Shown here one piece after another: positions 1-64,000 of a stretch of 64,000 bases of DNA (the first letter of the stretch is position 1; the number at the start of each line of letters is the position of its first letter). The notes below the pieces were generated by a model, which worked only from the letters and a program-made list of their open reading frames with translations, did no database searches and was not told the DNA's origin. This stretch comes from Isoetes taiwanensis (lineage: Eukaryota > Streptophyta > Lycopodiopsida > Isoetales > Isoetaceae): the NCBI GenBank assembly GCA_021234155.1, contig JAJEKV010000100.1, positions 3,076,116-3,140,115 of the forward strand, given 5' to 3'. A program made the translations under genes and the position numbers.

Positions 1-941
1 AGGTAAATAGTCTCTTTCTGATAGATCTCCTTCCCCCATACTTTTAACCAATTCTTTATATTTATCGAGGTCCTAACCCACCAATCCATCCACCCGATAT
101 CATTACTAGGCTTATCTTCCATGTCCAGTATCTGAGCTAACTTGGCAAGGAAATCCTCATGATCCAACAGATTAGTATTAAGCTTAAAATAGGAATTCCT
201 TTTCCTCTGATTATTGTTGGCATTGATGGTAATAAGCTGAGGATAGTGATCAGAGATAGTGTAATTCGAGAGATTGGATACCCTAGAGCTGCTGTTCCAT
301 AAGGATTCACTAAGGTAAAACCTGTCATGGAGACAACAGATAGGCTGAATTCTGTGATTATTCCAGCTATAGGAATGAGGGACCACTCTTGCCAAATTTA
401 AGTGGTGGCCTGTCAGCAAAGTCATCCACTTATCATTCTCTTCCCCACTAAGGGCTCTGAAATTAGCACTCCTCATATAGTCATGAGTAACCATATTAAA
501 GTCTCCCCCCATTATAATCTCATCATAAGGGATACTATTCAAACTGTTAGAAATAATATTCCATAGCTGGGCCCTCTCAGCCGGCTGATGATAGGCATAA
601 ATATTCACCAGAGCAATCCTATTGTTCCCTATATTGCCATGCAAAATCTGCCACCTCTTACTATCATCATGCATCATTTGAATATCACTTAAATTAATCC
701 TATTATGCCATGCAATAGAAATACCTGCCGAAGAATTGTTTGCTTTCAGAGACCACTGATTAAAGTTAGTAGGCAACACTTCTCTAATTATATTATCAAT
801 ACTGTCATCATGGATCTTGTGCTCTTGGAAAAGAATGAAATCTAAATTCATGGACACAAGACAAACCTTCAACCTCCCTCTTTTCAGATTAGAATTAATT
901 CCCTGCAAGTTCCAGGTAATTCCCTTGAGATTTATGTCCAT
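1..941 (-). CDS. LINE ORF2, N-terminal AP endonuclease domain (partial, open at window edge)
   Basis: Reading the minus strand from the ATG at 941-939, the frame stays open for about 313 codons to the window edge with no stop. It shows the order of an APE-type endonuclease of plant L1 LINEs: TWNLQGIN near the N-terminus, QEHKI with the metal-binding Glu near residue 40, IYAYHQP, GGDFN, YSWNN, DRFY and SDHYP near residue 240. In this family the enzyme nicks target DNA to prime reverse transcription; the RT domain would lie off the left end. The ATG overlaps the ORF1 stop by a few bases (ATGGACATAA), a normal ORF1/ORF2 arrangement. The intact frame suggests a young insertion. Catalytic activity is not shown. 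Confidence 0.9.
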   Translation of the reverse strand, partial: MDINLKGITWNLQGINSNLKRGRLKVCLVSMNLDFILFQEHKIHDDSIDNIIREVLPTNFNQWSLKANNSSAGISIAWHNRINLSDIQMMHDDSKRWQILHGNIGNNRIALVNIYAYHQPAERAQLWNIISNSLNSIPYDEIIMGGDFNMVTHDYMRSANFRALSGEENDKWMTLLTGHHLNLARVVPHSYSWNNHRIQPICCLHDRFYLSESLWNSSSRVSNLSNYTISDHYPQLITINANNNQRKRNSYFKLNTNLLDHEDFLAKLAQILDMEDKPSNDIGWMDWWVRTSINIKNWLKVWGKEIYQKETIY

Positions 942-2895
942 TTAACTGGGGGTCTGGTTTTCCTAGGGGACCTTCTGGGTGGTCCCGTGATCATATTCTT
1001 CTCGTTTCCTTTTCCCTTCTTCCTTCTTCTTGTAACAAGGTGCCATTCCAGGCTCTGAAATTGATCCTGATCCAGTTCCTGATCAGAATTTTCAGAGTCC
1101 TCATTCATATCTATGAGCCAAGAGTTGGGCACCACCTGCCCGCTAGTACTTATGGAGGAAACCACAAAGTTAGTGGGATCAATACAAATAAGAAGCTTGG
1201 GAGGAAATTGCACAATAATTCTGCCTTCTTGGTCGATCCCCTGAAGATTGGGGATAGGTAGAGAAGGAGGAGTGGGGTCTTGGATAACCATGATTTCCTT
1301 GCTACTACCACTTCCTTCCTCTTTTTCCTCAACAATTCTGTTTTTGGGTTTCCAGACCTGATGCTTCTGATCAGGGATTTTTCCCTGACTTTCTCCTTAC
1401 CCTTATTGTTTATAGTCTCCCTCTGAAAATTAGCCACGGGCTCTTTAGAGTAGGATATTTGGAGATCAATAAATTTAGAGCTGCTAATTTTGCAGGGAAT
1501 TTTATCTACCCAGGGGGAGTGAATTTTTTTCTGAATACACACTGCCGGGATGCTGGTTTGAGGGATGGAGATTTGAATGACCTCTCCTAATTTACTAGCA
1601 ATGGCATTCAAATGGGAAACAGTCCAAAAACCAGGAGGGAGATTAGTACTGGAGATCCAAGTGGTAGTTGCAACTGTCGAAAAATCCCCAGGAACATAAT
1701 TCGGGTCCCATTTCATCAGATACACCATCATACCAAGAATAGAATGGATTTTTCTGGAATGGATATGGTTCACATTCCTCTCCTCCCTACATATGATTTG
1801 GAAAGTTTTTTGATCCAATTTAAGAATGGATAGAATAGGGATGGCCTGAGATTTTGTTATCCAATACTTAACCTCCCCGATAGAAGGGCACTTTTGAGGG
1901 AAGTGGATCAGAATACCATGCTTAGAATTTCTAATAATAGCAGAGTTGTCATTAATAGCATCCAAATCAAGAAGGTCCTCACAATCCTTATTAGAAATAG
2001 TACTAGAATTAGAAGGATTAGAAAGCAAAGCATTCTTATAAGATTTACCATTGATTTTGTCGTATATGCCTATAACTGGAACCGAAGACTTCAGCATTTG
2101 ATCAGAGATTTTCGTTCTATTCTTATCCAGGTTCTTTCTCGAAAGCATGTTACAGTTGGTACACTCACAACTGCCTGCCTCAATCGGATGGAAATAGCCA
2201 TTGCTATCCTGTATCTCGCATTTATTAGTCGCTTCAAGGGGGTACTGGTAAGCCATATACTCCATGTCCACATCCTTAAGAGCGTCACTGTCAAAAGTTG
2301 GCCTTTTGTTTTTGAACTCCCTCCGAAAGTTTTCTATGACATGGTCATCTGCCTCCTCCCATATTTTGACCAACCTGAAAGAAGCCTTTGATTTCCACCC
2401 TAAATCTTCTAATTCTTCAGCCAGACCCTTTGCTGCTTGCAACATTTCCGTCATTGATCTTCTAAAAATCTGATTCTTGAGACTGCAGCAGTCCTCTTTG
2501 GAGTGACCCGATTTAACCCTGATCAATTGGTATAGAAGAAGGTCCATTTCCTGAAGTTTCTGAAGCATCTGCCATACCAGATCTCTATCACTTGCCTTTC
2601 CCTCAGCATACTGGTTTTCCAGCCTCTGCATTTCCAACCTGCAAACTATAATCTGACCCTCCTTTTGTATCCCCATGCAAACTGCAGCGGCTTCCTGTTG
2701 TTCTCGGATAATATCAAAAGCAGCTTTAAGTTCTTTCATCTTAACCCATGTTTGATCTTTCTTACTATCGAGCACAAAGATTTGATCCCAGTATTTGATT
2801 ACCAAAATGGGATCCACATCCTTATACTCATAGGGAATCCTAGTTGAAGAGGAACTCCCTGCCTTTGGTTTCTCTGTGGTGGCTTTTGGCTTCAT
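932..2895 (-). pseudogene. LINE ORF1 (gag-like, DUF4283-type), one frameshift
   Basis: Two overlapping minus-strand frames (2895 to about 1380, then to 932) form one ORF1 of about 650 residues. The N-terminal half is charged and predicted helical. A Cys cluster (CECTNC) follows in the middle. The region with KWDPNY, LPPGFWTVSHLNAIASKLG and similar motifs is the DUF4283-like fold that binds LINE RNA in plant L1 ORF1 proteins. The C-terminal tail is basic (RRRKKGKG). The frame breaks in a five-T run at 1378-1382: downstream the other frame gives the expected VWKPK linker. A single-base deletion explains it; sequencing error in the homopolymer is the alternative. Otherwise the gene is open. Confidence 0.85.
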
Positions 2896-3138
2896 GGCAG
2901 GAAGATCAACCCGGAGAAAAGAAGATAGCGGGATTAGACGAGCCCGCCTAGGAAAGAAGAAGAGTGAAAGGCCTTCTGCAGCCCCAACACAGACACCAAG
3001 GAGAGGACAAGAAGAACAGTACCCGAAAAGGACCTAAAAAATCTTAAAAAATCTAAGAAATAAAAGAAAGCCAAAGGACGCCTTTTCACTGAAATTCTCT
3101 AACCCACTGCACGGAACCCCAAAAAACTGTCAAGGGTT

Positions 3139-3615
3139 CTAATTAGCTATAGAAAACCTCCAAACCACCGTATCAATTCCTGGAATGGTTCTTGCTGGTT
3201 CCATGTCGAAGAATGTGGCCCAATGGTAAATTGGCTCAACCCCGAATTCCACAGGACAACTCATAAGAAAGAGGTTTCTTTCGAAACTGTTTCCCAGGCT
3301 CAGGAAAGGCTGTGAATTATGTATGGCAACCCTTATGGATCCTTCCCTGTCAAAGCAAAGGATGCACAAATAGAATAAATTAAAACTAATTCTGCAAAAA
3401 CCAACTCTGGATCTTGTTTCAAAGGCTAATCTGATCAAATTTTCAACTATCAACACCGAATCATGATGATCCCAAGGAATTTGAGGGAACCCCAACCCCT
3501 GGAAAACAGCCTCTAGCAAGGCCTCATCCATCAGGGCTGTAAAATTCCCGGCAAATCCTCGAAAATTCGGGTCGGTGAGGAGAGGCGCGAGCTTCATTTT
3601 CTCCGCAATGGGCAA
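3139..3615 (-). CDS. Unrecognised 158-residue ORF next to the LINE 5' end
   Basis: An uninterrupted ORF starting MPIAEKMKLAPLL and ending VVWRFSIAN. It has a hydrophobic stretch near residues 78-93 and no motif I recognise. It ends about 240 bp upstream of LINE ORF1 on the same strand, so it could be an upstream ORF of the LINE or part of the DNA the LINE entered. Composition looks like coding sequence, but I cannot name a family. Confidence 0.35.
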   Translation of the reverse strand: MPIAEKMKLAPLLTDPNFRGFAGNFTALMDEALLEAVFQGLGFPQIPWDHHDSVLIVENLIRLAFETRSRVGFCRISFNLFYLCILCFDREGSIRVAIHNSQPFLSLGNSFERNLFLMSCPVEFGVEPIYHWATFFDMEPARTIPGIDTVVWRFSIAN

Positions 3616-3749
3616 CTCTTAAATGTTAGTTCCTATCAAAGCCCATCATCGTTTCCTTAATTATGTTTACTGCATATTCTGGACTCCTTATAGAGATCGG
3701 ATCTCCATTACTGTAACTGTCAAAGTTAGAAGTCCATCACCTGCCATTT

Positions 3750-3890
3750 GATGTAGCTGGTGTATTTGGTGGCTCTTTATTATTCAGTGCTATGCATGGT
3801 TCTCTAGTAACTTCAAGTTTGATCCAAGAGACCACGGAGAATGAATCTGTTAATGCAGGCTATAAGTTTGGTCAAGAGGAAGAAACTTAT
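3750..3890 (+). pseudogene. psbA: Plastid psbA fragment (NUPT)
   Basis: The plus strand translates to [43 protein letters not shown], which is the D1 protein of photosystem II across the well-known TTENES/GYRFGQEEET segment. It is an internal piece without start or stop. One extra codon after GGSL and Q for R in the LIRETTENES segment show decay. Such a piece inside nuclear transposon sequence is a plastid-to-nucleus transfer. It ends abruptly before the NIVAAHGYFG segment. Confidence 0.9.
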
Positions 3891-4536
3891 TTTGCATGTA
3901 TTAAGCATATAGCTAGCGTTTGTTCTGAGCCAAGATCAAACCCCTCTTTAACAACAGAGATTTGAACTGTTAGGTTATGAGAAGCGTAACGGGAGAAGGC
4001 AGAGATGGAAACAGAAAATGAGAGACGAGAGGCTCTGACATTCAAAACAATGTGCTCATTTGCTAAGCCGTGATAAAGGGCAAATACAAAGAATTTGTTG
4101 TTCATTTTTTATCAATCATTCCAATTTAGTTTAGCTCAGCCTTATCTTTCTCCTGCTCATCGGTCATCTGAGATTCATCTCGTCATATCATACATAATAG
4201 AAGAGTCAGTATGAAGTAAGAACGGAAGCAGATACGTCTATCACACTCGTACAATCCTCGTTCACCTACGGGATACGGAGATGGAACAAAGATAGATGAG
4301 ATAGATGTTAACAAAAAGAATAATTTATCATGGCTTGGAGTCCATCAGAATAATTTGCCACTATTTTGTCGATACCAGCGAAAAGAAATGAACAACACTA
4401 AAACAACCATTGTTTAAAGCAGTTGTGTTGTTGGGGGACTACCTTCTTATCTTTTGGCCTACTGAAACAGAATGCTAGCTCTCCGAAGCGAGCGAAGGCA
4501 TGGTCCACCTTCCGCTGAATGTTATGTTGAAAGGGG

Positions 4537-4824
4537 GGATAGATGGGGCGATTCAAGTGAGATCCATGGGGATTTGACCTTCCATTCACTCGTGGGATCC
4601 GGGCGGTCCAGGGGGGGCCAGTCATTTATGGCTCCTCTCTTCCTGAGAATCCATACATCCCTTATCAGTGTATGGATAGCTATCTCTCGAGCACAGGTTT
4701 CAACCAAGATGTGAAAAATGGAGCATCTAATAACGCATCGCATCTTCATGGACCAGGAACTACGAGATTACCCACGGAAGTCTTTCATTCCGGGTGACGG
4801 AGGATCGGATCGTATCATTTGAGC
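4537..4824 (+). pseudogene. trnI-GAU: Plastid trnI-GAU group II intron fragment (NUPT)
   Basis: The stretch GGATAGATGGGGCGATTC, then CACTCGTGGGATCCGGGCGG, ATCCATACATCCCTTATCAG and TATCTCTCGAGCACAGGTTT, then AACTACGAGAT and GGTGACGGA matches the 5' half of the plastid trnI-GAU intron in the rRNA operon spacer as I remember it from seed plants. The tRNA exons are absent. With psbA about 650 bp upstream on the same strand, this suggests a rearranged plastid fragment. Bases 3891-4536 may also be organellar, but I cannot place them. Confidence 0.85.
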
Positions 4825-4859
4825 TATTTCCGCTTCTTCCCCGCCTCAATGCGGGGAAA

Positions 4860-6830
4860 CAACAATCAATATTATCTTCCCTAGAAGCCTAACCAAGACC
4901 GGATCCAACCAAGGGCACAAATGGTCTCCACTGGTATGGTATTCAACCATGCTACAACAAAAGCTGCAACTTGGTGTTGTGGTGGTGTGAACCCCGCCAT
5001 AAGAGCTTCTTAGGATTCTTGCGCCAGTTTGGGATGTTTGGGAAAAATGGTTTGGGATGTTTGGGAAAAATGGTGTAGCGGATGGTGTAGCGGAGGGAGG
5101 GAGGTGACATGGGTGTGTGTGGACATGACCGATGGAAGGCAGGCGTGAAGTGCCAACTTGGTGAGTGATGGGAAGGGAGCCGGGTGGAATTATGAGAATT
5201 TGGTGGTGTGGGAGGAAGTAGTGACGGATGAGGGCTTGAAAGTGGCCTCCCACGGAAACTTGAGAAATGGAAGTGGTACCGGGCGGTCCATTTCTTGGAG
5301 AAGACGATAGAACATCATTTGGGGCCAATCTATGTGGTGTTTGGAATGTGTAGCGGAGGACCAAAGTTATAGAAAGGCTTATTGATATGGGTGTTCTTGA
5401 TAGAATACCCAAAATTTTCGCCATGCAATTTTTACAAAGGTTTCGTGAGGCTTGTCGATATTGGTCGAGACGATGGACATTGGCATGATAGCGAGTGCAC
5501 CAAACTCTTGTGACATCGATATCACATATAGCGGACCATGATACACAAAGGGTGTGTAAGGAATATGAAATACCCTAAAACTGCAAATAATGTTGAGTCA
5601 ATCTAAATATGGTGCCATCGACCACAAGTGGTGTAACTCATGGGTCGTTAACGATATTATTAAGGAACTGGCCGTGAATCAATGGATTTGGAGCCTAAGT
5701 TCCATTTTGAGAATTCGTAAAGCTGGTGTCGCTCAAATACTTCTTTCTTTATTTGGGCCAACAAGTGCTTCTACCTGAAGTGGGCCAAGAAGGAGACATG
5801 CAAAAAGGGCTTCCGGACTGGGGAGCGTGAGCTTGTAGTGTAGAAAATCTTGGGCAAATGCATATGGGAATGTGATGCGCTGAACGGTGAGGGCCAAAGG
5901 CGGAAGACGAAAATGAAAGCACGGAGGACGGCGCTAGAGGAAAACGAAAAGCATGATGAAGCCCAACTGGAGGCGAAGAGGTATGAAGAGTGCGAACGGA
6001 ACCGGTTGGATGGTGCCAAAAGTCAAAAGATGCGAAGAAGGGTATTGAAAGGCAAAATTTGGCTAAGTCCCAAAAAGCGTAAGGGAGAAGCAATGAACGG
6101 TGAGGATGAGGCGGAAAGAAAGATCGGATGGGACGATGGCAAAGGACACCCATTAATGTTCACAGGCGTGGAAAGAAGGAATGGCATTCAATGCTGGCAA
6201 CTCAAGTGGGATATCATTAAAAGAATGTGTCGGAAGGTACCATGGCTAGATATCTTGTGAAGCAATTCTCCTTTTAGAAAACGACCTTGCATTGCAAAAC
6301 ACGTTGGCGATTTGTGTGATTGGTCCACGTCGACAAGGAGTTCCTCGCTTAGCTATATAAGACGAACCGAGAGAAACAAAGGCATCCGATGGGCGCTCGG
6401 TATGGGTTTCACTGGCTTGAACGAAGATTGCACAATGCCCACTAACCGCTGAGTGGATCACTTGTAAGATGAATTGTTCGGATCTCGGCGCCGCCACAAC
6501 CGCATTCGCATGGAGCGGGGTGGTGTGTTGGGATGGCTGAACATCCCGCCGAAGACCAACGGGATGGAGGTGGTTACGCACCTTCTTGGGATCCGGAAGT
6601 AAACCTCTACCATCTCCTCCGCATCACCTCAAAGCTCCGGAACCCGTAGTAGAGGGTTTTTCCTCTTAGGACTTAGTAGATAGGGCTCGGGAGCCCGTTT
6701 TTGTATATATAAGGCGTGCCCATAGCGAAAATAGCTGGGCGGCGCCCACATTTTGTAAAAAATCTCCACTATAATATAATCTACACGCCTTTCTAGTCAC
6801 TTTCGTGGTGTGTGCTTCTTGAACTGTCTA
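4860..6830. other. Unassigned region with weak coding remnants and two TATA-like sites
   Basis: No reading frame is convincingly conserved. TATA-like sites in similar context occur at about 6350 (GCTATATAAGACG) and 6705 (GTATATATAAGGCG), both reading plus, so part of this may be an LTR or promoter of an unrecognised element. It abuts the 3' end of the minus-strand gypsy pol near 6830, where that element's 3' LTR should be. No LTR copy matching the right-hand candidate LTR is seen. Confidence 0.3.
5850..6260 (+). CDS. Lys/Arg/Glu-rich ORF, possible Myb/SANT-like fragment
   Basis: A 136-residue ORF (MGKCIWECDALNGEG...) with a highly charged middle resembling a coiled linker and a C-terminal segment RRNGIQCWQLKWDIIKRMCR. 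The N-G-x-Q-C-x4-K-W-D-x-I pattern resembles the third helix of SANT/trihelix domains in plant transcription factors and Harbinger accessory proteins. The resemblance is short, so this is tentative. No partner transposase is adjacent. Confidence 0.3.
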   Translation: MGKCIWECDALNGEGQRRKTKMKARRTALEENEKHDEAQLEAKRYEECERNRLDGAKSQKMRRRVLKGKIWLSPKKRKGEAMNGEDEAERKIGWDDGKGHPLMFTGVERRNGIQCWQLKWDIIKRMCRKVPWLDIL

Positions 6831-6859
6831 CAGTGTTGATGTTCACTTTACGTGTGATG

Positions 6860-7900
6860 AAATGCTTTGAGGCTAAAACCATTAACCAATGTAGGTAATG
6901 GAGTGCCATCTAACTCAGCTAGTTGGAAAAACGCTTGGTCTAACCACTTGAACAATTTGATAAGGGCAAGCCAACGAAACTTGAGTTTACCCTAAAATTT
7001 TTTGTACTGAATCATAAGAAGAACCAAATCTCCTTCTTTGAATGTTTTTTTTGTCTTCAAACGCTTGTCATGTAAAGATTTTTGCAATCTGTTGTCCATG
7101 AAGAACACCTAATATAAGCATCCCTTTCAAGTTCATCCAACTCGTTCTAATTGATAGACCCGTTTTTGAGAGCAGTTGGTGGATTATGAGCGAGCTTGAT
7201 TGAAACTGGAGTGTTGGAAGGATGTATTCAAATGGCATGAGAGCTTCCTCACCATAAACCAATTTAAAAGGAGAGTGACCCGTAGCAATCTTGAAACAAG
7301 TATTGTAGGCCCAAAGAACGATGGGGGAAGTTTTATTCCGCTAATGCACGTGAAGCGTCACAAATTTTCTTGAGAATGGTGACCGTAGTTTTGTTGGTGC
7401 TTTACGCCAACCCATTGCCTTGAGGATAGTAAGGTGTGCTCTTGTGATGATGTATCGGGGAGATAATCCGTCAGCTCCTGATAGTATGATTGATGAAATG
7501 AACACCATCGTCATGACCAGCTCAGGTAGAGGCCGTAAATCAGCGTGATAATGTGTTGATAGAGGACTCGAAAGTGCTTGCGGCGGTGTTGTGCGAAGGG
7601 TACAAGCTTCCCGCCCATTTTGGTGGCGTGGTCGCTGAGAACTTGAGAATGTATCGCACGAAAGTGTGCCTCGCAGAGGATCTATAACCCTGAGTCCATT
7701 CCCCATTTCTTTGAAGGGAAGTGGCGTGGCGGCCGGGCGTCAAGGAAGCCACGCGTCACGGGCGTTGCACGTCCACCAAGCTGCGTCACACGTCGGGCGT
7801 GGGCGTGAGCATCTTTGAAGAGCGTGGGCCAATAATACCCCGGCGAGAAGGATTTTTGCGTGTCGTGGGTGTCACCATGAAAATGACCACCACCGAGCCC
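6860..7900 (-). pseudogene. Ty3/gypsy integrase, degenerate
   Basis: Reading the minus strand with frame changes gives YYPQGNGLA-STNK near 7430, the classical segment around the third catalytic residue of gypsy integrases, then ITILKKICD, TSPIVLWAYNT, TGHSPFKLVYG and EALMPFEY, the usual integrase-core end. It finishes at NGFSLKAFHH just before 6860. Integrase inserts the cDNA into host chromosomes; this copy has several stops and cannot act. Confidence 0.75.
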
Positions 7901-8177
7901 TTGATGAGCTTCTCAAACAATAGCTGGAACTTCATGAGGTAGAACACAGTCGGTTGATGGTGTCCTTACCCTTTTTGTAGAGATGTCCGGCAACCATGGT
8001 GTAGTCACGGACCTCTGAGAGAAATGATAGCCCGGCAGGATTGTCGCCATTGGCGGAAAGGCGTCTCGTCTTCCGTGGAAGAGCACACGCGGAGGAGGTA
8101 CTTCTTGAAAATCCCATGTGAACCAATGTGGTGTTCTTGTGACTAAAAGAGTTGAGCATCAGGGAAGGCCTCAGACC

Positions 8178-9502
8178 TCATTGCGGGATCATCCGTGTGG
8201 ATGCGTGAAGATAATCCGAACAACATGAGACGGCCCGCCTTATGAGCGATTTCAAAAGGAGCAAATTCTTGGAGAAAAAGGACCAAACGAGCAATGCGGC
8301 CCGTGGGCGTGGACTTTGTTGATCAAATAGAGGAGTGCTTTGGTGGTCCACAAAGAACTTGATTTGACTGCCCAAAAGGTAATGACGGAAGCGTTGGACC
8401 ACGAAAATGAGACCCAAAGCTTCACGCTCAGGTAAGCGAGAATAGTTCGGCGCCGCCAGAATTGAGTTTTCGGCCGGCTAAGTGTTTGGTTTGTCGTTAA
8501 TGCGCATCATATTCTTGAGAAAGAAACTGGCTCCAATAGCAAACGCCGACATCGACATGAACATGAAAGGGCTTGTCCCATTGAGGAGGAACAAGAACCC
8601 ACTGAGTAAGCAAAAAAGCTTGTTTGTTGAGAAGCAACTTCACTTTCAGGAATTCAAGCCCGGGTGGATTCATCACCCGTAGTCTATGAATGGGATGCCG
8701 CAATGGCTGCCAGTCCAGGTATGAAGGTGGAGTAATAATTGACTTTTCCCGGAAGGAGCGTGTCTCCTTGATATTGGTTTAAGCTTGAGCCTTGAGCACT
8801 AACCCATTTTTGGCGATCGGTGGTGATTCCCCCTTTCTTGACAACATGGCCTAACAAAACACGGACGGAAGACGAAAGGTGCATTTCTCGATTGAGACTA
8901 ATGCCGGACTCATCACATTTCGGAAGGCGAAGTTCAACTTATCCAAATGGTCAGCCATGGAACTAGAGGCGCAGAAGTCATCTTGAAAATTTGCAAGAAG
9001 GGGATTTTCCTTCATGAAATCATGAAAACCGAGAGCATGATGCGTTGAAACGTGGAAGGAGAGTTGGATAATCCAAAGGAACCACCTTGTAGGCAAAAGT
9101 GCCCCACACGGGTGGTGAAAGTGGTCTTGAGTTGATCAGATTCTTTGATGGAGATCCGATTGTAGCGGAAAAAACCATCCATAAAGGAGTACATCTCATG
9201 GCCAGCCACTTCTTCGAACTTGGTGCATGAAGGGAAGTGGAAAATCATCACCTCCGTGCTTTGATTGAGTTTCCGATAGTCCACCGCACGCCGATCTTAC
9301 CATTGTGCTTAAGGGCAATGACGATGGGGCTCACCCATTGAGAATGTTTGACCTCATAGATCAAACTGCAGACCAAGGAGTTTGTCAATTTCCGCCTTGA
9401 CGATCCGGATGAATTAGGGTTGAGCTGTCTGGCGTTGCTACACTGGTCGTGCATCAGATTTGGTAGGAATGGTGAGTTCCCCAAGCGTTTGTTGATGCCC
9501 AA
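8178..9502 (-). pseudogene. Ty3/gypsy reverse transcriptase and RNase H, degenerate
   Basis: RT motifs appear in overlapping frames: MDYRKLNQST at 9284, a degraded FMDGFFRYNRI (D-G-x-S-G-Y-N-Q-I type) and FGLSNSPSTFQRIM near 9080, then RNase H-like YLLGSQIKFFVDHQS near 8340. The catalytic YxDD box is not legible. Order and strand match the flanking protease and integrase. At least four frame changes are needed. Confidence 0.75.
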
Positions 9503-9979
9503 GATCTTTGTAACCTGTGAAAATGTGTTTGAATTTTTTGAACAGCGTGGCCTGTTTTGATAAGGAGCCTAAGATTTGCGCGAATGCGGACAGGTTGATT
9601 GTTGCCAACGCCCACAATCTCAACTTCCGGAGTCCGAATATGGGGTATTATTACTTGATCCCCGGACAATGTGTGCAGGAGGTTGGAGCATAACCGATCG
9701 TGTAATGCGTTGCGTGGTGAAAAAGAGAGGTTGCTCGGTGTCATCTGAGCGCGATTTCCTTCATGACGTGGACATCAGCAGGGTAAGCAGGAGGTTCAAA
9801 GATCCTAAAAGTGATCAACGCTGGATTCGAACATTGCAAGGTTAGGTAGGGTCAAGCAAAGGCAGCCCGCTCGGGTCCCCATCAAGAGTCATTTCCCCAA
9901 GGATCAAGCATATTCGGGTAGGATGACGAGGCATCCCTCGCAGGTGGAGCCTGAACTTGATAAATATTCTCGAGCTTCT

Positions 9980-10390
9980 TCAACTGTGTCCGAGAGAAGG
10001 TTCCGCATTGTCAATGTAAAATGATCCCGCTTCGCTTGGTAAGTCCATGGTGGCATTGAGATGACCATCAGTGATGACTAACTGGTCCGTGGCCCAGTAA
10101 TGGATACTCTTTGCCTGGCGGAGAAAAGGTCTGCCTACCAGCATTTCATAGTCACCTGGATCTTCGCCAGCTTTCCAAACGCCAAATTCCATGGGAAAAC
10201 GGAGATCACCAATGTTGATGTGAAGAATAGGTGTGACGCCTTGAGGTCTCGTGATATGGCCATTAGCCAATTTGATGTCATATGGGGCACGAAAGAGTTG
10301 TGTGATGCCCATTTGTTTGCGGAGTTTATCCGTGATGAGACTGCGCTACCTCCATCGATTTGAACATGGTTGACTTGCTGATTTCCCACC
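9980..10390 (-). pseudogene. Ty3/gypsy aspartic protease region
   Basis: The minus strand reads VQIDGGSAV, the D-G-G-S form of the aspartic-protease active site seen in some plant gypsy elements, then, after a frame change, DIKLANG, LHINIGDLRFPMEFGVW and YEMLVGRPFLRQAKSIHYW (I-G-R-P-F-L type). The protease would release Gag and Pol proteins. Frame changes near 10312 and 10135 break it. Confidence 0.7.
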
Positions 10391-11093
10391 GTGGCATGGA
10401 CCGTGGGTGTAGAGGTAGCCACAGCCCCAACTAAAACAGTTGGGAGTGGTAATCGGTCCTTGAGAGCGTGACGAGTTTTTAAAATGGTTGCCAAGCTTAA
10501 AGGAATTTTGATCTTGGCGAGCTCCTCTTGGAGTTCGAGGTACATGAGAAAAAGGATCTCATTGGTTCCACTGGTGCGGGGAGTGCGTGGCGGGAAGCGG
10601 CAACTTCTTTGAGTAAGTCAACCTCGGCCGCAATATTGGGATATGTCCGGTGAGGCGTGGAGGTTGAGATGTTGAGGGGTATCTTGTCTTTGTTGAGCTC
10701 TAGTGGTGGCATGAACATTTGCCAATGTCGCGGCCTTCACAAAATTTGCATGAGATTCAAAATGCTTTGGCGAACTTTGGGCATGACATTTGGCATGAGC
10801 TTTTCCAAGTCGGTGCAAAGTGAACCTTTTTTTTCCCTCATGAGGAATGGTGTCAACCGCAAAGGCGGGGTTGCGTGTCCTTCCAATAATAGTCAAGGGA
10901 CGTGATGCCTTGGTGCAGCGTGAAACTAGACCAACCCAATTTGACGTTTGTCTTTGGAGGATTAAGTGCCCAAAAATTTCCTCTTGGGGCTTGTTGATCC
11001 AAATTGAGGTTGATTTGCCGGAGCTGGTTGATAAGCGTGATTCTTTGAGCTCTTGGTGGCTTCTTAAGAACCGGTCACTGGCCTTGTTTGCCA

Positions 11094-12334
11094 TTAGCGA
11101 GCGCCAGTTGGTAAGCCGTGAGGCGGACCGATGTGGTCTGATTTGTGCCGTGAAGCCGTACTGAACTTGTGGAAGTTGAGGACACTGGTGGTATGACCCC
11201 ATTCTTGGCGGTGATAACACCGAGCTTTAGAAGGATCAAAAAGGAGGACGTTGGTTTGATCCCCGTGGTTGGTCCCGCTGTCGATAGAGTTATGCGGCTG
11301 CACACCGAAGAGGTGGCTGCTGATAGTCACGATTGTTCTTTGAGGTGTGGTTTGCACTTGATAAACCATTTTGTTGCGAACGGTGTGGGATGAGTGCGAG
11401 TGCACTCTTCCGGTAGCATGATTGCACATGTTGCATCGCTTGCAATGAGGCGGGCCATTGGTGGAGTTGCACTCATTGGCCAAATGGCCTTGGTATTTGC
11501 AAATATGGCACCGTTTGACCGCATGGGATTAAGCGTGTTGAGGCCGGACCGTTTGTGGAACCATGACGGGTGGAATGAATGGGAGCTCTTGAAGAGCCAC
11601 GCCGGGAGAAACATTGACAGAGTGATTGACAAGGTCGATAGCTTTGCTCAAAGTTTTTGGACGGTGTATTCATCATGAGTCGAATAGCGGGAGGAAGTCC
11701 TTGGAGAAACCAGACCAAAATCTGGCTCTGTGTAGGGTACTCCTTGAGCTTACTTAGCAGAATGTGAAGTCGATCCGCAAAATCCCGGGCAGACTCCGTG
11801 GGCTCTTGTTGAAGTTCATTGAGTTGCTTGAGATGAAGTTGATCATCATCCGCGTAGTCCAGTAATGAGACGGAAAAGCGATTCGCATTTCGGACCAGTC
11901 TTAGTTCCAATGGCTTTTGTTGGACATGAGCCATTGATGAGGAGAGCTACCCGCAGCGGTGGTGGAAAAAGATGTGGAATTTCGGTTGAGGTTGCGCGTG
12001 ACCATTTAGGACAGCCTAGAGCCTCAAATTCTTCCATGTGGGCCTGAGCACTTTGGTCTAACGGTTTGCCTTTCGTGTTGCCAAAGGTGGGATAAGTCAG
12101 TTTCAGAGTCTGAAAGGTAGATGTGAAAGTGCTGGGCTGGACAGGAACAGTATAGTGAGGATATTGAGGTTGAGGTGGATGTGGCATTGTGCTGACGGAC
12201 CACGATGAAGGGTGACCGCGGTTGAGAAACCGGTAGTTTGAGCATTGGTTTTGAGATCCGTAAGGTTGTAAACAGTGAAGAGCAATGGGAAACGTAGGGA
12301 AAGGATATTTCCCGGGTAGGCGCCAATGAGACAT
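11094..12334 (-). pseudogene. Ty3/gypsy gag, degenerate
   Basis: Segments LKLTYPTFGN (12090), LHLKQLNELQQEPTESARDF and LSKLKEYPTQSQILVWFLQGLP (11850-11700) match the plant gypsy gag core (retrotrans_gag). A Cys/His cluster near 11430-11490 looks like a degraded zinc knuckle (NGPPHCKRCNMCNHATG). Several frame changes separate the pieces. A proline/serine-rich N-terminal region extends to about 12500. Confidence 0.7.
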
Positions 12335-12826
12335 GTGGATAGCCGCCCACCCGGGAGATGATGGTTATGGCGAAGAGGCGTATGGCCCGAAGAATGATGG
12401 ATGTAGGCATGTTCGGGGTGTGAAAATACGGTTGAGAAGGTTGAGCCCGATAAAGGCTCCGATAGTGATGAGGAGACGGGGTTGTGAGCAATGTTTGCAC
12501 GCTTTGGGGCGGGAACCGGGGTGAGGCCCAGACACGAGGGGTGGGTGGCGGATGGTGAGCCCTAGGCCCAGAAGATGGCCTCCCTCTATGTCATAAAGCG
12601 AGCCATACATGTCATGAATCAGTTTCCACGCCATGGCGCTCCAAGCGCCGGGGTCGTTCTGAAAGGAGTTCTTCGGCGACGGAAATTACAGACGGACATG
12701 GCGGCAGAAGAAAGTAGGATAAAATCGGACCCGGCGGTGGCGCAGTGTTTGGGTTGCAGGTTGGAACTCTGGAAGACAGCCCTGCAGCGAGGACCCGTGG
12801 ATCTAACGGGAGAGTCCTGGGGACTA

Positions 12827-13281
12827 TGTCACGCCGATTTGCTGAAAAGAGAAGAAAAAGAAGAAACGGAACAAATGAGAGAAAGATGATAAGCTTCCTT
12901 GATATCAATGATGAAAATACATGAGCTCTCTAATAGAGAGAAAATCAAGGAGACAAGACTCAAAACTCATCTAAAAACTTATGTGCTAACTCTACTCATA
13001 TATATAGTACAATGGCCTTGGGCCCAATATAGACACTCGACCGATCTCGGGTGCGACTCACAAAGGAGGCCCTGATTTTGGAATGTTGGCGGTGCCTCTT
13101 GAAGTGCCTAGAATCACGCCGACGCTGACGCTGGCGGGCCGTCCCCACTTGTCCGAGCGGGCGCCTCTTGTTGACGACCAAAGGCTTTGATCATGCGTGG
13201 GTCTCACGCTTGGTCTTCATGGAGCCTTGGATGTCCCCGTGGTTGTTGATCGAGGATCCTTGAGCTTGACCTCGTCTGTCA
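12827..13281 (-). repeat. Candidate 5' LTR of the gypsy element at 6.8-13.3 kb
   Basis: Plus-strand ends TGTCAC at 12827 and CTGTCA at 13281 fit LTR TG...CA termini. On the minus strand a TATA box (ACTATATATATGAG, about 13012-13000) lies some 180 bp before the inner border, as expected for U3-R-U5. No canonical Met-tRNA primer site is visible next to it and no second LTR was found, so the borders are tentative. Confidence 0.35.
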
Positions 13282-13287
13282 GATGCC

Positions 13288-13858
13288 ATGAATAGTCCAT
13301 GCCGGGGGAGGCACGCCTGGACTAACAAGATTCAACTCTCTCTCGGTCACCACAAATGGTCTCTGGTGTATGGTCAAGTACCATATACGGCCACAACCCA
13401 CAAGTTTACAACTATTGCCAAAACTTATGAGGCTTTTGTTAAGTTTTTTGGAGAATATTTTATGGTTACTCTGTTAAGAACACACACATCAACAAGCACT
13501 TCTTTCATACTGCCATTGCGGCTATTCATTTCACCAGCTTTGTCGATTGGCCACAAATTCTGTTCCAACGTCTTCTAGAAGAAGTCGACCGCATTCGCCA
13601 AGCTCCCGGCTCGGGCCCTGATTTGGCTATGGGTGCACATTTTCAGACTATTATTCAGCAATGCCTTCCAGAGCCTAGTAAGATCTCCACTCGGCAATTG
13701 GATGTCACCTCCCATGCTTTCAGTCGGACATATTCTGTCATTTATCATGTCCGAGAACTTCGCTTTAAACCTCTCCCTCATCCCGGACCTCTCGACCCCA
13801 TGATGCTCACACTGAAGACCACAATTAGCATAGTCCATGTCTCCATCCTGCCGCTTTG
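13288..13858 (+). pseudogene. Unrecognised plus-strand coding remnant
   Basis: Two frames joined near 13490, in an ACACACA run, give a continuous hydrophilic protein of about 190 residues: WSLVYGQVPYTATTHKF, IAKTYEAFVKFFGEYF, then INKHFFHTAIAAIHF, VDWPQILFQRLLEEVDRI and VIYHVRELRFKPLPHPGP. Amino-acid use looks genuine. It may be a gag-like or transposon-encoded domain, but I cannot assign it. The LINE at 13950 interrupts the region just downstream. Confidence 0.4.
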
Positions 13859-13949
13859 AGGCCTTCTGGCCCTAAAACCGTTCAGCTTTTCTATCCATGC
13901 CCTCAATTCTGTCGCCCTTCTTCGAGGAAGAACACAAAAATCCAAATAG

Positions 13950-15060
13950 TTTTTTTTTTTTTTGAAGGACTTGAGCCTTTATTATCCAGAGAAAGTTACA
14001 GAGTACAATGGGGACTAATAACTCAGTGGAGAGAATGTCCACCAGAGCAAAACCACCCCACTCAAATACAACGTCTAAACAATATGAAGAGTAAGCAAAA
14101 ACTCATAAGTAAGTATGAATCTGAAGATAATGCTCCCAAATACGGCTCTTCACCTCATTAGCAATTGATGAGCACCTGAATGCTTTGACAATTCGTTGTT
14201 GGGCATCAAGAAGGATCTGTGCATCTGAACAAGCAAGACCTTTGAATATGCGAAGATTCCTTCTTTTCCAAATGGACCAAATGATCCATGCAGAAGCCAA
14301 ATGAAATGCCCTTTTTGCCAAATTGTCCCAACTACTTGGATAGACTGCTAATAACACCTGTTGGCTATTCAAATTGCAACGAAAGAGGCCTTGAAGCCAC
14401 AGCCAAGCATGTCTGACATGTCTACATAGGAAGAAGTAATGCTCAATTGTCTCGTCCCTTTGTGCACATAAGGGACAAAGTGCAGATATCTCTGGACGAA
14501 ATCTTTGCACCAGAATATTAACGCGCAGACAACGATGAATGACTTTGGGATGGAGTAGTTTATCCCATACCCATTTCCATACTGCTTTCTGCCGATCCCT
14601 AGGAATGACCAAAGGCCACTTGGACGAAGGAGGCAAGACGTCCGCAACAAGCAAGACGTTGTACATGGAATTCACCAACTTATCAGCTTTGACACGCTCA
14701 TGAACTACCCAAGGCTGGGGGTCATCCACTTGTGCTACTGGAGGAAGAATTGAAGACACCTTCTGCCAAATAGCTCGATCCCACCTTAAAAGGAGGAACT
14801 TAGCTCTAAACTCTTCCCATATCAGCAACTGCCTTTGATTATTATACCAATCAGATATGGTATACACACCTGCTGCTCTCCATTGACGCTGCGTCAATGG
14901 GTGAACTGAAGATACCAAGGGACCACCGTCCAATGGAATCCACCAACAACTTGCAGCAGTGCTAGTGTGCGCAAGATGGTGAAAATGAAACAGAGATTGT
15001 TACAGTCTCCCATGCAACTAGCAATCCTCTAAGAAATGGGGACGCATTAGAATATGCGGT
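13950..15060 (-). mobile_element. 5'-truncated L1-type LINE, 3' end with poly(A)
   Basis: The minus-strand copy ends in a 14-base poly(A), seen as poly(T) at 13950-13963. Just before it is GTCCTTC, preceded by GATAATAAAGG, a likely polyadenylation context. Coding sequence continues rightwards to about 15060, where homology stops, a typical 5' truncation. The same terminal GTCCTTCAAAA occurs on the ORF1-only element at 43-46 kb. I could not match a target duplication. Confidence 0.8.
14103..15050 (-). CDS. LINE ORF2 C-terminus with zf-RVT domain (5'-truncated)
   Basis: An open frame of at least 276 residues, extendable upstream to about 15050 without a stop, shows the plant LINE ORF2 C-terminal zinc-binding domain (zf-RVT): WKWVWDKLLHPKV, HRCLRVN, ISALCPLCAQRDETIEHYFF with the C-x2-C...H...C pattern, then WLWLQGLF and ASAWIIWSIWKRRNLRIFKG. 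In this family the domain follows RT and is thought to aid template binding. RT itself is absent. The frame is remarkably intact for a dead copy. Confidence 0.85.
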
Positions 15061-15830
15061 CAGTGGATAGTTTGAAGCCTTCTGGTGTGACATTGAGTGC
15101 TTAGGCTTCATTTTTCGTTTGCTTATTACCTCCCATTTAACAAAACCACTCTGTCATGGGGCCAGCAGCGAGATTTTCATTTTATTTTCATCATTGGGTT
15201 TGACATCGTCTTTCTTGGCTCTTGAGAGTTTACTCCATGGGTTCTACTTGAATATTTATAATTCTCTTTTTCTAGGATCGGTCTATACTCTCACAATTAA
15301 TTTTCTTTGTTCTTATATTCGTGATTTCAGGACATTGAGTTACCTACTTTCAAATTGTTTCTAAATACTTGTAGCAACAAATTTTTGCCTCCTAAGCCAT
15401 GTTTAGCTTGCTTTATCAAGTTTTTTGGCTTTCAATTAAGCAGTTTTTAGCATGATTTAGGATCAGATGTCAATTCTACAACTATATTTATCAAATAATT
15501 TTCCGTTGGTTTTGCAAACTTTAAGTGCATAGGTAGCTTTGCAGATGTCGTCTCTACAACCACATTTATCAGACAATTTCCTAGATTTGGTTTTGTAGCA
15601 TTGAGTTCTGGGGGATGCACTTAGTTATAAGGGGGTATGGACATCTGCGTTCGAAGGGTGGCCAAAAACATTCCTAGTATATCGATCTCTAGAAGCTAAT
15701 TTAACCCCTAAAGTATGTACTTGGCCCCAGATAATAGTGAAATGAAATGGTAAAAAAAAAAACCCATTTATTGCATGTACATGTCCCATACTGCAAACAA
15801 TACTGAATCCCTCGGGCATTAAGTGCTTAG

Positions 15831-15890
15831 AATAGAATAGAATAGAATAGAATAGAATAGAATAGAATAGAATAGAATAGAATAGAATAG
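15831..15890 (+). repeat. (AATAG)12 microsatellite, tail of a minus-strand LINE
   Basis: Twelve perfect AATAG units. On the minus strand this is (CTATT)n, the same tail that ends the plus-strand LINE fragment at 60692-60713. Both are preceded by near-identical sequence (CGTCCACGAAGACCAAT), so the satellite is a retroposon tail rather than a random microsatellite. Confidence 0.85.
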
Positions 15891-16020
15891 GTTTTTAGCG
15901 TCCACGAAGACCAATTGGCCTATGGGACCTAAACAAAAAAAGAGAGCAGCAAGCATATTACTGACAGGATTAAAAAACCCCCGCCCCAAAGGGTTTTCGA
16001 GGGAAAAACCTTAGCAGTAA
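15831..16020 (-). mobile_element. LINE 3'-terminal fragment with (CTATT)n tail
   Basis: Bases 15891-16020 are homologous, in reverse orientation, to 60590-60692: shared CGTCCACGAAGACCAAT, TGGGACC, CAGGATTAAAA and GGTTTTCGAGGGAAAA. The element's coding end can be followed in both copies (FFPRKPFGAGVFNP here, GFPLKTFRASFNP at 60.6 kb). The 5' limit is uncertain. Confidence 0.65.
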
Positions 16021-16344
16021 TAAGCATGTTGGCACACTGTACAATTGCATAGGACAGTTCAATGCCGTCCCGCAGGACACAAACGAGCACGTGCATCCAT
16101 AACCTCCTGGAGGTACGACCCCAACAAACCCAGCGGCGTAGTCAATAAGCGATGCAACGGCTGGCGGGCCACTAATGTCGAACATATCGCTCTCGGATAT
16201 GGGCAAATGCTGGGCAGATCTGGAGGGCATGACATTCATCCTCAATCGCGCCCTGGTGGCAACACTGGCAAAGCCTTTGCTCTCGTGCTTCCCGGGCCCA
16301 ACGCCCTGTTTCAATGCGGAGGCGATAGCATCGATCCGAGCCAT
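15970..16344 (-). CDS. Unrecognised 124-residue ORF
   Basis: The ORF starts MARIDAIASALKQGVGPGKH and contains a Cys-rich part (PPGGYGCTCSFVSCGTALNC). Its last 17 residues overlap the LINE 3' region. Its ATG lies inside the 128-bp segment repeated at 22826. It may be a LINE-derived frame or a chance ORF in GC-rich DNA. No function can be assigned. Confidence 0.3.
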   Translation of the reverse strand: MARIDAIASALKQGVGPGKHESKGFASVATRARLRMNVMPSRSAQHLPISESDMFDISGPPAVASLIDYAAGFVGVVPPGGYGCTCSFVSCGTALNCPMQLYSVPTCLLLLRFFPRKPFGAGVF

Positions 16345-16452
16345 CGGATCGCCATTCTGGGAAAGGACGAGCTGCTATATAAGGCTATTTCCTCTTTCGC
16401 ACCGGTTATCGGCGTCTTCTCACAGCAGCTCTTCTTCTATTCTCGTTGCTTC
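16325..16452 (+). promoter_or_regulatory. TATA-containing 128-bp repeat, copy 1
   Basis: This segment, from ATAGCATCGATCC to CTCGTTGCTTC, is identical over 128 bp to 22826-22953. It holds GCTATATAAGGC, a good TATA box, about 30 bp before a pyrimidine-rich stretch typical of plant leaders. It looks like a core promoter duplicated about 6.5 kb apart, either LTR-like parts of a non-autonomous element or a copied host promoter. Confidence 0.55.
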
Positions 16453-19400
16453 TCCTCTTTCCTTGCCATTGCTTCTCCTGTCCAGCTCTTCTTCTCCTTT
16501 CCTTGCCATTGCTTCTCCTGTCCAGGATGCCGTTGTCCCAAATGTTTTTCCCACTGGATCTCTTGTCCAGCTTCACTACCGGATCTCTTCTCAACATCAT
16601 CGTCCAGCAATCTTCATGCTTCACTACCGGATCTCTTCTCAACATCGTCGCCCAGCAATCTTCATGGCAAGTCTTTTTGTGGTTCGTTTTTTGGCAGGTG
16701 CGCCTCTCTAAACTGTGATTTTTGCGGTGTGATTCTTTCGGTATTATGAATTGAGCTATTGTCTCTGGATTTCTGCATTTTCTACTCTAATTCTTGTCTT
16801 TCCTATGCTATCTGTGATGATCTCGCTGCTTGCATGTACTCATGTCCTCTACAGCATCGGCATGCATGGTTAGGTAGGGCACCATCTTGCGGAAAGCATA
16901 TGCATGCGATGGCACTGTACAGCATTCAGGAGCCGGATTAAATTCCTCTTTCCATTATGCGGGGTTGGGTGATACTTGTTTATGATTGGATTGGATTCGG
17001 TCTGTTTTCAGATTCTAGCTTATCATTCTTCTCTTTTAATGTCGCATTTTCCTTTTACTTGATGGTTTGATCTCTTCGTTGTGAACACCGCTGTGATTCG
17101 GGTCTGCTCCAAACGACCCTTCTACCCATCCACAGATTGTTTCTCCACCGGTTATTTTCACAGATTCAGTATCCACAGGTTATTTTATCCACAGATTATT
17201 TTCGCCTCTTCCTGCGGCAATGGACTCCTCATCACATCTAGGTATGCTCACGGCATGGCATCCATATTCCTCCAGGTATGGCATCCGGTTTAATCAGGCA
17301 TTTTCCTGCCATCTCGCTGCCCATCACGATTGTGCAGGTCCACCATTTTGTTTTCTTCTAGCTTGGAGACCTTTTGGATTTCCATGGATTCCCTTAGACA
17401 CTTTTCCTACCTATCCGATCTCAGCCTTCCATTGCTCTTTTTTGCCGATTCTTGTCCTTCTGTCTCTGCCTGTGCATGCCCATCATCGATCTTATCCATC
17501 ACCGGCTTCCTCTTTTTTGCCTTCCGGCCTGCCTCACCGTGCGGATCCCCCCCCCTCCTACCTCCGTAGGCTGCAGGCGCCCGCTTCACCATCGATCCGG
17601 CTTCATCTTTTCTGCCTTCCGGTCTGCCTCCTGGAACAAACCGTCGCCTCTCTCTTGTTGGAACCCCCTGCCTATATGGCAGGGCCATGTGGCAGCAGGG
17701 CCATCCTGCCGGAATAGATCCGGTGCCCAGGTCGCACCCCCGCCGGCGTCCACACTCCCGTGGGAGCAGATAGGTGGCATCCCCGATTTAAGGGGTGCTC
17801 ACCTTTTACATCTCCATGGTTTTATGGTTTTATGAACCATTGCATAATTTGCTACCATTGCCTTGTTAATTCTTTGGCGGGTATCGATCTTAACCCATAC
17901 AATTATTTCCAACCCAAGTAACCCCGCCACGTTCTACCTTAGTTTTTCGGGGTTGCTTCTGCGCCAACATCTACCTGGAACCCGGTTATTGGTTGTCGCA
18001 TTCTCCATTGATGGTCGGGTCTTGCCTTATTCTACCCGGCTTATCCTTGCCCACAGAGGATGTAGTGGTCATAATTTTTCTTTACAGGGCGCTCTCGATC
18101 CTTGTCACATCCATTCAGGTGGACCACTCCCTCCTGCATGCTCCATATCGATCTTGCTACATGGCTCGTGTTCCAAGTATTCTATATGTTGGGGGTTTTT
18201 TGCTGGGGTCAGGTAGATGGTTGTTGTTGTTCACACATTTACTATGGTAAGTCCCTTTGTAGCATTCTTTTACAACTATTGATTTTTAATGGTTGTTCTT
18301 ATAAGTGATACCAGGGGTTCTCTTCTTGTTTTCACAACACCATCAATTTAATTGCCTTATCATTTATGCGTCTAGAGCTGCGTTGACATTGCTGGGAGTA
18401 ATGGGACCTACTTTTGGAGGTTCTTGTCTTAGAATGAGATCAATTGCAACATTTTTTGCATCATATGGTGCCTACTCCATTTTGCCTCGACATGCATCTT
18501 TTCTATATGTTCAATGATTTTTATTGGTTTGGCTTTTCTTGCCTACGGATATGCCATATGTTTGGTGTTTTTCTAACTTTCTTCTAGCGGAGATGTTCAC
18601 GTGACAAACCTGCCTCCTGGCTCTAGGTTGATGGACCGATATTTCTGCCACCTTTTCATCATGTGGTGGCCCACTCGATTTTATCTAGCTACATGAACGT
18701 GGGTATTTTCCATTTTTGATAGAGGGATAAGTGATGGTCATATGTGTAGCTTGGAGTTTATCTGGTGTCTGGGCATTCGTGGTTGGAGTGTTTTCGGTCA
18801 GTTGGATTTGAATCTTTTTCGGATGCTAGGGACGCAGTTTCTAACATATGGTGTGCCTTCGCATGATTCCACCTTGATCATTGGTGTGTTTCTTCCTGAG
18901 GGCATTTTGAACGTGTATTTTATTTTGAAACATAAGGGGTGAATATGTGTTATGACTTGCATTCATTTTATGGTGGTTCCCATGTAGTTATATGTGGCAT
19001 TCTTTTCTGTGTTTAGGATTTCCCCATGGTGGTTTGGGTTTTATCTTTTGCACTTGTGTTTGTATCTTATGTGTGATGCACTACACTTGGCTCAGGTGGT
19101 ATACGTTATTCGGGTGGTATTATCTTCTACATTCTAGGTTTCCCATAGTTGTTGGGGTTTATTTTTTTGCACTTGTGGTTTATCTTGTTTTTTGATGCAC
19201 CGCACTCTTCAACAGTTGTCTGGGTTATTCCGGTTGATTTTCTTGTTTATGCTCTGGCCCGCATTTTTATTTTAGTTTCTTTCTGTGGCCTATGCGTTGT
19301 TTCCTCGGGCTGTGCTGTTGTTTTTCTATTTTATATGCTGCATTCTCATGGTTTCATTCTTTTGATTGCCCGAGATTTATTCACCACGTTTGCCAGGTTG

Positions 19401-19682
19401 CACTTTGTCTTTTTATGTCTGTTGCCAGTTGTTTACATATTGTTACCTGACTTGTGTATGCCATCTTAGTTATTTTCAATATTGCTACATGGCTTGTGTT
19501 TCGAATATTCCATATGTTTGGGGATTATAGCATTGTTCATGTTGTTCTTAAGGCGATCGTGTTTTACAATTTTTCTAGCCTTTGGGCTCTTGTCTATGGT
19601 TTTTTCTTGTTGATTTGTTCATTGGCTTGCATTCCTCTTTTCTCGTATTTATCCTTGGGCTTAAAACATAACTTTATTGTCT

Positions 19683-19990
19683 TTTTCTTCCACCTGCTGG
19701 GCGATGCTTTTCTCCATCTCCCGGGTATCCTTATGCATTGTGCTACCCCTGCACATCATATTTGATATTTAGCTATATTTGCACACAATTTTCTGTTTAT
19801 CATGTTTTTTCTTCCACCCGCTGGGTGATGCTTTTCTCCATCCCCCGGGTATCCTTAGGCATTGTGCTACCCCTGCACATCATATTTGATATTTAGCTAT
19901 ATTTGCACACAATTTTCTGTTTGTCATGGTTTTTTCTTCCACCCGCTGGGTGATGCTTTTCTCCACCCCCTGGGTGATGCTGTCCTCTCT
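19683..19990 (+). repeat. Tandem repeat, ~122-bp unit, about 2.5 copies
   Basis: Units begin at about 19683, 19806 and 19930 with TTTTTCTTCCACC. They share CTGGGYGATGCTTTTCTCCA, CCGGGTATCCTTA and TTTGATATTTAGCTATATTTG. Each carries the CACC-loop-GGTG hairpin, or a variant, found again at 22.4-22.7 kb. Confidence 0.8.
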
Positions 19991-20305
19991 TTTTTCCGGA
20001 ATCGTTTCTAATCCCTCACCTCCTTTTGAGTGCTTGTCGTTTTGCAGTTTGCCGCTTCGCTATTATGCACGTTCTTGTTCTCCTTAAATCGCTCATGGGT
20101 GCCTTCTACATGTTCCATTTCTTCTCGCGCTGGGTCGTTGGCGCTCCTTTTCGTCTCATCCTCGCTATGTGCTTCGTGCCCGACTCGACCCCTGGAGTTT
20201 TTCGTGGCGGCTGGGCTTATAGTTTATGCAGTTCGCCTCATTTTATTGTTGCGCTCCATTCGCTACGTGCTTCGTGACTCAACTCAACGCTTGGAGGTTT
20301 CGCGG

Positions 20306-20437
<132 letters not shown>

Positions 20438-21779
20438 TCTCTCTCTGGAGCTTTTTTTTGCGACTTTTTTTGTTCCATTCAAGTATTTTGTGACATGTTT
20501 TTCCTTTGTGGCTAAATTTCTTATATGTATATTCTATATTTGGTTTGGTCCGATACTGGGTTGGCATGATATATTTTCTATTCTTGAACATGGGTGACGG
20601 GTGATATTGTTCGGTGTACCAATTTTATGGATTTGGGAGCTTCTTTGTTTTCGTTAGCTCCACTTTGTCATGTTCGCAGATGATGGGATTTTTTTAGATG
20701 CATAGCTTTGCTCCCTATATATGATATTACATACTCATTGTGTAAGTTTCGAGACGTTGCTTTATTAGACATGGTTGACTTTTCATGTTCTTTTAGCCCC
20801 TAGTTTTTATCATTCTTCCCCGTTTCCTCTGTTTTTTTGCTCGATATGCAGGGCCCATATGTTGAGGTTCGTACTCACGGTTCCTGGCGGACCTCGTCCT
20901 CTCGCGCTCACTACGTGGTGTGCGACTCTACTCAACATCTCCATGTTTCTCGTTCGATCTTTATGTCTATGCATTTTTGCATTCCTATGCGTAAGTTTTT
21001 CCTCTTTGCCTTATTATCTCGGTTACTTGTTATTCTTCCTTCTTGTTTATCGTTATTGTTTATTCTTTTTGGGGATCCACGATGAAGGGTTCCTTTGTTG
21101 ACTTATCTCCCTCTAGATATTGGCCACAGGTTCGGAAGGGATAATAGCCACATTTTTGGACTCCGGTCCGTAGCCCCATTCACGGACTTCGGTCCGACAT
21201 TTGTATTCAAATCAGTCACCTATGCCGGGCCCTTCCTTCGATTCATCATCGTGGCGGCGTCCTTTTCTTTTCATTGTTTTTGTTCTCTAATGTTCCTCCC
21301 TTTTGGTCATTGGTGATCTGCGAGTCCATAGCGGGCGTTTTCGGCTCTTCTTCTTCAACTTTTTTTTCTCCACGGCTCATTTCGGCTTTCTTTGGTTCTC
21401 ATCGTCAACGCAAAGCTTCCCTCGCGCTTGAACCAGACTCTTCGGACCCTGGTTCCCTTTCTCCCCCTGCCACTCCAAACGAGACCCACTTGCCCGTGCT
21501 CATATGATTTCTTTAGCTCGCTTGCCTTCATTCGCATGCCTGGCCCGTCACTATCCTTCAGCGCCTCCGGCGGCCCTCTTTTTCGCCCCTCTCCTTTCTC
21601 TCTACATCCTTTATCCTATCCGATTGCTTGGGTGGTGGTGGCGCTCCTCTTCTTCTCCTCCCGCTATGTGCTTTGCGACCCAACTCCACACCTGGCGGTT
21701 CTAGTTGTCTATTAGGGGTTTTTTCACTTGTAGCGGATCTTTTTCTATTTGGTATGCTCATTACATATCTTTGGCATAT

Positions 21780-22140
21780 TTGCTATTTGGCTTTATCTAG
21801 ATAGGATGCATATTGCATTTGGCACTGCATTGAGATTTTCCGACATGGGTTTATATTGGATTATTTTTCATTTTTATGCTTCTCTTTATTTAGATATGGG
21901 GTGTCCTACGTTGTTGTCCACAAGGTATTGTAGTGGGCACATTCTAATTTGTGCATGGTGTTGCTATTTAACTTTATCTGGATATGATGTATATTGCGTT
22001 TGGCACCACATTGAGATTTTGCGACATGGGTTTCTATTGGATCATTTTTTCCTTTTTATGCTTCTCTTTATCTAGACATGGCGTGTATTACGTTGTTATA
22101 TACAAGCTGTTATATTGGGCACATTTTGATGGCCACTTTT
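21780..22140 (+). repeat. Direct tandem duplication, ~185-bp unit
   Basis: Two diverged copies share TTGCTATTTGGCTTTATCT / TTGCTATTTAACTTTATCT, TGGCACYRCATTGAGATTTT, GACATGGGTTT and TTTATGCTTCTCTTTAT. No coding potential. Confidence 0.75.
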
Positions 22141-22379
22141 AGTTTGTTTCGTGTTCTTGATGTTCTTTTTTATGGTTTTACATTGATGCTTATCTTTCCC
22201 TAGATGTCGCGTTGATGCTTATCTTTTTCTAGATGTCGCGTTTTTTTATGGACCGTTTTTTGTTGGGTGGTGCTGTTTATTTCCACCGTGATGGTGACAT
22301 TCATGTCTATTTATCATCTTTAGTGATGTTGTAAATCACATTGTCTAGCATTATTTTGCAATGCATATTTCTTTTTACA

Positions 22380-22680
22380 TGATTGTTATCCCCCGTTGGG
22401 TGACGCTTTTTTCCACCATGGTGGTGATGCTATTTCCACCTGCGGGTGATGCTGTTTATTTCTACCTCCAGGGTGACGCATATTTCTTTTTACGTAATTG
22501 TTTTCCACCCGTTGGGTGATGCATAATTGTTTTCCACCCGTTGGGTGATGCTATCTCCACCTGCGGGTGATGTTGTTTATTTCCACCTCGAGGGTGACGC
22601 ATATTTCTTTCTACGTAATTGTTTTCCACCCGTTGGGTGCTGCTGTCCTCCACCCTATTGGGGTGATGCTCTCTTTTTCT
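22380..22680 (+). repeat. Minisatellite of CACC-loop-GGTG hairpins
   Basis: About ten short units, each a CACC and GGTG arm separated by a variable loop and usually followed by ATGCT or ACGC: CACCCGTTGGGTG, CACCTGCGGGTG, CACCTCGAGGGTG, CACCATGGTGGTG, CACCCTATTGGGGTG. The arms are kept while loops change. Spacers include GCATATTTCTTTYTACGTAA. Confidence 0.7.
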
Positions 22681-22692
22681 GCTACATGTTGA

Positions 22693-23045
22693 ATTTTCTC
22701 TAACCATTCACGGGTGTTTTTTCGAGTTCTTTGTGTTGCTTGCAGGTTTTACGCCCTCGGCTTATAGTTAAGGAAGTTCTTTGGTAGTCGGCCGGTTTTG
22801 TGTCTCTTGCGAGTCCTTTCCCAGAATAGCATCGATCCGAGCCATCGGATCGCCATTCTGGGAAAGGACGAGCTGCTATATAAGGCTATTTCCTCTTTCG
22901 CACCGGTTATCGGCGTCTTCTCACAGCAGCTCTTCTTCTATTCTCGTTGCTTCCCTCCCTTCCCGCCCTGCTGCGTGAGGGCATGAGTTTGCTTTTCTCT
23001 AACCATTCACGGGTATTTTTTGGGGGTTTTTGTGTTGCTTGCAGG
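22693..23045 (+). repeat. Direct repeat pair flanking the second TATA segment
   Basis: TTCTCTAACCATTCACGGGT, continuing to TTGTGTTGCTTGCAGG, occurs at about 22693 and again at about 22993. A further 39-bp block starting GGCCGGTTTTGTGTCTCTTG occurs at 22790 and 23351. The region has been rebuilt by short segmental duplication. Confidence 0.7.
22826..22953 (+). promoter_or_regulatory. TATA-containing 128-bp repeat, copy 2, with long stem
   Basis: Identical to 16325-16452. Here the upstream flank GTCCTTTCCCAGAAT (22813-22827) is the exact reverse complement of ATTCTGGGAAAGGAC about 27 bp downstream, giving a 15-bp stem immediately before the TATA box. The first copy lacks the left arm of this stem. 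Confidence 0.6.
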
Positions 23046-23619
23046 CTTCCGCCTTCTTCTGGGGTCCTGCTATATTTTGTGTTCGCCATCAACTCATCTC
23101 TTTCGGTTTTCAGTTTTCCAGGCAACACATTCAAGGTTGTTGGCGACCATTTCTCATTAGGGTTTTCCTCGAAAACCCGAAAGGGTGGGGTTTTTTATCC
23201 CGATGAGAAGTTGTCGCCATTACCCTTTTATATTGCCTGTGCACATTTCTTTTTACGGGGTAGTCCGATATTGTTCCTATGGTCGACTACCCTCTTTATT
23301 CTTCCAAACATTGTATACTGCTGCTGTGATAAATGACAAGCCTATCTATCGGCCGGTTTTGTGTCTCTTGCGAGTCCTTTCCCAGAATATGCCCCCGTGC
23401 GAATCGAAGCTATAAGTTTGCGCTTCTTCATGGGTAGCTGGGTGTACAAGTACTGGTGTGGGCCTCTTGTGAGCCTAGGATTGACTTGCTGCTGATAGTG
23501 TGCCAGCTTAACATGTGTCAGAGCCTCTGCATCCCAGAGCTTGCGAAGGAAAGTAGCATCAAGGTATACTTTAAGTGCCTCGCGATCCTTCTTTGTCCTG
23601 ACCTGGACGCATCTGTTTG

Positions 23620-24210
23620 CACTACAAAAAAATTGCCCTGTTACGACGTCTATTACGACGTCCAGACGTCGTTTGAACGTCGATGAACGACGCCAAAAAA
23701 TCGATGAACGACGCCTATAACGGCGATACGCGCGTGCGTTTTTTACAGCCAGCCCGCGTCGCTATCTGGCAATCGCAGCGGCATCGTCTTAAAGCCCCGG
23801 CGTGGCGTCGTTCAACGATACATGCGTACCGCGTGGCTTTACGCCACCCCGCCGGGCTGCGGCGATGGCGTCGGCGGGGTTTGGCGGCGTGGCGATACGT
23901 GTTTGGCGTCGTTTAATGGCGTTACGTTACCGCATGGCGACCACCGGGCCCGGCGGCAATGGCGGCGTTACCCGGCGCGCCGTTCTTGGCGTGGCGACCA
24001 CGTAAAAAACGTCGTTTAACGACGTTGCTTACGTGTATTAAAATTTTTTTTAATTTTTAATTTTTAATTTTTTTTTATTTAAATTGAAAAAAATAATAGT
24101 AATACATTTATTATGAATGAAGTTAATACATTTAATTTAAAGCCTATAAAATGAATTTAACCAATAAAGAAATATAAGATTTTAACGTCATTAAATGATG
24201 TCGCTTAAAT
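23620..24210 (+). mobile_element. CACTA-type DNA transposon end with subterminal repeats
   Basis: CACTACAAAAAAATTG at 23620 is the canonical terminus of plant CACTA (EnSpm) elements. It is followed by a dense array of ACGACGT/ACGTCGT and CGATGAACGACGCC motifs in both orientations to about 24025, then an AT-rich stretch with a weaker TAACGTCATT copy near 24185. Subterminal repeats are where the CACTA transposase binds. The opposite end (TTTTTTTGTAGTG) was not found in the window, so this is a truncated or unpaired end. The GC-rich block at 23730-24000 is not coding. Confidence 0.75.
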
Positions 24211-24622
24211 ATATTAAAAAAATACAAAAATAAATGAAGCCCCAATTTTTTTAGATAAATACATTAATCAATAAATTAAGCTAAATACATTAATCAATAC
24301 ATTAAGCATATTGAAAATTAAATGCTTACCTGGTACAAGGTGGCAAAGTTGTTTTGCACAAACAACGCATTTGTTAGGAGTGTACATGCAAAACAATAAA
24401 TTCAATGATTAGTAAAATATTAGTATAAATAAACAACTTAAAGGAAAAAAAAATATGGAAAATCAATGGGGGAGGGGTGGCCCCATACAAAAGGACCGGC
24501 TCAACCAAGGCCCGAAACAAATGTGACTGGTAACCCCAAGCATACAACTCTGGCTTGTGGCTATTGTTCTGCATGGCATATAGTGCAGATGTCGACTCTG
24601 CGACCATTTATCAGAAAAAATT

Positions 24623-24865
24623 CTAGATTTGATCTTGCGGCATTGAGTGCTTAGGTAGCTTTACCTTTTTCTCTTCTTCAACCACCGTATCATATTTCTG
24701 TAGAAAAAAATAGAAATACTTTGGCCTTTCTCCATTGCCTACAAACTGCAAGTCTACAACCTTGTTTGACCATGTCCTCTGGATTATTCGAACATCTTGT
24801 TTCTCATATATGCCATTGCAAACTAGGATATACCATGTATCCTCTTCCGAGTTTAGAGCATACAC
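24623..24865 (-). CDS. Unrecognised 80-residue ORF, coding-like
   Basis: An open frame (MYALNSEEDTWYILVCNGIY...FFLQKYDTVVEEEKK) with charged/hydrophobic alternation typical of real protein. It may be one exon of an unidentified gene or transposon. Sequence just left of it resembles 15530-15620, so it lies in a dispersed repeat. No family recognised. Confidence 0.3.
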   Translation of the reverse strand: MYALNSEEDTWYILVCNGIYEKQDVRIIQRTWSNKVVDLQFVGNGERPKYFYFFLQKYDTVVEEEKKVKLPKHSMPQDQI

Positions 24866-25440
24866 AACTTCAAAAGATTGCTTTCTCTCCCTCTTTGTGT
24901 TTATTTTATTTAGCCAAGTTACATAAAATCCTAGATTTGAACCACATAGAGCTATCTTGTATTGGACCTCTTTTTCTCTTTTTATTTTTCGTTTTCATTC
25001 TTTATAAGTCTGTTGAGCTTATTTGTTGCAAGTTGACATAGTCATGTTTCTTGTTCGAATGACATGTTTTTATGAGTTCTTTTGCTTGAATCCTTGCCCA
25101 TCTTGATTCTTGTAAAGTCTCCCATACATTTCTTTTGATTAATCGTTTTAACATTGGATCGGGGGAAATTGTAATTTTTTTTTGTCGCTTCTCCGGGTGC
25201 ATGTTCTTCTTTTTGTATAAGCCACATTGTACAAAAGAACAAAAGATTGTCAATATGTAGCAAAATAACAGGGGGTTACTTTTAGATTTTTATACGTTTT
25301 TTCACATGGTTTTTCTATGATTTCATTGTTGTATTCGTTGAGGTGTACTAAATAGTATTTCTAGAGTGCACCCTTTATGGGCCGTTGATTTTCGTTGGTT
25401 GGAACAATCCAAGGGTTGTTGTCTTTCTCTGCATGTGTTT

Positions 25441-25618
25441 GTGCATGAACACTGTGCATGTGTATGCATGTGCATGTGCACATGCATGTGCATGTGTGTG
25501 CATGTGCATGTTCATGTGCATGTGCATGTATATGCATGTGCATGTGTATTGTGCATGTGCAAGTGTAAGTGCATGTGCATGTGTGCATGTGTGTGCATGT
25601 GTGCATATGCATGTGTAC
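25441..25618 (+). repeat. (TGCATG)n / TG-rich microsatellite
   Basis: Alternating TGCATG and TGTGCATG units over about 180 bp. Each unit is self-complementary (GCATGC, TGCA), so the run can form hairpins or Z-DNA. Both-strand Cys/Met/His-rich ORFs here are artefacts. Confidence 0.9.
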
Positions 25619-25619
25619 T

Positions 25620-27457
25620 TGCCCTCTTGGATTCTTATTGCCGGAGTACCATGAGATGGATTTTTTGCTCACACTTACAAAGGTATTTGTTTTTTAATGT
25701 TTCTTCAGTTAGCATAATGTTTTTTTTTACAAGGTATTGGTTTCCTGATTCTACAATGTAGTGCTGCAAAACCCCCTTTTGTTTCCTTCCTAAGATTTGC
25801 TGCAGATTCAAGTTTAGACCCTCTGTTTGCTTCCAACTCTTGGATATTCCTGGCTGTCGGATTGTTCATAGCAACCAGCCTTTAGCTTCAATCAACAAAC
25901 GGATTCTTATGCACACAACAGGCGGATTATTCCACGCCCTTTTCCATGTCACGCAGATCAGTCAAACAGTGGCCACAAGAATGCATTTATATTGTAGGTT
26001 TGGAACTTTAATCGAACCATAAGGTGAATCATGCATTACCTTTAAGCTAGAGATGGAGCATCCAAAATCATATGGATTGATAAACAATGGTGTCATTGTG
26101 AAAGAGAAATAGTTGTAGCGGAAGTACAATATGTAGCATAATAACATGGGGTTTTCTTTGTGTTGCAAACTTTATGACTTTTAGAATAATGGGATCAATC
26201 TGCTCTATCTTTATGGTAACTTTTACTTATGTTCTATTTGTTTTATTGTGATCAAATTCAAAAGCTACAGGTGATGAAAGCCTCAAATAAATTCTAGTTT
26301 TTTTCTGGTTTGAATTCTAAATTTTTTGTCACACCGAGGGGGGGGGTTGACGTCCCTAAGGCCCCGAATGGGCCAAATTTTTTTTTTTGCAACACATACC
26401 ATTAATATATAACATATAAAAATTAAATCCCCCAACACATAACAACCAACACATAACAACCATTGACATTAACAACCAACACATAACTACCATTGACATT
26501 AATTAACACAACCATTGGGTCCAACGCATTTAAATTAAAATCCCCCTTAAACCCCCTTTGGTTTGGGTGCATATTCACACGGGGGTGACGTAGGGCAACG
26601 AGAGCTGTTGGATAGGCATATTCACCCCTTATTCCTTAATCTATACCGTACGTAAAGTTCCTCGTTTGTGGGGTTCAGGAACCTAACTCGCGCTTATAGG
26701 TGTATGTTGGCCTGAGAATGACAAAAATTAGTTTAAGCTCATGCCAGCCCACCATCAATTTAAGACTTTATTGCTATTCTGGAGTATGGTTAAATACCAA
26801 CAATTATAAATACACTCATTAAGCATGCACACTATCATTGGTTTCCATATCATTGGTCTCCATTTGCACAGTTTTCAACACAATCATTATGCACCAATAA
26901 TATGTAAGAAGCATATATTGAATAGGCATTGTCAGGCACCCATTTGCTAGGGACGTATGCCTTGCGTTCTTGAGCATATCCTATGACGTTTAATGTTTTA
27001 TCAAAAGTTTGGTCATTCATCATAAATGCATTAATCTATACAATCAATGGATCACAAATTCAACTATTAAAATGTTGCATTATCTTGATAAGGATATAAC
27101 AAAATCCATCTTGAGACATGTCTCTACAATATCGCCTTAATTGTGTATGACTTCTACTTTGATCTGTCTATGAATTTTCTTAGATATGTAGAAAAAACTT
27201 TAACAAAAGAGCAAAAGATACTTTAACAAAAGAGAGAAAAATACTAAACACAACCATGTAATATGTTGGAACCACATAGATCAGAAGGAGGCTATATAGA
27301 GTCTATGACCAAAATTGCTCTGGCAGATCCATGGAAGATCTAATTTTGATACAACTCCATAGGATCGGGGTCTAATTACAAACACACACCCTTAGCTATA
27401 CGCAACAACACCAGGCACACATTTACTAGCATCTTCTAGCTACCGACCTTTTTTTTT
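25620..27457. other. No gene seen
   Basis: AT-rich sequence without supported ORFs. Bases 26390-26520 carry short repeats of AACAACCAACACATAAC and CATTGACATTAA. Confidence 0.5.
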
Positions 27458-28700
27458 TCACGTCTGAACTGCATATCTATACAAAGTTGGAGACGCTTTG
27501 TACTTTTTTTCGTGTTTTACGTATACAACTTCAGACCCGCCCTTGCTCCTGCTTCCCTGCAATGCCATGTGTTGAGACCTTAAACTCTTGAATGCAACCT
27601 TGAAAATGAGGAAGCAAGCAACGTCTAAGGGCTGCAATTTATGTGAGGTATGTGCAGGCAATAGGGCAAAATGAGTTCCGTGTCGAGCAACACTAAATGG
27701 ACCTTCAATGGAAACGAAGATTGAAAATGGACGAGCCAGGATTTGAAGAACTCAGTGGTCATCCAAGCATTTGCTTGCACTGCCTAGATGGCACCTGCTT
27801 CACACCTCAAAATGTAATCTTAGAGTAATCTCTTACCCTTAAAAAAGAAAAATATTAGGAACCCTCCACCCCTCTGCGTTTATGCAAACGAATATTATTT
27901 ATCCATTTTCGACTGTTCACAATGACCTCACTAACATTTCTTGCCCCTTTCCACGGCATAACCTTCAACCCGCGATCTTTGTAGCATAATCCCCGTCTCG
28001 TCTGCATTCCAAATTCTGGCTATAGGGAATTTAAACTCTGCATATATTATCTTTAGTCCCAAATAAAACATGTCTAAGTTCCTTTGATTTTAATAGACAG
28101 CTTGAACCCTTCTCAGTATTTCTGCACTCCTAAGTGATATATTTGGATGTCTCTTCTTGGAGAGTTTCCAACATTTATTCTCCAGGATCCAAGATGATGT
28201 GCTAATCCCTTCACTAGAGCAAATTTTGGTTGCTTTCTACTTTACGGCTCCCAGGGTCACTCCCATGCCCAAGGAAGTGCTTCCAGCTATTCCAAAACCA
28301 GATTATGTGGATGTCCGTACTACTTATGGGTTGTTCTCCCATCATGCCAATCTTTGATTGAGGTCTCTAGAATGCCAGATCCTCTGGAATTTCCCTAACC
28401 GAAATGCCATCGTCTTCTATCTCATCAAGAACAGCTTCCATTTGCTCCATCGTCCATTACCCTTTTTTAGCAAGGGGGCTGCTCATGGCTGGAGCACAAG
28501 GTATTGTCCTTCTCTCGCACAAGGAGTCGTTGAAAATTTACCATTCCCACCAGAAACCCATGACATTGTAGCATCATAGCTTATTGCTAGAGAAAAGCAA
28601 TGGCAGAAGACCATTGATAGGGGGATATGAGCATCCACTTTAACAGATCTTAAGAATATTATACGATGGAGCGACAAGGAATCAATTTGAATTGCGCTTA
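27458..28700 (-). pseudogene. pogo/Tigger-like (Tc1-mariner superfamily) transposase remnant
   Basis: Minus-strand segments follow the order of a plant pogo-like transposase: WKLSKKRHPNISLRSAEI near 28165, the end of the CENP-B/HTH DNA-binding part; FPIARIWNADETGIM at about 28030-27985, with the first catalytic Asp in NADETG; AWMTTEFFKSWL near 27750; a degraded LLD block near 27680; and HKLQPLDVACF near 27640, the conserved QPLD motif. Several stops and frame changes separate them. Terminal inverted repeats and TA duplications were not identified. The family cuts and pastes DNA; this copy is dead. Confidence 0.8.
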
Positions 28701-29227
28701 TTTGAATTTAAACTATCCATTTAAAACATTCGAACAGAATTAACGGGGCCATTGATGCAAAAAGGAGCTCGGTATCACTGACGGATCTATGCAACATTCT
28801 CAAGGCAGTATGTGGCTCAAATGGATACGTTGCCCTAGACCTATGACTCAACATCGGCTGTTAAGTCCTCTGTGCGGGGAAGTGAACCCCTCATTACATC
28901 GCCTGCATGTCAGTAGTTACATGCATAGTGTCTCGCGTGAGGATTCACACAGAATTGTTAACCGGAGATCTGTCGAGGCTAAGGGGTTTTGAACATGGAT
29001 GTGGGGTATATAGTTCGTCGACGCCAAATGGAAACGCAGGGGTGGCAATCCCCCTCCCCCCCAAATTCCTTTATTTAAAGTCAGGTCTTGCATTTCATTG
29101 TATAAGCATGGTGGAAGTCATTTTGACCTAATTTTCAGATCTAATGGGTGCCAAACTCGAGCTAGAATGAGCACATGACTATATTGCAATTAACATGGCA
29201 CTTCATAATCTAGGACATAAGTATTCT

Positions 29228-29623
29228 TTAGCTGTAAAAGAGTTGCAATACATAGAATTGTAAGAGATAGTAGCGTAGCATGACAACATAAACAGAGAAA
29301 ATAGAAACCATCTTCCAGATTTCCAAGTGATAAGTTTGCCATTCAAGCAACAAAAAAGATGGGCTTAGGCTGCGTTCCCATAGAGTTTTTGGACCTGCAT
29401 GACCTTGGGGTTTCCAAGTTTGCTTGCATTCTTGGCAATAGTCACCGGGAGGATGCAGCTTCACTCCTGTCAAGAGAAGGCAAGATTGTAGCCTGATGAC
29501 TGGTTGTTCTCGATAAGGCCTGCAACATTTCAAACCAAAGCTAGAGATTTTAGAATAGTCTCCATGATTCTGGACACTAGGGTTAACGCCCTTGACATCG
29601 CAAGCTAGTTTCGACGGGAACAA
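29228..29623 (-). CDS. Unrecognised 131-residue ORF
   Basis: Starts MFPSKLACDVKGVNPSVQNH, with six cysteines in the first 70 residues (LKCCR, DYCQECKQTW) and a hydrophobic C-terminal stretch. The Cys pattern hints at an extracellular domain fragment, but I cannot name one. It lies just upstream of the GDSL lipase duplication. Confidence 0.3.
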   Translation of the reverse strand: MFPSKLACDVKGVNPSVQNHGDYSKISSFGLKCCRPYREQPVIRLQSCLLLTGVKLHPPGDYCQECKQTWKPQGHAGPKTLWERSLSPSFLLLEWQTYHLEIWKMVSIFSVYVVMLRYYLLQFYVLQLFYS

Positions 29624-29686
29624 AGCAAAGCCTTAGACTTGATCTAAAGGTTTCGTGCCCTCCATGGAAATGTGGCCTTATCATTT

Positions 29687-30031
29687 ACAAGTTCCAAAAT
29701 GCTAGGCTTCAGTATTCTTTTACAAGAAAAATCTTAATTAGAGTCATTATGAAAAACTTAATTAGAGTCACTTTTTTACCTAATTTTCAAGAATTCATTC
29801 ATTGGCGCCAAACTCGAGTCCGTTTCAGCTACAACAACATCGACTTCTAGCCTCATGCAAAACCGTGTTGAGCATCAGCGGCTTATAGCTCATCCATGGT
29901 GGTTCCATGTAGACACACTTCTCTTTTCCATGGTGATTCTCTTTTCTTTTTACTTGGCAGAATGGCTCATACCAATTCCTGCCATAATCGTTTTTGGGGA
30001 TGGAACTCTTGATGTTGGAGTCAACACACGT
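29687..30031 (+). pseudogene. GDSL esterase/lipase exon 1, duplicate copy
   Basis: Nearly identical to 30565-30901, from upstream sequence (AATGCTAGGCTTCAGTATTC) through the start ATG at 29855 to ...DVGVNT. It encodes an N-terminal hydrophobic segment, probably a signal peptide, and block I as FGDGTLDVGVN. The catalytic Ser of the GDS motif is replaced by Gly. Homology stops at about 30031 and the reading frame runs into unrelated AT-rich DNA, so this is a partial tandem duplicate. Confidence 0.8.
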
Positions 30032-31097
30032 TTTTTATTTTTAAAGTACTTCTATAAAAATCCTCACGTTTTTTAAAGGATTTTTATGATTTGGTATGGC
30101 CAAAAAATAAAAATAAAAAAATTGCACATTCTTTGCACTGCTTTATTGGACATATTTGCTACTGTTAAAATGCACATTTTGCTACAAGTTATAAGGCGTA
30201 GCATGCCAACAAGTAAATCAGAAGCTTATGCTACTATTAGAAACTATTAAGTTCAAGTACAAAGATATCATAGTTGTTTTGCCATGCAACTCTTAAGAAA
30301 GTTAAAAAAAAAAACATTATTATAGAGGTTAAAAAATATAAGAATTTCATATATAAAGATAAATATGTTCAAGAATATCTTATACTTGGATTAAAAAAAT
30401 CACAGTCTAAGGATTTTTAAGGATTTTTAAAGATTTTGAAGATTTAACGTATTTTATATGAAATACGTTTTTAAAGATTTTTTTTCAAAAATTTTAAAAA
30501 CCTTCAAAAAATCTTAAAAAACGTTTTTCAAACGTACGGATTTTGACATACTTAACAACATTGGGCAAGTTCCAATATGCTAGGCTTCAGTATTCTTTTA
30601 CAAGAATAATCTTAATTAGAGTCATAGAAAACTTAATTAGAGTCATTTTTTTAAATTTTCAAGAATTCATTCATTGGCGCCAAACTCGAGTCTGTTTCAG
30701 CTACAACAATATCGACTTCTAGCCTCATGCAAAACCGTTTTGAGCATCAGCGGCTTATAGCTCATCCATGGTGGTTCCATGTAGACACGCTTCTCTTTTC
30801 CATGGTGATTCTCTTTTCTTTTTACTTGGCAGAATGGCTCATACCTATTCCTGCCATAATCATTTTTGGGGATGGAATTCTCGATGTTGGAGTCAACACA
30901 TTCCTTCCAACACCTGCCAGATCAAATTTCTCTCCGTATAGGAGAGATTATGGGGAGGATTATTGGAGAGGTTATGAGTATGCTATTGGCAGATTTTCGA
31001 ATCGTAAAATCCTGACAATCTTATAGATACAATTCAGGATCCTATTCAGGGTATTAAAGAGTGGCTAAAATTCGCCAAATGGCTAAAGATAATAAAG

Positions 31098-31775
31098 GTA
31101 ATTTTTAAGAAATAAAATAATTTAGCTATTCCCAAAGCGGAAAAGTTTTGGACGTCCAAGGTTTAGCCAGGATTGGCTATAGCATAGCATGTTGAATCGC
31201 CTTTTTTGAAGCTGATTAGGTGCTTTGATGGATATTGAATTTGAATCTATATGTAGTTTATGAAGAATGTAATGTAGTGAGCATTTTAAGCTTTAAGTAA
31301 TGGTGATTTCTTCTTGCAATTGTTGATCCTAAAAGGCTCCGTGCACCAAGTTAGCCATTTGAATGCATTTGACCCCAACTTAAATATATGTATTCCCTCA
31401 AATGGTATTGTTTGTTCCTTATCAACTTTCTTATCATTTTGTAATAGAAGCATATTGAATCAGTTGCCATTCATGTGCTAATGAGTGCTCATAATTTGAA
31501 GTTAAATTGTTGCCCTTTAGGTACCAATCAAGAAAAATTTGCCAACAGAAGAATTTCATATCATATTAATTTTATAGTTTAAGCAAGTGGGAAGATAACT
31601 AAAGGGCTTTACTTTATCAAATTTAGCCAAAACAAATCTATAAACTTTTGTTTTTCTTAGGTTTAGGCAACTCTAATTTGGATAGGAAAACATTTAGGGT
31701 CCTTAAAATTCATCCTGATGCTATTTGCATGAAAACTTAATTCATTCTGACCGACTCATTTTCCTAAATTCACAG
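31098..31775 (+). repeat. Long inverted repeat, arm A (in GDSL intron)
   Basis: From TTTTTAAGAAATAA to TTTTCCTAAAT this is homologous to the reverse complement of 33965-34757. Shared blocks include AAAAGTTTTGGA, TTTAGCCAGGATTGGCT, ATAGCATGTTGAATC, ATTGTTTGTTCCTTAT and TTGAAGTTAAAT. Arm A has a deletion of about 60 bp near its inner end. No ORF. Confidence 0.85.
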
Positions 31776-32359
31776 CTTCTTTTGTAAACCAACGCTCTCT
31801 ATTGCCTTATACTCATCCCAAAGCAAAAGGCTGAGCCATATTACATGGAATTGCTTTTGCATTCGCTTCCTCTGGATTTCTAAATGAAACTTGTGACTTT
31901 TTGGGTAAATTTGAGATTTCTATCTTCCATCTTCTCCTTAAGCTTGTAGCTAAATCTTATAAACTTTGATTCATAAAAGTATAGCCTCTCTACGAAAACA
32001 ATGGCAATGGTACAAAGCATACCAAGAGAACCTTATCGATATTGTGGACGCTGCCAAAGTTTCACGCATAAAATGCCTTGTTTCTTGTGGGTACGGGAGG
32101 TAATAACTACATGAAGAGTTATTATATTAGCAATGCAATGCATTATTCTGCGATCGAATTTCGAGATATTCTGATCCATTCATTTTTGAAGACTGTCGAG
32201 ATAAGATTTCTTGGACTACTTAAAATTATTTCTGAATTCAATTGCAAAAAAATTGTATGTACAAGAACTTTATGAGAGCGTTGCAAGAAAAATAGCAGTA
32301 ATTTCACTATCAGCCATTGGATGCATGCCATCAATGAATTACATATTATGGCAAAGGTA

Positions 32360-33340
32360 GTGAATGTGTAGATTATATTAATGAAGATGTTGAAACTATG
32401 AAAAGGAGGCTTATCAGCACTAGTAAGGATCTGAATATCATGTTGCTAAGGCTAAACTTAGCTTAATGATATATTCAATAAAACTTGGAGTTATTCAAAT
32501 TTAATAGATAACACTTTAAGAACGTCATTATAAGAATCAATGTATTGTTTAATTCTTCTTGATTGTTATAATTTTTATATGCTTTAATTATATAAGTTTA
32601 TCTTTAAATTAAAACTATAATGGTTATCAAAGAATAAAATTGCCTTCCAAATTAATTTTCGCACTTGAATCTATTTAGAATTAGACATTTCAAGAATATA
32701 AAATTTTAAGTTTTAGTGATTTAACAAATCAAAAATTTAGCAATCTAGATAATTTCTAAATAAAATCTGATGGTTTGATTGACTTAAAACTATTATGGAA
32801 ATTTCACAATTTATAAACTTTTACATTTTTAAAAATACTTTAAGAAAAGTTTTAGGTTGAGTTTATTATTGATTAATTTTTTATCTATTTTATTTCATCA
32901 ATAATAAATTATTCAATAGTTATTTTTAAGAGATTAACTAATCATTTAATTAATTTCAATCTAAAATTTTCTTCATTAAATATTTTTAAAAAATAACATT
33001 TTAATCATACAGAGTTTATCTTAGATGAAAATTTAATTCTAAATAGAGTAAAGAGAAAATTAATTTAACAAGCAATTTTCTACTTTAGTAACTATTATAC
33101 TTTTGATCTAAAGATAAATTAAACAACTTACTAAAATCAATAAAGTTAAAAATACATATTATTTTATTATTGCATCATTGAAGTATATCTATTAGACTTG
33201 AATAAGTCCAAAATTTCTTAAAGATGTTATCTTATCTAGACTCATACCACAGACCACTAGATGCTTCATAAAATCATACAAAATATGGTGAGAAATTTGA
33301 GCTAATCTTATTGAATTGCTTAATTAGAGCTAATTTTTAT
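32360..33340 (+). other. AT-rich intron-like sequence, no gene seen
   Basis: Lies between GDSL exons. Very AT-rich with no ORF of note, consistent with an intron. Confidence 0.5.
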
Positions 33341-33964
33341 TTATTGGCAGGTTTTTCACAAGGATCAACGGGTTGTTGTGGATCTGGTCGCTTGAATCCG
33401 CCTTACTTTGCAACACATCCATACCATCGTGTCTTGATGCTTTCAAATATGTATATTGAGATGTGTATCATCTGACTGAAAGGATGAACATGATTGTGGC
33501 ATTTAGTATGGAGCATACATTAAAATCCATCTTGTTCACATTTCATCATATCTTGTCTTTTGATCTCTTAGTTGTCTGCATTATCTTTCTTGCCCTCTTT
33601 CTTATGGAACTTATATGAATTCATGAACAGAATCTCCTTTATCTTGTCCTCGCCTTGGATTTTTTCAAACATGTATACACATTCATACATGTGATTTTAT
33701 TAAAGTAACAATAAAAGATCAATCGCCCTCAAATACAATCCATGAGCTTATTGCAGGAATGGAAGGCATCTAAAACTACATGTATTTGCAAATTCTTGGT
33801 CCTGATAAGGTTTTCATCTATTTTTAAATTCTACTCTATGTACATGTGAGCAATTGGCGATAGCCAGATCTTGAATGGTGCATGTCTTATTAAATAATAT
33901 AGGCTCTTTGTGCAAATTTCCTACTTGTTCAGTCCAGTCTCCATTAGAGTTTCAATTCTGAAAA

Positions 33965-34757
33965 CATTTAGGAAAACCAGTGGGTAGTATGTGGGACCAT
34001 AATCTGCAAAGAGATGCTGATTAAGAATGCAATCTCTAGCATCTGCATTAGATGATGCTCTAAACTTTCAGGGTAAAATTTAAGGATTCTAAATGTTGTC
34101 CTATCTAAATTAAGATTGGCTAAACCTAAAAAGAACAAAAGTTCATAGATTTTTTTTGGCAAAATTTGATAAAATAAAGCTTTGTAGTTATCTTCCCACT
34201 TGGCTAAACTATAAAGTTAATATGATATGAAATTCTTCTCTTGGCAAATTTTTCTTGATTGGTACCTAAAGTGCAACTATTTAACTTCAAATTATGAGCA
34301 CTCATTAGCACATGAATGGCAACTGATTCAATATGCTTCTATTACAAAATGATAAGAAAGTTTATAAGGAACAAACAATACCATTTGAAGGAACACATAT
34401 ATTTAAGTTGGGGTCAAATGCATTCAAATGGCTAACTTGGTACATGGAGCCCTTAAGGATCAACAATTGCAAGAAGAAATCACTATTATTTAAAGCTTAA
34501 AATGCTCACTACATTACATTCTTCATAAACAACATATAGATTCAAATTCAATATCCATCAAAGCATGATTGAGGTAGCTAATGGGAATTCCTAAATGGAA
34601 GAGGTCCTTGAATAAATTTGGCATGGCTATTTAAATTGATCACGGTGCACCTAATCAACTTCAAAGAAGGTGATTCAACATGCTATGATGCAGCCAATCC
34701 TGGCTAAATCTTGGACATCCAAAACTTTTCCCCTTTTGCTTATTTCTTAAAAAATGC
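33965..34757 (-). repeat. Long inverted repeat, arm B
   Basis: Reverse-complement partner of arm A, about 2.2 kb away. The two arms bracket the GDSL exons downstream of exon 1. Arm B is the more complete copy. A transcript through both arms could fold into a stem of roughly 650 bp. Confidence 0.85.
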
Positions 34758-35840
34758 AATGGTTCTATGCCATCATAGAACCATCATTCTTGGGAAGAAG
34801 GCATATCATTGGCCTATTTTTATCAGTTTTTTTCCCTATATTATTTATCTATATAATGTCAGTGTCTTCCACTTCATTCCTATCGACCTTCTTTTTAAGC
34901 GTTCCCTTTCTTTCTTCTTCTTGTTTCTAGTTTTGCAAGATTACTTTCTTAGTTATTTAGGTGTAGTTAAGTTAATTCATTCTTTAAAGTTTTTTCCCTT
35001 ATCAATCTCAAATAGGGCTTTGCTAGTGCTTGAGTAGATGTCTAAGGGTTAAAGAACTTCTAACTAATCTTTAAGACGTTGCATGTGTTTGTCTACGGAG
35101 TTTGTTCTTTCTTCCATATGTATCTGCTTCTTAGCTTCTACCATTTTCTCTGCTTGCACATAAATTATCTCTTTCCATATGGATCTGCTTATCTTCTATC
35201 ACTTTCTCTGCTTTCACATAAAAAGCATAAATCAACTCTTCTGTATCTTTTCCTTGCTTTCACATAAAAAGCATAACTCTTCTGTAGCAATCTGTATGTT
35301 TTCCTTTCTGACTTCTTAATAATTCAGACGATTCTTTTCTTATACTCCCAGCTTGAAGATCAATTATTGAAAGTCGGACAGGTTGCCATGGTTGAAAAGA
35401 TGCCAGTACTATGGTTTTTTGCCTTTTGCATTTAGAACATTTTGATCATCGATTTTTTTCGTTCAATTTGCTGTAGATTTCTTCCAATACTTTTTTGCCT
35501 TTGAGATCCAATACTTTCTATATCGCATTAAATAATGGTATACAACATATTATGCCTTCTGCCTTGAGTTCCAGTGCCTTCAATAATATTGTTACGATGA
35601 TGGCTTATGGCATGGTCACTCTAGCTTTTTGCTCAACATGGGATGGTTGTGAGTCTCGTACTAGATCTTGTTTGAAAATCTTTTTTGGCATAGCCTCTTT
35701 GGACATTCCCTTTTTTAGTTTAGGCATAACCTTTCTTTTTGGTGTAGCCTTTTTTTGGACGGTCCCCTTCCGAGTTTAGCTGAGAGACTTCTAATTTTAT
35801 TTTATGAACAACTGACCTTTTTATTCCTCCTCTTACGTAT
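34758..35840. other. No gene seen
   Basis: T-rich plus strand with short hydrophobic chance ORFs and diverged tandem blocks around CATATGGATCTGCTTATC and TTTCACATAAAAAGCATAA (35110-35280). A small perfect palindrome, ATGGTTCTATG...CATAGAACCAT, lies at about 34760-34792. Confidence 0.5.
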
Positions 35841-35846
35841 TTTTCA

Positions 35847-36100
35847 TTCTCTTCTGCTTGCTCCAAAAGGGGCCAGACGAAGGTCAAAGCCTCGAATATC
35901 AAAATCCAAGCTCCTTTGCTCGCCAAAAATCGTTTGGCACAAATTCTTCCAGATTTTGCCCAAATTTCTGGGTCGTGGCAAATTGCCCACATGCTCACCA
36001 TAGCCGTAGGTCCTGCTGGAATGAAATGACCTGCCAGATTTGTGTCTTGGGTTGCAAGCTTTGCCATGGATAACCGAGGATTTGGCGGATGCATTAGCTT
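35847..36100 (-). pseudogene. CYP78A-like cytochrome P450 fragment
   Basis: The minus strand reads MHPPNPRLSMAKLATQDTNL, then AGHFIPAGPTAMVSMWAICH, then DPEIWA. This is the region after the ExxR helix of plant CYP78A P450s, whose family sequence reads AGTTAMVNMWAITHDP. CAKRFLA stands where PERF should be. After a frame change comes DFDIRGFDLRLAPFGASRR, the start of the heme loop, cut before the Cys ligand. It is an internal exon fragment with a degraded PERF motif. CYP78A enzymes influence organ size in plants; this piece has no activity. Confidence 0.85.
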
Positions 36101-36239
36101 GACACAAATATGATGAAACCTCGTTTTAATATGTTCTAATTATTTGTTCCAAGTGTGTTACAATGGTGCTAAAACACTTGATAATAAAGTGGCACTCAAC
36201 TCTTAGTAAAAACATTGATGCTATCTTGATGTTGATGCG

Positions 36240-36640
36240 TTATAATGTTGTTGCAATGTTCTTTTGTGTCAACTATTGTGGCAACAAATCAAGCCACAAT
36301 ATTGAACATATTATATAAGATAGCCGCAGCTCGAAAGCCTCCATCATGCCATCCTATCAACATTAGAATGGGACTGCGACAAGGATGTTCATTGTGTCTC
36401 ACGCTATTTGGACTGTATGCTGATCAACTAGAGGAATGGCTTGCCCATAATGGTAGAGGAGTGGGCCCGGCTTGATAATTACATCATTAGACAGTAGATA
36501 CATGCAGATGATGTGGACATATTAGCTTACACTCCAGCAAGTCTGCAGCAGCATATGGACGTACTATGCCCTTTCTGCCAAGGCACTGGAATAACAAAGA
36601 CCAAGGTACCGCATCGTACTTCATTCCATTAGATAGTGAA
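36240..36640 (+). pseudogene. LINE reverse transcriptase fragment
   Basis: The plus strand encodes MGLRQGCSLCLTLFGLYADQ followed by LEEWLAHNGRG, the RT segment G-x-R-Q-G-C-x-L-S-P-x-L-F. After a stop and frame change comes HADDVDILAYTPASLQQHMD then VLCPFCQG, the catalytic (Y/F)ADD box and the thumb-proximal segment. This is the LINE type whose C-terminus is recognised at 60.4 kb. Flanking RT parts are missing. Confidence 0.8.
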
Positions 36641-36690
36641 AGAAAGGTCAACAAAAACGCCTGAACCAGATCAATTTACGTATTTCACGC

Positions 36691-36801
36691 ATGGCAATTT
36701 TGCGAGAAAGATGGCTGTTTTCCACGAACCACAAAGATACAGGTATTCCACATCGTATTTTCGGCTTTTTGGGTTTCATTGACATAGAAACTACAGAATG
36801 A
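36691..36801 (+). pseudogene. cox1: Mitochondrial cox1 5'-end fragment (NUMT), 36-codon ORF
   Basis: An ORF starting at ATG 36691 reads MAILRERWLFSTNHKDTG. RWLFSTNHKD is the invariant N-terminus of cytochrome c oxidase subunit I, and the DNA (AGATGGCTGTTTTCCACGAA) is close to plant cox1. Homology is lost after DTG, so only about 40 bp are certain. It follows a LINE RT fragment and precedes the chromovirus LTR. Confidence 0.7.
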
Positions 36802-36963
36802 AAAAGTAAGAGAATGGAAGAAACATCCTATTTAGTTCTATCGAAAGAGAAAGCTCCTCTGCCCTTTTTTTGAACTGGTCTGATTGTAGAACCTAGCAAT
36901 AGAAATATAGTCCCACCCTTATGCTTGCCAAAATCGGCCCATGACAGCTCCCGACATAGGAGT

Positions 36964-38358
36964 TGTGACACTCCCAGAATCTATACGATGCTCTCATTGT
37001 ACAAATACGTGAATTCCCCTCCCATGGCGATCATGATAAGGCCCTCTGTCATACTCGGACCATTTGGGATGGCCAAGTGTCCGGGCGAGGAACACGGAGG
37101 TGTCATTCATCCCACGTCCTCTATGGGAATCCTATACATCGGAAGCATACATACACGTTAGCATACAACAATCATGCTAAAATAATATACCACCGCGAAG
37201 GAAGGCCCATCCATCATCATCAACGAAAAGACAGTACAACCATAATAACATGAAATAAACACCATGACAAGGCGCTACCCTGGGGCTCAGACTCCAAGGG
37301 GTCAACTGACGGTCAGGGTCTCAAGATATCAACAGAGGGAATTATAACATGGCGTTGGCTGGCATAAGACAATGGCTAGGGTAGTCCACTCCATCTGCCC
37401 CTCATGTGCACACTTTGCAGATAGGCCGAATCATGCTATGACGTGCTTGTAGCCCTCCGAAGATGCAATCCCAAGGAATCACCCTTCGGAACTACTCCGG
37501 GTTACATCTCTCCGATCCGATGAGGCAGGTCAGAGAGGCGTCTCCTTCCCGACCATGACGGATCCCTCGGTGTGCTAGAGAACACGTGCCGTATCAGCGA
37601 CCCCCGCATCCGTACCCGACTTACTCCCCTAAATCTAAAGGCCGGCTCACCTGTTTGTTCGAGTCCAGGGCGTCCATATAGGCACATCCCTGCGACCCAG
37701 AGAGTGTCAGACCCATACCCGGCCCACACACGGTGACTGGCTATAAGCCTAGCACACTATAGGAGTCCTATAGCCACGCTAGGCAAGACCCCACCCCCGA
37801 TTCACCATCATACTCGTTATCTGGTGCTGAACCACATTATAGCATCCTCAGCCAGGTTGGCTCTTGTGCACAGGCCGCTTTTATTGGGTATTAAGGGGTC
37901 TAGCTAGAAACTCTACTGCTAAGAGGCTTTTAATTCTCTACCCTTCCCTTAATTTCCCAATACACGGAAGAAGCGGAAAGAAAGAATATAAACACCATCT
38001 AAGTATCCAGAACAACATATAAAAGAGAATTTAATCATTCCATCTATTCAAAGAAGTGTCAGCAGAATAGAAGCTAGGGGGTAGGGCCCCTATTTCTCCA
38101 ACCAAAATAGCAAGTCCCTCCTGGCCAATCGATTTGGGCCAGGTGGCACCCTCTCATTGGTGATATTTAGTTAATTAGACCAAATTACCATAATTAGGTT
38201 AATTATGCCAATAAAATCCATAATTATCCATTGGTTTTATTAGCATAGCTAATAAAATCCATTTTAGGTGAACCCCACTTGGGCCTCTAGGCCTACTACA
38301 TGCTGGTGACGTGTCATGGTATGCATACGTATACCATATAAATACCTGGAACGTCACA
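36964..38358 (-). repeat. 3' LTR of a Ty3/gypsy chromovirus
   Basis: The 1395-bp block begins TGTGACACTCCC and ends AACGTCACA on the plus strand, giving TGTGAC/GTCACA inverted ends. A polypyrimidine run immediately right of it is the polypurine tract of a minus-strand element. Integrase and chromodomain sequence follows at 38.9-39.6 kb on the minus strand. No second LTR is seen. Confidence 0.8.
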
Positions 38359-38375
38359 TTCTCTCCCCCTTGGAT
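38359..38375 (-). promoter_or_regulatory. Polypurine tract (plus-strand primer site)
   Basis: On the minus strand CCAAGGGGGAGAGAA abuts the LTR TGTGAC. This is the RNase H-resistant primer for second-strand synthesis in LTR retroelements. Confidence 0.75.
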
Positions 38376-38868
38376 TAATGCTGTCCTCAGCATTAGAGTT
38401 AGTGGAGAGTAAATATGGAAAAGATAACTCTCATTTATTGAAGACATCAAAGGGTTACATATTCAGGTAGTAGGACAAAAGTCCTTTTACAACATAAATA
38501 GTAAGAGATTAACATTCAAGAGTACACTTAAAACATAAAATTTCAAAAACACAAGTTGGCCTGCGAGGTGAGGCCCAGGTTGTTCTGCAGTCTATCAGTA
38601 CGCTCTACTGACCTGCAAAAGTGAATACATTAGTGTTTAAGAAATAAATTAAGTAGTGTGGTTGAAGGGGCCACCCCCTTAAATAAATAAAATATGAATG
38701 CAAGAATCCTATCATGCCTAGGGCTTGCATGGCGTCGCGGCGTAAGGAATGGCCATATTCCCATTATAGCCGGGACGAATGCGCGCTATCATGAATGCCT
38801 GTATGCCCAATTTCCCCATCTAGGATGCAGGTAACCCGACCCCTAGAATGATCCCTGCCAGATCTCGC

Positions 38869-39575
38869 TCATATGACCCCTGTCGGACTAAGAACGCTAC
38901 ACTTACCGTCAGGGTTGGAGATGATCGCATCTTGAATGGTTCGGCCCTGGCATTCCTTCATAAAATCCGGGTAAGTCTTATCCAAGTCCGCTTTAAGAAC
39001 CCATGTTGCGTCCTCTGTGGGTAAGGGTTTCCACTTAACCAAGTATTGCAGAATTTGAGTTCGACGGGTTTGCTTGTACGCGCGATCAAGAAGAGCTTCA
39101 GGCACAATCTCCAACTGATCCTCGGTCATCTCCAGAAGTGTTGGCGTGTCAAGAACTTCTTCTGGATCTGGATGATGCTTCTTGAGAAGACTTACATGGA
39201 AGACTTTATAGATCTTTAAATGTGCGGGTAGATCCAATCAGTAGGCCTGAGAACCTATCCTTTCGGTCCCGCCCATGTAGGTGCAAGCTTTTTACAATTG
39301 CCAATCTTAAGTTTGGCTTGCTTGACCTTGATCTTCAGCCAAACAGAATCACCGACCTGAAACTCCCGGGGTATGCGATGTCGATCAGCAAGACACTTTT
39401 GCCGAGCTCTTGCGGCTATCAAGTAGGCTCGAACCTCTTCGACTAATGCTTGCATGTCCGTAAGCAACTGTTGAGAAACTTCCACCTTGGATACTGGGTT
39501 ATGCCACGTGTCTGGAGTAAGGCACTGATAGCCGTAATTAATCATGAAAGGAGACATTCTTGAAGTATTGCCCAA
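38869..39575 (-). pseudogene. Ty3/gypsy integrase C-terminus and chromodomain (chromovirus)
   Basis: Two frames on the minus strand give SRMSPFMINYGYQCLTPDTW (end of the integrase core), QVGDSVWLKIK (GPY/F-linked motif), LPAHLKIYKVFHVSLLKKHH, then a chromodomain: PEALLDRAYKQTRRTQILQY, LVKWKPLPTEDATW, DLDKTYPDF. The chromodomain guides chromovirus integration to marked chromatin. A frame change near 39240 and loss of the upstream integrase core show decay. The 3' LTR lies 510 bp further left. Confidence 0.85.
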
Positions 39576-39599
39576 TCTCTAAAGATTTTTCCAAATTTG

Positions 39600-40340
39600 G
39601 TCATTAATTGGTCGGTACCTCAATTCCCAGCTCCCCAACGTACTCGATTCTTAGGCAACCCCAGCAATCTCTAATTTAGAACCCTAATCAACTTGTTTTA
39701 TGAAGTTTGCTTCGAGATTTAGTCGATTCGGATAAGTATTGACGAGTTAGAACTAAATTAACCCTCGATTTCCTGATGAATGATGGTCGTGACGAGAAGG
39801 CATACATGTGTGATACCTTGGGGGGTTCCGCAAAGGGGATTGTCGTAAATGAACCTGTTCGCAATAGCGAGGCCTACTCACACCCGCTGACAAGACCTAA
39901 ACCACCACGACAATCTAATACCTGTTGCAATTTGCCACGTATGCAAGGAGATGGCAACCTTGCAGGTGGCCTCTTGACCCCGGAGGCCGAAATAGGCCTT
40001 AGGGAGGTGGTAACCTTCCAGGTTGGCCCCCGTTTAACGTCCAAATTGGAGGCCGAAATTAGCCTCTTTCGCGGTAAAAAAAAAAAGCCAATGTCATAGC
40101 TTATCTTGCCAAGAATTAGAAACACCTGACATTACCAGAGTCCAATCTGTGGGTAATTTGTAGTGGCACCCCTTAAGTGCGTGAAAGGAGACAACCAACT
40201 TCCTAAATATTTGGTGATACAATTGGGTCTTAAACGCACCATGGGAACAATTTTCTGATTTTTGGCATTAATTCACAAATATATGATTTCCATTAAAACC
40301 ATTACAATTTGATTCCTGCTAAATATGCGCAGGTATGCTC
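39600..40340. other. Unassigned; short AGGCC-rich inverted motifs
   Basis: No gene supported. Bases 39980-40075 carry two copies of GGAGGCCGAAAT followed by TAGCCTC or AGGCCTT, reminiscent of transposon subterminal repeats, and a poly(A) run at 40075-40086. GTAGTGG at 40154 resembles a CACTA end but has no matching partner. Confidence 0.35.
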
Positions 40341-40349
40341 ATATAAAAG

Positions 40350-42259
40350 CTAATGAAGTGCGCCCATTAGAAGGCTGAGGACGGCCCCTCGTGGGCGTGG
40401 GTGGCCTTTATACATTAAGTTCCTGTAAAGAACCAGCAAAGACGTGAGATTTGAAGCAACATTTTATGTTGTATATATATTGAACAATCAAACCTGCATC
40501 CATGCTTCATCTGAATCTTGGTCTAAAGACAATTCCCACGAGTCTGCGGTTTGGAGGGATAGGGTGGACCAGCTTTGGCACTACTACCATGTCCCTTCCA
40601 AGCACTAAAATTGCCCCGCATTGTTAATGTCTTTTGGGACGAAAAACACATTATGTTTCTGTTGCTAGTTGCGTTGAATTGCGAAATGCATTAATATAAC
40701 CATAAGGCAAACAAAAGTTACCACAATAATTTGTTCTTTGAAAACAATGTTATTAGATGACCTTGAGCAAAACGTTCAAATCCATCCATTCGCACTCATG
40801 GGTTCTTATTATTAGGCTGAAGGTCATTATTTTCTGAAACTCCATAACACGATCGGTTTGGCGGACACATCGGATGATATTAAAAAAACATTTGAGGTCA
40901 ATAATAACTAATAAAGATGATAAACAAAATGAAATCTTACTCCAAATGTCACCAAACCAGGTCCCACGGCATTTGGGCCAAGACCCTCAACACTATCATT
41001 TTCCGTCGGATCGGACACGAGAGATGAAATATCGGTAGAATGGTCGATCCAATTAGCTAGAAGCGAGCTGCTTAACTCTCGCATTGCACATACCACAATA
41101 GATCCATAAGTCACGGCCGTCCGGTGTCCATAGTGATTGGGCGTTGTAAACTATCAATCATCCAACATAGTTTATAGACCTCCCAATTCCTCCATGCATA
41201 CAAATTATCGTGTCCTCTATGGCCTTGAGGCGAGAGGTAACCGGTTGAAAAGTTGGTTGACCCGTTGCCAAGCCCATATTCCTTCCCTTTCACCACCGCC
41301 AAAGATTTACACCAAAAGGTCTTGAAACTTATTTCCGTAGCATTACATGACTCAACATCGGCAATAGAGCTAGGCGTACCATGCGCTCAATACATTACTG
41401 TCGCGAAACCCAAACAATGCATTAATATCGGCGCTTCATGGTTTCCTCATATCAAGTGTACATGATAGGGATGTTCAATCTGCAATTAAAGCGGTGATCC
41501 TTTGTTACCATTACATAGTCAACGACACCTTAAAGTTTGTTATTCTAATCATTTGCACTAAATTAACGAATTTGCACCTCAAATCTCACTTTTTTAAAAG
41601 CGTAATATATATTTTGTATCTATCATGTTTGGTCCAAAATATATAACTAAGAATCCACTAGCTACAATTTATGACACTTCTAATTAGGGAAAACAAAAGA
41701 TGAAAGCAATACCTTTAGAGCAAAATTTCCCTCTGTCGACATAATCGCAAGGAAAAGATAATCAATATACATTAAAAACATGATCGGGGCTCAGCTCAAG
41801 AATTTTTATGCACATCTTAAAAGGCAAAACATCTTTGATTGCTCCAAGGGTCAAAAATCAATTAGGTGAAGTCAAAGGTCGTTGTCTTTCATTCTTATCA
41901 TGGATGATTGGAAGGAGAGAAACCTATTCACTCTTGACATTTATTAAGGAAAACGTGATGATATGCACTTCACGGCATCTGTACAACTTGATGATAGAAC
42001 AAAACAATAGAACTCTTTGAAGTCATGGCCACACAATCAAGCTCTAAGTTATTTAGCATATATTTGAATATTTTTCTTTAGGCCTTAATAATATGCTGCC
42101 TTCTTATTGATCTCAAAGTTTTAATCTCATTGTACCTACTTTTTTTGTCAAGTTCAACAATACTTACGATATATCACCAGCAGTTGAAGGAGAACTATAT
42201 TCGTCAAATAATCGCATGAGGTCACCAAATTGTCCATGAAGATCACAAAAAATTTTAAT
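40350..42259 (-). pseudogene. BSU1/BSL-type Kelch phosphatase, catalytic-domain pseudogene (8 exons)
   Basis: Minus-strand exons follow the PP1-like domain of plant BSL/BSU1 phosphatases in order. 42259-42168: [20 protein letters not shown] then STAGDI, followed by donor GTAAGT. 41769-41713: YIDYLFL, DYVDRG. 41479-41380: VHLI-stop-GNHEA, the RGNHE motif with Arg replaced by a stop. 41298-41094: WAWQRVNQLFNRLPLA, IICMHGGIGRSINYV, QRPITMDTG. About 41016-40941: DPTENDSVEGLGPNAVGPG then LVTFG. 40857-40722: DRVMEF, THEC, MDGFERFAQGHLITLFS. 40630-40494: AILVLGRDMVVVPKLVHP to EAWMQ. 40422-40350: ELNV-stop-RPPTPTRG. Intact relatives dephosphorylate BIN2-type kinases in brassinosteroid signalling. Kelch repeats are absent; stops and frameshifts kill it. 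Confidence 0.9.
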
Positions 42260-42502
42260 GGGTGCATTTGTCAAACCAAAAGGCATAACCACAAATTCAA
42301 AGTGCCCATATCTTGTAGAAAAAGCTATTTTGGGTATATCATTCTCTTTGATTCTTATCTGGTGATATCCAGATCTAAGATCTATCTTTGAAATTAATGA
42401 AGCTCCTTGAAGTTGATCAAACAAGTCATCTATTCTAGGCAATGGATACTTATTCTTAATTGTGATATCATTTAATTGCCTATAATCAACACACATATGC
42501 AT
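42164..42502 (-). CDS. Chimeric ORF: gypsy RT fused in frame to BSL phosphatase exon
   Basis: One open frame of 112 codons starts in gypsy RT ([49 protein letters not shown]) and passes without a break into the phosphatase exon ([20 protein letters not shown]), ending just past the splice donor. RT sequence normally continues NAPATFM; BSL sequence normally reads APIKIFGDLHG. The two share the codons for A-P at 42260-42265, so joining at microhomology is likely. The metal-binding Asp of GDLHG is present but the Gly is now Cys. Confidence 0.8.
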
Positions 42503-43073
42503 AGAACCATCTTTTTTCTTAACAAATAATACTGGAGCACCAAAAGGTGAAATAATAGGTTGTATGTATCCTTGATCTAAAAGTTCTTTTAACTATTTTT
42601 TTAGTTCCACTAGCTCTGACAAAGTATTTGGAGCTTTTGATGGAGGAGAAGCTCCTGGAACCAATTCAATCGCATGATCAACATATCTTCGAGAAGATAA
42701 CTCCGTCAACTCTTCTGGAAACACTTCCTTGAACTCCTCGAGGATGTCTTGCACATCATTCATGTATACTTGATTAATTTCTCCTGACCCTTTGAGTACA
42801 AGCAACCCCAACCTTTCATGCTTCCTAATTGACCTCTTGATTTTCTTGCGCTAATGGGTTTAGAAGTAAAGTACTGCTTATTCAATCCTTCCAGTGTATA
42901 TAGCTCATGATGTTCCTTAGATTTTACTCTCACAATTCTTTCATGACAATCTACTATAGCATGCACCTCACTAAGCCATTCCATGCCTATAATCATATCA
43001 TATGAGCCTAGCTGAAGCACATGGAAATTTGCAATTGTAGGCATTTCTTTCACTTTCAATTTTAATGCATGCA
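42260..43073 (-). pseudogene. Ty3/gypsy RT N-terminal half and protease end (nested element)
   Basis: Right to left: protease C-terminal part (MHALKLKVKEMPTIANFHVL, LGSYDMIIGMEWLSEVHAIV), linker (DVQDILEEFKEVFPEELTEL), then RT ([42 protein letters not shown]). One frame change near 42805 and one stop near 42595 are the only breaks. RT stops at 42260, where the phosphatase gene begins, so the YxDD box, RNase H and integrase are missing. Confidence 0.85.
43060..43073. repeat. Target-site duplication, left copy (14 bp)
   Basis: TTTTAATGCATGCA, repeated at 45710-45723. On the gypsy minus strand both copies encode H-A-L-K. Removing one copy plus 43074-45709 restores the protease frame. Confidence 0.9.
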
Positions 43074-43117
43074 TGGCATGAATTCAAGTTCCACTAATTC
43101 ATCTCACTAAGTCTGCA

Positions 43118-43146
43118 GCGCCCTTCATCTCATGGCTGAAGGGCGC
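43118..43146 (+). promoter_or_regulatory. Perfect 10-bp hairpin at the 5' end of the ORF1-only element
   Basis: GCGCCCTTCA and TGAAGGGCGC separated by a 9-base loop, about 45 bp from the element start. It may structure the 5' end of the RNA. Confidence 0.6.
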
Positions 43147-43159
43147 TGGTGATGGCGCC

Positions 43160-43500
43160 TAGGGTTTCAGCCCCGTTCGTTTGCACATAACTTTTGATTC
43201 CCATGTCAGATTTTAGTGATTCTGGGCTCGTTGGAAAGCTCGTTGCGTGCTCTTTCCGTTGGTATAAAGTTTGTATGACGATTGGACTGTTTTGGTAGCG
43301 GATAATCGTCTGACAGTTCCGGCCCTTTATTGGTGGTGTTAGGGTTTGGCTGCAATCTTCTTTTTGCCATAACTCTATTTGGTGGCAGTTTTAGGCGTGC
43401 TTGGGCTCGTTGGAAAGTTTGTGCAGTGCTACTTCCAGTGGTACTTAAATTTTTCAGAAGTTACTGGTTTGTGGGGGACTGTAGAGCTCTAGAATCTCGG
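43160..43500 (+). repeat. Internal duplication in the 5' UTR
   Basis: Two diverged blocks at about 43185-43275 and 43365-43450 share ATAACT, GGGCTCGTTGGAAAG and a CTTCC/TTCCAGTGGTA-type end. Tandem 5' monomers are known in L1 promoters; here the resemblance is structural only. Confidence 0.6.
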
Positions 43501-43511
43501 CCCCCCTTTTA

Positions 43512-45370
43512 GTGGAGATGGCAAAAGCAACTCGTAGTCCTTCCAAGCGCTCCTCTGGTAGTCCTAATGGAACACAGGGCAATTGTGGAAGGGAACATGC
43601 TTTAGATTCTCCAAAGATTAGTGTTCGAGATGCCCACAAACTGGCTCGTGAAGGTGCCCCTTCTTCTCCTAAGAGTTTGGTATCAGCCGTGGAAATTGGA
43701 TCTGAGGGGCAGGAGAGGCAGGCTTCTGTGCACCTCAATCCATTGGCATTGCCTCATGCTCCTATTTCTTCCAGTAGCATATATGTACCTAGTTCAACTG
43801 AGGCAGCAGCTTCCACTTTCTCCTCTTCTCAGCTTGTTAGTCCAGTGTCTGACCCTATGCCTCATGATTCTAGAGGCAGTGTGGTACAGGTGACCCAGGA
43901 AAGCTCCTCTGAAAAGGTGGTACTTCCAAATGCACCTCCAACACATGTTGGAAGTTCTTCAGAACAAATGAGATTAGCAGCTCCTGCTCAAAAGAGTGTG
44001 ACACAGCTTGCATCCCCAACACATGTGGAGAGTCTCTCACGCGGAGGAGGCTCTTCTGGACAAAAAGAACATCGAACGCATGTTGGAGGTTCCTCAAGGC
44101 AGGAGGAGTTTCCCCCTCTTCCCTCGAATAAGCATGGGATACCTTTTTCTTCTTCCACGCCACCTGCCTCGACCTCTACACCGTGGAGGTCTTCTGACAC
44201 AGTGGCAAGGGTTACAGGTGTCCGTTTCTCTGAGTGGCTATGCAAAGGTATGTCATCTCCAGCCACGTCACTTCGTGTTTCAGAGGCCATTGCCACCATG
44301 GTGGACAATAATAAGAAAGAAGTTGCATCCTATCTTCAGCAGTTGCAGGCCAAGCAGGATTCCTTGGATATTTTATTACCACCAGCTGAAATTTTTTATG
44401 AGGTTCAGAAGTGCAGGTCAACTTTTGAGCGCTTTGGGGCCCCTGTGGTGCAGATCAGTCATGAGACTCACCGTCGTCATGTGGAGCAATTAGTTGCATG
44501 CTCTGTTGTTTGTTACTTCACTGACCCCTTCTTGGATTTGAAGCGCGTTGCACAAATTAGGGCTTCCTGCATATCAGTCGATCAAGCTCGTGGGCAAAGA
44601 TCAACGTTGTTTTCTCCTAATGTTTGAGTCCCCTGAGCCGGTGGCTCAACTCATAGAACGAGGTGTTGATCCTTTGTGGAAACATTTCTTGTTGTATTAG
44701 CAGTATGTTCCTGGCTCTTTTCCAGGTAAGCCAGATGCCTTGCGTGCTCCATTCTGGATTGCTATTGAGGATTTTCCTCCAGAATTTCAAGATCCTGAGT
44801 TCATTTCTGCTATTGCTAGTGAGATTGGACTTCACTTGCAACATGCTATAACCAATGGCATTACTAAGATTTGTGTAGCACGCCCTATTCATCATGATCT
44901 GCCTCAGACAATTGTTGTTCAAAGTGGGCCCATGTTCTTTCCATTCAAGCTACGTTTGTTAAATGGCCCAGAGCTAGCTCTCATGTTCCCTAAGGCCCCT
45001 CTCTTTGCTCAATTTCGTAAGTCTTACCAGCAGGCTCCTCCGGTTGCCTCTGCCACAAATCCTACTCCTAGCTCTGCCCCTTCTTCAATGGATGTCTCTT
45101 ATCCCCCTACGACTTCTTCTACTTCTTCTCTGACTATTCCGGTTTCTTTGGTCCAGCCTACCTAGCTGCTGGATCAGCGAGCAAAGGTTGGATGAGATTG
45201 AGGAGGTCGCAAGAGGCGGTGGAGGCGGCTTCGTGGGCGATACATGGACATTGATCGTCGTGGTGCCCACCCTCCACCTAAACATCCACCCGGCTCTTCA
45301 TCAACCTCGAAAGTCGACTAAGGGTTCTAACCCTCTGCATCTCGGCTCTCCTCTACACTTGCTATCGTGA
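43512..45370 (+). pseudogene. LINE ORF1 (gag-like) of the ORF1-only element
   Basis: The first frame (43512-44627, 371 residues) is a Ser/Pro-rich N-terminus with repeated THVGSSSEQ, THVESLSRGG and THVGGSSRQEE units, then a folded part (WLCKGMSSPATSLRVSEAIA...). After a +1 shift near 44610 the frame continues LFLLMFESPEPVAQLIERGV, APFWIAIEDFPPEFQDPEF, IASEIGLHLQHAITNG and KICVARPIHHDLP, a DUF4283-like RNA-binding domain of plant LINE ORF1. It then runs to a Ser/Pro tail, stop at 45163. A further basic segment (RGRYMDIDRRGAHPPPKHPP) lies in another frame to about 45330. Very few lesions for about 600 residues suggest recent activity. Confidence 0.85.
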
Positions 45371-45709
45371 TTGGGATCCTTACTGCGCATGTGGTGGCTT
45401 TGCTCCCCTTGATTGGGCTGATTTGGTGAAGATATCTTGTCTTGTCGAAGGACCAAGTTGCATCTTCAAACTCTCACGAGATTCCGGTAGTCATATCGGT
45501 TTTGGCGTATTACGGGGGTGAATCTTTGGTTAGACTCTTAAGCGAGCCTTATCTCCTTTTACTTATCTAGTATGGAGTAAGCACATGGTGTCGCAGGCTC
45601 GTGTTCCAGCAGCATCCTCTTGTGTTTACACAACTAGATGAGAAATATTCATTTTGTACTTTTTCTTGCTCATTAATAAACTTTTTGTTCGTCCTTCAAA
45701 ACAAAATTT

Positions 45710-45723
45710 TTTTAATGCATGCA
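45710..45723. repeat. Target-site duplication, right copy (14 bp)
   Basis: Second TTTTAATGCATGCA; see 43060-43073. Confidence 0.9.
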
Positions 45724-46078
45724 CATACTCACTAGTAGCTTTTCGCTTACTATCAGCCATTTTCACCATTCTTAAGGCTTGTTGGTTAGTATTCAACCCA
45801 AACAACTTGACAAGCCTTGGTGAAATAAAGTTGTGAGTGGCTCCCGTATCAATCAAAATACTAAAAGGAACTTCATTGGTTTTACCTTCAACTTGCACTA
45901 CATGTGCCTGCAGCTGTGCTGTCCCTTGATCAACTGCTACACAAACTTGCATAGCTTCCTCTAAATTTATGAGGGTTGCCTGATGAGCTCTCATTGCCCC
46001 TACATTCTGAGATCCTTGAACCTTGGCATTTGAGTTATTCTTCTTAGGACAAAAACGTGGCCTATACCCCTTTTGCTT
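45724..46078 (-). pseudogene. Ty3/gypsy gag C-terminus and protease active site
   Basis: Open on the minus strand: KGYRPRFCPKKNN (second half of a CCHC zinc knuckle), a linker, VEGKTNEVPFSILIDTGATH then NFISPRLVKLFG with the D-T-G-A protease active site, and ending SEYVHAL at the LINE insertion. It continues into 43059-42260 once the LINE is subtracted. The right end is cut by the DNA transposon at 46079. Confidence 0.9.
46075..46078. repeat. 4-bp target-site duplication GCTT, left
   Basis: GCTT directly outside the left inverted repeat; the same four bases follow the right inverted repeat at 57353-57356. Deleting one copy and the insert joins the two halves of the zinc knuckle in frame. Confidence 0.85.
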
Positions 46079-46099
46079 GGGTAGAAGCATGAAAGGGTG
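46079..46099 (+). repeat. Left terminal inverted repeat of the Sola-like element
   Basis: 21 bp starting GGGTAGAAGCATG. Its exact reverse complement is at 57332-57352. Confidence 0.9.
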
Positions 46100-46869
46100 A
46101 TTGAATTTTTTTGTGTATTGATGTAAAAATTTGAACTGGGTTAAAGGGTTTGTAATGTACATTTTGAATTTTACATGGAGTTGCCTATCATTAATAAAGG
46201 CGGTTGACGTACAATATTCTCCATAATTATACCAAATCCTCCCGAAATCTTGTACTAGCTTCTCTATCAATAAAATCTAAATATCTTGCCTGCGGAAAAA
46301 AAAAAACTTTGGCGCACATTTTGAACTTTACTCAATCGATCAAACATGGCTCCGGATTCTACCTCAACGAAAACTTGGCCCGAATCGATTATAGCTGCTC
46401 TTAAATCGAATGCATTTCAAGAAACAAATGTATCTTGAACAAATTGAAATCCCTTTCCTTCAAGCGATAATACAAATCCCTTCAAGCGATGAGTACAAAT
46501 CTGGTTAATAATCGATTTCTTGTGCGGGGATGTTGTATCCCCTTTGCTGAGAATGGATCGATGTCTTAAAGCACCGGTTGAAGAAGAAACTATGGAAGAA
46601 GGATTGGACTCTCATGCAAGCACTTGAGGTCGACATCGGGTTCATTTTCAATCCTCCTGTTGATGAAGTTTAGGAAAACTTTTGTTACAAGCGAGCAAAA
46701 GAAAATCGAAGCAGAGAGGGTTTGTAGGGGTGGATCGTGACAAAGCCAATTAGAAGAAAGGTGAATGCTTACGTAAATCTCATAATGAATGAGGTATCTA
46801 ATTTGACTCCAAAAGCGACAAAAGTATATTTGCAAGAAGATTATTGCGGGACAAAAAGATTGCAATTCC

Positions 46870-49664
46870 TATTTGAGCCGAGTCATTGGAAGGCCTCAAG
46901 AGGCTATCGTGAAAGCAGTCTGGTAAAAAAAGAATTTAAAGGATGGCCTCCAAGGCGTCAAAAATGCAAATAGCAATAGCGGACTTGTTGCAAAGCATTT
47001 TGTACTATCTATGGTGGTTGGAGAGGAAGGAGAATTACATAAGACTTTACTAGCGACTAAGTTGCTGAAAATACATCCTAGAAATATGAAACTAGCGGTG
47101 GGAGAGAAGGAAAAGAATGTCACTAGGTGGAACAAATGCATGGGCATTAGCGGTGAAATCAAGAACAAATCGATAGATCGGGCTATGAAGGATATGGTTG
47201 CTTTCGGTTTGGTTAGATAACTCAAAGGTTTCACCAAAAATTAGAGATGTCATGAAGAAGAGAACACAACCAATTCAATATATTGACATTACAGTGCTGT
47301 TGTAATTTATTTAGTATATTGCATCTTGTTTTTGAGAATAAAAATGAATGTAAAGTTTGCAGATTTCTTTACTTTTTGGCGAGAATAAAGATGTCTTTTA
47401 TTTTGTAACTGCTTGATGTAAAGTTTGTAACATTTCTTTACTTTTTGAATGTAATGTAGATGCGATCGCCCTAGTTGTTCTACATGGAAATGTCAAATTA
47501 TTTCATGGCAACGTACATGTATATTTGTTTACATGTATGTTACGGATGTATATTTGTTTACATGTATATTACGGATGTATATTTGTTTACATGTATATTA
47601 CGGATGTATTGTAGATGTAAGCGATAACTAAGAAGAAATTAGTGTGGAGATGTATTAATTGTCAAAAAATTATGTGACTTCATAGTAAATGAAATAAAAT
47701 TCATGTCGAGAATGTACATGTATGTGTGGGAGTTTAGGGTCTTGAATATGTAAAAAAGATTTGTATGTAATGTAATGTAATGAGGGTGACTAATTTTATT
47801 TCCTTTGTAATTTTCTGGGCTGAATTATTCAATTTTGTGGATCGATTATCGGAGGTTCGGATTGGGCTTAGGCAATTTGAATACTTAAAACCTTCTTGCA
47901 TTAGAAAGCTAAAGGAAAAAAACACATGTTGTTCGTGAAACATGAGCAATCAGATCTGTACAAGCGGGCATTTAATTTGATGAGGTCAAGACTCCATGAA
48001 AATTGTTAGTTACAATTGTGGTGTGTCGCATCCCGAAGCTCATCTTTGGAATATGTCAAGCGAAGGACAAGACATTTGATAATGTTAGCACATTTTGGAG
48101 GGCTATGGTATGTGTGGAGCGGCCCAGAACAGCAGTGGCATAAGCTACAATGTATCAAATCAGTTGTGGAAATTGTGGGAAATAATTAATTGAGTTGTGT
48201 CCAAGAGAATACAAGGAGCAGATTGATCAAGCGCTTGATTGGCAAGTCTATGGTTACGTTAATGAGCCCTCGAAGAAAGGAACTTCCACGAAGACTAAAG
48301 CTAATTGACAAGAAAAGCAGCTCGATAATATGTTGGATAACATGTTTGATCATATGTCGAAGTTTGTATATCATAACTTTGTGGCACATTAAGCGAGCAA
48401 ACAATTCAAGGAATCCATGAAGAGTCTTCGTGATGATCTGTTATTATCGGTTGTTGATTTCTCGGAGAATTATACTTTGAAGCCATTCAACGAGATTCAA
48501 GCACAACATTGGTACAATGAACAAATCAACATATTGGTCCACATCCACGATGTTCAAGGTGCAGGGGTAAAATGAGGAAATGTGTGCACTTCTTTATTTC
48601 AGATGACAAAACACATGATACTCACTTTGTACAAAAAGCATTCAAGATGCACCTCAATTGGCTGAAAAGAAAATGGTCTTTGGTCATATGAAATACCACT
48701 TAGTTTGGTCGGCGGGTTGTGCGGCCCAATTCAAGTCGAGAAGAGCTTTCTATCATGTAACTAGGTATCATCAAGAGCATAAGATCGAGAATGCCTTTGG
48801 AATTTCTTTGGCTCGGGACATGGGAAGGGCACACATGATGGAGAAGGAGCCATAGCCAAACTATGGCTCGGGCTAAAAAAGAAAAAAGGATGGGAAAGTG
48901 ATAAAAAATCGAGAAGCGCATGTGAGGTTCTTGAAGAAAATTTCTGATGTGGAAAGGGTATTTTGGAAGGTGTCGACATTGGCCGTTCCCAAAGATTTGA
49001 TGTGCTCCCGATGAAAGGGGTGCAATCTCTTCATTAATTATCATCCATAGATCCAAATGATCCAACAAAGTTAATGTGTAGATCTCTTTCATGTTTTGTA
49101 AAGGCATGCATCAATTTTGAATGGCACTGCTTGTGAGAATCTTTGATCATTGTGGCAAGTGGGAGTTGAGAAAACTAGAGCCTACAAGCGGGGACAATGT
49201 TGAAGAAGATGGAGTGCAGGCGAGGAGGACTTGTGGGCAAATGGCGTGGACAATGTGGATGAGGCGGTCTGGGTTGGAGATTATTTTGCATCATTCACAT
49301 CCCAGGACAATTATGAAAAAGGGTCCCTTATTATCTCATCCGATTACCTGAAGTGAAACATGCCCTCGAAGACACCAAGGATGACTATGGAAATGAATTT
49401 TATTGTGGTAATGAAGTTATAGCTGGTAACTACTTTGAATTGATTCACGGTTGCCATCAAAAATGCGAGGCTTATTCAAGGAAAGAAAGTTCTTGTCCAT
49501 CCCAAGTCGATGGTGGGGTGAGATTTCCATTAGACAAGTCAAACATAAGATTAAAGGTACATCTTATGCATATGAGCCCGACTAACTATTGGCATGAAAT
49601 GTTCTTTGGGAAATTTGCGGAGATTGTAGAATCTACATGTCGATTAACTTTGTTGTTGAAGTAA
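46870..49664 (+). pseudogene. Sola-like DDD transposase, degenerate
   Basis: Plus-strand segments in order: GELHKTLLATKLLKIHPRN near 47040; VWLDNSKVSPKIRDVMKKR at 47206, the W-x-E-N-T-x-V-S-P-N-K-x-D pattern of these transposases; STFWRAMVCVERP, SCGNCG and LCPREYKEQID near 48090-48230, a Cys-rich zinc-binding part; DMFDHMSKFVYHNFVAH; DDLLLSVVDFSENYTLKP at 48436 with the first Asp; HWYNEQINILVHIHDV; LVWSAGCAAQFKSRRAFYHV at 48700, where the usual catalytic Asp of WSDG is Ala; HDGEGAIAKLWLGLKK at 48830; and a C-terminal part (KHALEDTKDDYGNEFYCGNE) to 49664. Bases 47320-47980 look like an intron or decayed gap. Frameshifts and stops plus the lost Asp make it inactive. Confidence 0.8.
47512..47615 (+). 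repeat. 31-bp tandem repeat, 3 copies
   Basis: Three copies of TATATTTGTTTACATGTATR followed by TTACGGATG, within the transposon between transposase segments. Confidence 0.85.
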
Positions 49665-50120
49665 CTTTTCTATGCACTAAGGCATGGACTTGCAAACCGA
49701 ATGTAATCGAGAATGTGAACCCAGTTAAAACACAAACATTAATATAATGTTTATATACTTCAAAGGCTGTTATACTTAGTGTAAGTTCAATTGGTTTCCA
49801 CTGTTAGGCATTGATCTCCTCAAGAATCGGGTGCACCGGGTGAGTTTGCATTTGAATTGGGGATATGGATTGTGATCTAGTCGTTCGATCTCCTCCATAT
49901 CGGAATCAACCCGGTCACCCACGGGTAAAAAGGAATTTTTATCCTGTCTATTCCCTTCTCCCCATTTTACGATATGGCTCATTACCATGCCAATGATTTG
50001 TTCCTTAACCAATGATTTGTGCCAATGATTTGTTCAACATCCTTTTCTCAAAAATCTATCCCCTTTGTCCTCTATTTACGACCCAATTGGCCAATGGTTG
50101 ATCTTTGGCATATATCCCAC
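49665..50120. other. No gene seen
   Basis: Sequence after the transposase with no supported frame. CCAATGATTTGTKCC is repeated near 50005 and 50020. Confidence 0.5.
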
Positions 50121-50129
50121 AAGCCTAGC

Positions 50130-50913
50130 TCAAAGGAAAAGGGCTATACTCAATGTGGAATATTCCTTTCAATGTAATAAGGAATATTCTTGATAACTAT
50201 GCACTAAGGAATATTCCTTTCAATGCAAAAGGAATATTCCTTTCAAAAACAAACTAATAGGAATATTCCTTGTAACTATGGGTGCATAAACAAACTAAAA
50301 ATAATGTTCCTTTGAAGGTAATAAGGAATATTCACGATAACTAAGCTAAGGAATATTCCTTTCAATGCAATAAGGAATATTCCTTTCAAGGTAATAAGGA
50401 ATATTCCTTGTTATCTCTATATTGTTGACTCACGCTTTACCAAACACAATATGCATAGGCACACAATATGCCTTAACATAATCCATTCATTTGGCATTTG
50501 TTGATTTGGCAATTTGTTGATTTGGCAATTGTTGAGGAACATTGAATGCATGTGGGATATTTGAGCCAATATTCCTTGTAACTATGGGTGCATTAAACAA
50601 ACTAAAGAATATTTTTGAAGGTAATAAGGAATATTCACGATAACTAGGATAAGGAATATTCGTTTCAATGCAATAAGGAATATTCCTTTCAAGGTAATAA
50701 GGAATATTCCTTTCAAGGTAATAAGGAATATTCCTTGTTATCTCTATATTGTTGACTCACGCTTTACCAAACACAATATGCATAGGCACACAATATGCCT
50801 TAACATAATCCATTCATTTGGCATTTGTTGATTTGGCAATTTGTTGATTTGGCAATTTGTTGATTTGGCAATTGTTGAGGAACATTGAATGCATGTGGGA
50901 TATTTGAGCCATT
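50130..50913 (+). repeat. Array of AAGGAATATTCCTT palindromes and a ~170-bp direct repeat
   Basis: At least 14 copies of the 10-bp palindrome GGAATATTCC, or one-base variants, mostly as AAGGAATATTCCTT, separated by TCAATGCAAT or TCAAGGTAAT spacers. A longer block (GTTGACTCACGCTTTACC to GGGATATTTGAGCC) occurs at about 50398-50568 and 50722-50911; the second copy has one extra TTGTTGATTTGGCAA unit. Confidence 0.9.
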
Positions 50914-51302
50914 ACTAAAAAAAAGGGTGGACTAGGATTACATCTTGGGCGGTTATGACCATGGCGGGCACATGGCGAAGATTACAAGCCCGGTGAGCCA
51001 TAACTTTTCAACATCTAATCTCTATCCACACTTATCAATGATAATTTATATATGTGCACGTTTTTTGTGATATATGCATGTGGGATATTGCTAACTTTGT
51101 GTTAGGGTTGTGCTAGGGTGTGAAATCGTATGCATGGATACATCCCTTTCCTCTTCTGCCTAATTCCCAAAACAAAATCGTATGCATGCAAACATCCCTT
51201 TTATTCCCAAAATTCTGCCATGTAGCTTCATTCCGTCCCCATCGTCTATTCCGCCATCTCCTTCACTCTTTCCCCATTCCGTCCATCTCCTTCACTTCCG
51301 CC

Positions 51303-51587
51303 ATGGCCAAGTTCAAGACCACACTCCACAGGAACACTATCCCGGCCATTGTGCCTGCTCCTCCCCCGCCAGCACGGTCCTCCTCTTCCTCCGGAGAATC
51401 CGTGTCTTCCTCCGGAGGCCACCCGGTTACAGTCAGGGCGAAGTTCACTCCACCAGAGGTGGAGAAGCTCATCATGGCTCATCAGTTTGTCGCCCGTTGC
51501 GGGGGATCGAGTGGGTGCATGAGGCTTACCTCGGCGAGGCGACTCCTCGAAATGAAGATGTATGCCATGGAGGGCGTCCTTCAATAG
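51303..51587 (+). CDS. Small 94-residue ORF in the Sola-like element
   Basis: ATG at 51303 sits in a strong plant context (GCCATGGCC) after a C/T-rich leader. The product starts MAKFKTTLHRNT, has a Pro/Ser-rich linker, then TVRAKFTPPEVEKLIMAHQF and ends EMKMYAMEGVLQ. The TPxExEKLI pattern recalls the first helix of SANT/HTH domains, but I do not recognise the protein. An in-frame upstream ATG at 51120 would give 155 residues; the second ATG is preferred for its context. It could be an accessory protein of the transposon. Confidence 0.5.
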   Translation: MAKFKTTLHRNTIPAIVPAPPPPARSSSSSGESVSSSGGHPVTVRAKFTPPEVEKLIMAHQFVARCGGSSGCMRLTSARRLLEMKMYAMEGVLQ

Positions 51588-52196
51588 AGCTGAAGATGGC
51601 ACGAAGATCAAGCCTTGTTTTTGTAATCCACGGTTTCAATTTTTTGGTAATAGTCCTTGTGACTATTCTTTGTAAAAAACTTTTAATTAAATCTGAAGCA
51701 ATAGTCCTTGTGACTCCATTTTTTATAAAGCTTTTCATTAATGTGAACTCCTCTTCTCTCACATTTGTTGTGACTATTTTTTTGCTTTAAGCATTCTCTC
51801 GAGTTTCCCTTTGTTCTTTTAGTTAAGCCCGAACTATTTCTATCCTTTACGTATAGATATAAGAAACATGTTTGGTACTTAGTTTGCAACTCAAGTTTTT
51901 GGTGCAACTCAAGTTAATGGCGATTTTTGTCATTAATTATAAAATGCAAAGTACAATTCTTGAAATAGTATACCAAAACAAACATTAAAGCCAACAAGGA
52001 ATTTCAAGGTGCGAGAATTTATGATCGCACACTAACAAAATATGGTAACCAGCAGCCAATAGGAAAATATGTTCAGAGTATTTTTCTTTAAATGCATCTT
52101 AAAAGCATCTGAAGCATCTGCCAAAAATTTCTGGATGTTGGTCCAGAAACCTCTTGAACAATACCATCTGCATGAAATGAACACTAAACTGTTAGG

Positions 52197-52815
52197 GTGT
52201 GTATACCACACCAAACCATGCACCATACCATGCCCCACACTATCATATTCACCCGAGCAGGCACATCCCACCACACACCACACACCCCACCACACCCACA
52301 CCATTCACCACACACCATACACCATAGACCATACACCAACTATCATATTCACGAGCAGGCACATCCCACCACACACCACCCATTCACCACACACCCCACC
52401 ACACACCCCACCACACACCACCATTCACCACACACCATACACCATAGACCACACCAACTATCATATTCACGGGCAGGCACATCCCACCACACACCACCAT
52501 TCACCACATACCCCACCACACACTCCACCACACACCACACCATTCACCACACACCATACACCATAGACCATACACCAACTATCATATTCACGAGCAGGCA
52601 CATCCCACCACACACCACACCATTCACCACACACCATACACCAAATGGTGGAGTGTGGAAGCGGTGGTGGAGTGTGGTGGTGGGGGGGTGGTGTGGTGTG
52701 TTGTGTGGTGGTGGGGTGTGGTGGTGGGGGTGGTGGTGGTGGTGGTGTAGTGGTGTGTGGTGGTATGATGTGGTGTGGTGGAGTGTGGTGGGGTGTGTGG
52801 TGTGGTGTTGGCTAA
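52197..52815 (+). repeat. CA-rich minisatellite switching to GT-rich
   Basis: Four repeats of CATATTCAC...GAGCAGGCACATCCC start at about 52244, 52344, 52464 and 52586, embedded in ACCACACACC tracts. At about 52648 the composition flips to GGTGGTGTGGTG tracts until 52815. The two halves are complementary in character, so the region can fold back. The GT half is G-rich enough for quadruplexes. ORFs here (Thr/His/Pro or Val/Trp/Cys) are artefacts. Confidence 0.9.
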
Positions 52816-52919
52816 TCAAAACAATCAAGTATGTTGTAGCGATCGAAACAATCAAATAAGCTGTTTTGATTGACCAAAAAAAGGTACAAGGCTTCTTTAA
52901 ATCGAAATCTTTTTTCTTC

Positions 52920-55900
52920 AAAAAAAAAAAAACTTACATAGTCATAAAGTATACTATCGATTATTATACTATTCACATAGTGTCATTTACACATTCCTTA
53001 TGATAGGAAATGTGAACACAAATGTGAACAAAAGATATATATAAGCACATTTACATAGTTCATCTTGCAAAATCAGGATACTCGGACTCATGATCAGCTC
53101 GGAAATCGGAGGGGCTGGCTGATCGTTCTTTTCGGATTAGCATCACAATGCATGACCAAAGCATCTATTAGAAATTGTCGTCGTGACGGGCGCATTCATG
53201 AGAGAACCATTTAGATGTAATCTGTGACATCCATAAATAAGGTTAGAAATATTTAAAGGAACATGAGATCACGGTACATACAAGGGAAGGCATACAACTT
53301 ACTTCCATATCTCTACCCGAGACAAGAGCTTTAACATATTTGTGCATAAATCCCATCACATACAACCCACATGATGTTAAATCGGGCTCTTTGTGGCACC
53401 TCTACTTCTTTGAATCCGATTAACATTATTTCTCTTCATGAAATCGGCGCCTCTAGATACTTGACCCGATCGATGTGGTTAACATTTGTGTGTGCAGCCT
53501 ACATATCCGCGAAATTTAGCGGACCCGAATTAGCGAAGAAAAAGCAAAGCAACAACTTAAAGTATTACATACCCTTTGATTGCTTTCTCGTTAAATCGCA
53601 TAACACATAAGAGGATTCAAGGCGTGAATTCACAGTGCGGGTAGGATCTTGAAATCGGATGGTGCGGCGTAAAACAGCCCGGCACAAAATGGTCATTCTC
53701 AAGGATAGGTGCAAGGATATGATGGCATTTAGCTACCACAATCCCCTTCATCCCGATTTCACTATTTCAATGACATTCGGTGATCCTTGGTGATTCACCC
53801 TTTCTTTTTGTTGCTAGTAGCTTCTCTAAACCTTATATAGTTGTAGCGGGGATAAAAAGATTTTGCTCTTCCACTTTCGAAGGCAATGTCTCATACAAGC
53901 ACACGGATTAGATTAAGATTAACATTAGAGACAAGGAATGGCAACAAATACGGCTTCGGTTACAACGGGTTATTACACGCCATAAAGATCCACTAAGCGG
54001 CTACTCATTTTAGAGTTAGTTGCACATAAAATTGCTATGTCGGATGCAACCACTTTCATTTCAGCCGGTGGACCGTTCTTGAATGGCGTGAATGGCGCCA
54101 ATTCCATAAGTTTATCCTTGTCATCATTTTACATTTGTCGGATCCAGATGTTAGTGTCATATTAACAATTGATCCATGACAATAAAGCATAAATTGATAC
54201 CTTCAATCTCTGTTTCCGATGGTTTAGACACTGCAAAGCAGTAGAATATAATAAACTCTTGAAGTATAAGTAAGTCAATGTTAGTGTCATATTAACAATT
54301 GATCCATGACAATAAAGCATAAATTGATACCTTCTAATCTCTGTTTCCGATGGTTTAGACCTGCAAAAGCGAGTAAAATATAATAAGATCTTGAAGTATA
54401 AGTAAGTCAATGTAAGCTAGCAATTACCGTTTTGCGGCGGATGTCCTGCTCGGTTTTGCACTCTCTTTTTCCAATTTGTTTTGGCATCGGCTTTGACCAT
54501 AAATTTAGTCGTTGCCTTGGCTGCAATCTCAAGGCTTCTTCAACATCATCTAGCTCCTTTGAATCATCGCCATAAGTCTCGAAGAGACAAGAAAGTGCTT
54601 CATTCTAATGTTTTGAAAGCAAGACAAAAAAAAAAACACGTGCACGCCAAAGAACAAGCCTTTTCCTCAACTTGAAAAGCAGCAACTTAGGGGATTTGTT
54701 TTCAATGTAAATCACCAACATCTTGATAATTTTATCGTAAACACGTCAGCGTAAGTTTCAAAATACAAAAAAAAAAAAAAAAAATAGAAACCACGAAAGG
54801 AGAAATTACTTTACGGGCTTTGACTAGTTGCTCAATAATAGCGGCTCCGCTTCAGCGGTGGGATCTCTTTTTGGAAAACAACCTCTGCTGCAAAATATTG
54901 AACATTAGTGAACTCTAACTACAACGGATGCAATCTTAATGTAATCGAGAATGTCATCACCCTACCTTCCACATACCCCTCTTGTCTCCAAATCACACCT
55001 TTGATTGCTTATGAGTTGTTGCAATTCTCAAAGGTGATGTAAATGTGGATGGACTTCCAACATCGATAGCGGCGGCATCTTTTGTGCCGGTTCAGCAATT
55101 GGGATGTCGAGAATGGTAAATGCAACCCCATCTCAATAACATTCTTCTTTTCACCTACAACATGAAATTTTGCTATATTGAACTTAAGCATAGTGCACGA
55201 AACATGAATTGTTTAGTTTACTGCGGTTTTACTTCTTCCTTTCTTGATACTACCCATATGCGCATTGACACAATTGGGTGTCAATAAAATGTAAACACTT
55301 GATTCAGAATCAAGGGAAGATGTAGAGTAGATAGAAATAAAATCTGAAGAAAAAACAATCAGATGCAAATCAAAACAGAACAAATGTTAATTACATGCAA
55401 GTAGGTTTTTACTACGGGCAAACTTTCTGGCGATAATGTAGCGACAAAATAGAAGTACATTAGTGTACATAGCTATCACAATGTAAAAAACCAAATAAAT
55501 TCAAATGTATTTGAGAACAAAATATTTTATCAATACACCCTATCAAATACATCATTGACATTGAATGTAAAGGAAAGTCAAATACCAAATTCATATGCAT
55601 TTACGATCACATGTAAATGCAAAGTACATCAATACAATACACCCTATTAATACACCACAGTAAAGGAATTCCAAAAAGCACTTCATGGCACATGTAAATG
55701 TAAAATCTGAGAAGCAAATACATTTCCTCTTTACAGTAAAGACAAAACCACGCCAAATCAAATGTTAATACAATTATGTACATGATGGAAACTAACTACA
55801 TCTAAGTACACTCAAACTAATTATGTAATCAAAATAGAAATAGATGTACCTTTGGAAGGATTCCTAAAAGCGATTAATCATGGGTCCTCGGACCATGAAC

Positions 55901-57240
55901 AATCATGTACACATGTATTCGTCGTTGAAACCACGAATATAAGACAAAATAGACAATATGTATGACCACAAAGTGGAGATATTACCATGGTCGAGTCAAG
56001 GCAATCATTGCAGCTGCTGCAAGTATTGCTTATATGTGAGAATGAAGCGCTCCGTCTTGTTGCGAGTATGGGAGCGGGCTGCAGGCCTATCGGGTCTGAT
56101 CTTTCCAAATGTTAGTCATCTCCTTTATTCTATTCTCACGGTTGGAATTAACTTCCAAATCCTTGCTGATTTTTTCAATGGCGACTTCTAATTCTTACAA
56201 ATCAGCCTTTAAACAATCAATGGGAATCATTAGAGCATCTAAATCAGCAATATAACTTGATTTCTCCTCTTCTAAATGGGATGCCAAAGCCATTTGCACA
56301 TCGATTAGCTTCCGCTTGCTTTTAAACACTGCCATAATCTTTGAGCTGCTCACATATTTTTGCATCTTTACTCTGCACAAGTCTTGTCAAAAGCTCTTAT
56401 CACTCTCATGCTTCAGCAGTTCAATTTCCATTGTTTTCCTTTTCTCTTTTAAAGTCGTATTTCATCAAGCATGGAGGCGAGAATCTAATGCCCTTGTTTC
56501 CCTCCACCTTTTCATCATTTCCAACTGCTGCCCCAATTCTACGGGGCATACATTTAATAGCTTTAACATTGGAAGACTTTCTTTGTAGCTAATTACAATC
56601 GGTCGATTCTTTTTGAGAGCCTTTTGAATGAAGACTTGCACTTGCTTTCACCTCATCCCAATCAATGTGTACTCCTTTGTAATGAAGTGCATATGCTCGG
56701 GCAAAATACAATGGAATGTGATGATTTGCAATGTCCCTCCTACAAAAAACGTGCTCATACCGAGAAAAAAAAATTTGTCATCAACCGGGCTTAATCACAC
56801 TCTTGATAACCCCCCTAATAGCGGGGGCTTGAACCCCAAACATCACACTATTTGCACTAGCCACGGAAACATGCTATCAAAATTGTTGCTCCTAAAATTT
56901 GCTGATGCTTACCTTGTCAAACTTCGGGCGGCAAGACCTCCCGATCTGAAGAAGACCCACTCTTGAGTTTTCGGGCGACAGTTCTAGTGGGAGACCTTGG
57001 CATGGGCTTTACAGGTTTGTTGCGAGGAGATTTCCTTGAAGATGTCTTTGTTCCAAGCTGTTTCATCATGATCTCTTCCACAGTGCTTCACTCTCTGAAA
57101 ATGCAAGCTTTTGGCTATGGAGGTCTGATCTTGGCTATGGATGGATGTCAAGCTTTTCGGCTATGGAGGTTGAATATGGATGTCAAGGAAGGTTGAGCAG
57201 GTTGAGAGGAGGAGGAGAGTTCAAAATTATTTGCCCTATT
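52920..57240 (-). other. Minus-strand coding remnants of unknown family inside the transposon
   Basis: Several minus-strand stretches look protein-like in order but are separated by AT-rich or broken sequence: LAPILENDHFVPG near 53690, DIYGVVRHKCQP-type pieces near 53500, KADAKTNWKKRVQNR near 54470, KFMVKA near 54500, LHLPFSTSQLLNRHKR near 55090, DVQMALASHLEEEKSSYIAD near 56290 and HMHFITKEYTLIGMR near 56680. A coiled-coil-like segment (EIELLKHESD...) occurs near 56420. This could be a second transposon gene with introns, converging on the transposase. I cannot assign it. Confidence 0.35.
54149..54408 (+). repeat. ~128-bp tandem duplication
   Basis: GTTAGTGTCATATTAACAAT...GTATAAGTAAGTCAATG occurs twice in tandem (starts at about 54150 and 54280) with small differences. 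High identity indicates a recent event. Confidence 0.9.
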
Positions 57241-57331
57241 AATGATTCATTCCAAGAATAATAATTTCTGGGGGGAGGGATTTCCTTACATTTTGAATTT
57301 GTAAATGTAAAATACGGGCACTTTTTTTGCC

Positions 57332-57352
57332 CACCCTTTCATGCTTCTACCC
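57332..57352 (-). repeat. Right terminal inverted repeat of the Sola-like element
   Basis: Exact reverse complement of 46079-46099. A short hairpin GGGCA...TGCCC lies just inside at about 57316-57332. Confidence 0.9.
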
Positions 57353-57356
57353 GCTT
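57353..57356. repeat. 4-bp target-site duplication GCTT, right
   Basis: Matches 46075-46078; see there. Confidence 0.85.
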
Positions 57357-58314
57357 ACAGTAAAAGCATAAATTTTCCTTCATACACTTATCATATTCAA
57401 CTTTCTTCTTTTCTTCATCCATCTGTGACATTGCATTCAAAGGTAACTTAGGAATATTATGAGAAGTTTGATGGACCTGAGAGTTTGATTCATCTCTATA
57501 ATTCCTCCGGAAATTTCCTCTTTGTTGCTCTCTACGATTGGCATTCTTCTCCTCCTTAAGGATGCTCTTGAAATATCGAGCCTTGTGCTCTGCTTCTTCC
57601 AAGGTAAGTTGATCACATCCAACTAAGTGTTTAAGCTCCATATCTAGTCCTTGCACAAAAAGACTAGCTAATTCCTGCAGTTAAAGACTAATTATTACTT
57701 TTATAATACCTATTTAGAGAATGATGCTTGCTTAATAGAATAACTCTTGCCTTTGAATCTAACTTTGGACAATGTCGTTCCCAAGTAGAGAATTCTTGTA
57801 TATAATTATCCAAGGATTGCCCTTTCTGTTTACACTCCATGAATTTGTTCATCTGTATAATATGAAAGGAAGGTGGACAATATTTCGATACGAAGAGTTC
57901 CTTGAAAGTCTCCCAAGCGACTTCTTCATCAATCACTTTATGTGTTGCCTTATGACGATTCCACCACATTAAAGTGTTCTCAGTCAGGCTCAATGCCACT
58001 ACTCCCACCTTTTCTTCTTTAGGAACTTGTCTTACAACAAAATAATTTTCAGCCTTCTGAATCCAAGCTTCTGCCTTAACTCTATCCTTATCAAAACCAT
58101 CAAATAGTTCCAACTTATATTTTTTGGCAATCTCCCTTAAAGCAGATGACTTCTTTTGTGCTTGAGAACTTTCCTTCCCTTGGCTCATAGGCGTAGATGA
58201 TGCCGTATCCTCTTCTTTGTTCCTTTTCCTCTGCCTAGAGTGCGAGCTTAAGGGCATAGATTCTCGTTGGTGGCTTCTCCCACTATGTGCTCTCAATACT
58301 TGTGGACCTCCCAC
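57353..58314 (-). pseudogene. Ty3/gypsy gag of the nested element
   Basis: Starts at 58314 with a Ser/Arg/Lys-rich N-terminus, then the retrotrans_gag core: LELFDGFDKDRVKAEAWIQK, AENYFVVRQVP, ALSLTENTLMWWNRH, WETFKELFVSKYCPPSFH and KGQSLDNYIQEFSTWERHCP. A frame change of unclear size near 57660-57720 is followed by LVGCDQLTLEEAEHKARYFK and ENLCFYCK, the first half of the zinc knuckle, cut by the transposon at 57352. The second half is at 46074. The knuckle would read C-X2-C-X4-Y-X4-C, with Tyr replacing the usual His. Confidence 0.9.
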
Positions 58315-59943
58315 ATCTCCCTGTTTAATAAGAAAATTTCCCTTAAACAGCTTGCAAGTTATTGATCTCTGATCTGTCTTTGCCCTTGTTGCAGATTCTC
58401 GATTTGCATTTGCAAGTTTTGCATTTGTTCTGCGCTAGCTCGATTCAGATCAGTAAGTTGGTTCTCTATGCTTGTTTGGAAGCTTAAGAAAGCTTGCAAT
58501 ATAGAGGATTCTAAAGTTTTCCTCATTGTGTCAAAATTATCCTCCTCCCGATTGATGAGGACTGGATAGATGTTCCCTAGGAGGTAGTTCCATCTGGAGA
58601 ATACATAGAAATTTCGTACTCAATGAACTCTCTAAATGTCTTGAAATGACATCAAACTATCTGAACTTTCAAAACAGATTCCCTATCATGTTTTTGCTCC
58701 CATGATTCTTGTAGAGGCCATTTCCTTATTTATTATCTATGCCTCATTCATTCAATTTATTGTCTTACATCCGTTAAGCGACCATATCATGAACTAGGTT
58801 AGTTAGCTAATATCACATAGAATTTAAACATTAACAGTTAGCAAACCACCAGCTGCCCACTCCGGTCCTACACTTGTAAGAGCTGCCTCTACTCCTTGAG
58901 TTTCCTCAAGTTGGAAGGGGAAGCAGCATGTTTCTTAACATAGCCATATGCTACCCACTGGTGGATTGACCCCCCACAATCATAACTTCGCTACTTCGGG
59001 TTCCACGGATTCCACATATGTGTCCAGTGTGTCCTGCGTGTCCAACGTTTCGCTCTGCTATAATTGTGTCAGGTCCACATAGGCATATCCTATGTGTTTA
59101 CAGTGCTTACTATTAATTGCGGTCAACCTATGATAATTAAACATCGGTTACAATTTTTTTATTATTATTATTCACATTCCAATATTGCAAGTTCATGTAC
59201 ATACAAACATTAATCCCAAATTAATCACAAAGGAAAAATAGGGATTATGTCTCCATCATGGCTGGAAAGCAATTGTTATGAGTGTAACAATTGTGTAGGA
59301 ATGGTTTTTAATAATGATTATTTTGTGGCGTGTACACACCCTAACATAAGACAAATTATTGCCTTCCACAACCATTACTCGTTAAGCACACTGACACTGT
59401 CTATTTCATCACTTCTAATTATTGTGCTGATGGAAAATAGTGGATTGCTATTTCTATGTGACAAGAAGATTCTAGGTTAAAAGTTCCAATTTTCAGTCAC
59501 ATTGTGAATTCCTCGAGGAGGTGACAAAGTACTAAATGTCAAAAGGGAATGGATAAAGACCCTAACACAAAGCAGTAATAGCACAAGTTCTGTCTATACT
59601 AGATGGTAAACAATCTAGAACTACCCTTAATATGTTATTGTTCTTTGTTACACGGTACTTTTTCCCATGAGTCTTGATGCAATCATACCTCCAATATAAC
59701 CCCATTTATGGAATAGGAAATAACAACTATATTCAATGGATTGCACCTACCAATACTATACTATAATATTCTACCACAGATTCCATAGTGGGGAGTGCTC
59801 CAGTTAGGAAAAAACTAGTCCTAATACCTTGGAAATAGTATGCTGGCATTGAAAGTTATCTTGTGATAGCTTGTCCCATAAAGTCTTTGTAAATAAAAAT
59901 AACTTTGAATTCATTTTTTTTTAACTAGGTTCAACCCGTGACT
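58315..59943 (-). other. Probable 5' leader of the nested gypsy element; no gene seen
   Basis: Between the primer-binding site and gag, on the element's sense strand. There is no ORF of note apart from short chance frames. At 1.6 kb it is long for a gypsy leader and may include other insertions, such as GC-rich sequence around 58840-59110. Confidence 0.5.
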
Positions 59944-59956
59944 GGCTCTGATACCA
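59944..59956 (-). promoter_or_regulatory. Primer-binding site (initiator Met tRNA)
   Basis: On the minus strand TGGTATCAGAGCC, the classical complement of the plant initiator-Met tRNA 3' end, four bases from the LTR border (...CGTCACA AAAT TGGTATCAGAGCC). Confidence 0.9.
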
Positions 59957-59960
59957 ATTT

Positions 59961-60330
59961 TGTGACGGTCCTTCGCCCGACACCTGTCATTACCAGATTA
60001 CTTCAGGTCACGCTCAAGATCCCACTGGTGCAGAACCTACACGTCGTTCCCCAAAACCCCAAATAATATGTTGCTTCTCCTTCTGATCCTAAGCTTTTGC
60101 AACAATATCTTAATGGTCGTTTTTCTCAAAAGATATGGGGCCTTGATTACTTTGGCCCAAGTGGCGGTCATTATCATGCACACATAAATCCCACTTTGGC
60201 ACGGGGCCCCAAGCTTATTTGCTTGCTTCATTGTCGGGGAACAAGCTTGTAGCTATTGCATCAATTATACGGGGTCCCACAGTCTGGTTGAGAGCAGTAG
60301 ATGGGAGCGGCGCGGTGCGGCGGGGAGGCG
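59961..60330 (-). repeat. 5' LTR start of the nested gypsy element (outer end unclear)
   Basis: TGTGACGG at 59961 is the LTR terminus next to the PBS. The LTR continues rightwards, but its outer end is obscured by a LINE fragment. It differs from the LTR at 36964-38358 apart from the TGTGAC terminus, so the two belong to different families. Confidence 0.55.
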
Positions 60331-60713
60331 AGACTATGTACTGTTGCCGATTCTGAGGTTATTGAAGATGAAAGCCATACTCTTACGAGTTGCCACTGCT
60401 TTTGAGATAGTCGGAATCATTTTTCGACCTTAGCATTCCATTCCACGCTTCCACAACTTCTCGACACACCATCATTGCATGACTTGGCATTATATATACT
60501 TGAGGTTCTAGATAAGCGTCGCAATTCTTGGCCCTCGGTTAGTCATTATCTAAGCTTGTCTAGTATCATCATTCTTTGCAAAGGTTTTCCCTTGAAAACC
60601 TTTCGGGCGAGTTTTAATCCTAGTAGTAATGATTGTACTAGCCCATTGTATGGGTCCCATGACCTATTGGTCTTCGTGGACGTTAAAAAAACTATTCTAT
60701 TCTATTCTATTCC
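60330..60713 (+). mobile_element. LINE 3'-terminal fragment with (CTATT)n tail
   Basis: The plus strand reads IEDESHTLTSC then DSRNHF and LHDLALYILEVLDKRRN, the post-RT tail E-D-E-x-H-x-L-x-x-C of non-L1 LINEs, then a 3' UTR (CCTTGAAAACCTTTCGGGCG) and CTATTCTATTCTATTCTATT at 60692. The same 3' UTR and tail occur in reverse at 15831-16020. The 5' end is truncated. Confidence 0.7.
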
Positions 60714-60719
60714 TTAAGC

Positions 60720-62400
60720 TACGGTCTTAATTCAAGGAAATAACCTTAACCCAGAAGCAACTCGACGTGACCAGCGTCGAGTCCGCATTATTGAGCTTCA
60801 TCAGTGCCCACTCGCCAGTGCTGAGTGCTTGACACTCGCGGCCTCAGTTTCTGCTTATTCTCCCCGGAGAGTTGTGGGCAGACCAAGCTGCTTTCTAGGC
60901 TACATGAGCGATCCCAAGTATTCCTATGCTAAAGCCAAATCTAGTACACAAGTAATATGCATATCTTTTTAAGAATTTCTCTCAACCAAGATGATTGGTG
61001 CTGTGTAGCTATCCCCAAGGAAATAGCTTCCCATTATAAGTAGATAGGAAGTATAAACTTAGGGAAGCATGTCTAGAGAAGTGGGTAGTGCATTCAGGTG
61101 GTCATAAAATTAGCTTGGAGCGTTGGCATATCAACCCATGGTTTGGCTAGTAAATATCTTATGGAGGCTTGTCAAGGGTTAACCCATTTAAAAATTAAGG
61201 ACCTTATATTTAAGAATAACAAAAAAAACATAACAAAAGGCTGATAACAGGTCGACAACAAGGAATACAGCAAAACCTGTAACAAAGCAGCAGTTTTGCC
61301 GGATCGTGCATAAGAAGATCGATCCATATACATATAGTCAAATCCGTGCTAGTTGCGGCCGATTTTATCCACATCGATTTACCTTTTTCTGTATTGATTG
61401 CAGCCAGGGAAGATGATTCCAAGGAAGGGACCAATCCTTCCTGATAAACACAACTGCTGGTTCTATTTGAGGAGAAGACTTAGCTTTGAATCTTCCTTAA
61501 TCCTTGTACCCTGTTACTATTAGATCTAACCTATTGCCCTATGAATAGTAAAGCATCACGTTATCCAAGCTGCTTCGATTTTGTTATTATGAGGCGATCG
61601 AAGGGATCTACCAATCTAGTGATGGATTAAATAGGGATTTCGGCCCTTGGGTTCACATAAAAACCCATCGGTTCATGGTTTAAAGCAGGAATAAAGGATC
61701 GAGATCTGCAAGCCATGCTATTATTTTTCTGATGCTGCAGCTAATACTTACCTCTGTTCTTCTATATACGCTGCTCGGATGGATTACCCCTTCTTAAAGA
61801 AAACATCAGACATAATCTTACCTCTAAATCACTTCCTCGAATCACTACTTGTCTCTCTCTAAGGTTGGCCACATGATCAAAAAAAAATTGTCTCTCGCTT
61901 TATCTGGTGAGACAATTTTATCTGCGTATAAGCCGAGAAGATGGGAGGCGAGCTTCTCGACCCTTAGCGGCCGCCGTTTATTTCTTCTCCCTCCCCGCCG
62001 AATTTTTCCTCCTATTTGTCTCCGTGATCCATCCCATATGGGATATTTCTTTCCTCAATCGATCGTCAAAATAGCGGTTATGGGATATTCGAGCTTCGTC
62101 TTCCAGCGTCCCATTTGCATTTGAAATCTCTGAAAAATCCATCCACGACACCTTGAGAGGCGGGAAATCTTAAGCCTATAAGCGTCTTTTCGGGCATGGA
62201 TCCGGTAATACTAGGTATGATTGCAATGCTTCTAAGGGCTATTTTGCTAGGTTTAGCATTGCGAGAAGTTACGCTTGGATCTCATACAAGAGAGCGGCTG
62301 GAAGATCCTATGGCAATAGTCGAGGAAGAAGAGTTGAAGAAGACACCACTAGTCTTCAATGTGTATGTTCAATATTGCTCTTGGCTGCAACCTCTCGACT
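60720..62400. other. No gene seen
   Basis: Short ORFs only. The stretch may include the 5' part of the Harbinger element, but no terminal inverted repeat was identified. Confidence 0.5.
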
Positions 62401-62429
62401 AAGAAGACCACCCGAGAAGATTTTGGGTT

Positions 62430-63509
62430 TGTCAGAAGCGAGACTACACAATGGGATAACATTGACAATCATGCACGGAATTGCCTTCCCTCATTTGAAG
62501 ATGATATGTGGCATCGGTTCTCTGAAATGAAGAAAGGTCATTTGAAAATTTGGTTGGACTGATTGTGCCATACCTGATCGGGCGGGTGAAAAGTTAGGCC
62601 CCCGGTAGATCCCGAAGCGGTAGCCATGGTACTTTACTTTCTTGCTCATGGAGATGCCATTGCATGTCGGCCAAAGATTTTATGTTGGGAAGGCCACGAT
62701 CGAGAAAATACACCAAGAAAGTGACCTTAATTTTAGCATCAAAGACCATGCTCTACAAAAGGTTTGTTGCCTTACCCTCGGTCAAAGACTACTCGACATC
62801 ATCAAGGAATTTGAATATGCCCGCAGTGCGCCTAATATTTTTGGTCTTTGTTGATGGTTCTCACATATTTACATCTGAGAAAGCCATGGAGAAAAGACAA
62901 AGGGGATGATTACTACTGGCGGACACAAGAGACATTCACCGCCTCATGCAAGGTGTAGTAACACACTCTCGAATATTTGTCAATGTATGTGTTAGTAGAA
63001 ACGGGTTACGTGCATGATTCCAATCAGTTTAAGAAGAGCTTCTTGTACAAGAGGCTAGCATCAAAACTATTGTTCAAATGGCCTAGGAAAAAAGATTAAC
63101 AGGAGGGGAATTCTTGGATGCGGATGTAGCAGTTAGTATACCTCCAATGCTTTTGGGGGATTCACTTATCCAAGCGAGAAGATTTTTTATTAAGGTTTTC
63201 GGATGGCAAAGGGTGCTTGAGGCAAGTTCAATAAGAGGATTTGCAAAGGCGCGGGGTTTGTGTTGAGAATGGATTTGGCATAGTGAAAGAGAAATTCAGA
63301 ATTTTGAAAGCTCTTCCCATTCATGTTGGTAGGACAGCCAAGATTATTCATCTTTTGCCTGTTTGTGGAATTTACGCATAATGGAAGACACGGATTTGGA
63401 AATCTTGCCATTAGAACCCGAATTGCAGGATATTGCCTACTATGAGGCCGAGGACATGAATAAGAAATTGAAGAAGGAAGGGGGATTTGATAAGACATGT
63501 AATTTTTGA
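62430..63509 (+). pseudogene. PIF/Harbinger (DDE_Tnp_4) transposase pseudogene
   Basis: Plus-strand pieces in order: FEDDMWHRFSEMKKGHLKIW (62500); PPVDPEAVAMVLYFLAHGDA (62600); VGQRFYVGKATIEKIH (62665); ALPSVKDYS; LVFVDGSHIFTS (62840), which is the D-G-S-H-I block with the first catalytic Asp; a degraded middle (DYYWRTQ...); and IRGFAKARGL, ENGFGIVKEKFRILKALP (63230-63320), with the Glu of the catalytic triad. At least five frame changes and several stops. The usual Myb-like partner gene was not found nearby. Active relatives cut and paste with 3-bp TWA duplications. Confidence 0.85.
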
Positions 63510-63734
63510 ATAGAGATGGTAGAAATTTAGTTTGATTCATTCCATATACCTCATCTTGTTTGAGGTGTTCCCATTAATTGAATGTATTCGCCATTTGTGG
63601 GCGCGGGAATATGCACATGAACTTTTATGGAATCGGTGAATTGAAACAATGTTTGCACAAAGAAACAATGTCGCGACAACTAAGTACTAATGTTTTCTTT
63701 TTGTGCACTTTACCTAGGTATAGCAGAAGTAAAA

Positions 63735-63862
63735 CAATGTTTGTATCTTAAGAGATTGTTTGCAAACTTTAAAGAATGTTTTACGAGTTTAAAGGAATCC
63801 TTGCAGAGTTTAAAGAATGTTTTGCGAGTTTAAATAATGTTTGCGAGTTTAAATAATGTTTC
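63735..63862 (+). repeat. Short tandem repeat GAGTTTAAA[G/T]AATGTTT
   Basis: About five degenerate units of 20-24 bp (GCGAGTTTAAATAATGTTTG type). No coding potential. Confidence 0.75.
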
Positions 63863-64000
63863 CTTTCGGTAAATGAACATATCTGTGAGGAAGTTTGCAT
63901 CTGATTGAAATGAGAAGATTAAGAAAGAAGATAATGAATAAGACAATGAAAAACATAATGAACAAGATAATAGACAAGTATAGAAGATGATGATCTGATT

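Follow-up and report, generated by a model that had tools for sequence, protein, structure and literature searches.

Among mammals, the L1-type HAL1 ('half-L1') elements encode ORF1 only, have kept their coding capacity while spreading and are thought to use the ORF2 protein (ORF2p) in trans (PMC3627910, citing Bao and Jurka, 2010; PMC4161310); for HAL1 in guinea pig, one of these reports argues from a conserved ORF1 to an ORF2 protein acting in trans (PMC3627910). When tested in cultured cells, Pol II transcripts that L1 mobilizes are reported to have required ORF1p besides ORF2p (PMC2666806). In plants, DUF4283 is described as a conserved domain of LINE ORF1s, and Celine of poplar, a LINE of the plant L1 clade, as possessing DUF4283 in ORF1, a 5′ UTR, a short 3′ UTR, a poly(A) tail and a target-site duplication (TSD) (PMC11288735). 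Plant SINEs and L1-like retrocopies, which likewise carry poly(A) and TSDs, are reported to be moved in trans by LINE machinery (PMC3747384; PMC4838847), SINEs being described as non-coding and transcribed by Pol III (PMC9033089). A non-exhaustive search of open-licence papers (titles and abstract starts of those listed) returned no description of an ORF1-only LINE family in plants, in agreement with a remark in the first-pass annotation of the locus discussed here that no standard plant example was known.

The window analyzed is the whole 64,000-nt stretch at 3,076,116–3,140,115 (forward strand) of contig JAJEKV010000100.1 in the Isoetes taiwanensis assembly GCA_021234155.1. Positions 43074–45709 are a clean insertion into the protease of an element of Ty3/gypsy type, as one RVP_2 (aspartyl protease) domain is divided between both flanking frames (profile positions 10–66 in 45629–46276 and 83–134 in 42763–43083; Pfam) and RVT_1 lies further on in the host element (Pfam); the host is presumed to be of Ty3/gypsy type from its domain order, RVP_2 followed by RVT_1. 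The insertion is bounded by an exact 14-bp TSD, TTTTAATGCATGCA, the 5′ copy at 43060–43073 and the 3′ copy at 45710–45723, of which no third copy occurs in the window, and removal of the element with one TSD copy restores a minus-strand open frame of 288 aa across the flanks. The inserted element is probably one copy of a non-autonomous, L1-type half-LINE family of plants, to which the ORF2 protein would be supplied in trans and in which ORF1 would have been selected. Elsewhere, the window contains an inverted repeat of ~500 bp (93%; 31221–31718 and 34068–34565) and groups of short direct repeats (50157–50911 and 52209–52636).

The window copy, all parts of which lie on the plus strand, opens with a copy-specific 5′ extra of 59 nt between the TSD and the family start (43074–43132), which among the fetched loci matches L013 only. 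The 5′ UTR, delimited by comparison of copies, runs from the family's common 5′ end, TGGCTGAAGGGCGCTGG, at 43133 to 43517 and includes a diverged 42-bp repeat (43223–43264 and 43402–43443; spacing 179 bp, 81%); with the common 5′ end present, 5′ truncation of the window copy is ruled out. Homology to the family's ~675-aa ORF1 spans 43518–45533 (end placed by eye) and is broken here, the frame from the ATG at 43518 stopping at 44625 and the next frame lying between stops at 44698 and 45166. The DUF4283 part (44599–44892) matches the ORF1 of a full LINE at the left edge of the window (tblastn E 1.3e-6) and scores 16.1 bits in Pfam, below the cut-off. The 3′ UTR (45534–45697), whose last part is 71–75% identical to the 3′ end of the LINE-P family introduced below, is followed by a short, mixed A-rich tail of 12 nt, AAAACAAAATTT (45698–45709, placed from the sequence and by comparison of copies); most other copies examined have a plainer poly(A).

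Much of the first-pass description of this copy survives. The complete insertion with a 14-bp target duplication is borne out by the exact TSD pair and the open rejoined flanks. Endonuclease (EN) and reverse transcriptase (RT), said to be missing, were found nowhere inside the element: Pfam at E≤1 on frames 43485–44624 and 44701–45162 gave a weak DUF4283 only, and a LINE ORF2 compared by tblastn with the whole window at E≤0.01 matched 3–941 alone. The 5′ UTR and the ORF1 start are present as stated, the correction being that the common start lies at ~43133 and the first 59 nt are specific to this copy. A long ORF1 is present too and is longer than first described: homology to the family's ORF1 reaches ~45533, the frame end at ~45165 stemming from decay of the window copy; the A-rich tail likewise exists, yet is short and mixed.

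The window element is one copy of a dispersed multi-copy family. When the window's own assembly (1,658,258,908 bases, 1110 contigs) was searched and the best 40 of 2328 first-look candidates were scored, all 40 places, window included, matched, the other 39 at 81–93% identity in their main piece; these 39 loci, L009–L047, were fetched at 4.5–6.6 kb each. The scored copies were picked by likeness to the query rather than at random, and the list extends as far as partial matches scoring 1666 bits. Half of the scored copies (20/40, window included) span the query from position 73 or earlier to 2620 or later. The common start TGGCTGAAGGGCGCTGG, often preceded by GGGTTT, is present with at most 4 mismatches in 23 nt in 25 of the 39 fetched copies, the others beginning further in, and the common 3′ end, AATAAACTTTTTGTTCGTCCTTC-poly(A) or a near variant of it, in 30 of 39, with the remaining nine not reaching it within the fetched DNA. 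In 29 of the 39 copies nothing is inserted between ORF1 and the 3′ end, and some of these have small deletions or 5′ truncation; the remaining ten (L012, L030, L037 and L041–L047) end early or are interrupted. The unit measures ~2.6 kb, with a 5′ UTR, a single ORF1 of ~675 aa containing DUF4283, a short 3′ UTR and poly(A), dispersed with TSDs and without EN or RT, and a lone internally deleted LINE is ruled out by the existence of this dispersed family. In the tree, shown without support values, close pairs occur in more than one lineage (L009–L036, 97.4%; L014–L032, 97.2%).

Flanking sequences differ between copies except in two duplicate pairs, L013 with the window copy and L016 with L034. 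The first of these is peculiar: L013 (G000:C909:3162387-3166991) is the same insertion as the window copy, with the same flanks and 44 kb away, yet identity between the two is only 90% and the L013 branch carries most of the change, as in an odd, lopsided duplicate or a poor assembly.

TSDs were scored by the best match without gaps between the two flanks of a copy, words of more than 80% A being excluded, at the 29 loci with a recognizable 3′ end (the window and 28 of the 39; as duplicates, L013 and L034 were left out). A score of at least 11 was attained by 14 of the 29 copies, window included, versus two of 348 mismatched pairings (Fisher P 8e-16), by which chance TSDs are ruled out; at a score of at least 8 the counts are 17/29 versus 39/348, and at 13 or above 12 versus 0. 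The 15 copies without a TSD at score 11 include some that are 5′-truncated or old. Further copies with the same ends and independent TSDs, which the first-pass annotation had named as the check on its reading, are thus at hand. In the 11 copies measured, 3–59 nt separate the TSD from the common start. Extras of 16–59 nt that differ from copy to copy were observed at the 5′ side of L020–L022, L025, L027–L029 and L035 and of the window copy (43074–43132); of the nine long enough to be searched against the fetched loci, only that of the window matched, in its duplicate L013. Such extras could stem from transcription that began upstream at varying sites, or from template jumping.

A fully open ORF1 was found in only one of the 40 copies, L009, where it extends from an ATG at 1349 to 3373 of the oriented locus and encodes 675 aa. 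L021 has a 677-aa stop-to-stop frame that ends before the C-terminus, and the longest frame among the other 38 is 578 aa (L012). In Pfam, the L009 protein (673 residues searched) contains DUF4283 at 33.6 bits (cut-off 27.2; E 3.5e-8), the only family listed at E≤10, with no match to the mammalian L1 ORF1p family. Serine and proline are abundant in its N-terminal part. A large protein set yielded no ORF1 homologue at E≤1e-3 (7994 candidates scored), and solved structures none at E≤1.

Further kinship is seen with a LINE of another family that was used for comparison and that occupies 3–3033 of the window on the minus strand, with ORF1 containing DUF4283 and then ORF2, before running off the window and continuing in L048. 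Its ORF1 (627-aa frame; DUF4283, 54 bits) is identical to the family's ORF1 at 24 of 105 residues by blastp (E 1e-7, two proteins having been compared), and it matches 19 of the 39 fetched copies, in addition to the window copy, at DUF4283 with E≤0.01. A CCHC knuckle, sought with a simple pattern, was not found in the L009 ORF1 or in the ORFs of this LINE. Its ORF2 is unbroken in L048 (1214 aa with EN, RT and zf-RVT), and the LINE may be young; as a direct helper of the element it is rejected, as its ends have no nucleotide match to the element.

The first-pass annotation had held that ORF2 in other copies, between ORF1 and the tail, would speak for a deleted LINE instead of a family. With the ORF2 of the full LINE as probe, none of the 39 further copies matched at E≤0.01 in the 4.5–6.6 kb available per locus, a span within which nine of the copies stop short of the common 3′ end, so that these nine might have ORF2 further away. 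Pieces of the LINE-P family used as probes located LINE sequence at two of the 39 loci, L042 and L044, and only at L042 is it joined to the element: there, the element's first 1.7 kb runs into a C-terminal segment of LINE-P ORF2 that has a 3′ end of its own and poly(A) (oriented 3683–5260), the two matches overlapping by 3 nt at the junction. L042 is placed inside subfamily B, near L018 and L026 (tree without support values), and a TSD around it was looked for and not found; either a template switch or two adjacent insertions may account for this locus. At L044, an antisense LINE-P-like ORF2 piece (oriented 3655–3960) lies downstream of a copy that ends at query position 1720, nearly the position of the L042 junction (1721).

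The LINE part of L042 led to LINE-P itself, for which the best 40 of 2868 candidates were scored. This family has RVT_1 and zf-RVT (Pfam) and, in L059, a putative EN stretch (tblastn E 1.3e-9), an 87-aa piece of which gave nothing in Pfam. The last ~130 bp of the element is 71–75% identical to the LINE-P 3′ end, and the 3′ end of the window element matches eight of nine LINE-P loci at 72–82% over 34–138 bp (best E 2.7e-18); among these loci, L050 and L057 represent a single copy, and L049 corresponds to L042. Of the LINE-P copies L049–L059 none reaches ORF1, all appearing truncated inside ORF2, and neither the best 40 family matches nor the LINE-P copies yielded a full LINE that shares the element's 5′ end or its ORF1. 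The comparison with full LINEs sharing the element's ends, also suggested at first pass, could be made for the 3′ end, where LINE-P is related, no copy being long enough at the 5′ end. In view of 3′ ends that are merely 71–75% alike, LINE-P as sampled is best regarded as a relative of the putative helper, not the proven helper. A LINE piece related to LINE-P, with a 298-aa frame for the ORF2 C-terminus (42% aa identity), also lies in the window at ~13940–15050 on the minus strand and ends in AATAAAGGCTCAAGTCCTTC and poly(A).

These data bear on the idea that the copies are recurrent by-products of a full LINE, made from spliced, prematurely polyadenylated or internally deleted RNAs that retained ORF1 and the LINE 3′ UTR, with selection acting in the full LINE. 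The LINE-like 3′ end of the element and the union of its first 1.7 kb with the C-terminal part of LINE-P ORF2 in L042 are in keeping with such an origin. It is nevertheless unlikely: the structure from ORF1 to the 3′ end is shared by 29 of 39 copies; ORF2 sequence is joined in L042 alone among the best 40 places; and L042, being nested in subfamily B with a 3-nt overlap, is better accounted for by a template switch or neighbouring insertions. Moreover, because the list of matches descends to partial ones of 1666 bits, any full LINE bearing this ORF1 at comparable identity would be expected in it.

Evidence that ORF1 was maintained comes from an alignment of 36 sequences (35 loci and the window; L043 and L045–L047 were too broken to be included). 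For counts by column, L013 and L034 were also dropped and columns with fewer than 20 letters skipped; for comparisons between subfamilies, the majorities of groups A, B and C were used (8, 11 and 8 members, or 27 of the 36 sequences), five codons gapped in the group A majority being skipped. Singletons are flat over the three codon positions (348/309/336), whereas states common to at least three copies lean to the third (94/105/130). Relative to their sites, ORF1 differences between subfamilies are mostly synonymous, dN/dS between majorities being 0.25 (A–B), 0.28 (A–C) and 0.29 (B–C); the A–B comparison comprises 66.5 synonymous changes over 490 sites and 55.5 nonsynonymous changes over 1517 sites. 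Around DUF4283 (residues 340–545), the A–B changes number 27 synonymous versus 7 nonsynonymous, while the N-terminal part is laxer (18.5 versus 32.5). The third-position excess over singletons is significant for A–B (Fisher P 3.7e-5), A–C (0.006) and B–C (0.004), and for A–B within residues 340–545 (4e-6). In the A–B comparison this excess sits in transitions (16/18/51 by codon position). Transversions between majorities (A–B 7/16/14, A–C 4/10/12, B–C 3/6/2) and among shared states (12/23/22) show no third-position excess; few in number, they do not support selection on ORF1. When 12 single copies were each compared with their own group majority, dN/dS ranged from 0.26 to 1.13 and fell below 1 in 11, values that mix inherited and later changes and depart from the simple neutral decay to which the singletons point. 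With between-subfamily dN/dS of 0.25–0.29 alongside flat singletons, ORF1 was probably under selection during spread, and it can be held with moderate confidence that source copies kept a working ORF1 and that insertions decayed afterwards.

The same counts weigh on two further explanations. A passive, internally deleted LINE, in which ORF1 is cargo and its protein has no role in spread, would suit the broken frames of most copies and the transversions without third-position excess; set against the between-subfamily dN/dS and the third-position excess over singletons (A–B, P 3.7e-5; residues 340–545, P 4e-6), this account is very improbable. Quite improbable, too, is a family of processed pseudogenes, derived from a host gene with DUF4283 and mobilized by LINEs, even though poly(A), TSDs and flat singletons fit it, L1-like retrocopies have been reported in dicots (PMC4838847) and a host gene could likewise yield a dN/dS below 1 between age classes. 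At odds with a host gene are the homology of the element's 3′ UTR to a LINE 3′ end, the identity of the ORF1 domain with that of plant LINE ORF1s and the close pairs in more than one lineage.

For a half-LINE family with a selected ORF1, the following course may be envisaged. Pol II would transcribe the RNA from the 5′ UTR; the RNA would be translated to ORF1p, which would bind its own RNA (cis preference); and the ORF2 protein of a LINE would nick the target and reverse-transcribe the element RNA from its poly(A) tail. Movement in trans by a LINE's ORF2 protein is suggested by an element that has no RT, yet shows TSD and poly(A) as in L1. The helper would most likely be a relative of LINE-P, whose 3′ end resembles that of the element, and if plant L1-clade LINEs recognize poly(A), as one author proposes is presumably the case in flowering plants (PMC3747384), a close likeness of 3′ ends between element and helper would not be needed. 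Copies with a working ORF1 would be favoured through the action of ORF1p on its own RNA, which would explain the selection on ORF1.

A bipartite LINE, whose helper lost or replaced its own ORF1 so that ORF1 (on the 2.6-kb RNA) and ORF2 (on the LINE-P RNA) became obligate partners on two elements, is extremely improbable, and just as little weight is given to mixed particles and occasional RNA switching, as in L042, as parts of the same scenario. The arrangement is conceivable because no LINE-P ORF1 was seen, yet that is no evidence for it since the few copies examined all appear truncated inside ORF2. On balance, the HAL1-like, ORF1-only reading put forward at first pass is supported by common ends, independent TSDs, signs of a selected ORF1 and the joining of ORF2 in L042 only.

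If plants have such a family, with an ORF1 of another kind and a selection signature of its own, the half-LINE way of life would have arisen independently. The family would also offer a natural test of the effect of the little-understood DUF4283 ORF1 protein on its own RNA, apart from the reverse transcriptase, and the presence of such families may account for some of the gene models resembling LINE ORF1 that plant annotations contain.

Measured against an autonomous plant L1, the family has DUF4283 in ORF1 (L009, 33.6 bits) and lacks an ORF2 with EN and RT. Like Celine, it combines a DUF4283 ORF1 with a 5′ UTR, a short 3′ UTR, poly(A) and a TSD; unlike Celine, for which a 3765-bp ORF2 with EN and RT is described (PMC11288735), it yielded no ORF2. 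With SINEs and retrocopies it shares poly(A), TSDs and, presumably, movement in trans by LINE machinery, but it codes for a LINE protein, whereas SINEs are non-coding and retrocopies derive from host genes. HAL1 offers the nearest parallel, the plant family being likewise L1-type and ORF1-only, with an ORF1 apparently kept by selection during spread; the two differ in that the plant ORF1 is of the DUF4283 type and in that kinship with LINEs is known from the 3′ end alone, no parent LINE having been matched. The plant family works like HAL1 and, its ORF1 being of the plant DUF4283 type, is not a member of the HAL1 family.
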